Of a stretch of 36,326 nucleotides of DNA, positions 1 through 36,326 are shown one piece after another; the first letter of the stretch is position 1, and each line of letters starts with the position of its first letter. A model generated the notes under the pieces. It was not told the origin of the DNA, searched no databases, and was given only the letters and a program-made list of their open reading frames with translations. The stretch spans positions 1 through 36,326 of IMG/VR virus record IMGVR_UViG_3300032088_001784; one strand, 5' to 3'. This DNA comes from a virus. The position numbers were made by a program, and so were the translations under genes.

Positions 1-74
1 ACGTTAGTGAAAGCAGTGTAGACTGTTGTCCAACTCTCACTTGCGAATAAATTATCTGTACGTTCTTGGCTCAT
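1..74 (-). CDS. 6: Baseplate wedge protein gp6-like, N-terminus only
   Basis: Only the first 24 codons lie in the window; the gene continues past the left edge. The start ATG is at 74-72 with an AGAGAG ribosome site just upstream. The visible N-terminus (MSQERTDNLFASESWTTVYT) resembles the opening of gp6 baseplate wedge proteins of marine T4-like phages, which share a short 'W..vY.AF.n' pattern. Its position immediately after gp25 on the same strand matches the conserved T4 order 25-6. In T4, gp6 dimers form the ring joining the baseplate wedges. The call rests on 24 residues plus synteny. Confidence 0.6.
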   Translation of the reverse strand, partial: MSQERTDNLFASESWTTVYTAFTN

Positions 75-87
75 AATATTCTCTCTT

Positions 88-444
88 TTATTCTCTTGCT
101 AAGTCTATACTCAACTCTACTGGTTCGCCTGATGGCAATATTTCAAGTCGTAATATAGCATTTACTGTATGGTCTGATTCAGTAATGTCAACGCTAACAA
201 AACTGCATCTCGGGTCATCATTTATAATGTCTGTTAAATCTTCTTCAATCAACTCAGTTGTTTCTTCAGTCAGTGGCTCAAATATCATTTCGTGTATAAT
301 TGACCCATAAGTAGGCAACATCACACGTTCCCCTCTACGGGTCATGATATGATTCATAAGGTCTTCAATCACCAAGTCTTTATCTTGTAACTCGTGATTT
401 ATCGCATTTGCATTTTTGGTACTAAAACCTGTAAATAATGGCAT
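88..444 (-). CDS. 25: Baseplate wedge subunit gp25
   Basis: A gp25/GPW-family protein, a small conserved wedge component that nucleates sheath assembly on the baseplate. Family features are an N-terminal segment starting MPLFTGFSTKNA, the central 'IMTRRGERVMLPTYGS' signature, and the acidic 'F.PLTEETTELIEEDL' stretch followed by 'DPRCSFVSVDI'. I place the start at the ATG at 444, giving about 118 residues, close to the usual family length. The open frame extends to a GTG at 489, but that would include the late promoter motif at 476-484, and the extra 15 residues do not look like gp25. gp6 follows with 13 nt between the genes. Confidence 0.9.
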   Translation of the reverse strand: MPLFTGFSTKNANAINHELQDKDLVIEDLMNHIMTRRGERVMLPTYGSIIHEMIFEPLTEETTELIEEDLTDIINDDPRCSFVSVDITESDHTVNAILRLEILPSGEPVELSIDLARE

Positions 445-475
445 AACTTTGTTTTCTCTGTAGTTTATTACACAT

Positions 476-484
476 GTATTTATC
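476..484 (-). promoter_or_regulatory. Late promoter motif upstream of gp25
   Basis: GATAAATAC reads on the minus strand, ending 32 nt before the gp25 start. It matches the T4 late consensus TATAAATA and recurs at ten other places in this window. Confidence 0.7.
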
Positions 485-509
485 TCCACTTAATATTCGT
501 AGTTTTAGA

Positions 510-538
510 TTGACAAATGGATGCAATTCTGTTATTAT
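510..538 (+). promoter_or_regulatory. Sigma70-like promoter for clpP
   Basis: TTGACA at 510-515 and TATTAT at 533-538 are separated by 17 bp. The clpP start lies 44 nt downstream of the -10. Divergent from the late promoter of gp25. Confidence 0.75.
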
Positions 539-581
539 AGTACTAAATAATACTATTAATTATATCAAAGGATAACAATTC

Positions 582-1172
582 ATGCCAAATCTAGTACCAA
601 TGGTCGTTGACCAATCAACTAATGGAGAACGTAGTTACGACATTTTCTCTCGTCTATTAAAGGAAAGAGTCATATTTCTGACTAGTGAAGTGAATGATTA
701 CCAAGCAGACTTGATTTGTGCCCAGTTATTATTCTTAGAAGCAGAAAATCAAGACAAAGATATACACTTTTACATCAATTCACCGGGTGGGGCAGTGACA
801 TCTGGTATGGCAATTTACGACACAATGCAGTTTATTAAGTGTCCAGTAGCAACTACAGTGATGGGTCAAGCATGTTCAATGGGTTCATTACTTGCTCAGG
901 CTGGTGCTAAAGGAAAACGACACGTATTGCCAAACAGTCGTACAATGATACATCAACCAAGTGGTGGTGCAGGTGGACAAGCAACTGATATGAAGATTCA
1001 AGTTGATGAGATTATGAAAATGAAAGAAAGATTAACTGGAATTTACGTAACTCACAATACGGTTGGCAAGACATTTGATGAATTGACTGAGGCGATGGAA
1101 CGTGATAACTACTTGGATGCTGAACAAACCGTAGCATTTGGTCTAGCAGATAAAGTTATATCAAGTCGTTAA
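582..1172 (+). CDS. clpP: ClpP-type serine protease
   Basis: A 196-residue ATP-dependent Clp protease proteolytic subunit, full length for a bacterial ClpP without a long propeptide. The N-terminus ([30 protein letters not shown]) is nearly canonical. The triad is visible: Ser99 in 'MGQACSMGS', His124 in 'MIHQPSGG' and Asp175 in 'ERDNYLDA'. The oxyanion strand 'INSPGG' is intact. It should assemble as a tetradecamer that works with a host Clp ATPase, since no ClpX or ClpA is encoded here. It has its own sigma70-like promoter and an AAAGGA ribosome site, and stands alone on the plus strand amid leftward baseplate genes. Its last 4 nt overlap the end of the convergent neighbour. Prohead maturation is covered by a separate gp21 gene, so this is an auxiliary gene. 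Targets are unknown. Confidence 0.97.
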
Positions 1173-1801
1173 AATCCCGGAACAAAACTAAACAATTTAG
1201 CAGTTTTTATCTTTTGATTTGCTAGTGTTTCGTTTACTTTTCCGTTCTCTTTTATATTCTTTTGAATTTCGTCTGTTATTGAGTACCAGTCTTGTGCATT
1301 TATAAGTGCAACAATCGAACTATTTTCTATAGTACTAATTCCTTCATTAAAGAAATGATATAAGAGTGCATCATAATGTGGTTGTGATATTTTAACTTTA
1401 ATAAACTTTTCTAATACATTACCAATATTTCTTAATTGTTTCTCTAAGATAAAATCTGCCATTCCTTTTGTTATTTTATTAGTTGTAATATCTATTCGGG
1501 TAGATGCAACTGTAATATAACCATAATTTGTTTCAGTATCAGATATTTTATAATTATAACCAACTACGTTATTTTCAACTGTGAGTGTAGGTTTATTATC
1601 TAATATAATTGCATCTTTGCTCATTGTCGAGAATGTTAAATCTTTTACGTTTTCTAAATTTACTTTTACATGTGATAGTATGTATGTAGGTTTATCATTT
1701 TCATCATAGCCTGTTCCCAAGAATGTTCCATTCTCAGTTATAACATGCAATGGTAACTGAATGTAATTTAGTAGTGAGCCTGGACGTTTATCGTATATCA
1801 T
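1169..1801 (-). CDS. Lysozyme-fold-like protein next to gp5 (catalytic site not evident)
   Basis: A 210-residue protein without a clear annotation. Residues about 110-178 ('[14 protein letters not shown]...[22 protein letters not shown]...[12 protein letters not shown]') follow the pattern of the C-terminal lobe of phage T4/P22-type GH24 lysozymes. Upstream, '[15 protein letters not shown]' could correspond to the lysozyme beta-lobe, but the usual catalytic Glu and the T-x-G-x-GH motif are not recognisable. About 75 extra residues precede it. The start ATG overlaps the gp5 stop by one base (TAATG), indicating translational coupling. T4 carries its tail lysozyme inside gp5, and the adjacent gp5 here lacks that domain, so this may be the detached domain, perhaps now structural. 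Moderate confidence in the fold, low in activity. Confidence 0.45.
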
Positions 1802-3063
1802 TATTTTATTCCCGCTTTATCTTTGCCATCTTTACTAGCAGAATCTATTGCAAATTGGCTTGTTGATAATTTTTTAGAATGAGGTCTAACAAAAGGTTCG
1901 TGTGTTGGCATTTCAGATACAATAGTATCTTTAACTATTGTACATGCTAAATCTTGCATATCTGGATGTTCTGTAACTAAAATAAGTTCTGACTCTGGTG
2001 CAGTTGGACCATTCAAGTGTAATTTACCACCAGTTGTTACAAAACCATTAACTCCAACATTTACATTAAGAGTTGCTTCAGTTTGCAACATTGTATTACC
2101 TTTACTTCTTAGATGTATTTCTTTGTCTGAATTAACTTTAGTGTTGCCTTCAATACTCTTAATATTAATGTTTTCTTTTGCTTCAAGATTTATATTTTTG
2201 TCTGCTCTAACATTGAAGTCTTTCTCGGTTCTCATATTTAACGAGCCCTCTGCGTATACCATAACTTCGCCACTTGCTCCAATCTCTACCCATCCAGAAC
2301 CAGAACTATTAACAACGTAAATAAAATCGTTTCCGCCATCTAATATAACTCCAGCACCTGAAGAAGTCGTTATTCTTATTTGCTCGGGATGAATTGTTCC
2401 GTCATCACCGACACTTCCATCATCTATAGAGAAAGAAGACCCACCTGATGATTTAATTCCCATAACTTTAGAATGCTGTGTTCTGTCATATGCGGCATCT
2501 CTACGAGGAGTTGTAGTTGTTGTTCCTCTTAGAGAATCACTATATGTTCCTTGGTCGGCAACTGTTTTATTTGTTGCACTGTTTGATATTGTTGCATCAT
2601 CCAGTTCTACCTCATCTTGGGTTTTGTGAACTTTCATTGTTTGAATATCAGCAAAAACACCTGTGCCGATTGCAGAACCTTCTTCGGGTTTTGCTTTTCC
2701 AGAAGCACCACCACTAACTATGTCAACTACATCAGTTGATGTTGCAAACCAAAATCCCTCGGTTGAACTACCACTATCAGCAAAGAAGACAAGAAGTGTA
2801 ATACCCGTTTTGTCTGGAACATTAAACAATGCACCAGTTTGTGCGTGTCTAAAAAATCTTGGGTCTTCTCCATTTTCACCTAATGAAGGAATATATGCGG
2901 CAACTCTACCTTGGCCTGTTGGGTCAATAAATTTTTCGCCCTTTGAATTTTCTGTTACAGTTATGGCTTTAAATATACCTTTACCTAATTTCTTAGTAAT
3001 AGGAGATGCTTCGTTTGCCGCGGCAGACCTAAACTGTCCAACTAATTTTCCTTCTTTTGCCAT
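1801..3063 (-). CDS. 5: Baseplate central spike protein gp5, without lysozyme domain
   Basis: A 420-residue spike protein. Residues about 45-118 ('DPTGQGRVAAYIPSLG...DKTGITLLVFFADS...TEGFWFAT') form the OB-fold of gp5/VgrG-type proteins. A linker of about 100 residues follows. Residues about 225-345 are a triple-stranded beta-helix region of short alternating repeats ('GEVMVYAEGSLNMRTEKDFN', 'NINLEAKENINIKS', 'EIHLRSKGNTMLQTEA'). T4 gp5 is 575 aa with a lysozyme between these two parts; here the linker is far too short, so the enzyme is absent. The protein should trimerise at the baseplate centre as the membrane-piercing spike. The start has an AAAGGA site. The next gene is coupled by a one-base overlap. 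Confidence 0.85.
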   Translation of the reverse strand: MAKEGKLVGQFRSAAANEASPITKKLGKGIFKAITVTENSKGEKFIDPTGQGRVAAYIPSLGENGEDPRFFRHAQTGALFNVPDKTGITLLVFFADSGSSTEGFWFATSTDVVDIVSGGASGKAKPEEGSAIGTGVFADIQTMKVHKTQDEVELDDATISNSATNKTVADQGTYSDSLRGTTTTTPRRDAAYDRTQHSKVMGIKSSGGSSFSIDDGSVGDDGTIHPEQIRITTSSGAGVILDGGNDFIYVVNSSGSGWVEIGASGEVMVYAEGSLNMRTEKDFNVRADKNINLEAKENINIKSIEGNTKVNSDKEIHLRSKGNTMLQTEATLNVNVGVNGFVTTGGKLHLNGPTAPESELILVTEHPDMQDLACTIVKDTIVSEMPTHEPFVRPHSKKLSTSQFAIDSASKDGKDKAGIK

Positions 3064-3078
3064 AGTTAAATTCCTTTA

Positions 3079-6000
3079 TTACTTGTCAATATAAAATTTA
3101 TCGCCTGTTAATGTTAACATAAGTGACCCATCATTATCTTTAGGAAGTTTGCCATTTATAAGTTGGCTCTTTTGTCCTGATATGATATCTGGAAATAAAT
3201 CTGCAACTTTTCCCATTAAAACATTATAGTCACTTGCATATGATGGATTTATATCATTGTATGTAGTCGTGTGTATACCAAAATATGCACTAGGATTACT
3301 AATTGTTTGTGAAACTCCGTTTGCATCAGTGTATGTAATTGGTGCAATATTACTAAAGTCTTTAACTTTAAAGTCCTTGCCCAAATCATCAGTTACCGTA
3401 GTCATGTCTCCAATATCACTACTAACTAGTATTTTGTATATTTTTTTAGCCTCATTATATTGAGATACTTTATCAGGATTCTGCATTGCATATGCCCAAC
3501 CAATACCTTCACCAGCATAATTCTTAGAATATCTTGATTTTAAACTTCCCGGCAATATAATGTCCGCAGTATTAATGCCTGTTTTTACCAAGATTGGTGC
3601 TTGGTCGACTTCAATTTGGTCAACTGGATTTTTTATTGGAATATAAGTTGGAGTTCCAGAATTTACTATAGTTGCCACGCCAGTCATTGTTTCTGCTGGA
3701 AGAGTAAGGTCCTTTATTGCCATCTGTAATTCAAGTTCTTGTAGATTTTTAACTTCTACATCTCGATATGCATTATCAAAATAATATGAATTTAGATTTG
3801 TACTGGATGTAGTTGCGTCTGCTGATAAGGTCTCTAATTCATGTTGAAGTTGACCGACATAGGCAGCAGTGGTCAAGTCACTACGATGACTTCCATCTGT
3901 TGCTGACGAATTGATAGCATTGATATCTTCAACTAAACCAGCGGCTTTTTGATACTCGTCATCAGTGAGTGAATCTACCACTACAGAAGAATTAATTGTA
4001 TCTTTTAAAGCAAATTTCATGGCTTTATTTTCTGTATTACCTATAATTAAGTCTTTCTTATTTAATTTGGTGTTAAGCATTTCAAATGCATCACTTGTCC
4101 ACGTTTGTTGTCTTTCTATATCTTCGGCCGACAATTCTGTGTTTTGTAAGATGGTATTAAGTTCGCCTGCTTTAGAATTTATTGCACTTACTTCATCCGG
4201 AATTAGTGTTCCTTCTTTAATTCCAGTACACTCTAATCTTCTTGTCTTCGGATTAAATTTTTTCTCAGGACAAGATTCATCTACAATTTCATCAACTTGT
4301 TTTTTAAACCAAAAAGTATTTTTCCAATCGTTATTTGAATTTGGATATCTTATTTGGTCGTCATATGCTTTTTTCTCATCCCACGTGTCGGGAGTTCCAT
4401 TAATAACTACATCTTCTGTTTCTTCAGTATTAAGTAGCACTTCTTCATTCAAAACAGCATTGTCTAGGCTTGCTCCCATTGGTAGTGAACTAAACTGATA
4501 TGTTGGTGTTCTTTCGTTTGTTAATTCTCTAACTTTACGTTCTATATCTGCTGGGTCATGTCCAGTAATGTTAAGAGAAATTCCAGCAGTATGTTGCCAC
4601 ATTGCAACTTCATGTGCAGTCACGACTGCCCCACCGGCTATTGATGTGTTAATCGCATTATTAATTGTTGTTGCTGTTCCTAACTTTCCTACATCGTTTG
4701 TAGTTAGTCCGAAAGGCGCTAAGATGTCATTTTGAGAATTTTTTATTTGGTCACAATAAGATTGGTTGCCACTATTGCAACTTTTTTTCGCACGTTTATA
4801 GTCCGAAAGATAATGTGCCGCTTCTGCTTGTCTAATAAGTGCATCATTAACGAAGTTAATTACTGGAGTATCAATCTTGTTGAGATTGTTTTTAATACTC
4901 TCTGATTTGTTGTTTAAAGCGTCAAGTTCTTTCGCCTCTGCTTCATCACTTCTCTTTACTAAATATTCTTTTGATGGTACTACGATGTGTTCATCTAGCC
5001 ATTCTAGTAAAGTTCCTTCTGCCGCTATAGCGTTTTGCATTCTTTCCTGAGTCACTTCAATCGGTTCCATTTTTCCTGGACCTTCTACATAGTAATATCC
5101 ATTTATATCACGTCCAAAGCCGTCTCGTTCAACGCCATCTGAACCAGTGTATGTTGGTCCTGTATAGTTAGACTTTACTTCTGTATCAACGATGGGTACT
5201 CCACCTTGATTAGATGGATGTCCTGGCGAATTTGTGTTCCCTTCAACTTCAACCATTCCAACTTTCTCGGCAGCCTCAGATGTAAATTGTTCTGCTTCAG
5301 TCCATTTTACCATGCTTAAGTTTTGAGTAAACATGCCATTCGTAAAATTACTTGTGATACTTCTTACTGCGTATAAACTAAAGACAAGTGTTCTAGTCTT
5401 AATGTTTTCATTTTCGTCAACGCCCTTTGCGACACCCGATTTTAATACTAGATAAGGAAATCCATTAAGTTTTGAATGTATATTCCATTTCAAGTCACTG
5501 CCTTTATCGCCAAAAACTTCTTTTTCTTTTGCTGGTGGTATATATCCTTCTAACCAAAAAGGGTCGCCCTTGATGGTCATATCTGCATATATCATGCTCA
5601 ACTTACCACCCTTTGCTTCGTAATATTTTTCTCTCGCTAACTCAATCTCTGTTTCATCTCCTTGACTTATAGCGACTGGTTTAGAATCTGATTCCATCCC
5701 CTGGATTAATCTTCTGAATGTGACTGGATTATTTGCTTGTGCTTTAAGTATAATTTCATAATCTGAATTGGATAGACGATTTATTAAATCTTCTCCAAGT
5801 TCTTCAGCAAGTATAAGATTTTTGCCGTCAGGATTTATATCTCGAATGTCAGTGAATACTTTGCTTCCTACTTCTTGAAAGTTTAGGTTGTTCGTATTCA
5901 ACTTAGAAGCAATAGCGTTTGAATATTCATCTTGTGCAAATTTTTCTTTTCTAAGTGCCACACCTTCATATTTCTTCGCTTTTTCTTGTGCTTCGTTAAC

Positions 6001-7722
6001 TGCTTTTTCTTTTTTACTCAAATTTGATTTCATATGAGTAATATTCAACTCGCCAATCATTGTAGTTGTTGTTGTGATTGTTCTAGGCTTAGCGCCAGGG
6101 CTCCCATTCACCAAACCACCCTTTTTAGTTTCCTGTACCTCATCTACTACAGAATATTCATTCATCAATTGTTCTAGTGATTTGTCACCAAAGGCACGCT
6201 CTATTCCCATAGGTGATAAACCACCTCGCTGGTTTGAGAGTTCCGTTATTATTTTATTTCTATAATCATCTTCTAAATTTGTTAATTCTTTTTTTAAACT
6301 ATCTGCTCTTGTTTGATGTTTTAAATATTCGTTATTTGATTTCTCAAAATTATTTTTCGCTTTGTCAACCAGTTCTTGATGATGTTCGTCTAGTATTATA
6401 CTCTGATTTCCCTCTTTTTTAAAATGCTCATATGCCCAAATATCGTCTGGTGTTGAAAATATTTTTGTTAGTTCTGCGTCTAATGAAATATTGAAATCTA
6501 ATATTTGGTCATTTCTTCCAGTAAAAAGATATTCATATTTCTTGTTTACGTGTCCGTTTGCAAACATGTCTTCAACCATTTTTCTACTATTTCTTATCTT
6601 GTTTAATTGGTCTGGCATATTATGAACAACGACTTTTTCTTCATAGTCTATAAAGAATAAAACATCATATGCTTCTGTTCCTTTGACAGGATTATATCCA
6701 TCTGGTTTAATCAGCAAATGTGGAGTTATTTTTAGAACTTTTGTAAATCCTGGATTGTCTGACACAATTTCTTTTTTAATCAACGTAGATACACTACACA
6801 ATTCTTCTACAATACTATAGATATGATTTCCAGGTCCTATTCCCTCTGCAGGTTCAGCCTGATTTTTGCCTTCTGCGACTGGGACCATGTTTTTGTTGAC
6901 ATTGAGAGAATGTTCTGAAGGCATACCGCTGTTGTTCCATCCTAAAGTTCTAACTCGGTCAGAGAACTGGTAACCATATGTGTGTTTCATAGATTCAAGA
7001 AGCGCCTTGTCGTTATCTTCAATAGACTTGTTTAATTTTGCAAAAAAGTTGGTCAATGATGCCTCTAAATTATTGGCTATTTTGTAACTGAATCCATGTT
7101 GGGTCTTCGCAACATCAGTGTCCATTACAACTTTATCGGCCGGAACTTGTCCACTAATGACCGTTGTTGTTCCTCTTGCATCAGTTGTAGTATTTAAGTT
7201 TTGATAATTTACGATTTTAAATGGTATAACCTTTGTTTGAGAAAGTTTCTTTTTTTTCGCATGTGTGCCGTGACCTACGAAATTTATTTTAATAAAATAT
7301 TCAGCATCAGTAATAGAACTGAATCCACACAATGCAACCACAGTTTGTAAACTGTTTGCTAGACTTGTATTGCCAACTTGGGTAACAGTGAAACTTAACT
7401 TATCGGCTGTTCCAGCAATCTTACTATAATCTCCATTACCCACACCAACAGCCTCTACAGTCAAATCTGCCACTGTGAATTCGGTAGTAACGCCAGTTTT
7501 TGCTATTGTTATAGCATTATCAGTTAGACGTGGCCATCCGTCGGAGACGATTGTCTCCATATTAAATGCTTCTTGTTCTTGAAACTCTCTTGTTGTTTTA
7601 CGGTCACACACAAACCACTCTAGGGTGTATGTGTAAGAATCATAGACATCAAGAGGATTTTCTAAGAAGCCTTCATGCTTATCTACAACATCTTTTAACG
7701 TAGCCGAAATAGTATTGTCCAT
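3079..7722 (-). CDS. Very large (1547 aa) virion structural protein, probable baseplate hub
   Basis: I cannot assign this to a named T4 protein with certainty. The first 400 residues are compact and beta-rich ('SYTYTLEWFVCDRKTTREFQ', 'KINFVGHGTHAKKKK', 'YEYLFTGRNDQILDFNIS'), a style seen in large baseplate proteins of marine T4-like phages. Residues about 450-500 and 570-620 are charged helical, likely coiled coil. A mixed low-complexity region follows, with further globular parts to the C-terminus. It lies between gp53 and gp5 in one leftward unit, with starts and stops within 5-16 nt of its neighbours. Position and size suggest a hub or wedge component, possibly replacing gp27-like functions. 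It is the longest gene in the window and has no obvious enzymatic motif. Confidence 0.65.
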   Translation of the reverse strand: MDNTISATLKDVVDKHEGFLENPLDVYDSYTYTLEWFVCDRKTTREFQEQEAFNMETIVSDGWPRLTDNAITIAKTGVTTEFTVADLTVEAVGVGNGDYSKIAGTADKLSFTVTQVGNTSLANSLQTVVALCGFSSITDAEYFIKINFVGHGTHAKKKKLSQTKVIPFKIVNYQNLNTTTDARGTTTVISGQVPADKVVMDTDVAKTQHGFSYKIANNLEASLTNFFAKLNKSIEDNDKALLESMKHTYGYQFSDRVRTLGWNNSGMPSEHSLNVNKNMVPVAEGKNQAEPAEGIGPGNHIYSIVEELCSVSTLIKKEIVSDNPGFTKVLKITPHLLIKPDGYNPVKGTEAYDVLFFIDYEEKVVVHNMPDQLNKIRNSRKMVEDMFANGHVNKKYEYLFTGRNDQILDFNISLDAELTKIFSTPDDIWAYEHFKKEGNQSIILDEHHQELVDKAKNNFEKSNNEYLKHQTRADSLKKELTNLEDDYRNKIITELSNQRGGLSPMGIERAFGDKSLEQLMNEYSVVDEVQETKKGGLVNGSPGAKPRTITTTTTMIGELNITHMKSNLSKKEKAVNEAQEKAKKYEGVALRKEKFAQDEYSNAIASKLNTNNLNFQEVGSKVFTDIRDINPDGKNLILAEELGEDLINRLSNSDYEIILKAQANNPVTFRRLIQGMESDSKPVAISQGDETEIELAREKYYEAKGGKLSMIYADMTIKGDPFWLEGYIPPAKEKEVFGDKGSDLKWNIHSKLNGFPYLVLKSGVAKGVDENENIKTRTLVFSLYAVRSITSNFTNGMFTQNLSMVKWTEAEQFTSEAAEKVGMVEVEGNTNSPGHPSNQGGVPIVDTEVKSNYTGPTYTGSDGVERDGFGRDINGYYYVEGPGKMEPIEVTQERMQNAIAAEGTLLEWLDEHIVVPSKEYLVKRSDEAEAKELDALNNKSESIKNNLNKIDTPVINFVNDALIRQAEAAHYLSDYKRAKKSCNSGNQSYCDQIKNSQNDILAPFGLTTNDVGKLGTATTINNAINTSIAGGAVVTAHEVAMWQHTAGISLNITGHDPADIERKVRELTNERTPTYQFSSLPMGASLDNAVLNEEVLLNTEETEDVVINGTPDTWDEKKAYDDQIRYPNSNNDWKNTFWFKKQVDEIVDESCPEKKFNPKTRRLECTGIKEGTLIPDEVSAINSKAGELNTILQNTELSAEDIERQQTWTSDAFEMLNTKLNKKDLIIGNTENKAMKFALKDTINSSVVVDSLTDDEYQKAAGLVEDINAINSSATDGSHRSDLTTAAYVGQLQHELETLSADATTSSTNLNSYYFDNAYRDVEVKNLQELELQMAIKDLTLPAETMTGVATIVNSGTPTYIPIKNPVDQIEVDQAPILVKTGINTADIILPGSLKSRYSKNYAGEGIGWAYAMQNPDKVSQYNEAKKIYKILVSSDIGDMTTVTDDLGKDFKVKDFSNIAPITYTDANGVSQTISNPSAYFGIHTTTYNDINPSYASDYNVLMGKVADLFPDIISGQKSQLINGKLPKDNDGSLMLTLTGDKFYIDK

Positions 7723-7726
7723 TATT

Positions 7727-8017
7727 TTACACCATATTTGCTATGTTATCTTTGCTTGGGATTCTAATCTCGGTTCCTGCAGAAAAATCTCTAATAGGGT
7801 CAATTATAATATCTGCATTTCTAGTGGCAAATATCCACCAATACTTCGCAGTACCATACATCTTATAACTGCACAAATCTGGACGTTCGTCAAATTCTTG
7901 AGGTATCGTGTAATATGCATCAAATGGGTCTTTATAGATAAATCTCTTTTTCATTATATCTAGTACAGTTTCGTCTATGATTCCTGTTCTATTCCATGGT
8001 GATTCTTCTTTATACAT
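7727..8017 (-). CDS. 53: Baseplate wedge protein gp53-like
   Basis: A 96-residue protein with the gp53 signature 'YYTIPQEFDERPDLCSYKMYGTAKYWWIFATRNADIIIDPIRDFSAGTEIRIP'. The end ('GTEIRIPS') is LysM-like, as in gp53-family wedge proteins. T4 gp53 is about twice as long, so this is a minimal form. The start ATG is inside the end of the upstream gene (8-nt overlap), with AAAGGA upstream of it. gp53 closes the wedge against the hub in T4, which fits its place between the tube-cap-like gene and the large baseplate gene. Confidence 0.8.
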   Translation of the reverse strand: MYKEESPWNRTGIIDETVLDIMKKRFIYKDPFDAYYTIPQEFDERPDLCSYKMYGTAKYWWIFATRNADIIIDPIRDFSAGTEIRIPSKDNIANMV

Positions 8018-8759
8018 AGCCTTTGTCCTTTAAATTGCCCGTAAGATAATCTTTAACACTAAAGTTCTCTCTTATACTCTTAGGTGAGTAAGTAACTGAT
8101 AAGGTCAATACAAACATATTTGTAACTGGCACTCTCATTACTTTGAATTTGTCTGATGTTGGGTCTTGTATTTCTATATAATCTATATCTGAGTCTAAGT
8201 TCCACGTAAAGTCACGAACAACACAAGGCACATCTTCATATATTCCATGTGCGTTAAATCGCAATATCGGTGGTGGCATGCCAGGGTCTACGTCATTCTT
8301 CCAAGACATCTTCATCGTACTTCTAATCCATGTTGCCGCCTTATATACATACAATGCTTCTTCTTCACTTCTTACAATCATTGGTGCTGTTATGTTGATT
8401 TCCATATTCATATGACTATCAAACGCACGTTGTTGAAAGTTACTATGTGTCAAGTCATAAGACGAATAGTTTGCACTATTGATTATAGAAGTAGTGGGCG
8501 TATACGGAAAATTAAGTCTAGTAGGTCCATGAATTTCTAAGTTACTGCGTGTCTCTCCCGGTGAACTACCCAAATCAAAGGTTTGTCCTGGAGCCCTATA
8601 ACTATTATTACCAGGCACCTCAACCCACTCGCCAGGAATGGTCATTGATGGACCTACAACGGCTGGGCCTAAATCTCTTTTATTTGATAAAATGTTATCA
8701 AATCTACCACTAGGGTCTTCTAAGTATACTGGTTGTTTTGTATAATATGGACTTGCCAT
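8010..8759 (-). CDS. Baseplate tail-tube initiator, gp48/gp54-like
   Basis: A 249-residue protein whose C-terminal half shows the gp48/gp54 pattern: 'PPPILRFNAHGIYEDVPCVVRDFTWNLDSDIDY', then 'VPVTNMFVLTLSVTYSPKSIRENFSVKDYLTG' and a terminal 'KGYV'. These proteins sit on the hub and start tail-tube polymerisation; they are tube-like folds. I cannot separate gp48 from gp54 by eye. An AGGAG site precedes the start and a late promoter motif lies 28 nt further upstream, making this the first gene of the leftward unit through gp53, the large protein, gp5 and the lysozyme-like protein. Confidence 0.65.
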   Translation of the reverse strand: MASPYYTKQPVYLEDPSGRFDNILSNKRDLGPAVVGPSMTIPGEWVEVPGNNSYRAPGQTFDLGSSPGETRSNLEIHGPTRLNFPYTPTTSIINSANYSSYDLTHSNFQQRAFDSHMNMEINITAPMIVRSEEEALYVYKAATWIRSTMKMSWKNDVDPGMPPPILRFNAHGIYEDVPCVVRDFTWNLDSDIDYIEIQDPTSDKFKVMRVPVTNMFVLTLSVTYSPKSIRENFSVKDYLTGNLKDKGYV

Positions 8760-8787
8760 AACTCTTTTCTCCTAAATCTTTATAACA

Positions 8788-8796
8788 GTATTTATC
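8788..8796 (-). promoter_or_regulatory. Late promoter motif of the leftward baseplate unit
   Basis: GATAAATAC on the minus strand, 28 nt upstream of the gp48/54-like start. Confidence 0.75.
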
Positions 8797-8857
8797 GTTC
8801 TATTATATGCGAAGTTTCTGGACTAGGAAGTTTTTACTATATATAGTGTTTATATGG

Positions 8858-8887
8858 TTGACAACCGTTGGGTTTTTATGTTATAAT
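8858..8887 (+). promoter_or_regulatory. Sigma70-like promoter for the gp55-gp47-gp46 operon
   Basis: TTGACA at 8858-8863 and TATAAT at 8882-8887, spacer 18 bp. The gp55 start is 25 nt downstream, with AGGAG at the ribosome site. Confidence 0.85.
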
Positions 8888-8912
8888 TGTTGTAATATTA
8901 GGAGAATAGACT

Positions 8913-9782
8913 ATGGCAAGACGACAAAACTACTTAAATAACAAGGATATGTTGAAACAGATACATATCTCTAAGTCAAACTATTGTTGGTTTGAAGATA
9001 GAGATAAACATCACCAGCATGATATGATACTGTATTCAACTAAAGAAATCCCTGATGCAGTAGAACAAGCAAGACAAAACAAAGCAAAACGTTTGCAAAA
9101 ATTGGCTTGGGATGCTAATGAGGATAAAAAGAAGAAACAGGTAGATTTTGAAGTTGACCCTACTTCTTTTACGGAAGACGAGATTATATTCCGTGTAATG
9201 GGATTTGACCATATACCCGATGAACCGGGTCGTAAAGCAAACCCAAAGACACCAGCAGACCACAAAGTAAAATTACCATTTCCTGCATTCACCCATCACA
9301 CATATGTAGATGGAAAACTTAATGAAGTAGGAATTTCACATTACAACAAAGAGAAAGAATTTGATTTAAGTTCTGGTAAAATTACAGCCGTGTTGGCAAC
9401 GATGTATATTAAACTCGTAGAAAGATACTCTCAGAGGTCAAACTGGCGTGGATATACATATATTGATGAAATGCGTGGTCAAGCATTGCTACAATTGGCA
9501 CAAATTGGACTACAATTTAACGAAGATAAGAGTGATAATCCCTTTGCTTACTACACAACAGTAGTGAACAATTCATTCACTCGTGTACTTAATATAGAAA
9601 AGAAAAATCAAGGCATACGTGATGACTTGCTCGAAAAAGCAGGGCAGGCGCCAAGTTGGACAAGACAACTGGCACACGAAATGAAATCTCAGGAGCGTTG
9701 GCAGAAAGTCGTAAAAACAAAAATTACAGACGATGCTATTCCAACAGAAACCATTAAAGAGATTTATGCCGACAATGACTAA
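8913..9782 (+). CDS. 55: Late-transcription sigma factor gp55
   Basis: A 289-residue protein whose second half carries the gp55 core: 'YIDEMRGQALLQLAQIGLQF' followed by 'DNPFAYYTTVVNNSFTRVLNIEKKNQGIRDDLLE', the sigma region 2-like segment that binds RNA polymerase and recognises the TATAAATA element. T4 gp55 is 185 aa; the extra N-terminal part (about 140 residues, lysine-rich near residues 55-75) occurs in marine relatives but has no motif I recognise. It heads an operon with gp47 and gp46, the same grouping as in T4-like phages. Its product explains the late motifs listed elsewhere in this window. Confidence 0.88.
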   Translation: MARRQNYLNNKDMLKQIHISKSNYCWFEDRDKHHQHDMILYSTKEIPDAVEQARQNKAKRLQKLAWDANEDKKKKQVDFEVDPTSFTEDEIIFRVMGFDHIPDEPGRKANPKTPADHKVKLPFPAFTHHTYVDGKLNEVGISHYNKEKEFDLSSGKITAVLATMYIKLVERYSQRSNWRGYTYIDEMRGQALLQLAQIGLQFNEDKSDNPFAYYTTVVNNSFTRVLNIEKKNQGIRDDLLEKAGQAPSWTRQLAHEMKSQERWQKVVKTKITDDAIPTETIKEIYADND

Positions 9783-10794
9783 TAACCTATTTAAGAAAGC
9801 CGCTTGTTTTACAGATATCCATTGGGGTCTAAAGAACAATGCAAAACAACACAATGAAGACTGTTTAGATTTCGTTGATTGGTTTATCGAGGACGCAAAG
9901 AAAAGAGATTGCGAAACTTGTATATTCTTAGGCGATTGGCACCACAACAGGTCAAGTCTAAACATATCAACAATGAAATATAGTCTTGCTGGTCTACGTA
10001 GACTAAGCAAAGCATTCGAAAAAGTTTATGTCATCTTGGGCAATCACGACCTATTCTATCGTGAAACCCGTGATGTAAATTCTATGGAATTCATTGATGA
10101 CCTTTCTAATATAGTCTTAGTGAGAGACACACTCGTACAAGGTGATGTTGCTATTGTTCCATGGTTAGTCGGTGATGAATGGAAAAAAGTTCCTAAAATA
10201 GAATCAAAATACATTTTTGCTCATTTAGAATTACCTACATTTCAACTCAATGCAATGATAGAAATGCCCGACCATGGTGGACTAAAGGGCAGTATGTTCA
10301 AACATCAAGATTATGTATTCACTGGTCACTTTCACAAACGTCAAGTAAAAGACAATGTAATTTATATTGGTAATGCGTTCCCTCATAACTTCTCAGACAA
10401 TTGGGATGATGATAGAGGTTGGATGTACTTAGAGTGGGATAAAGAACCAGAGTTCTTTACTTGGAAAGATGCACCAAAATACAGAACGATTGCACTATCA
10501 AAGTTATTAGATGCACCAGACGAATATCTATTACCAAAAACAAACGTAAAAATAACACTAGATATAGATATTTCTTACGAAGAAGCAAATTTTATTAAGG
10601 ATACATTTGTAGAAACATACAAGTTGCGAGATGTAACATTAGTACCAGTCAAAAGTAATGAACATGAAAACGACACTGGTGCTGAAATACATTTCGAAAC
10701 AATAGACGAGATTGTCGTTTCGCAGTTAGCATCACTAGATGATACTGGCAGTTTTGACAGGAACGTTCTTATTGAAATTTATAATAATTTATGA
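9766..10794 (+). CDS. 47: Recombination endonuclease subunit gp47 (Mre11/SbcD-like)
   Basis: A calcineurin-like metallophosphoesterase with all family motifs in order: 'FTDIHWG' (D-x-H), 'FLGDWHHN' (GD-x-x-H), 'VILGNHDLFY' (GNHD), 'FAHLELP' and 'FTGHFHKRQ' (GH-x-H). These ligate two metal ions for nuclease activity. With gp46 it forms the Mre11-Rad50-type complex that resects DNA ends for recombination-dependent replication. The start overlaps the end of gp55. ATG at 9766 (used here) and ATG at 9775 are both possible; the AAAGAG site lies 4-13 nt from them. An in-frame ATG at 9733 lacks a site. It is followed by the SDR gene with an ATGA overlap. Confidence 0.93.
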   Translation: MPTMTNNLFKKAACFTDIHWGLKNNAKQHNEDCLDFVDWFIEDAKKRDCETCIFLGDWHHNRSSLNISTMKYSLAGLRRLSKAFEKVYVILGNHDLFYRETRDVNSMEFIDDLSNIVLVRDTLVQGDVAIVPWLVGDEWKKVPKIESKYIFAHLELPTFQLNAMIEMPDHGGLKGSMFKHQDYVFTGHFHKRQVKDNVIYIGNAFPHNFSDNWDDDRGWMYLEWDKEPEFFTWKDAPKYRTIALSKLLDAPDEYLLPKTNVKITLDIDISYEEANFIKDTFVETYKLRDVTLVPVKSNEHENDTGAEIHFETIDEIVVSQLASLDDTGSFDRNVLIEIYNNL

Positions 10795-11387
10795 GAAAGA
10801 TACTAATTACTGGGAGCCGAAAGTATGGCTTATGTGAGGCTATGTGTAATCTATTTGACACAATGCCTGATATTGAATATAAAACAGCCAGCAGGAGTAA
10901 TGGGTATCAATTAGATACCAGCGAAGGTCAGAAAAAATTGGCAGAGAAGTATATCGAGGGCGAATTTGATATCTTCATTAACAATTCTGCAATCTGGAAG
11001 TTTCAACAAGTTATGATTGTTGAAGCGGTATACAATGCTATGGAAGAAGCAGATAGAAAAGGACATATTATAAACATTGGGTCAACTGCTGACACTGGTG
11101 TAAAGGGTAGAACATGGAGATACCCAACAGAGAAGAAAGCACTCAAGGCTTACAATAGAGATTTAACTTATAAAGCAATGGGTGGTAGTAATATAAAAAC
11201 AACACTAATTTCACCAGGAAGTTTAACAACACCAAGTGTGATAAAGAAACATCCTGATAGAAAACTGATTGATGTCGAATACATTGCAGAGTTAGTAGTA
11301 TGGGCAATCAATCAACCAGAGTATATCAATGTCAACGAATTGTCGATTGACCCGATACAATATGGAACGTACGCAAGAGAGGTATAA
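10791..11387 (+). CDS. Short-chain dehydrogenase/reductase-like protein
   Basis: A 198-residue Rossmann protein of the SDR family. Visible motifs are the dinucleotide loop 'ITGSRKYGL' (residues 6-14, a variant of TGxxxGxG), 'NNSA' at 64-67 for the usual NNAG, a Ser in 'INIGST' at 98, and the catalytic Y-x3-K at Tyr111/Lys115 in 'YPTEKKA'. 'ISPGSLTTP' matches the PG motif after the active site. It is slightly short for the family (about 250). It probably binds NAD(P); the substrate cannot be inferred. It sits between gp47 and gp46 with a 4-nt overlap on the left and 2 nt of spacing on the right, so it is made together with the recombination nuclease. Confidence 0.85.
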   Translation: MRKILITGSRKYGLCEAMCNLFDTMPDIEYKTASRSNGYQLDTSEGQKKLAEKYIEGEFDIFINNSAIWKFQQVMIVEAVYNAMEEADRKGHIINIGSTADTGVKGRTWRYPTEKKALKAYNRDLTYKAMGGSNIKTTLISPGSLTTPSVIKKHPDRKLIDVEYIAELVVWAINQPEYINVNELSIDPIQYGTYAREV

Positions 11388-11389
11388 GT

Positions 11390-13177
11390 TTGTTAATAAT
11401 TAAGAATATAACAATAAGAAATTTTATGAGTGTGGGTAATGTTACTCAGGCTGTAACATTAAACCAAGATGAACTGACTTTAGTCTTGGGTAACAACATC
11501 GATTTGGGTGGGGATGGTTCTCGTAATGGAACTGGTAAGACCACTTTAATCAATGCGTTATCGTATGGACTATATGGTAAAGCACTTACAAACATTAAGC
11601 AGAACAATCTAATTAACAAGACTAACGGCAAAGGCATGATGGTTACTGTTGATTTCACATACAACGGAAATGAATATCGCATTGAACGTGGTCGTTCTCC
11701 TAATGTATTTCATTTCATGCGTGATGGCATGGAACTTGGTGATAATGATGTAGAGAATGCTGGTCAAGGTGAAATGCGAATGACCCAATTTGAAGTAGAG
11801 AGTATCATTGGTCTTTCTCATGCAATGTTCAAACACATTGTTGCACTGAATACATACACTGAGCCATTTCTGGCATTACGTGCTGGTGACCAACGTGAAC
11901 TTATCGAAGAACTTCTAGGAATTACAGAACTCTCTCGTAAAGCAGATGCACTTAAAGAGATTTCAAAGAACACAAAAGAACAAATCAAAGAAGAAGAATA
12001 TTCACTTAAGGCTAAAGAAGACACAAATGCTCGTATTCTAAAAAGTATTAAAGATATCGAACGTAGACAGAAAGTTTGGAGTAACAAACAACAAACAGAC
12101 TTAGAAACATTAGAGTCCGCACTTGAATCATTGTCGCATGTAGACATTGAAGGTGAATTAAAGAACCATGCTTTGTTAGTTACATATAATGAAAATTTGG
12201 CGGCTAAATCTACTGCTACTTCTTGGATTAATAGTATCGAGGCTGACAATACAAAACAAACTGCACTAATAGAAAGATTAGATAATGAAATAAAACTAAT
12301 CGAAGAACATAAATGCCATGCGTGTGGTCAAGAAATACACGATGAGAAACAAGGTGAGATACTAACAAACAAAAGTACACAGAAGACCGAAGCGACAGAA
12401 CAACTGTCTACTAATGAAACTTCGTTAACCGAACATAACACTCTAATCGAAAGTATTGGAGATATTGGTAAAAAACCTGCTACGTTCTATAGTACATTAT
12501 CTGATGCATACGAACATCAATCTTCTGTAGAGAAATTAGCAGAACAAATAGAACTAAACAAGAACACTGAGGACCCATACGCAGAACAAATAGAAGATAT
12601 GCGTGATAGTGCCTTGGAAGAAGTAGACTACGGACACATGAATTCGTTGGTTTCTTTACAGGAACACCAAGAATTCTTATTGAAACTACTAACTAATAAA
12701 GATAGTTTTATTCGTAAAAAGATTATAGACCAGAACTTAAGTTACTTAAATTCTCGCCTAGCACATTACTTAGATAAGTTGGGATTACCACATGATGTTG
12801 TATTCCAGAGCGATTTAACAGTAGAAATTACTGAATTAGGTCGTGATTTAGACTTTGATAACCTAAGTAGAGGTGAAAGAAACAGACTTATTTTAGGTTT
12901 AAGTTGGAGTTTCCGTGACATTTTCGAGTCATTATACAGCACAATTAACGTGTTATTTGTTGATGAATTGATAGATAGCGGAATGGACACCAATGGTGTC
13001 GAATCATCACTTGCTGTTCTTAAGAAGATGGCAAGGGATGGAAATAGAAGTGTGTATTTGATTTCACACAAAGACGAATTGCAAGGGCGTGTCGAAAGCG
13101 TTCTAAATGTAATAAAAGAGAATGGTTTTACAAGTTTTTCTCACGAGGAGGAAACTACCACCACAATAAAGGAGTAA
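11390..13177 (+). CDS. 46: Recombination endonuclease subunit gp46 (Rad50/SbcC-like ATPase)
   Basis: A 595-residue SMC-like ATPase. Walker A is 'GSRNGTGKTT' near residues 43-52. Long charged helices follow on both sides of a zinc hook, 'KCHACGQ' (Cys309 and Cys312). The ABC signature is 'LSRGERNRL' near residue 491 and Walker B is 'VLFVDEL' near residue 521. The family start 'IKNITIRNFMSVGN' requires the TTG codon at 11390, which has a strong AGAGAGG site overlapping the end of the preceding gene; the first internal ATG would cut into the conserved N-terminus. It pairs with gp47. 'SVYLISHKDEL' near the end is the switch histidine region. Confidence 0.95.
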   Translation: MLIIKNITIRNFMSVGNVTQAVTLNQDELTLVLGNNIDLGGDGSRNGTGKTTLINALSYGLYGKALTNIKQNNLINKTNGKGMMVTVDFTYNGNEYRIERGRSPNVFHFMRDGMELGDNDVENAGQGEMRMTQFEVESIIGLSHAMFKHIVALNTYTEPFLALRAGDQRELIEELLGITELSRKADALKEISKNTKEQIKEEEYSLKAKEDTNARILKSIKDIERRQKVWSNKQQTDLETLESALESLSHVDIEGELKNHALLVTYNENLAAKSTATSWINSIEADNTKQTALIERLDNEIKLIEEHKCHACGQEIHDEKQGEILTNKSTQKTEATEQLSTNETSLTEHNTLIESIGDIGKKPATFYSTLSDAYEHQSSVEKLAEQIELNKNTEDPYAEQIEDMRDSALEEVDYGHMNSLVSLQEHQEFLLKLLTNKDSFIRKKIIDQNLSYLNSRLAHYLDKLGLPHDVVFQSDLTVEITELGRDLDFDNLSRGERNRLILGLSWSFRDIFESLYSTINVLFVDELIDSGMDTNGVESSLAVLKKMARDGNRSVYLISHKDELQGRVESVLNVIKENGFTSFSHEEETTTTIKE

Positions 13178-13181
13178 TAAT

Positions 13182-13358
13182 ATGAGTACAGACGCACAAA
13201 TTATGGAAGCAATTGAAACATATCAGGCAGAAAATGCCAAGTTTGAAGAAAAAGGTGTAAAAGCCTCAGCGGCTCGTGCCAGAAAAGCACTAGGCGATAT
13301 TGGAAAACTTACAAAGGTACGTAGAGCAGAAATCCAAGAAAAAAAGAACAATATGTAA
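13182..13358 (+). CDS. Small basic protein, histone H1/Hc1-like motif
   Basis: A 58-residue ORF starting at ATG 13182, 4 nt after the gp46 stop, with AAAGGAG immediately upstream. The core 'KGVKASAARARKALGDIGKL' followed by 'TKVRRAEIQEKK' resembles the short Lys/Ala/Arg-rich motif ('KASAARARKALGE') of small histone H1-like proteins found in many phages and large viruses. It is probably DNA-associated, perhaps with the recombination or replication machinery given the operon. It ends the operon; a new promoter follows within 25 nt. Confidence 0.75.
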   Translation: MSTDAQIMEAIETYQAENAKFEEKGVKASAARARKALGDIGKLTKVRRAEIQEKKNNM

Positions 13359-13376
13359 AAAAAGTTACAAAATCGC

Positions 13377-13413
13377 TTGACTTTGATAGTCCAGTATGTT
13401 AATATTATATAAT
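13377..13413 (+). promoter_or_regulatory. Sigma70-like promoter for a small RNA unit
   Basis: Overlapping -35 options TTGACT (13377-13382) and TTGATA (13383-13388), with a TATATAAT block at 13406-13413 (TATATA at 17 bp from the second -35). Confidence 0.6.
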
Positions 13414-13414
13414 C

Positions 13415-13581
13415 AACGGGTGCCTATGTCTCCTCTAAACCTCTCTCATCGACACTGGTACTTGTTGCTTTGCTCTCTTAAAGAGAGTGGGTGGGTTAGA
13501 CCTTAACGTACCACTGAAAAAAGCACAAAAAGGAGTAAGGCGGAGAACCCTGTATCAGAAATGGTGCAGGGTTTTTCTTTT
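13415..13581 (+). ncRNA. Candidate structured small RNA of about 165 nt
   Basis: The interval between the promoter and a clear intrinsic terminator has no convincing reading frame. It contains a hairpin CTCTC/GAGAG with loop TTAAA near 13477-13491. Two longer pairings cross one another: TCTAAACC (about 13434) with GGGTTAGA (about 13493), allowing one mismatch, and TGGTAC (about 13458) with GTACCA (about 13508). Together these could form a pseudoknot. No known RNA family was recognised. It could also be a leader for the membrane protein downstream if the terminator is read through. Confidence 0.5.
13546..13581 (+). terminator. Intrinsic terminator with GAAA-capped stem
   Basis: Stem AACCCTG (13546-13552) with CAGGGTT (13567-13573), extended by ATCA/TGGT and closed by a GAAA tetraloop, followed by TTTTCTTTT. 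Confidence 0.85.
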
Positions 13582-13618
13582 ACCTAAATATAGATATCAC
13601 GGTTTAGAGAGTAGAATA

Positions 13619-13873
13619 ATGTTATCCCCACGAACAATAGAAAAAATAAAATGGTCAGCAACATTCATGTTTGTATGTGCTGGTACTTTAATATCTTTGA
13701 ATATTCCAGAATCCAAATATGCATTTCCTTTATTTGCAACAGGACATATAATTGCTATCTACGTTTTTTTGATACTTAAAGATAAGCCTCTGATTGTACA
13801 GAATATGTTTTTCTTATTGATTGATGGGATAGGAATCTATCAGTGGCTGTTAGCGCCTATACTTTCTTCTTAA
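13619..13873 (+). CDS. Small membrane protein, about three transmembrane segments
   Basis: An 84-residue hydrophobic protein starting at ATG 13619; the frame is open further upstream, but only through the terminator and small RNA, so that extension is unlikely. Likely membrane segments are residues about 11-28, 34-53 and 58-80. The charged N-terminus 'SPRTIEKIKW' suggests a cytoplasmic N-terminus. The segment 'FFLLIDGIGIYQWL' is reminiscent of small PnuC- or SWEET-like helices, but I cannot assign a family. CTAAATATA at 13584-13592 may be a weak late promoter. Its 3' end overlaps the convergent GIY-YIG gene by 17 nt. Confidence 0.65.
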   Translation: MLSPRTIEKIKWSATFMFVCAGTLISLNIPESKYAFPLFATGHIIAIYVFLILKDKPLIVQNMFFLLIDGIGIYQWLLAPILSS

Positions 13874-14294
13874 CGCTGTTTAGATACTCAGTAAGAATTT
13901 TCGAACTTCCCACTCGTACATTGATAATACCATTATAGTACTCATCTGTTTCAAGTACTCTACGGTCAAACTGTTCTTTGGCTTCTACGTAACTTAATGC
14001 GCCTCGACTCGGGCAATAGTGTAGAATTTCACGTGAAAATTTATCGGGACCTAATTTTTTTACGTCCGCATTTAAATGGTCAGAAGAACCCCAATAGGTT
14101 CTCCAATCACTTTCTTTATAACCACGTCTTTTATTCTTTCTTCCTTTAAGAGGTGGTTTAGTAGTCTTAAATCGTGCTAACTTCTTACCTACGTACTTTT
14201 TGTTATTTGTAAGATTCGTAATAAGATATACAAATCCCTCAACATTCTCAGGTAATTCATTTACAACTTTATTTTTATATGTCCATTCACTCAT
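13857..14294 (-). CDS. GIY-YIG family endonuclease-like protein
   Basis: A 145-residue protein with the GIY-YIG hallmark as 'GFVYLITNLTNNKKYVGKK' (residues 21-39), followed by 'WRTYWGSS..L' near residue 65 and 'YVEAKEQFDR' with the expected glutamate. This architecture occurs as free-standing proteins in many T4-like phages and is related to Seg/I-Tev-type nucleases. It may be a homing nuclease or a host-DNA nuclease; no DNA-binding repeats follow. It starts at ATG 14294, just downstream of a hairpin TAGGTC/GACCTA at about 14311-14326. It lies downstream of the large structured RNA region on the same strand and may be co-transcribed with it. Confidence 0.82.
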   Translation of the reverse strand: MSEWTYKNKVVNELPENVEGFVYLITNLTNNKKYVGKKLARFKTTKPPLKGRKNKRRGYKESDWRTYWGSSDHLNADVKKLGPDKFSREILHYCPSRGALSYVEAKEQFDRRVLETDEYYNGIINVRVGSSKILTEYLNSVKKKV

Positions 14295-14399
14295 GGTGTT
14301 CTCATTTTAATAGGTCTAAAGACCTAATATCTTCGGAAATTTCTTTTCGTTCCACTCAAAGAAGATTTCCTTGATATTTGTTTATTCCATTTAAATATT

Positions 14400-14905
14400 A
14401 TTTATTGTTTATTCGCTTGTCAGTTTGGAAGACACAATTGCCCATCCATGGGGCAATCGCTGATACTTGTCAAGTTCATCAGATTCCATGTCTAAGTTAG
14501 CCGCTAGTTACGGCGAGGTCGGTTGGCGATTCCCTCTTAACTTAGTATTGCGTCTTTCGACCCAACGGCACTTTGATTAATCCACATAGAATAAAACTTA
14601 ATCAAAGTTGGTAGTATTTTTAATCTACCAGCGGTGTGTACATTTCTGTACGGTAAATACTAGTCATTCATTACCTTTAGAGTAACAAATGTTTTATGTT
14701 ACAAACAGTCTGTGTGGTTTACGAGAAGCAGTGTCGGAGTTCACCCAACTTATCCGAACGTATGTATAATATACGCCCTCAATCCCGAGTCGGCAACCCG
14801 ACTAACAGTTCCACTATGTATTGTTTTATTAGAATCATTATTAGCCTTTGGGGGAGTTGTATTAGAATTAAAAATGGTTTTTGAATCGATTTGTATTAGT
14901 TATGT
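14400..14905 (-). ncRNA. Candidate large structured RNA, about 500 nt, unknown family
   Basis: The gap between the GIY-YIG gene and the gp51 frame has no supportable ORF and a minus-strand promoter at its right end. Reading the minus strand, many stems occur: 14788-14793 with 14798-14803; GTAACA/TGTTAC at 14682-14687 and 14697-14702; GTACA/TGTAC closed by a GAAA tetraloop at 14638-14651; an 11-bp stem 14570-14580 with 14598-14608; an 8-bp stem 14492-14499 with 14538-14545 enclosing further hairpins; a GAAA loop at 14552-14561; and a 7-bp stem 14437-14443 with 14451-14457. The GNRA loops appear only on the minus strand, agreeing with the promoter. Ends are approximate. Confidence 0.6.
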
Positions 14906-14910
14906 TGACC

Positions 14911-14939
14911 ATACTAACATAATGAAAAAGAGATGTCAA
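14911..14939 (-). promoter_or_regulatory. Sigma70-like promoter for the large structured RNA
   Basis: On the minus strand TTGACA (14939-14934) and TAGTAT (14916-14911) are 17 bp apart, directing transcription leftward. Confidence 0.65.
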
Positions 14940-14966
14940 CCCTTTTTGTAACTTTTTTTGTATTTT

Positions 14967-15200
14967 TTATAAAATAGGTACGCCAGCAGATTTGCTCAAC
15001 TCAAAGTTGTCACTTACTATCTCATTTAGATATTTTATATGATTAGCGGGCATATCATGGATTTCAGATATACTGACGCCACCTCGCATATACCAAGACA
15101 GTTTGTACAGATTTTTGTGTAGAGATTCAAGTGATTTCTTATAAGACTCTTGTCTCTCTGTTACTTCAGTGTCGCTGGCAGTCTTTAACCAGCCGAGGAA
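14967..15200 (-). CDS. 51: gp51-like baseplate hub assembly segment, read by -1 frameshift from gp26
   Basis: This frame encodes a 77-residue segment (FLGWLKTASDTEVTERQ..., then 'LYKLSWYMRGGVSISEIHDMP' and an end in 'AGVPIL'). The 'WYMRGG.S..E...M' pattern is that of gp51-type baseplate hub assembly proteins that follow gp26 in T4-like phages. No ATG, GTG or TTG precedes the conserved part in this frame: it is open only from 15218 and the first ATG is inside the WYMRGG motif. It lies in the -1 frame relative to gp26, and the overlap contains a canonical slippery heptamer at 15206-15200. I infer it is translated as the tail of a 355-residue gp26-gp51 fusion. Confidence 0.75.
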   Translation of the reverse strand, partial: FLGWLKTASDTEVTERQESYKKSLESLHKNLYKLSWYMRGGVSISEIHDMPANHIKYLNEIVSDNFELSKSAGVPIL

Positions 15201-16033
15201 AAATTTACAGGATTCAATTCAAACGTTACTTTTTCTTTGTGACTACATGATTCACAAGTAAATTCGAACGTTGATATGTCCTTTAAATTTGGTGTTGCAA
15301 CACCCACTGCCTCGTTTACTTTAGAAACAATGTTGGTTGGAACATTTTCCATAAACTCCATAATGACATTTTTGTCAATAATGGCTTCGGTAGGTGTTTC
15401 GATTCTATCGATAGAACTCATTAATAGGTCTATGTTCTGTCTTGATACTTTTCTGAAACTAATAGCAAATTGTTTTGCCATTTCTACCTCATCACCTTCA
15501 ACGCCTTCTGCTGTTTCTTTGATTTTGTTTAATATACGGGCTTGTTCTACTTCAATTAGAGCCAGTCTCGTTAGACTGTCTAATTTTGGCGGAGTTACAA
15601 ATATCTTTAGGTCTTCATGTTCAATTGCTGGAATTTCAGTAATATCTGGAAACTTTTCAAGAATATGATTGATATCTATGTTGTAATCTGCCTTCTCTTT
15701 GCATTCAGAACAAGTGTGCGTGTGTTCTACATCTTTGCCATATGTTGCATATTTGATTGCAAGAAATATCATTTCAGCATCAACATTGCATAGATTTCTT
15801 GGATTGGGAATCGCTGGAACACAACTTTTGATGAGGTTTACGAGTGCCTCGCCGTTAAGTAGTTCATCAGGATTCTGCATTGATATCTCATCAATTGCGG
15901 TCATCGGAAGTATAGGCAACTCGTCCAATACAGTTTTTTCTATTTCTGGATTAAATCTGCCACCGGTTGGAATTTGTACATATATTCCCGGTTTACGGAA
16001 ATATTTTGATAATGGGTTCTCATTGGTGTTCAT
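15185..16033 (-). CDS. 26: Baseplate hub assembly protein gp26-like
   Basis: A 282-residue protein of the T4 gp26 type: 'RKPGIYVQIPTGGRF' at the N-terminus, 'ELPILPMTAIDEISMQNPDELLNGEALVNLIKSCVPAI' and 'DAEMIFLAIKYATYG'. Two CxxC pairs (Cys108/111 and Cys260/263) form a probable zinc site bracketing an all-helical central part. gp26 acts in hub assembly rather than as a major virion component. AAAGGA precedes the ATG at 16033 and a minus-strand late motif lies 66 nt upstream. Four codons before the stop the sequence A_AAT_TTT offers a -1 slip into the gp51 frame, giving a short and a long product, much as in tail-assembly chaperone pairs of other phages. Confidence 0.85.
   Translation of the reverse strand: MNTNENPLSKYFRKPGIYVQIPTGGRFNPEIEKTVLDELPILPMTAIDEISMQNPDELLNGEALVNLIKSCVPAIPNPRNLCNVDAEMIFLAIKYATYGKDVEHTHTCSECKEKADYNIDINHILEKFPDITEIPAIEHEDLKIFVTPPKLDSLTRLALIEVEQARILNKIKETAEGVEGDEVEMAKQFAISFRKVSRQNIDLLMSSIDRIETPTEAIIDKNVIMEFMENVPTNIVSKVNEAVGVATPNLKDISTFEFTCESCSHKEKVTFELNPVNFSSAG
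15200..15206 (-). promoter_or_regulatory. Putative -1 ribosomal frameshift site A_AAT_TTT
   Basis: On the minus strand the gp26 codons GTA AAT TTT TCC contain the X_XXY_YYZ heptamer AAATTTT, at codons Asn277-Phe278. Slipping one base back reads AAA TTT TTC CTC GGC TGG, directly entering the gp51 frame, which is closed by a stop only six codons further upstream. The zero-frame stop is at 15187-15185. Confidence 0.75.
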
Positions 16034-16046
16034 TTGTTTGTCCTTT

Positions 16047-16055
16047 GATAAATAC
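16047..16055 (+). promoter_or_regulatory. Late promoter motif for the tape-measure-like gene
   Basis: GATAAATAC on the plus strand, 99 nt before the start at 16154. It forms a divergent pair with the minus-strand motif at 16099-16107, the two elements crossing over. Confidence 0.65.
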
Positions 16056-16098
16056 AGTATAATAAGTTAATAATTAAGTATATACATAACTATCTTAA

Positions 16099-16107
16099 TT
16101 ATTTATC
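16099..16107 (-). promoter_or_regulatory. Late promoter motif for gp26/gp51
   Basis: GATAAATAA on the minus strand, 66 nt upstream of gp26. Confidence 0.6.
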
Positions 16108-16153
16108 TTTGAGAATAACTACGTAGTTTTATAACATAATTTAGAGGGTTTTC

Positions 16154-18172
16154 ATGGCAGACGAACAAGATGTTTTTATTTCGGGCATAAGTGGCAGTAT
16201 TGCCCAGTGGTCTACTGAGGCTACTGCATCGAAAATTGCAGGAACATTAAAACAAATTTCGACACAAAATGCTTCAATCATTCAATTACTCAATGCAGTA
16301 AAGGGTGGTGGGTCTCTGTCTTCAAAAGAACTTAAGAAAGTTGGTGACGAACTTAGACAGAATGGAGTCAAAGTCACTAGAGGCCAAAAGCAGGAACAAG
16401 CCCAGAATACTCAAACTCAAGGCGTTTTAAGTAGACATCTCAAAGGTCTTCAAGGTATCGTAATGGGAGTAGATGGACTGACTGACCAAATAGTAAAGAA
16501 TGCCAGAGAAGAAAGAAAAGCAGAAGTGCAGTTAAAACAACTGATGCAAGCCGGTCTTAGTAAAGAAGAGGCAGTACAAACACTTGAAGGTGAAAAACAA
16601 GCAAGAGGCTACGAAAAAATGACGGCGGCATTAGCCTCAGTTCTTGGAATGGCAGAGGCTGTTCAAGAGGCTACAAAAGTCGGATTCGAACAGAGATTTG
16701 ATTTTGCAGAAGAACTTCGTACATCAGGTTTATTAGGTGGATTAGATTCTCTCAATGACGGATTCATTTCAGTAGCAAAAACAGTTAGTGATACTGGATT
16801 TACTTTTGGTATGGCCGCAGAATTCACTAAAGATTTTGCAAAAACTGTTGGCGTGTTGGGTGTAAAGAGTACGTTAGACTTTGTTAATAGTATGGCTAGG
16901 GGACCAGGTGGACTAATGGAAGAATTTGCAATGGAATTCGGTCAAGTTGCCGGCATTGCAGGAAATTATTTAGACACGTTACGTGTCGCTGGTCAACTTC
17001 AAGGAAGGTCTGACCGAGAATTAAGAGATGGAATGGATAGTTTCATGTCTAATGTTCAAGCAACTTCAAATGTATTAAAAATTTCAATGGAAGACGCGGC
17101 GAACTTGTTGAAGGATAGCCTAGGCTTTGCTGAAAAGGGTATGTTATTAACGCTTGATAAGGCAACACAAGATTCAGTTAGAAATGCAATGCAAATGATG
17201 GGTGGTGTTGATAATCCACTAACAGACTTGTTAGCCGCAAGATTGGGAGCAGGTTCTGACCAGATGTTTCAGTTGACAAGTCAATTTCAAGATACTTCAC
17301 AGACTCCACTAGGAATGGAAATGATAAAATTTGTTAATGAAGCCGCGGCACAATTACAAAATGGCGGTGATTCACAATTTCAAAGTTTTATGGCAACAAG
17401 CATGCCTGAATTTGTTTCACGTGAATTAGAACGTTATAGTGGAGGAGCCTCAAGAGGATTAGCAATATCAGATGAAAGAATTTTAGTTCAGTTGGCACAA
17501 ATGAATGAACTAGCACAAAATATGTCTGATATCTCAAAAGGTATATCTGCTGGCGGTAGAGAAGATTCCGCAGTTGTAAAATTCAGAGACGCACAACTAC
17601 AGGCCGCAAATGCGATGGAGAGAGCGATGAACGATGTTATGCCTGGATTTACTAAAAATATGGAACTTCTAACAGAAACACAGAGAAAATTCGCCGAACA
17701 AGCGGCAGACTCATTACAAGCAAGTGGAAATTTAATCGATACTATGAATAATGTAGGAACTACAACTGATAGAACACTAAGTTGGTTTGCAAGACAGATG
17801 TTGAAAGTTGCTGAGGTTTCGGGAACAATATTATCACTTGGCAATGCAGATAATGCCGATATAATAACTGCATCTGAGTTCACAAATCAATCGGCAGGCA
17901 CCACCAACCGTACAAAAAATCAAGATTCAGTAGATGCATTTGCTAACAAAAGTGCTGCCATGATTAAGCAACTTACAGATAATAAGGACAAACTCACAAA
18001 AACTGATATTGAAGCACGAAAATTAGAGTTTGAATCAGTTGTACAAACACTGCTTAATACTCGGGCGCTTAATCCTGATAATAGAAATGCCTTAGATGAT
18101 TCACTCAAATTAACTCTAGACAAGACGTTGGGCGCACTTCAACAACTTTTAAATCAGTTGGGTGAGAATTAG
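16154..18172 (+). CDS. Probable tail tape measure protein (gp29 analogue)
   Basis: A 672-residue protein, largely helical, rich in Ala, Gln and Lys, with no enzymatic motif. Residues about 85-190 are charged helices ('GVLSRHLKGLQGIVMGVDGL', 'KAEVQLKQLMQAGLSKEEA'). Residues about 195-265 are more hydrophobic ('GFTFGMAAEFTKDFAKTVGVLGVKSTLDFV'), as expected for a tape measure that later enters the membrane. The rest is again helical. T4 gp29 has 590 residues. Divergence from gp26/gp51 also supports the call, because tape measures are usually encoded near their assembly chaperones. AGAGGG precedes the ATG. I cannot exclude another internal structural protein. Confidence 0.5.
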   Translation: MADEQDVFISGISGSIAQWSTEATASKIAGTLKQISTQNASIIQLLNAVKGGGSLSSKELKKVGDELRQNGVKVTRGQKQEQAQNTQTQGVLSRHLKGLQGIVMGVDGLTDQIVKNAREERKAEVQLKQLMQAGLSKEEAVQTLEGEKQARGYEKMTAALASVLGMAEAVQEATKVGFEQRFDFAEELRTSGLLGGLDSLNDGFISVAKTVSDTGFTFGMAAEFTKDFAKTVGVLGVKSTLDFVNSMARGPGGLMEEFAMEFGQVAGIAGNYLDTLRVAGQLQGRSDRELRDGMDSFMSNVQATSNVLKISMEDAANLLKDSLGFAEKGMLLTLDKATQDSVRNAMQMMGGVDNPLTDLLAARLGAGSDQMFQLTSQFQDTSQTPLGMEMIKFVNEAAAQLQNGGDSQFQSFMATSMPEFVSRELERYSGGASRGLAISDERILVQLAQMNELAQNMSDISKGISAGGREDSAVVKFRDAQLQAANAMERAMNDVMPGFTKNMELLTETQRKFAEQAADSLQASGNLIDTMNNVGTTTDRTLSWFARQMLKVAEVSGTILSLGNADNADIITASEFTNQSAGTTNRTKNQDSVDAFANKSAAMIKQLTDNKDKLTKTDIEARKLEFESVVQTLLNTRALNPDNRNALDDSLKLTLDKTLGALQQLLNQLGEN

Positions 18173-18185
18173 ATATAGGATAGGG

Positions 18186-18220
18186 TTGACAATGAACACA
18201 GGATATGTTAATATAAATAG
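18186..18220 (+). promoter_or_regulatory. Tandem sigma70-like and late promoter for gp20
   Basis: TTGACA at 18186-18191 with a weak TAATAT at 18209-18214 (17 bp), overlapping a late motif TATAAATAG at 18212-18220. The portal start is 16 nt downstream, so late transcripts would have a very short leader. Confidence 0.6.
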
Positions 18221-18235
18221 AATTAGGATAAAATT

Positions 18236-19930
18236 ATGACTTGGAAAAAGTACTTTAAAACATATGATGGTGTTCCGCGCCCATCCGTAGAATCTGGACC
18301 AGCATCAAACAATGCTTCGAGTTCAAAATATAGCAGTTGGCTACCAGAAGTCTATATGGGACAACCCAATAGAGCCCAAAGATATGGGCAATATGACCAA
18401 ATGGACATGGATTCAGAAGTTAATGCGGCGTTAGACACAATCGCAGAATTTTCCACGTTGTTTAGTGAAACTACTAAACTACCATTTAACATTCAATACA
18501 ATGATGACCCATCGTTTACTGAAAACGAAGTTCTTCAAAAATCACTACGTCAGTGGTGTTCAATGAATAAAATGAATCAACGTATTTTTAGAATTTTTAG
18601 AAATACAGTCAAATATGGTGACCAATTATTCGTAAGAGACCCAGAAACATATAAACTATATTGGGTAAATCCATCAAAAGTTGAAAAAGTTGTTGTAAAT
18701 GAAGGCAAAGGTAAAAAGATTGAAGCATATTATATTAAAGATTTAGACATCAATATGCAAAGTCTTAACATTACAGCAGACACAGTTAAATTATCACAGA
18801 CAGGCAACCAAAAGATGGGTATTCCTAACTCAACTGCTGGTATGCAACAAAGTTATTCTTCTGGTGCTCCAGAAGGTTCACGTTTCGCACATGATGTGAC
18901 TACAACGGCAATTGATGCCAAGCATGTTATTCATGTATCTTTAAGTGAAGGTATCGACCAATACTGGCCTTTCGGCACAAGTATGCTTGAGCCTGTATTT
19001 AAAGTATATAAGCAAAAAGAATTACTAGAAGACTCTATCATTATCTATCGTGTACAACGTGCGCCAGAACGTAGAGTATTTTATATTGATGTTGGTGATA
19101 TGCCAACTCATAAAGCACGTCAACACTTAGAACGTATTAAGAATGAAATTCATCAACGTAGAATCCCATCTAAAACTGGTGGTGGTGCTAACGTTGTTGA
19201 TAGTGCATACAATCCATTATCAATTATGGAAGATTACTTCTTTGCTCAAACAGCCGAGGGTCGTGGTTCTAAAGTTGAAACACTGCCAGGTGGTGAGAAC
19301 TTAGGTCAGATTGATGACTTGAAGTTCTTTAACGATAAACTATTAAGAGGTTTGCGTGTTCCACCAAGTTATTTGGGTGGTATGGATGCAAATGGTTCTG
19401 CATTTAACGATGGTAGAACTGGCACAGCAATGATACAAGAGTTTAGATTTACAAAATATTGTGAAAGACTACAACAACTTATTGTTGAAGAACTAGATAA
19501 AGAATTTAAGATGTTCTTAAAACACCGTGGTGTTACGATTGAAAGTAGTTCTTTTGACTTATCATTTAATGTTGTTCAGAACTTCGGTAAGTATCGTCAA
19601 GCAGAAGTAGACCAAGTAGCAATGAATGTATTTACGAGTGTAGAAGCGGCTGATTATATCAGTAAACGTTTTGCAATGAAACGTTTCTTAGGATTATCTG
19701 AAGAAGAAATCTTAGAAAACTCAATGCTATGGAAAGAAGAGAACAATGTTGATGACCCACTTAAAGGAAGTGATGACGGACTTAAAGGCGTAGGTGCCTC
19801 ACCGGGACCAACAGGTGGTGACTTTGATACTAGCGGCGAAGACTTTGATGACTTAGAAGACGAAGATGCTGAAGGCTCAGTAATTTCTGGTGATGAGAAT
19901 GCAGAACCAGAAACAGACGAGGATGCATAA
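18236..19930 (+). CDS. 20: Portal vertex protein gp20
   Basis: A 564-residue T4-type portal. Recognisable stretches are 'YDQMDMDSEVNAALDTIAEFST', 'RIFRIFRNTVKYGDQLFVRDPET', 'YRVQRAPERRVFYIDVGDMP', 'MEDYFFAQTAEGRGSKVETLPGGENLGQIDDL' and 'KLLRGLRVPPSYL'. Twelve copies form the head-tail connector through which DNA is packaged, and it nucleates prohead assembly. The C-terminal 50 residues are strongly acidic and Gly/Asp-rich, a common portal tail. It begins the conserved head cassette 20-67-68-21-22-23. Confidence 0.97.
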   Translation: MTWKKYFKTYDGVPRPSVESGPASNNASSSKYSSWLPEVYMGQPNRAQRYGQYDQMDMDSEVNAALDTIAEFSTLFSETTKLPFNIQYNDDPSFTENEVLQKSLRQWCSMNKMNQRIFRIFRNTVKYGDQLFVRDPETYKLYWVNPSKVEKVVVNEGKGKKIEAYYIKDLDINMQSLNITADTVKLSQTGNQKMGIPNSTAGMQQSYSSGAPEGSRFAHDVTTTAIDAKHVIHVSLSEGIDQYWPFGTSMLEPVFKVYKQKELLEDSIIIYRVQRAPERRVFYIDVGDMPTHKARQHLERIKNEIHQRRIPSKTGGGANVVDSAYNPLSIMEDYFFAQTAEGRGSKVETLPGGENLGQIDDLKFFNDKLLRGLRVPPSYLGGMDANGSAFNDGRTGTAMIQEFRFTKYCERLQQLIVEELDKEFKMFLKHRGVTIESSSFDLSFNVVQNFGKYRQAEVDQVAMNVFTSVEAADYISKRFAMKRFLGLSEEEILENSMLWKEENNVDDPLKGSDDGLKGVGASPGPTGGDFDTSGEDFDDLEDEDAEGSVISGDENAEPETDEDA

Positions 19931-19938
19931 ATACTAGT

Positions 19939-20172
19939 ATGAAATATATTGAAATAAATGAAAATTATAATCCTGAAGATGACGACTTTACGGCTATCGA
20001 TTTAGAAGATACTCGCAAAATTCGGTTGACTCTTGACCACCTTTCTAAACTTAGAAAGGTAAGAGAGTACAGAAAGTTTCAGAAAGCATCAGAAGATGAG
20101 CAAGTCAAAAAGCAATATGGCGGTTCTGATGATGCATCACCGTCAGGTGGTGCAGGCGAATTAGACTTATAA
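19939..20172 (+). CDS. 67: Prohead core protein gp67-like
   Basis: A 77-residue protein 8 nt after gp20. The helical centre 'RKIRLTLDHLSKLRKVREYRKFQKASEDEQVKKQYG' matches the short conserved core motif of gp67-type internal prohead proteins in marine T4-like phages, and the ends are acidic. In T4, gp67 is an abundant scaffold-core protein cut by gp21 during maturation. Position between portal and protease fits. The motif CATAAATAC at 19926-19934 lies too close to the start to serve this gene and was not counted as its promoter. Confidence 0.7.
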   Translation: MKYIEINENYNPEDDDFTAIDLEDTRKIRLTLDHLSKLRKVREYRKFQKASEDEQVKKQYGGSDDASPSGGAGELDL

Positions 20173-20238
20173 TTCTATATTTTTCAATATTAAGTATAGT
20201 TTTAACAAACCTTGAATTTTACTAAATAAATTAGGTTC

Positions 20239-20291
20239 TACGGAGAAAACCGTAAAAATCACTCATTTTCGAGTATATTGTCAATATACTC
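20239..20291 (+). other. Two hairpins in the gp67-gp68 gap
   Basis: The 248-nt gap from 20173 to 20420 has no convincing gene. It carries TACGG/CCGTA with loop AGAAAA (20239-20254) and a 9-bp hairpin GAGTATATT/AATATACTC with a 3-nt loop (20271-20291). No T-run follows, so these look like RNA processing or stability elements rather than a terminator. A late promoter follows. Confidence 0.5.
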
Positions 20292-20301
20292 ATCTAATCC
20301 C

Positions 20302-20310
20302 TATAAATAC
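20302..20310 (+). promoter_or_regulatory. Late promoter motif for gp68-gp21-gp22-gp23
   Basis: TATAAATAC, an exact match to the T4 late consensus, 110 nt before the gp68-like start. Confidence 0.75.
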
Positions 20311-20420
20311 TTGTGTATGAAACCCACTATTACTATTTTATGTAGTATTAGTTTGTTCGTTTCTATAACCCTGCCGCAATTGTAGTGGCTATGAAGAAAA
20401 TATTATTAAGGAGACTTATA

Positions 20421-21236
20421 ATGTCAAGAAGTACACTAGAACAAGTGCTAGAATTGTTAATCAACGAAGAGACAGCAAAAGCGGAATCGCTTTTACATGA
20501 CTTTGTTGTTGAACAAGCACGACAAATCCACGAGGATTCTTTAAACGAAAGCGACAATGTTGTAGAAGAAGAACTTGAGGAAATTGAAGAAACAGAAGAG
20601 GTCGAATCTTTAAACGATGATATCGAAGAAGATTCTGACGAAATCGAAACAGAAGAAATCTTTGATGATGAAGATGTTTCAGATGAAGAGGCTGAAGATG
20701 ACTTAGAAATGAGTGATGAAGAAGCACCTGCTGAAGAAATTGAAGACAGAGTTGAAGACTTAGAATCAGCATTATCTGACCTAGAAGCAGAATTTGAAAA
20801 AATTATGTCTGGCGAAGATGAAGCAGAATCAGAAGAAGGCGAAGAAGGCGACATGGAAGGCGAAATTGATTTAGATATCGAAGAGCCAGAAATGGAAGAA
20901 GCAGTAGCAGAAGCAGATGAGACAGTTGAAGAAGTTGTTGAAGAAGCAGATGAAACTGAAGAAGAGCCAGTAGAAGAAGCGTCAACTGAAGATTTAGACG
21001 AAGAATCAGAAGAAAAGTTGGAAGAGTATTCTATTCCAGCAACTGCTAAGCCTGGCGCAGATGGTGATAAAGATTCACCAGTTGCAAAAGACGGTGGTGC
21101 GGACGAAAGTGACGCAGGACCAGTTGGACAAGTAGATGGTAACACATCTGGCGGTTCAGCAAAAGCAGAAGACATGAAAACGGGTAATGTTAACGTACCT
21201 GGCAATAAAAAAGCGCCAGCACCTAGCAAAGCCTAA
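20421..21236 (+). CDS. Highly acidic prohead core protein (gp68-like position)
   Basis: A 271-residue protein starting at ATG 20421, which has AAGGAG 7 nt upstream; an earlier in-frame ATG at 20391 has no site. Residues 1-45 ('STLEQVLELLINEETAKAESLLHDFVVEQARQI') form helices typical of T4-like core proteins. Residues about 45-205 are a run of Glu/Asp-rich segments, and the last 60 residues are Gly/Ala/Pro-rich and unstructured. It sits where gp68 lies in T4. I infer an internal scaffold-core protein, probably degraded by gp21, whose negative charge could occupy the space later taken by DNA. The antisense strand is open as a result of biased codons and is not a gene. Confidence 0.65.
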   Translation: MSRSTLEQVLELLINEETAKAESLLHDFVVEQARQIHEDSLNESDNVVEEELEEIEETEEVESLNDDIEEDSDEIETEEIFDDEDVSDEEAEDDLEMSDEEAPAEEIEDRVEDLESALSDLEAEFEKIMSGEDEAESEEGEEGDMEGEIDLDIEEPEMEEAVAEADETVEEVVEEADETEEEPVEEASTEDLDEESEEKLEEYSIPATAKPGADGDKDSPVAKDGGADESDAGPVGQVDGNTSGGSAKAEDMKTGNVNVPGNKKAPAPSKA

Positions 21237-21262
21237 GTAACAATTCTTTTTAGGAGAAACCA

Positions 21263-21892
21263 ATGACAGTTCTTATTGAAAGATTATCACATAATCAAGC
21301 AAATGTACAATCACGCATTGTTGAAAGCGATGATGGTAGTAAGAGTATGTTCATGGAAGGCATTTTCGTCCAAGGTGACGTTAAGAATGCTAACCAACGA
21401 GTATACCCAGTGAAAGAAATCAAAAGAGCAGTGGAATCAGTCCAAGCGAAAATCAAGGAAGGATTTCCAGTTCTAGGTGAGTGTGACCACCCACCTGAAT
21501 TGACAGTCAACGTTGACCGTGTTTCACACATAATTGAAAATATGTGGATGGATGGTCCAAACGGCTTTGGTAAACTAAAGATTGTTCCTACGCCAATGGG
21601 TAACATTATCAGAACACTAATCGAATCAGGTGCCACTTTAGGTGTCTCGTCTCGTGGTTCTGGTGAAGTTGACCACAGTGGTAACGTGAGCAATTATGAA
21701 ATTATTACAGTCGATATTGTGGCACAGCCAAGTGCCCCGGACGCATATCCAAAAGCAATATACGAAGGATTAATGAACATGAATGGTGGTTATGATACAT
21801 GGAAACTAGCACAAAATGTTCAAAACGACAAGTCTGCACAACAGTACTTGTCTAAAGAAATAGTTAAGTTCATTAGAGAACTTAAACTTTAA
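21263..21892 (+). CDS. 21: Prohead core protease gp21
   Basis: A 209-residue serine protease of the T4 gp21 (S77-like) family. 'FMEGIFVQGDVKNANQRVYP' is the conserved N-terminal beta segment. The catalytic His is His76 in 'LGECDHPPEL', the Ser is 129 or 130 in 'LGVSSRGSGEV', and an Asp lies in 'ITVDIVAQPSAPDAYP'. It is incorporated in the prohead core and cleaves the scaffold, core and capsid proteins at (L/I)-x-E sites. AGGAG precedes the ATG. The gene is followed by its substrate gp22 after 20 nt. Confidence 0.95.
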   Translation: MTVLIERLSHNQANVQSRIVESDDGSKSMFMEGIFVQGDVKNANQRVYPVKEIKRAVESVQAKIKEGFPVLGECDHPPELTVNVDRVSHIIENMWMDGPNGFGKLKIVPTPMGNIIRTLIESGATLGVSSRGSGEVDHSGNVSNYEIITVDIVAQPSAPDAYPKAIYEGLMNMNGGYDTWKLAQNVQNDKSAQQYLSKEIVKFIRELKL

Positions 21893-21912
21893 TAAGAGAA
21901 GGAGAAGTAACA

Positions 21913-23037
21913 ATGGCAAAAAATGAAATCCTTGCTGGGCTACTTGAGTCAGATGTTTTGAGTGAAGAAGTTTCAACTCAAATTTCAGAGGCTTGGGAAG
22001 CACAAATAAATGAAGCAAGAGAGGAGATAACAGCCGAGTTGCGTGAAGAGTTCGCACAAAAGTTTGAACACGACAAATCAGTAATTGTAGAAGCCATGGA
22101 TAACATGCTTTCAACAGCAATTAAAACTGAAATGGATGAGTTTAAAACAGACCGTGAAGCCCTAATCGCAGAACGTGTTGCATATAAGAAAGCAATTTCT
22201 GAACATGCAAAACTCCTTGAAAAATTCATTACTTCTCAACTAGCAAACGAAGTCAAGGAACTGAGAGCAGACCGTACAAAAGTTAACGAACATTTAGATA
22301 GAACTAAAGAATTCGTTGTTAAGCAATTGTCACGTGAACTAGCAGAATTCCATGACGACAAACGTGATTTAGTGGAAACTAAAGTACGCATGGTAGCAGA
22401 AGGTAAAGAGATTCTTACTAAAACTAAGAATTCATTTATCAAACGTTCAGCAGAATTGGTAGAAAAGACTATCGACAAGGCTTTACGTTCTGAATTGAAT
22501 GTTCTTAAAGAGGATATTCAAGCGGCTAAAGAAAACGAATTTGGCCGTAAAATTTTTGAAACATTCGCAGGCGAATTCATGACTTCACAATTGAGTGAAG
22601 GAACTGAAGTTGCTAAGATTACTAAGAAATTAGAAGAATCGGCTACTAAGATTGCGAAGTTGGAAGAAACTATTACTGCAAAAGAAGAAGCCATTACAAG
22701 CGCCGAAACTGCACAGAAAGTGTTAGAAGACAGAATGGACCGTAAAGAGGTCATGGAAGGTCTTTTATCGCCTCTAGGCAAAGAAAAGCGTGATGTTATG
22801 GTTGATTTACTTGAAACAGTAAAAACAACTAATTTAAAATCTGCATTTAAGAAATATTTACCTGCAGTTTTGAATGAAAAAGTCTCATCAGAGGCAAAAC
22901 AATCGTTAAACGAAGGCAAAGTAACAGAACACACTGGTGACAGAGGTGAAGAACAGATGGTTAGTTCAACACCAGAATCATTGGGTAGCGATGCCAATAA
23001 CATAATCCAGTTAAAGAAATTGGCTGGACTTAAATAA
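21913..23037 (+). CDS. 22: Prohead scaffold protein gp22
   Basis: A 374-residue, almost entirely helical protein with long Glu/Lys heptad-like stretches ('EAWEAQINEAREEITAELRE', 'KLLEKFITSQLANEVKELRA', 'KKLEESATKIAKLEETITAK'), typical of gp22 scaffolds. The end 'NNIIQLKKLAGL' is the conserved C-terminus that contacts the capsid shell in T4-like phages. It is the main assembly core component, removed by gp21. GGAG precedes the ATG. It is slightly longer than T4 gp22 (269 aa). Confidence 0.9.
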   Translation: MAKNEILAGLLESDVLSEEVSTQISEAWEAQINEAREEITAELREEFAQKFEHDKSVIVEAMDNMLSTAIKTEMDEFKTDREALIAERVAYKKAISEHAKLLEKFITSQLANEVKELRADRTKVNEHLDRTKEFVVKQLSRELAEFHDDKRDLVETKVRMVAEGKEILTKTKNSFIKRSAELVEKTIDKALRSELNVLKEDIQAAKENEFGRKIFETFAGEFMTSQLSEGTEVAKITKKLEESATKIAKLEETITAKEEAITSAETAQKVLEDRMDRKEVMEGLLSPLGKEKRDVMVDLLETVKTTNLKSAFKKYLPAVLNEKVSSEAKQSLNEGKVTEHTGDRGEEQMVSSTPESLGSDANNIIQLKKLAGLK

Positions 23038-23060
23038 GAAACCAAAAAAAGGAGAGAAAG

Positions 23061-24218
23061 ATGGAAAATCTTTTCGAAGGAAAAAATTGGGACACTACTC
23101 GTGAAACACTTCTAGACGGTTTAGAAGGTAACAAGCGTGACGTAATGTCATCAGTTTTAGAAAACACAAAATCAGCACTTACAGAAAGTGCTACAGCAGG
23201 TGCATCACAGGCTGGTAACGTTGCTACTTTAAACAAAGTAATTTTACCAATCATTAGACGTGTAATGCCTACTGTTATTGCAAACGAAATTATTGGTGTT
23301 CAACCAATGACTGGTCCAGTAGGACAAATTCATACACTACGTGTGAGATACGCTGAAACTGTAGGTTCAACTACAGCAGGTTCAGAAGCATTATCACCTT
23401 TTGATATTGCTACATCATATTCTGGCGATGGTACAAACGCTCCGGCGGCTACTTCATCAATGGAAGGCGATGCTGGTAACAAAATGTCAATTCAAGTTCT
23501 TAAGCAAACAGTTGAAGCGAAAACTCGTAAACTATCTGCACGTTGGACTTTTGAAGCGGCACAAGATGCTAACTCAATGCACGGCTTAGATGTTGAAGCA
23601 GAAATCATGGCAGCACTTGCTATGGAAATCACTGCTGAAATCGACCAAGAAGTTCTAGGTTCACTAGGCGCTCTTGCTACAGGCACAGCATCATATGATA
23701 TGAACGGTTCATTTACTGGTACTCCAACTTTCGTTGGTGACAGACATGCCGTACTTGCAACAATGATGAACAGAGAAGCAAACCTAATTGCACAACGTAC
23801 TCGTAGAGGCGCGGCAAACTGGGCAGTAGTTTCTCCAGCGGCATTGACTGTACTACAGTCTGCTACTACATCAGCATTTGCTCGTACTACTGAAGGTACT
23901 TTCGAAGCACCTACAAACACTAAGTTTGTTGGTACTCTAAACGGTACTATGCGTATCTATGTAAATACATATGCTTCAGACACAACAGATGTTCTTTTAG
24001 GCTATAAAGGTCAAGGCGAAATTGACGCGGCTGCGTTCTATTGCCCATACGTACCATTAATGTCTTCAGGCGTTGTGGTTGACCCAGGCACTTTTGAGCC
24101 AGTAGTTTCATTCATGACTCGTTATGGTTATGTTGAACTAAACAACACTGCATCATCACTTGGTAATGCGGCGGACTACGTTTCAAAAATTGCTATGGCA
24201 AACCTTTCATTCGTGTAA
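23061..24218 (+). CDS. 23: Major capsid protein gp23
   Basis: A 385-residue HK97-fold capsid protein with T4-family landmarks: 'LNKVILPIIRRVMPTVIANEIIGVQPMTGPVGQIHTLRVRY', 'RKLSARWTFEAAQD', 'EIMAALAMEITAEIDQEVL' and 'ILGYKGQGEIDAAAFYCPYVPL' type segments near the end. T4 gp23 is 521 aa, so the insertion domain is lacking and this is a compact version. A maturation site is plausible at 'ALTE-S' (after Glu42), matching the gp21 rule, just before the first conserved stretch. GGAGAG precedes the ATG. An intrinsic terminator follows directly. Confidence 0.95.
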   Translation: MENLFEGKNWDTTRETLLDGLEGNKRDVMSSVLENTKSALTESATAGASQAGNVATLNKVILPIIRRVMPTVIANEIIGVQPMTGPVGQIHTLRVRYAETVGSTTAGSEALSPFDIATSYSGDGTNAPAATSSMEGDAGNKMSIQVLKQTVEAKTRKLSARWTFEAAQDANSMHGLDVEAEIMAALAMEITAEIDQEVLGSLGALATGTASYDMNGSFTGTPTFVGDRHAVLATMMNREANLIAQRTRRGAANWAVVSPAALTVLQSATTSAFARTTEGTFEAPTNTKFVGTLNGTMRIYVNTYASDTTDVLLGYKGQGEIDAAAFYCPYVPLMSSGVVVDPGTFEPVVSFMTRYGYVELNNTASSLGNAADYVSKIAMANLSFV

Positions 24219-24242
24219 AAAATTTATACAAATTGAATATAG

Positions 24243-24267
24243 AAAGGCTCCTTCGGGAGCCTTTTTT
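24243..24267 (+). terminator. Intrinsic terminator after the capsid gene
   Basis: GGCTCC (24246-24251), TTCG loop, GGAGCC (24256-24261), extended by AAA/TTT and followed by six T. Confidence 0.92.
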
Positions 24268-24290
24268 ATTGCCTGATTCCAAACCCATAA

Positions 24291-24299
24291 GATAAATAC
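24291..24299 (+). promoter_or_regulatory. Late promoter motif for tail fibre 1
   Basis: GATAAATAC, 39 nt before the start at 24338. Confidence 0.75.
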
Positions 24300-24337
24300 A
24301 TATAATAATAACTTATTAGTATTTTCGGAATAATAAA

Positions 24338-26437
24338 ATGGCAGAACAAATCAAATTTGGTGACAGACTATTTCTCAAAGGTGAGAAATTAGTATTAGAT
24401 AATGGTGCAAGTGCAGGTACAATCATGTCTGAGAACGGAACAGTTCAGATTGAAGGTGCCACAATAATTACAGGAGACTTAACAGTTCAAGGAACAACAA
24501 CTACTGTTAATTCTGCTACATTAACTATTGATGATAAGAACATTGAACTTGGTGCAATAGGTTCTCCCACAGATACTACAGCAGATGGCGGCGGTATTAC
24601 TCTTAAGGGTACTACTGATAAAACAATTTTATGGACTGACTCAACAGATAGTTGGGACTTTAATCAAAAAGTTAAATCTACAAATGGTTTTGAAGGTGCT
24701 TTAACTGGCAACGTAACTGGCAACACTACTGGAATGCATTTCGGTGGATTAGATACACTAGGTGCAGATATTATTGCTACTGGACTATCTGATTTTACAG
24801 ATGTTCGAATCTGGCTTGGTACAATGAATGATACCATTATCGGCAACTTGACTCCAAATTCTGGCACATTTACTACTATAACTGGTGATGGAACAGCGAT
24901 TACTAATGTTCTTACAAATTATACAACTACTAATTTAACCGAAGGCACAAACAAATACTTTACTGATGAAAGAGTTGATGACCGAATTGATTCGTTGTTT
25001 ACAAACGCATACGGAATAACGGGAACTTATAATGATGCAGGAAATGAATTCACTCTAGCATTTGACCCAATCAATGCAGGCTCAGCCATTGCAGTATTAG
25101 ATACAACAGATACAACTCAAGCAAAATTTAGAACTATCCGCGAAGGTAAAATAGCATCAGGTGGACATGGAGACCTAACAGTTGCTTTATCTGGAGACGA
25201 AATTGTAATCGATACAAGTTCTCCTATAAATGAATTGACATATCATACCTTTACAGGAAACGGTTCAACTAGTACGTATACATTACCATATACAATAGGA
25301 CAAAATTATCAAATACTAGTTTATATTGATGGAGTCGTTAAACATCCAACAACAGATTATTTAATGTCTTCAACAACCCTATCATTAACATCACCGTTGG
25401 GTAATGGTGCTGTAATGAGTGTTTTAAAATTAGGTACAACATTTACAGCAACATCATTAACCGATGCAAATACATTGGGTGGAAATCTTCCAGCACATTT
25501 CTTAGCATGGGCAAACTTTACAGGAAAGCCAACTACAATTGCAGGTTATGGTATCACCGATGCAATGACTTCATCAGCAGTTACAACAGCAATTTCGAAT
25601 GCAGTTGCAACTAAAGACAATACTGACGAAATTACAGAAGGCTCAACAAATTTATATTATACAGATGCTCGTTCAAGAGCGGCAATATCTGTAGCAGGCG
25701 ACTTAACTTATAATTCATCTACTGGTGTTATATCAACCCAAGGACTTGCTTCTTCTACTACAGATGATTTAGCAGAAGGTTCAACAAATTTATATTACAC
25801 AGATGCAAGAGCAGATGTAAGGGCACAATTGAAAATTGATGCTTTAGTAGATTCTGCACCTGGTTCATTAGATACATTAAATGAATTAGCCGCGGCATTA
25901 GGAGATGATGCCAACTTTAGTACAACAATAACAAATCAAATAGCGGCAATGAATCCTACGGGAACTATAATTCCATCACTAGATAATACATATGATTTAG
26001 GAAGTACTACTAAAAAATATGCAAACATATATGGACATTCAGTTCATGCACATTATGCCGACTTAGCAGAACGATATGCAACTGATGTTCCTTATTTAAA
26101 AGGAACAGTTGTAGTATTTGGTGGCGAGGCAGAGATAACAACAACGACAGAAGCAAGAGATGTTTCAGTTGCAGGAGTTATATCTACAAATCCAGCGATT
26201 AAACTAAATGCTGATGCTGGTAATTCACAAACACACCCTTACGTTGCACTAAGAGGAAGAGTTCCATGTAATTTTATTGGACCAGTATCTAAAGGTGACC
26301 TAATCGTAACAGCAGACAATGAGCCGGGCTTTGCTCAAAGTGTAGGCAAAGAGAACGCAGGTCGTTCAGTGTTTGCCAAATCAATAGAAACAGACTTAAC
26401 AGAAGGTAAAAAACTGATTGAAGTAGTTATTTTATAA
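24338..26437 (+). CDS. Tail fibre-like structural protein 1
   Basis: A 699-residue, Thr/Gly/Asn-rich, beta-repetitive protein. The N-terminal 160 residues contain short beta repeats ('GDLTVQGTTTTVNSATLTIDDKNIELG') common in fibres of marine T4-like phages. Modules 'EGTNKYFTDERVDDRIDSL', 'EGSTNLYYTDARSRAAIS' and 'EGSTNLYYTDARADVRAQ' recur in the middle. The last 130 residues ('YADLAERYATDVPYLKGTVVVFGGEAEIT...THPYVALRGRVPCNFIGPVSKGDLIV') form a compact domain shared with the next gene. No intramolecular chaperone is evident. It probably makes a trimeric host-binding fibre or decoration, made late in infection. Confidence 0.85.
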   Translation: MAEQIKFGDRLFLKGEKLVLDNGASAGTIMSENGTVQIEGATIITGDLTVQGTTTTVNSATLTIDDKNIELGAIGSPTDTTADGGGITLKGTTDKTILWTDSTDSWDFNQKVKSTNGFEGALTGNVTGNTTGMHFGGLDTLGADIIATGLSDFTDVRIWLGTMNDTIIGNLTPNSGTFTTITGDGTAITNVLTNYTTTNLTEGTNKYFTDERVDDRIDSLFTNAYGITGTYNDAGNEFTLAFDPINAGSAIAVLDTTDTTQAKFRTIREGKIASGGHGDLTVALSGDEIVIDTSSPINELTYHTFTGNGSTSTYTLPYTIGQNYQILVYIDGVVKHPTTDYLMSSTTLSLTSPLGNGAVMSVLKLGTTFTATSLTDANTLGGNLPAHFLAWANFTGKPTTIAGYGITDAMTSSAVTTAISNAVATKDNTDEITEGSTNLYYTDARSRAAISVAGDLTYNSSTGVISTQGLASSTTDDLAEGSTNLYYTDARADVRAQLKIDALVDSAPGSLDTLNELAAALGDDANFSTTITNQIAAMNPTGTIIPSLDNTYDLGSTTKKYANIYGHSVHAHYADLAERYATDVPYLKGTVVVFGGEAEITTTTEARDVSVAGVISTNPAIKLNADAGNSQTHPYVALRGRVPCNFIGPVSKGDLIVTADNEPGFAQSVGKENAGRSVFAKSIETDLTEGKKLIEVVIL
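25775..25806 (+). repeat. 32-nt exact repeat shared by the two fibre genes
   Basis: A 32-nt stretch coding for 'EGSTNLYYTDA' recurs identically at 27898-27929 in the second fibre gene, in the same frame. A diverged copy is at about 25636-25667. Such identity could allow recombination between the fibres. Confidence 0.85.
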
Positions 26438-26490
26438 TTAACTCAGTTCTTAATAAAATTAACTGTAAGTATTGCTTTTCGACACATTTA

Positions 26491-26499
26491 TATAAATAG
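26491..26499 (+). promoter_or_regulatory. Late promoter motif for tail fibre 2
   Basis: TATAAATAG, 241 nt before the start. The expected transcript begins at about 26503, right at a strong hairpin. Confidence 0.7.
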
Positions 26500-26503
26500 T
26501 ATT

Positions 26504-26665
26504 GTAACAGGAATCCTGTTACGACAGTGTGACAGGAAGATAAAGGGTCCTGTTGGCTGAATCCCAAGTAGATTTCTACTAGGCTAACCTTTAATATTAG
26601 CCGAAAGGGGGAGTGTGGTTGCTGAGTAACCTGTAACCGTTGTGAAGTTGATTTTTCTGGAATCG
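26504..26665 (+). ncRNA. Structured leader RNA of tail fibre 2
   Basis: The gap 26438-26739 has no gene. From the expected late transcription start it folds into GTAACAGG/CCTGTTAC (26504-26522), a second ACAGG/CCTGT stem (26532-26553), AGTAG/CTACT (about 26567-26580), GGCTAA/TTAGCC (26582-26587 with 26597-26602) and GGTTG/TAACC (about 26617-26631). The loop CCTTT at 26588-26592 can pair with AAAGG at 26604-26608, making an H-type pseudoknot. No riboswitch family was recognised. A clean AGGAG site lies further on before the ATG at 26740, outside these stems. Confidence 0.55.
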
Positions 26666-26739
26666 GAAAGAACAATAATACTCACTAACAGTCTTATAAT
26701 TTTACAATAGAACAAAATTAAACTCAGGAGAAAACGAAA

Positions 26740-29229
26740 ATGGCAGCATATGCAATTCAATTCCGACGTGGTACAACTACTGAACATAATTCATTCACTG
26801 GCTTAGCAGGTGAGGTAACAGTAGATACAACTAAAAATACAGTTGTCGTCCACAACGGTTCAACAGCGGGTGGATACGCCCTGGCACTAGAAGGTGCCGC
26901 AGTATCAACATCAACAGGTGCGTTCTCAAGTAACGTAACAGTTGGTGGAACATTAGCAGTAACATCTACAACAACTATGGGTGGAAACCTAACAATGACG
27001 GGTCATATTTTGCCAAGTGCAAATATTACTTATGATTTAGGTTCAGCAACAAAGATGTGGAAAGATGTTTACATTGGTCCTGGTTCATTATACATTAACG
27101 GTAAGAAAGTTATTGAAGATGACTCTGGCTCAATCAATATTACAACAGATAACAACGAAGACCTTAAATTAACTACTGCTGGTACTGGTACGTTAAAATT
27201 CATTTCAGGTAATGGTATTAACTTTACTGGTGAATTAGGCGCAGTATCTGGTGATTTACAAATCGGTGACCACATCGATATGAATTCATCATTAATTAAA
27301 GAACTAGCAACTCCGGTTTCTAGTACTGATGCGGCAAACAAAGCATACGTAGATACTACGTCAGGCACGGCTGTAACTGGTGGCTCAAACGCAGGTTCTT
27401 TTACAACAGTAACTACTTCAGGTAACGCTACTATTGGTGGTAACTTAACAGTTAATGGTACAACTACATCAATTAACACAAACGTACTAGATATTGGTGA
27501 CAATATTATTGAACTTAACTCTGACGAAACTGGCGCTCCTTCACAGAATGCTGGTATTGACGTTCAGCGTGGTACTTCTTTAAGTAAGCAATTACTATGG
27601 GACGAATCAGTTGATAAATGGACAGTTGGTGCAGAAACATTTATAGCGGCAACATTCGAAGGTGACTTAACTGGTGATGTAACTGGTGGTGTAACTGGTG
27701 ATGTAGTTGGTAATGTAACAGGTAACGTAACAGGTAACACTTCAGGTTCTGCTGGTACTGTAACAAGCATCGCGGACCATCTTAAAGATGAAGACAACAT
27801 GGCTTCAGACAGTGCAACACACGTTCCTACACAGCAATCAGTTAAGGCTTATGTAGATTCATCAGTAGCAGGTAAAGACAACTCTGACGAAATTACTGAA
27901 GGTTCAACAAATTTATATTACACAGATGCTAGAAGCCGTGCGGCAATTAGTGTTTCTGGTGATATTTCTTATAACTCATCAACTGGTGTTATTTCAACAA
28001 CAGGTCTAGCAAGTTCAGATACTGGTGATTTAGCAGAAGGTTCAAACCTATACTTTACTAATGAAAGAGTAGATGATAGAGTTGGCACATTAATCGTCGG
28101 CGGTACAAATGTTACTGCAACTTATGACGATGCGGCTGGTACACTAACGCTTGTTTCAGCGGATACTACGTATTCTATACAAGACGGCGAGTTATCAAAA
28201 AACAACTTTACTGATGCAGACCATTCTAAACTAGATGCCATTGAAGCGGCGGCTACAGCAGACCAAACTGATGCAGAAATCAGAGCGGCAGTTGAAGCGG
28301 CAACAGACTCAAATGTATTCACTGATGCAGACCATAGCAAATTAGACGCTATTGAGGCTACAGCAGATGTTACAGATGCTACTAACGTAGCGGCGGCTGG
28401 TGCAGTTATGGAATCTGATGCAACAACGGCAGCAATGTCATTTGTTGTAGATGAAGATAACATGGCTTCAGATAGTGCTACTAAAGTTCCAACTCAACAA
28501 TCAGTTAAGGCTTACACAGACGCACGTGAAACTGCAATTACAACTGCATATCAATCATATGCAGATACGGCAGAAGCAGATGCGAAAACTTATGCAGATA
28601 CAGAAATTGCGGCATTAGTTGACAGTTCTCCAGCGGCTATGAATACGTTGAATGAACTAGCGGCAGCATTAGGTGATGACGCATCATTTAGTACTACGGT
28701 TACTAACTCTATTGCTACTAAACTAGCACTAGCAGGTGGTACTATGTCAGGTGACATCGCAATGGGTGGTAATGATATCACTGGTGGCGGTGACGCAACA
28801 TTTACTAACTTCAACGGTACGGCGACATATGCAAAATATGCCGACCTTGCTGAAAGATATGCGGCTGACGCAACATATGAAGAAGGTACAGTTGTATCAT
28901 TTGGCGGTGAAGCAGAAGTTACTTCAGCACAAGGTTATGGTTCAACTAAGATTGCAGGTGTAGTTTCTACTAAGCCAGCATTCGCAATGAACTCAGAAGC
29001 AGGTTCATCAGAAACTCATCCATATATTGCTCTACAAGGACGTGTTCCATGTAAAGTAACTGGTACAGTTTCTAAAGGTGACATTCTTGTAGCATCAGAA
29101 ATTTCAGGTGTTGCAACAGTATGGCTTGAAAATTCAGTAGACCCACGTATGACAGCATATGTTGGTATTGCTATTGAAGACAAGACTACTGATGGCGAAG
29201 GCTATGTTGAAGTTAAAGTAGGTAAGTAA
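26740..29229 (+). CDS. Tail fibre-like structural protein 2
   Basis: An 829-residue fibre. The N-terminus 'AYAIQFRRGTTTEHNSFTGLAGEVTVDTTKNTVVVHNGSTAGGYAL' is the common marine phage fibre module for virion attachment. Repeats follow: 'GNVTGNVTGN', 'EDNMASDSATHVPTQQSVKAY' twice, 'FTDADHSKLDAIEA' twice, and 'EGSTNLYYTDAR'. The C-terminal domain 'YADLAERYAADATYEEGTVVSFGGEAEVT...THPYIALQGRVPCKVTGTVSKGDILV' is paralogous to that of fibre 1. The gene is likely a duplication product of its neighbour with a different N-terminus. An AGGAG site precedes the start; a bidirectional terminator follows. Confidence 0.87.
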   Translation: MAAYAIQFRRGTTTEHNSFTGLAGEVTVDTTKNTVVVHNGSTAGGYALALEGAAVSTSTGAFSSNVTVGGTLAVTSTTTMGGNLTMTGHILPSANITYDLGSATKMWKDVYIGPGSLYINGKKVIEDDSGSINITTDNNEDLKLTTAGTGTLKFISGNGINFTGELGAVSGDLQIGDHIDMNSSLIKELATPVSSTDAANKAYVDTTSGTAVTGGSNAGSFTTVTTSGNATIGGNLTVNGTTTSINTNVLDIGDNIIELNSDETGAPSQNAGIDVQRGTSLSKQLLWDESVDKWTVGAETFIAATFEGDLTGDVTGGVTGDVVGNVTGNVTGNTSGSAGTVTSIADHLKDEDNMASDSATHVPTQQSVKAYVDSSVAGKDNSDEITEGSTNLYYTDARSRAAISVSGDISYNSSTGVISTTGLASSDTGDLAEGSNLYFTNERVDDRVGTLIVGGTNVTATYDDAAGTLTLVSADTTYSIQDGELSKNNFTDADHSKLDAIEAAATADQTDAEIRAAVEAATDSNVFTDADHSKLDAIEATADVTDATNVAAAGAVMESDATTAAMSFVVDEDNMASDSATKVPTQQSVKAYTDARETAITTAYQSYADTAEADAKTYADTEIAALVDSSPAAMNTLNELAAALGDDASFSTTVTNSIATKLALAGGTMSGDIAMGGNDITGGGDATFTNFNGTATYAKYADLAERYAADATYEEGTVVSFGGEAEVTSAQGYGSTKIAGVVSTKPAFAMNSEAGSSETHPYIALQGRVPCKVTGTVSKGDILVASEISGVATVWLENSVDPRMTAYVGIAIEDKTTDGEGYVEVKVGK

Positions 29230-29261
29230 TTTACTGACTTTGTACTAAGATTTAAAATGAA

Positions 29262-29290
29262 AAAGGGAACCTTTAGGGTTCCCTTTTTTT
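29262..29290 (+). terminator. Bidirectional intrinsic terminator
   Basis: GGGAACC (29265-29271) with GGTTCCC (29277-29283), flanked by an A-run and a T-run, so it can end both the fibre transcript and the leftward small RNA. Confidence 0.9.
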
Positions 29291-29510
29291 ATATAAAGTA
29301 AAATAGGTAGGACTTGGTTACACCTACAAGTACGGACCGAAATACCATTTCTAAACCGTACAACCTATCCCCGAAAGTGACTTCGATGTGACACCTTCCG
29401 TTCTCCGGATAATGCCTGGGTACCACCCCTGGACAGTCAAGTTCGACTCTTTTGGTAGGAGCCTCTTCCTTGCACTATTAACAAAAGTTAATTAGACTTT
29501 TGCTACTTAT
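29291..29510 (-). ncRNA. Candidate structured small RNA of about 220-245 nt
   Basis: A gap without ORFs lies between the bidirectional terminator and a strong minus-strand promoter, so a leftward transcript is expected. Stems are CAAAAGT/ACTTTTG near the 5' end (29482-29488 with 29496-29502), GGGT/ACCC with a 3-nt loop (about 29418-29428), and a 3' three-way junction: ATAGGT/ACCTAT (29303-29308 with 29363-29368) enclosing GTACGG/CCGTAC (29330-29335 with 29356-29361, with inner GAAAT/ATTTC) and ACTTG/CAAGT (29312-29316 with 29327-29331). No known family was recognised; it does not fit tRNA, tmRNA, 6S or RNase P by eye. Confidence 0.6.
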
Positions 29511-29516
29511 AATACT

Positions 29517-29545
29517 AATATAGCACAAGTGATTCGTCTTGTCAA
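29517..29545 (-). promoter_or_regulatory. Sigma70-like promoter for the small RNA at 29.3-29.5 kb
   Basis: On the minus strand TTGACA (29545-29540) and TATATT (29522-29517), spacer 17 bp. No ORF lies between it and the terminator. Confidence 0.75.
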
Positions 29546-29568
29546 CCACTTTTTTTAATTATTTTTAA

Positions 29569-30270
29569 TTATTTGAAGATTTTTTTGATAGTTGTACAGA
29601 AGTTGTTGGAACCCTTGGGGTCCACGGGCAATGAGTTCTCGTTAATCCACTCAGGAAACTTTTCAAACAGTGTTTTCCACTGAATCATCTCATTATATAA
29701 GTCTACTATCTTCTTTAGATGTTCACTAGTATTAGGATAATTGTGTTCTCTTTTTAGTTTGTTAACTCTCAGTTTACATTCACTTAAGTCTGATAAATCT
29801 CGGTCAACGGCTTCAATTATCTTTTCAAAAGATTTGATATCTCTGAATTTGTTAATTAGGAACTGGTGATGTTTGTTCTTTGGTTTACCATCATATAGAA
29901 ACATAATCTCTTGTAAATCGTAATACAACGCTTTTACGGGATTGATACTTTCTCTGTACCTTTTCATTATTTCTTCGATAGCAAATGCTGAACTTTCAGT
30001 AGATAAGTTTTCAAGTACACTTATAGCCAGTATGTTAATACGTTGGCTACTTGCTGATAATGCCTTCTTTGATTCTTCTTTAACTTTCGCAATAACAATG
30101 TCAACAAGACGAGCCTCTGTATTATCTAAATCTCTTTTTAGATACTCTACATGGCCAGGGCTTGAATGAACGATTGTTCTTCTTAGGCTATCCGTAACTC
30201 TTTCACCTTTAAGAACTTGTTTACAGTCACGGATGAATCGTTGTCTTTCTAAATTTATAATATGATTCAC
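29569..30270 (-). CDS. Unknown helical protein, last gene of the gp14 unit
   Basis: A 233-residue protein that I do not recognise. It is predominantly helical and charged, without signal peptide, membrane segments or Cys clusters. 'RRTIVHSSPGHVEYLKRDLDNTEARLVDIVIAKV' and the pair 'DLSECKLRVNKLKREH' and 'HLKKIVDLYNEMIQWKTLFEKFPEWI' look like packed helices. The start is GTG at 30270 with a strong GAGGAGA site 7 nt before it; no ATG fits as well. It follows the NUDIX gene after 56 nt. A CTAAATATT element on the minus strand near 30305-30313 could be a weak late promoter. Confidence 0.7.
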   Translation of the reverse strand: MNHIINLERQRFIRDCKQVLKGERVTDSLRRTIVHSSPGHVEYLKRDLDNTEARLVDIVIAKVKEESKKALSASSQRINILAISVLENLSTESSAFAIEEIMKRYRESINPVKALYYDLQEIMFLYDGKPKNKHHQFLINKFRDIKSFEKIIEAVDRDLSDLSECKLRVNKLKREHNYPNTSEHLKKIVDLYNEMIQWKTLFEKFPEWINENSLPVDPKGSNNFCTTIKKIFK

Positions 30271-30326
30271 TATGTCTCCTCAAAACTTCTCATCTTACAG
30301 TAATATTTAGGAGTAAAAGGAGTGGC

Positions 30327-30764
30327 TCAAAGTGACGATATAATGTCTTTAATGATTTTTAATTTTTTCTTTCGAAATAGTGTACGTCTTGTGCCGGGAT
30401 GTAGTGGCTTTGGTATATAGTTTGTTTCTACCCATGCATAACCACCTGATTCGTGATTCATTTTTGGTATGAATTCTTTGTTGACTAATATAACAAAAGA
30501 GTAGTAACTGAATTCTCCAGTTCTTGCATGATATTGGTCTAATGGATATATTTTGATAACATCGTCTTCAACACTTAATGATATTTCTTCAGTCAGTTCA
30601 CGTAAAAGTGCTTGTGCGATATTTTCATCTTCTTCAACTTTACCACCAAAGAATCCCCAATTTCTTGGAAATGAACCATCAATTGTTCTTTGTTGAAGAA
30701 GTATTCTATGTGTGTCTTTTGCGACTATACAACCACCTGCCGCTCTAATTCTTGATTCTTTCAT
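30327..30764 (-). CDS. NUDIX hydrolase
   Basis: A 145-residue NUDIX protein. The box at residues 41-63 reads G-x5-E-x7-RE-L-T-EE-I-S-L ('GKVEEDENIAQALLRELTEE'), with the usual Gly near the end replaced by Ser62; the metal-binding Glu residues are present. 'AAGGCIVAKDTHRILLQQR' and 'WGFFGGKVE' are canonical strands. It should hydrolyse a nucleoside diphosphate derivative such as an oxidised or noncanonical NTP, ADP-ribose or a dinucleotide. The substrate cannot be told from the sequence. Its ATG overlaps the gp15 stop by one base (TAATG), so it is translated with tail genes. Confidence 0.93.
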   Translation of the reverse strand: MKESRIRAAGGCIVAKDTHRILLQQRTIDGSFPRNWGFFGGKVEEDENIAQALLRELTEEISLSVEDDVIKIYPLDQYHARTGEFSYYSFVILVNKEFIPKMNHESGGYAWVETNYIPKPLHPGTRRTLFRKKKLKIIKDIISSL

Positions 30765-32143
30765 TATGGGGTCACTACTAGTTCCATTCTCCAGTATCCA
30801 CCATCATATATTCCTTGATAAGTGTCCGTCCATTCTCCCTTTTCAAACTTGAATTGTTGAGAAGAAAAAGTATTTGTTACATACTCACGTGTTGCGTTAG
30901 CACTTGCATCAAAACTTTTTACCCATGCTGTTCCATTGTATTCTAAGATGTCACCAGTCGCAATTTCAATTCCCCAAACACTAGTGGCTTTAGCAGAATC
31001 TAAAGTTAGGTATCTTTGTCCTGATGCTACTGCGGGAATACCATTAAATCCTGGTTTTGCTGTAGAGGCATTAATAATTCTATCTACAGAAGTTACTGTG
31101 TTTGTTGGTAGAGTAGCAGGGTCTATTGTAAACTGTAATGCATTATCTACACCAGTAACAGTTGATAATGTACCGATAACATCGGCATTAAGGTCTTCTA
31201 CTTCTCCATGATATTTTAATCGAAGCCTTGATACTCCGCTATCTAATGTACCATATTCTTTTAATACTTTTGACCAAGGAATATTATCATTATAGTTTCC
31301 ATTTGCATATGGACTACACCATACATCACTACCATTTTCATAAACTCGTAAAGCATAGTTTCCTGGAGTTACAATGACACTTGATTGTGCCTGTAAGTCT
31401 GCGAAGAATTCAAATGCATCTGGGTCGTAATCAATTGTATCTAAATCTGAATACGTGTAAATGTTATTAATAACATTTCTAATTACGTTTTGTCTTGTTA
31501 CCTGTGCTGGTGGATTAATCCAAATAGGAATTTGAAATATCATTGTTGCGATATCAATTTGGTCTTCAACACCTGCTGGTATTCCTCTGCTTGTCCACTG
31601 TAAGTCAGTCATTTCTACTACTGTAATAGTAGTCCAGTCTACAGGATTATCGTTGTGTTGTATTTCTAATGCTGGATTGAATAATACTAGCATTTGCTCA
31701 AGCAATTGAAGTTTTTGGTCTGTATTAGAAGTCCAAACATCAACTTGCATGTTCAATAAGTAAGGAACTGGCATTAATCGTTTTACACTATATTTGTTAC
31801 CTGGTTCACTAGTATACGCATTTGTAGTAGAATCAAATTTTCTTTCATTGACACTTACCGCATCATTAAAAAATGGTTCTTGTAATCTTTGTCTATCTGG
31901 TTGTAAACTTTGAACATGAGCCGCAATAAATGGCGCAGAGTTAACTACATTCTCAGAGTTTCCTTTGAGAATAGTTGCCGCCATACGAGATACATCTCCA
32001 TATCTTGCTGGAACTCTGATGTAATAGTCAGTTGTCCCATCATCCATTTTGCTTCCAGTTTTAACTGTGAATCCACTAAACATTCTAATAAATTGTAGAA
32101 TGTATCTTCGAATCTGATTGTCATAGAAATGTTGTTGTGCCAT
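30764..32143 (-). CDS. 15: Tail terminator/sheath stabiliser gp15-like, with C-terminal extension
   Basis: A 459-residue protein. The first 240 residues carry the gp15 pattern: 'FYDNQIRRYILQFIRMFSGF', 'VPARYGDVSRMAATIL', 'RLMPVPYLLNMQVDVWTSNTDQKLQLLEQMLVLFNP' and 'IFQIPIWINPPAQV'. gp15 caps the finished tail and stabilises the sheath for joining to the neck. T4 gp15 has 272 residues; here a C-terminal half of about 200 residues is added, including a beta-rich section ('TKPGFNGIPAVASGQRYLTLDSAKATSVWGIEI', 'LEYNGTAWVKSFDA'). The gene starts 2 nt after the gp14 stop. Confidence 0.82.
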   Translation of the reverse strand: MAQQHFYDNQIRRYILQFIRMFSGFTVKTGSKMDDGTTDYYIRVPARYGDVSRMAATILKGNSENVVNSAPFIAAHVQSLQPDRQRLQEPFFNDAVSVNERKFDSTTNAYTSEPGNKYSVKRLMPVPYLLNMQVDVWTSNTDQKLQLLEQMLVLFNPALEIQHNDNPVDWTTITVVEMTDLQWTSRGIPAGVEDQIDIATMIFQIPIWINPPAQVTRQNVIRNVINNIYTYSDLDTIDYDPDAFEFFADLQAQSSVIVTPGNYALRVYENGSDVWCSPYANGNYNDNIPWSKVLKEYGTLDSGVSRLRLKYHGEVEDLNADVIGTLSTVTGVDNALQFTIDPATLPTNTVTSVDRIINASTAKPGFNGIPAVASGQRYLTLDSAKATSVWGIEIATGDILEYNGTAWVKSFDASANATREYVTNTFSSQQFKFEKGEWTDTYQGIYDGGYWRMELVVTP

Positions 32144-32144
32144 A

Positions 32145-33152
32145 TTAGTCTACCTTTGGTCTCACTGCTTTTGACAGATTGACTTTTGATGTAATAGTAG
32201 TACCATCATCTAGTTTTACTGTTCCTGCATTATTAATAAATTGATGATGTAATGCGTGTCCAACTTCCCATGCTCCATCATCGTCATTGATTCTGTACCA
32301 CTTATTATCTCTATATTGAAATAACCTTGATGGTTTGTAATCTGTTCTTAAGAAATATGAATCACTAGACGGAGAATCTGGAAATTTCTTTCCAGAGGCG
32401 ACTGTTGCGTAGTCTACATCATCTGGATGATTGGCTTGAGTTGCATACTGTAAGTTATTTGTTCTATAATCCCAGTATTTTCCAGGAACATTGTCTTTTG
32501 CTTCTTGTACGACAGCATCAGTGATTTGTAATTCTTTATTATAAGTTGACAAAATATTCTTCAAGTCTGCGGCATCTTCACCAGTACCAAGAATATCTTT
32601 GTACTCTTGTGTATCTTGTAATTGTTTACAACGAACTCGCCAAACATGTGGCCACCAACCAGCGTCAAATCCTTCAGCACTCTTTGTTGCTTCTTGTACT
32701 ACCCAATATTGATTAACAGCATCAGGTTCAACACCATCGTTGCCTTCTAACATCATGTCTTCACGCATATGAGGAAGTTCGATTACATCACCAGTCATTA
32801 GTTTACGACCTAGTAAATTGACCATTTCGTTTAAATGGAGAGTAAACACTTGTTGGTCATTGCCTAGAAACATTCCGAATTGTGATAATTCGAAATCTTG
32901 GTCAGATACAGTATATACGCCTCGTAAGTCGTATAAATCTTTATCATACTTTCTATCTCTGTTCTCTAAAAAGAGTAAATCTTGTATTGCAGGCGATGCC
33001 GGGTCATAGTCCGCGGCAGTTTTATCTTGTGAGCCAATATACTTATGGACCAAAAGAGATGTCCCGCCATGGTCAAAGTGTGCTTTCACTTGTTTGTCGA
33101 TAAATTTATAATCGTTACCCTTTTTCGAATTCCATAGGCTAAGTCTTGCCAT
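32145..33152 (-). CDS. 14: Neck protein gp14-like
   Basis: A 335-residue protein beginning the leftward unit gp14-gp15-NUDIX-unknown. 'LSQFGMFLGNDQQVFTLHLNEMVNLLGRKLMTGDVIELPHMRED' and 'QYWVVQEATKSAEGFDAGWWPHVWRVRCKQLQDTQEYK' follow the gp14 pattern (a FGL-type segment, then 'P..GDLIYFP', then the 'W.I.C..L.DS.E' end of the core). The C-terminal 130 residues are extra relative to T4 gp14 (256 aa). With gp13 it makes the neck that seals the filled head. A late motif lies 33 nt upstream. gp13 is found 2 kb away on the other strand, unlike the 13-14-15 order in T4. Confidence 0.72.
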   Translation of the reverse strand: MARLSLWNSKKGNDYKFIDKQVKAHFDHGGTSLLVHKYIGSQDKTAADYDPASPAIQDLLFLENRDRKYDKDLYDLRGVYTVSDQDFELSQFGMFLGNDQQVFTLHLNEMVNLLGRKLMTGDVIELPHMREDMMLEGNDGVEPDAVNQYWVVQEATKSAEGFDAGWWPHVWRVRCKQLQDTQEYKDILGTGEDAADLKNILSTYNKELQITDAVVQEAKDNVPGKYWDYRTNNLQYATQANHPDDVDYATVASGKKFPDSPSSDSYFLRTDYKPSRLFQYRDNKWYRINDDDGAWEVGHALHHQFINNAGTVKLDDGTTITSKVNLSKAVRPKVD

Positions 33153-33184
33153 AATAAATGTTCTCCATAATTTGACTTCTATGT

Positions 33185-33193
33185 GTATTTATC
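33185..33193 (-). promoter_or_regulatory. Late promoter motif for the gp14-gp15 unit
   Basis: GATAAATAC on the minus strand, 33 nt upstream of gp14, divergent from the plus-strand motif at 33222-33230. Confidence 0.75.
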
Positions 33194-33221
33194 ATATAAT
33201 AGTGTAATATAATTTTTAATT

Positions 33222-33230
33222 TATAAATAA
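33222..33230 (+). promoter_or_regulatory. Late promoter motif for the oxygenase gene
   Basis: TATAAATAA, 23 nt before the start at 33253. Confidence 0.65.
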
Positions 33231-33252
33231 CCTTTTAGGAAGGTATGAAATA

Positions 33253-33966
33253 ATGAACAATTCAGATTACATCTCAATAAAAGAACTTCTTTCTCCGTTT
33301 GCAGTAAGACAGTTTAAACTCTGGGCGATGAACCCAGACAATATACACCGTGGAAACGCTGTGGATGGGGAATATCACGCAAAACATCGTAAAGGTAGAG
33401 AATATAACGTCTGTTGGTCAAAAGAGCCACCACGAGAGATGTGGCAGCCTATAATAGATGTTTTGAGTAGACATATAGATGCGATGTTTCAAGGTAAGAA
33501 ATGGGACATTCATATAGTTGATACAATTACAACAAGACCAGGAAGTACAAAGATTAGGGCTCATGTTGATACGCCTTATAGATTTGAAAAATATGCTCGT
33601 ACACTAAATGAAGAAGTATTCGGAGTACAATGTATCATTCCATTAGATAAGTTCACACTTCAGAATGGTGCGACTTGTATTTTGCCTGGTTCATATAGGG
33701 ATAAGTTTTATTATAAAGATATAGAAGACAATCAACAAGAATATAATAATCTATTAACGACAAAAGGTTTTCAGTTTGTTTCAAATCCTGGTGATGCGTT
33801 AATGTATAATTCGAGAACATTACATAGTACGATGCCGAATAACAGTAATGAATTTAGGAGTGCGTTATTAATAAATGCACTTGATGTAGAGATAATAGAT
33901 TACATTAGAGAAGTAGATATGAATACTAAAACAGCAAGATTTGATAATAAAACGCACAAAACTTGA
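33253..33966 (+). CDS. 2-oxoglutarate/Fe(II) oxygenase-like protein (PhyH type)
   Basis: A 237-residue double-stranded beta-helix oxygenase. The iron ligands are visible as His104-x-Asp106 in 'IRAHVDTPY' and His191 in 'SRTLHSTMPN', with Arg202 in 'EFRSALLI' placed to bind 2-oxoglutarate. 'GVQCIIPLDKFTLQNGATCILPGSYRDKF' and 'VSNPGDALMYNSRTLH' are the typical strands between them. Such genes are frequent in marine T4-like phages. Substrates are usually unknown and could be a small metabolite, protein or nucleobase. AGGAAGG precedes the ATG. It has its own late-type promoter, between neck genes on both sides. Confidence 0.88.
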   Translation: MNNSDYISIKELLSPFAVRQFKLWAMNPDNIHRGNAVDGEYHAKHRKGREYNVCWSKEPPREMWQPIIDVLSRHIDAMFQGKKWDIHIVDTITTRPGSTKIRAHVDTPYRFEKYARTLNEEVFGVQCIIPLDKFTLQNGATCILPGSYRDKFYYKDIEDNQQEYNNLLTTKGFQFVSNPGDALMYNSRTLHSTMPNNSNEFRSALLINALDVEIIDYIREVDMNTKTARFDNKTHKT

Positions 33967-33991
33967 CAAAAAGATGAAGTTATCATATAAT
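33963..33991 (+). promoter_or_regulatory. Sigma70-like promoter, perfect consensus
   Basis: TTGACA at 33963-33968 and TATAAT at 33986-33991 with 17 bp between, overlapping the stop codon of the oxygenase gene and 41 nt before the next start. Confidence 0.88.
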
Positions 33992-34031
33992 ACTTAATAT
34001 TATTGATATATAAAAAGATGAGAGACGACTA

Positions 34032-35309
34032 GTGACAACAATGATAAGAAGAAAAAAGAAATCAGCGAAAAGTAAATATTCTGACGAAGCATTTATTGGT
34101 CTAGAGCCAGAATGGAAAGATGCAGATAAGTGGACAGGAGAAAAATACTACAGAGAACGTTCTCGTGTTGCATATTATTACAGTTATTACTTTAAGACAA
34201 AAGATTTTGTTTCTTGGGTAGCAGACTGGATGCCCTCTAACGGGTACTCAAAAGAAGATATCAGAGCATACAAGTCAGCAGAAGACTGGCGAACTAAGAG
34301 TACGCTTGGTGGATATGTCAGAGCATTATCTAAAGGAATGCCAGATAATCATGAGGGTGTTTCAGCATATATGAAAACCATGGAAGGACTTATGAGTGAT
34401 AAGATGCCATCCGCAATCAAAGAAGTCAAGAAGGATATAGATTCTATTATAGAAATTGGGAAAAAAATTAAAAAAGAAAAAGCAGTGGAAGAGAAAATCA
34501 ACGTGACAAAATATAAACCATCGATACAACAACTTTTATTCAACAAGTCTTTAGAAATGTCAGATAAGATTGAAGATTTTATCGAAGACTATGACGGCTC
34601 AACTAAGATGTTAACAAAGTTTGACCCACAAAGAATGCTATTGATTGTTGGTGCAAAACCAAATCATGCTAAATTGATAGCAACAATGTATCAACCGATG
34701 TTTGCTGATTTTAATGAACTTGTTAATCCGCCAAACACAAAAGATATGAATGAACATGAGAAGGATATGCATAATCAGTTGAAAGAAGGTTATTCTCATA
34801 TGACTAAAGATGTTATAAAGAACCAATTTAAAATGTACAAGACGATAATAGATGCGTGTGATAATATCGTATTAAAAGGAAAAGCAAATAGAAAACCACG
34901 TAAGAAGAAGATAATAAGTGCAGAGAAGCAAGTCAAAAATTTCAAATATCTAGACCACCATGCTGAAACTAAATCAATTAGTATTAATCCTGCTGACATA
35001 GTAGGGGCAAATGGTGCCGTTGTATATAATTCTAAGACAAGAAAACTAGGAATATATCACGCACGAAATATAGACCCTATGGGATTGGGTAGAGAAGGCT
35101 CAGGATTAAGTGTCAAAGGAAGTACTATTAAAGGATTTAGTGAAGAAAAAAGTGTATGTAAGACACTTAGAAAGCCACTTGACCAGTTAGCAGTCTTTAA
35201 AAAGGGTGCAAAACGTACAATAATCAAAGAATTTGATGCTATTAACAGTGTTGAGATTAAAATGAATGGAAGATGCAATGTCAATTGTTTGATTATAAAA
35301 GTTTTTTGA
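34032..35309 (+). CDS. Conserved-looking protein of unknown function
   Basis: A 425-residue protein I cannot assign. The N-terminus is very basic ('MIRRKKKSAKSKY'). Residues about 20-100 ('LEPEWKDADKWTGEKYYRERSRVAYYYSYYFKTKDF...WMPSNGYSKEDIRAYKSAEDWR') are aromatic-rich. Residues 110-290 are charged helices with likely coiled coil, and the last 120 residues look like a small beta domain. GTG at 34032 has GAGAG 7 nt upstream and is preferred; ATG at 34041 is the alternative. A perfect sigma70-like promoter suggests early expression, unlike the neighbouring structural genes. A nucleic-acid or host-interaction role is possible but not shown. Confidence 0.75.
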   Translation: MTTMIRRKKKSAKSKYSDEAFIGLEPEWKDADKWTGEKYYRERSRVAYYYSYYFKTKDFVSWVADWMPSNGYSKEDIRAYKSAEDWRTKSTLGGYVRALSKGMPDNHEGVSAYMKTMEGLMSDKMPSAIKEVKKDIDSIIEIGKKIKKEKAVEEKINVTKYKPSIQQLLFNKSLEMSDKIEDFIEDYDGSTKMLTKFDPQRMLLIVGAKPNHAKLIATMYQPMFADFNELVNPPNTKDMNEHEKDMHNQLKEGYSHMTKDVIKNQFKMYKTIIDACDNIVLKGKANRKPRKKKIISAEKQVKNFKYLDHHAETKSISINPADIVGANGAVVYNSKTRKLGIYHARNIDPMGLGREGSGLSVKGSTIKGFSEEKSVCKTLRKPLDQLAVFKKGAKRTIIKEFDAINSVEIKMNGRCNVNCLIIKVF

Positions 35310-35316
35310 TAAATAC
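35308..35316 (+). promoter_or_regulatory. Late promoter motif for gp13
   Basis: GATAAATAC overlapping the stop of the previous gene, 41 nt before the gp13-like start. Confidence 0.75.
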
Positions 35317-35356
35317 TGTTATAAGTAGTTTACTATAAACGTATTTGAGGTCAAGC

Positions 35357-36109
35357 ATGGCAAAACAACGCAATAAGATAAAAAATGATGTAATTAAGCA
35401 GATTAGACTGTTACTTGGTGACGGTATGATTGACATTGAATTAGACCCAGAACATTATGACCTTGCAATTGATGTTTCAGTAGATAAAATAAGACAACGT
35501 TCAGAGAACGCAGTACAAGAAGATTTTTATACTATTGAACTAAAGAAAGAGGTTGAAGAATACTCACTTCCTAAAGAAATAACAGAAGTAAAAAAGATAC
35601 ATCATCGTTCTTTTGGACATGGTATATCCTCTGGTGTTGATATGGACCCATTTGAATTAGCATATGCGAATTCATATTTCTTTATGAACAATCACGTTGG
35701 TGGTATTTCAACATACGAATTATTCTCTCAGTACCGTGAAACTCTAAACAGAGTTGCGGCAACTGATATTCAATTTATTTGGAATCCAACTACTCATAAA
35801 TTAAAACTCTTAAGAAAAATGAGAGCAGATGAGATGGTTCTTCTTCATGTTTACTTAGAACGTTCAGAAGACCAATTACTAACAGACCCATATTTAAAAT
35901 CATGGATGAGAGATTACTCATTAGCATATTGTAAGAAGATGATTGGTGAAGCACGTTCTAAATTCGCTACACTTCCTGGCGCCCAAGGCGGAGTTTCATT
36001 AAATGGTGATGCCTTAAAAGCAGAAGCGGCAGTTGAGATAGAGAAATTAGAAACTGAATTGAAACTATATATTGATGGCTCTGCACCGTTAGGTGTCATG
36101 ATTGGCTAA
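35357..36109 (+). CDS. 13: Neck protein gp13-like
   Basis: A 250-residue protein. 'VIKQIRLLLGDGMIDIELDPEHYDLAIDVSVDKIRQRSENAVQEDFYTIEL' followed by 'EYSLPKEITEVKKIHHR' is the pattern of gp13 head-completion proteins in marine T4-like phages (a 'LG...v.iEl....d.aid.A....R' helix pair, then a beta strand leading to 'lP..I..v..i'). 'DEMVLLHVYLERSEDQLLTDPYLKSWMRDYSLAYCKKMIGEARSKFA' is the conserved C-terminal helix. gp13 joins the portal after packaging. The start is ATG 35357 with GAGG upstream; a TTG at 35345 is possible but weaker. Confidence 0.75.
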   Translation: MAKQRNKIKNDVIKQIRLLLGDGMIDIELDPEHYDLAIDVSVDKIRQRSENAVQEDFYTIELKKEVEEYSLPKEITEVKKIHHRSFGHGISSGVDMDPFELAYANSYFFMNNHVGGISTYELFSQYRETLNRVAATDIQFIWNPTTHKLKLLRKMRADEMVLLHVYLERSEDQLLTDPYLKSWMRDYSLAYCKKMIGEARSKFATLPGAQGGVSLNGDALKAEAAVEIEKLETELKLYIDGSAPLGVMIG

Positions 36110-36111
36110 GA

Positions 36112-36300
36112 GTGGCTTTTCATCCACTCAATACTAAAAGTCCTTGTATAAGCATATGCAAGTATAATGAGAAAAACTTCTGTATTGGCTGTAAACGTCA
36201 TATGAATGAAATATTCGATTGGCTTGATTATACTGATGATATGAAAGATGCTATTCTAAAAGATTTAAAAACCCGAGATATAAACTCAGAAAAAGGTTGA
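36112..36300 (+). CDS. DUF1289 small zinc-binding-type protein
   Basis: A 62-residue protein with the DUF1289 pattern: 'SPCISICKYNEKNFCIGCKRHMNEIFDWL', giving Cys12, Cys16, Cys24 and Cys27 as probable metal ligands, then a helix. The family is widespread in Proteobacteria, and its function is not established. The start is GTG at 36112, 2 nt after the gp13 stop, so it is probably translated by coupling. The next promoter overlaps its stop codon. Presence in a head/neck unit suggests capture from a proteobacterial host. Confidence 0.88.
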   Translation: MAFHPLNTKSPCISICKYNEKNFCIGCKRHMNEIFDWLDYTDDMKDAILKDLKTRDINSEKG

Positions 36301-36326
36301 CAATTAGTCAATTTTTGTGGTATAAT
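36297..36326 (+). promoter_or_regulatory. Sigma70-like promoter at the right edge
   Basis: TTGACA at 36297-36302 and TATAAT at 36321-36326, spacer 18 bp, directing transcription out of the window. Confidence 0.85.

Follow-up and report, generated by a model that had tools for sequence, protein, structure and literature searches.

Organisation of the locus

The window, meaning the whole analysed stretch of viral DNA (36,326 nucleotides; IMG/VR record IMGVR_UViG_3300032088_001784), carries on its minus strand, from 29545 to 29260, a promoter followed by a 206-nt structured RNA and a terminator. No gene lies downstream of this RNA on its own strand, and a tail-fibre gene converges on it from the other side. 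The features are, in plus-strand order:

26740 to 29229, plus strand: convergent tail-fibre gene, 829 aa
29260 to 29288, minus strand: intrinsic bidirectional terminator, 12-bp stem with T-rich tails on both strands
29297 to 29502, minus strand: divergent manA-family RNA, 206 nt, core of the predicted transcript (RF01745 and model R1)
Near 29510, minus strand: transcription start, predicted from the promoter
29517 to 29545, minus strand: sigma-70-type promoter, TTGACA-17-TATATT, 11 of 12 consensus matches, extended -10 (TG before the -10)

The consensus promoter, the strong bidirectional terminator and the ORF-free stretch described in an earlier sequence-only reading were all recovered, with the terminator also serving as the end of the tail-fibre gene, and with no credible ORF inside the RNA region on either strand, the longest being 45 aa with a GTG start. 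The neck unit named there as a neighbour was not borne out: what lies upstream on the strand of the RNA is an ORF of 233 aa without annotation, together with a Nudix hydrolase and a tail-sheath-type protein. No tRNA or tmRNA gene is present in the window. The promoter is joint best among 32 promoter-like sites in 26000-33500, a class that is not enriched as such (32 versus 26.7 in shuffles), so the case for it rests on conservation in relatives.

The 233-aa ORF (29569-30270, minus strand), situated just upstream of the RNA promoter, has no PHROGs or Pfam match and is kept at the same place in the related locus L078.

Assignment to the manA family

At gathering cut-offs, Rfam returned no match for the window RNA, while a permissive search aligned it with manA (RF01745) over model positions 1-192 of 192 at 55.1 bits (E=1.5e-13), against a gathering cut-off of 55.2 bits. 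The Rfam search proposed in the sequence-only reading thereby overturned its statement that the RNA matches no family, yielding a full-length, divergent match 0.1 bit under the cut-off; L078, a near relative, scores 57.5 bits, above it. Other low-threshold Rfam matches here (sraA, ohsC, MIR9486 and others) were rejected as terminator look-alikes at chance level.

Megablast against phages and blastn of a canonical manA copy against plasmids gave no match, and a strict canonical manA pattern matched one contig in a scan of genome contigs. A DNA pattern based on the 3' hairpin of manA located relatives in viral contigs. Of 82 records searched with RF01745, 41 matched, in two score classes, canonical at 140-180 bits and divergent at 44-74 bits, the latter holding the window RNA and most of the first relatives. 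A subfamily model, R1, built from an alignment of 18 divergent sequences that includes the window sequence, scores the window RNA at 225 bits, finds about 150 marine-virus relatives (two pattern-derived sets), and recovers canonical manA RNAs, absent from its building set, at E=1e-9 to 6e-19.

The window RNA and RF01745 share a full-length alignment of all helices, the core bases AGUG, GGUGGU, AGGU and UUGUNGGU...UCCNACC, and occurrence in T4-like marine phages, the window carrying gp21/gp23-type genes, a portal and a T4-type late sigma factor, a T4-like context as for manA. Positions behind gp23 and ahead of gp32 recur in canonical members as well as in the divergent subfamily. The window RNA differs in its marginal score and in architecture, being a promoter-RNA-terminator unit without a downstream gene instead of a 5' leader. 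Judged from these comparisons, the window RNA is almost certainly a manA homologue belonging to a divergent subfamily, whose members occur in marine viral contigs and in Pelagibacter phage Mosig, the only isolate found with a divergent-type RNA. The manA family, its fold and its presence in T4-like cyanophages were already known; as far as the open-licence literature searched shows, the divergent subfamily, placed narrowly under the cut-off, is new.

Secondary structure and covariation

The helices of the window RNA, all on the minus strand, are listed below from its 5' end.

29482 to 29502, minus strand: P0, 5' hairpin CAAAAGT/ACTTTTG, present and covarying
29475 to 29479, minus strand: P1 5' arm AATAG, closes the multi-branch core, pairs and covaries with 29302-29306
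29438 to 29472, minus strand: P2 arm, CAAG/CTTG plus GGCTC/GAGTC, covariation
29431 to 29436, minus strand: P3 5' arm CTGTCC, covaries with 29365-29370
29418 to 29429, minus strand: P4 hairpin GGGGTGGTACCC, loop GGT (29422-29424) forming one pseudoknot side
29390 to 29416, minus strand: P5 hairpin, two stacked helices, covariation and fold
29371 to 29386, minus strand: P6 hairpin, ACT (29376-29378) pairing with the P4 loop
29365 to 29370, minus strand: P3 3' arm GGATAG
29330 to 29361, minus strand: P7 hairpin, two helices, conserved GGTAT, covariation
29307 to 29327, minus strand: P8 hairpin, highly conserved 11-nt loop (TGTAACCAAGT), covariation
29302 to 29306, minus strand: P1 3' arm CTATT, covariation

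Covariation supports 11 helices and a loop-loop pseudoknot. Across 81 distinct sequences in an alignment fitted to the model, standard pairs fill 90.7% of paired cells and two-sided changes occur at 55 of 61 pairs, supplying the covariation in related phages that the sequence-only reading had suggested looking for. The covariation score was 0.584, compared with 0.169 ± 0.005 in shuffled alignments and at most 0.131 with partners slid, and a MAFFT alignment, A1, leads to the same result. Folded by itself, the 206-nt sequence has a free-energy optimum with the comparative helices in place except for the P6 loop, and its folding energy is not exceptional (z about -1.0).

The previously proposed 5' hairpin is thus upheld as P0. 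Of the three-way junction placed near the 3' end, both inner stems are real, as P7 and P8, while the closing helix ATAGGT/ACCTAT is not conserved and was rejected because GGATAG, whose bases had been put into it, pairs with CTGTCC in P3 with strong covariation, CTAT belonging to the P1 3' arm.

Loop-loop complementarity between P4 and P6 is found in 90 of 92 sequences, in 19 of these only via a G-U pair, the GGU of the P4 loop pairing with a P6-loop ACC or ACU. Compensatory changes comprise UGU/ACA in all five UGU sequences and GAU/AUC in one, and the 85 GGU sequences include none in which ACA or AUC fits as the partner. The P4-P6 pseudoknot, which carries a question mark for manA in Weinberg et al. 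2010 (PMC2864571), is supported by these sequence changes; its covariation is likewise new within the open-licence literature.

Promoter and terminator conservation

The 148 copies collapse to 93 loci, which as related loci are not fully independent, so the promoter and terminator counts that follow overstate independent events. A promoter matching at least 9 of 12 consensus positions stands at a fixed position in 64 of 83 non-redundant divergent loci (8.9 expected in shuffles), with a spacing from the -10 to the RNA most often of 13-14 nt, and at the same fixed place in 8 of the 10 canonical ones (0.5 expected). In 47 of 88 loci, against 0.6 expected, a terminator begins no more than 25 nt from where the RNA ends. 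Terminator stems have many unrelated sequences between loci while their position is kept, indicating that the termination function, rather than the sequence, is conserved. One RNA copy per contig was found in 15 of 15 contigs checked.

This architecture, conserved in many relatives and new as far as the open-licence literature shows, supports the proposal, made from the sequence, of a discrete RNA gene that has a promoter and a terminator of its own, and the window RNA very probably forms its own transcription unit. Two other accounts bear on the same features. The unit might mainly serve the convergent tail-fibre gene, its terminator ending the fibre message and its read-through being antisense to the fibre 3' end; the bidirectional terminator is indeed common to both convergent units, but the RNA core has no overlap with the fibre gene, and both RNA structure and promoter are kept at loci with a different neighbour, making this account very improbable. 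Equally improbable is that recombination brought in a copy that is a passenger or in decay and has no function in the window phage. The RNA does change genomic site between related phages, as such a copy might, but the window copy has an intact promoter, fold, pseudoknot and terminator, and across the subfamily strong purifying and compensatory selection acts on the fold.

Association with tmRNA and tRNA genes

A tRNA or tmRNA gene lies on the same strand within 100 nt of the RNA in 10 of 93 loci, compared with 0.55 expected at random places in the same contigs. In four loci, annotated with Rfam, the RNA follows a permuted, alphaproteobacterial-type tmRNA:

L028, 2879 to 3387: tmRNA 11 nt before the manA-family RNA
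L175, 7164 to 7677: tmRNA 12 nt before the manA-family RNA
L213, 5104 to 5733: tmRNA 14 nt before the manA-family RNA
L171, 3125 to 3815: tmRNA, tRNA-Gly and manA-family RNA in tandem, with 9-nt gaps

In L059, a tRNA-Tyr lies 9 nt after a canonical manA (Rfam). About half of the copies without their own promoter sit behind a tmRNA, as do nearly all copies without any promoter-like sequence, which is as expected from a shared transcript. By their arrangement, these tandems are apparent stable-RNA operons in marine phages, new in the open-licence literature as far as it shows.

GOLLD and ROOL are linked to phage tRNA genes. They resemble the manA subfamily in being structured, non-coding, phage-borne, near tRNA genes and without an assigned function; they differ in being unrelated in sequence and several times larger, with no oligomer evidence for manA. 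Such large structured phage non-coding RNAs are treated in a cryo-EM paper (PMC12286853). Methylophage Melnitz carries a tmRNA with a glnA/glutamine riboswitch-like RNA (PMC9004378), sharing with L028, L175, L213 and L171 a structured regulatory-type RNA 3' of a marine-phage tmRNA; the Melnitz tmRNA is permuted, its RNA is of another family (glnA), and the window copy differs further in being monocistronic. The manA motif has also been described near tRNAs and a tmRNA on a Bifidobacterium megaplasmid (PMC10832533).

Gene neighbourhoods and the riboswitch alternative

Neighbouring genes in the contigs of relatives were taken from a crude longest-ORF caller, leaving small ORFs and some orientations uncertain. 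The commonest site of the RNA is after the major capsid gene gp23, including in cyanophages with canonical copies; other sites are before gp32 (also in P-HM2), rubrerythrin or peroxiredoxin. In several clades the RNA lies just before a gene without a terminator, at 17-26 nt for rubrerythrin and peroxiredoxin and 29-100 nt for gp32. In L003 and L099, RNA and terminator are followed by a cytidylyltransferase gene with a mannose-6-phosphate isomerase C-terminal domain. A convergent downstream gene, as in the window, also occurs in L078, L214 and L202, no terminator being detected in the last. Genomic contexts interleave on the RNA tree.

These neighbourhoods bear on the established view of the family, Weinberg et al. 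2010 (PMC2864571) having judged manA to be cis-regulatory and probably a riboswitch, and Rfam filing RF01745 as Cis-reg. As a manA riboswitch, the element would combine an aptamer with a terminator or ribosome-binding site, giving ligand control of the downstream gene, and the window copy would be orphaned or relocated. The RNAs directly before genes in some relatives, together with the L003/L099 gene and its mannose-6-phosphate isomerase domain behind the terminator, are in keeping with this. Against it, the gene beyond the window terminator is convergent, leaving the RNA outside a 5' UTR position, and the window RNA is accordingly filed as a structural homologue rather than a cis-regulator. 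Similar RNAs precede unrelated genes, and some lie 9-14 nt after a tmRNA or before a tRNA. Terminator stems vary freely whereas the P1 3' arm changes little, so that no conserved terminator/antiterminator overlap was seen by inspection. Inspection likewise found no alternative structures coupling the aptamer to a terminator or ribosome-binding site, the best fold being the comparative structure except for the P6 loop. A riboswitch is considered unlikely for the window RNA.

A probable autonomous RNA gene

The preferred reading, to which we assign a probability of about 0.65, is that the window element is an autonomous non-coding RNA gene of the divergent manA subfamily, acting in trans and possibly linked to translation. 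A leader switch needs a gene behind it, of which there is none here, and the RNA takes its place among stable RNAs in tmRNA and tRNA operons, pointing to an independent RNA gene. Homology, structure, the conserved promoter, the terminator and their position are read from the DNA itself; from these we infer transcription and its timing. Host-type sigma-70 RNA polymerase would start near 29510 and produce a transcript of about 240-250 nt ending at the shared terminator, with no downstream gene controlled. P1 would close the branched core formed by P2, by P3 carrying P4-P6 with their loop-loop pseudoknot, and by P7 and P8. The folded product would probably act in trans as a stable structured RNA.

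The role favoured for it, tentatively, is support of translation during infection, because relatives carry the same RNA in tandem with tmRNA or tRNA genes, although only about a tenth of loci adjoin such genes. Autonomy is in turn opposed by the gene-proximal copies without a terminator in several clades, as expected of a leader; those clades, in which a gene follows the RNA at 17-100 nt, are compatible with cis control, and a dual-use element is possible.

For the family as a whole, a more speculative and somewhat unlikely extension is that manA, instead of being a riboswitch, is a widespread structured phage RNA that acts in trans and is grouped with tmRNA and tRNA genes, aiding or redirecting translation or ribosome rescue while marine bacteria are infected. 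It would sometimes be co-transcribed with tmRNA and sometimes be a free-standing gene as in the window. Listed since 2010 as a probable riboswitch, manA has no ligand named in the open-licence literature found. A large marine-phage subfamily mostly with its own promoter, often with its own terminator, sometimes without a target gene and, in some phages, joined to tmRNA or tRNA suggests that the cis-regulatory label is wrong or incomplete. This would explain the difficulty of seeking a ligand from neighbouring genes, and would shift attention to the stable RNA, its partner proteins and the ribosome. With copies in Pelagibacter phage Mosig and several cyanophages, manA RNA is open to test in culture.

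Further observations on gene content

The window gp23 major capsid protein (23061-24218) is closest to those of jumbo/far-T4 phages, not cyanophages, at 68% for Vibrio 2.275.O, 68% for PA5oct and 65% for Salicola SCTP-2. In L091, the RNA (1445-1649) is followed 68 nt downstream by an ORF for a TonB-dependent outer-membrane receptor of 578 aa, with plug and barrel matches in Pfam; such a receptor gene behind the RNA, in the phage structural region, is also seen in L080 and L121. L069 has upstream genes as in L099 and downstream genes as in L090, suggestive of recombination at or near the RNA gene. A class II (D/K/N) aminoacyl-tRNA-synthetase-like gene is convergent with the RNA in L202 (308-aa ORF) and L206, the latter also carrying, downstream of the RNA, a tRNA-Asn that is encoded on the other strand.
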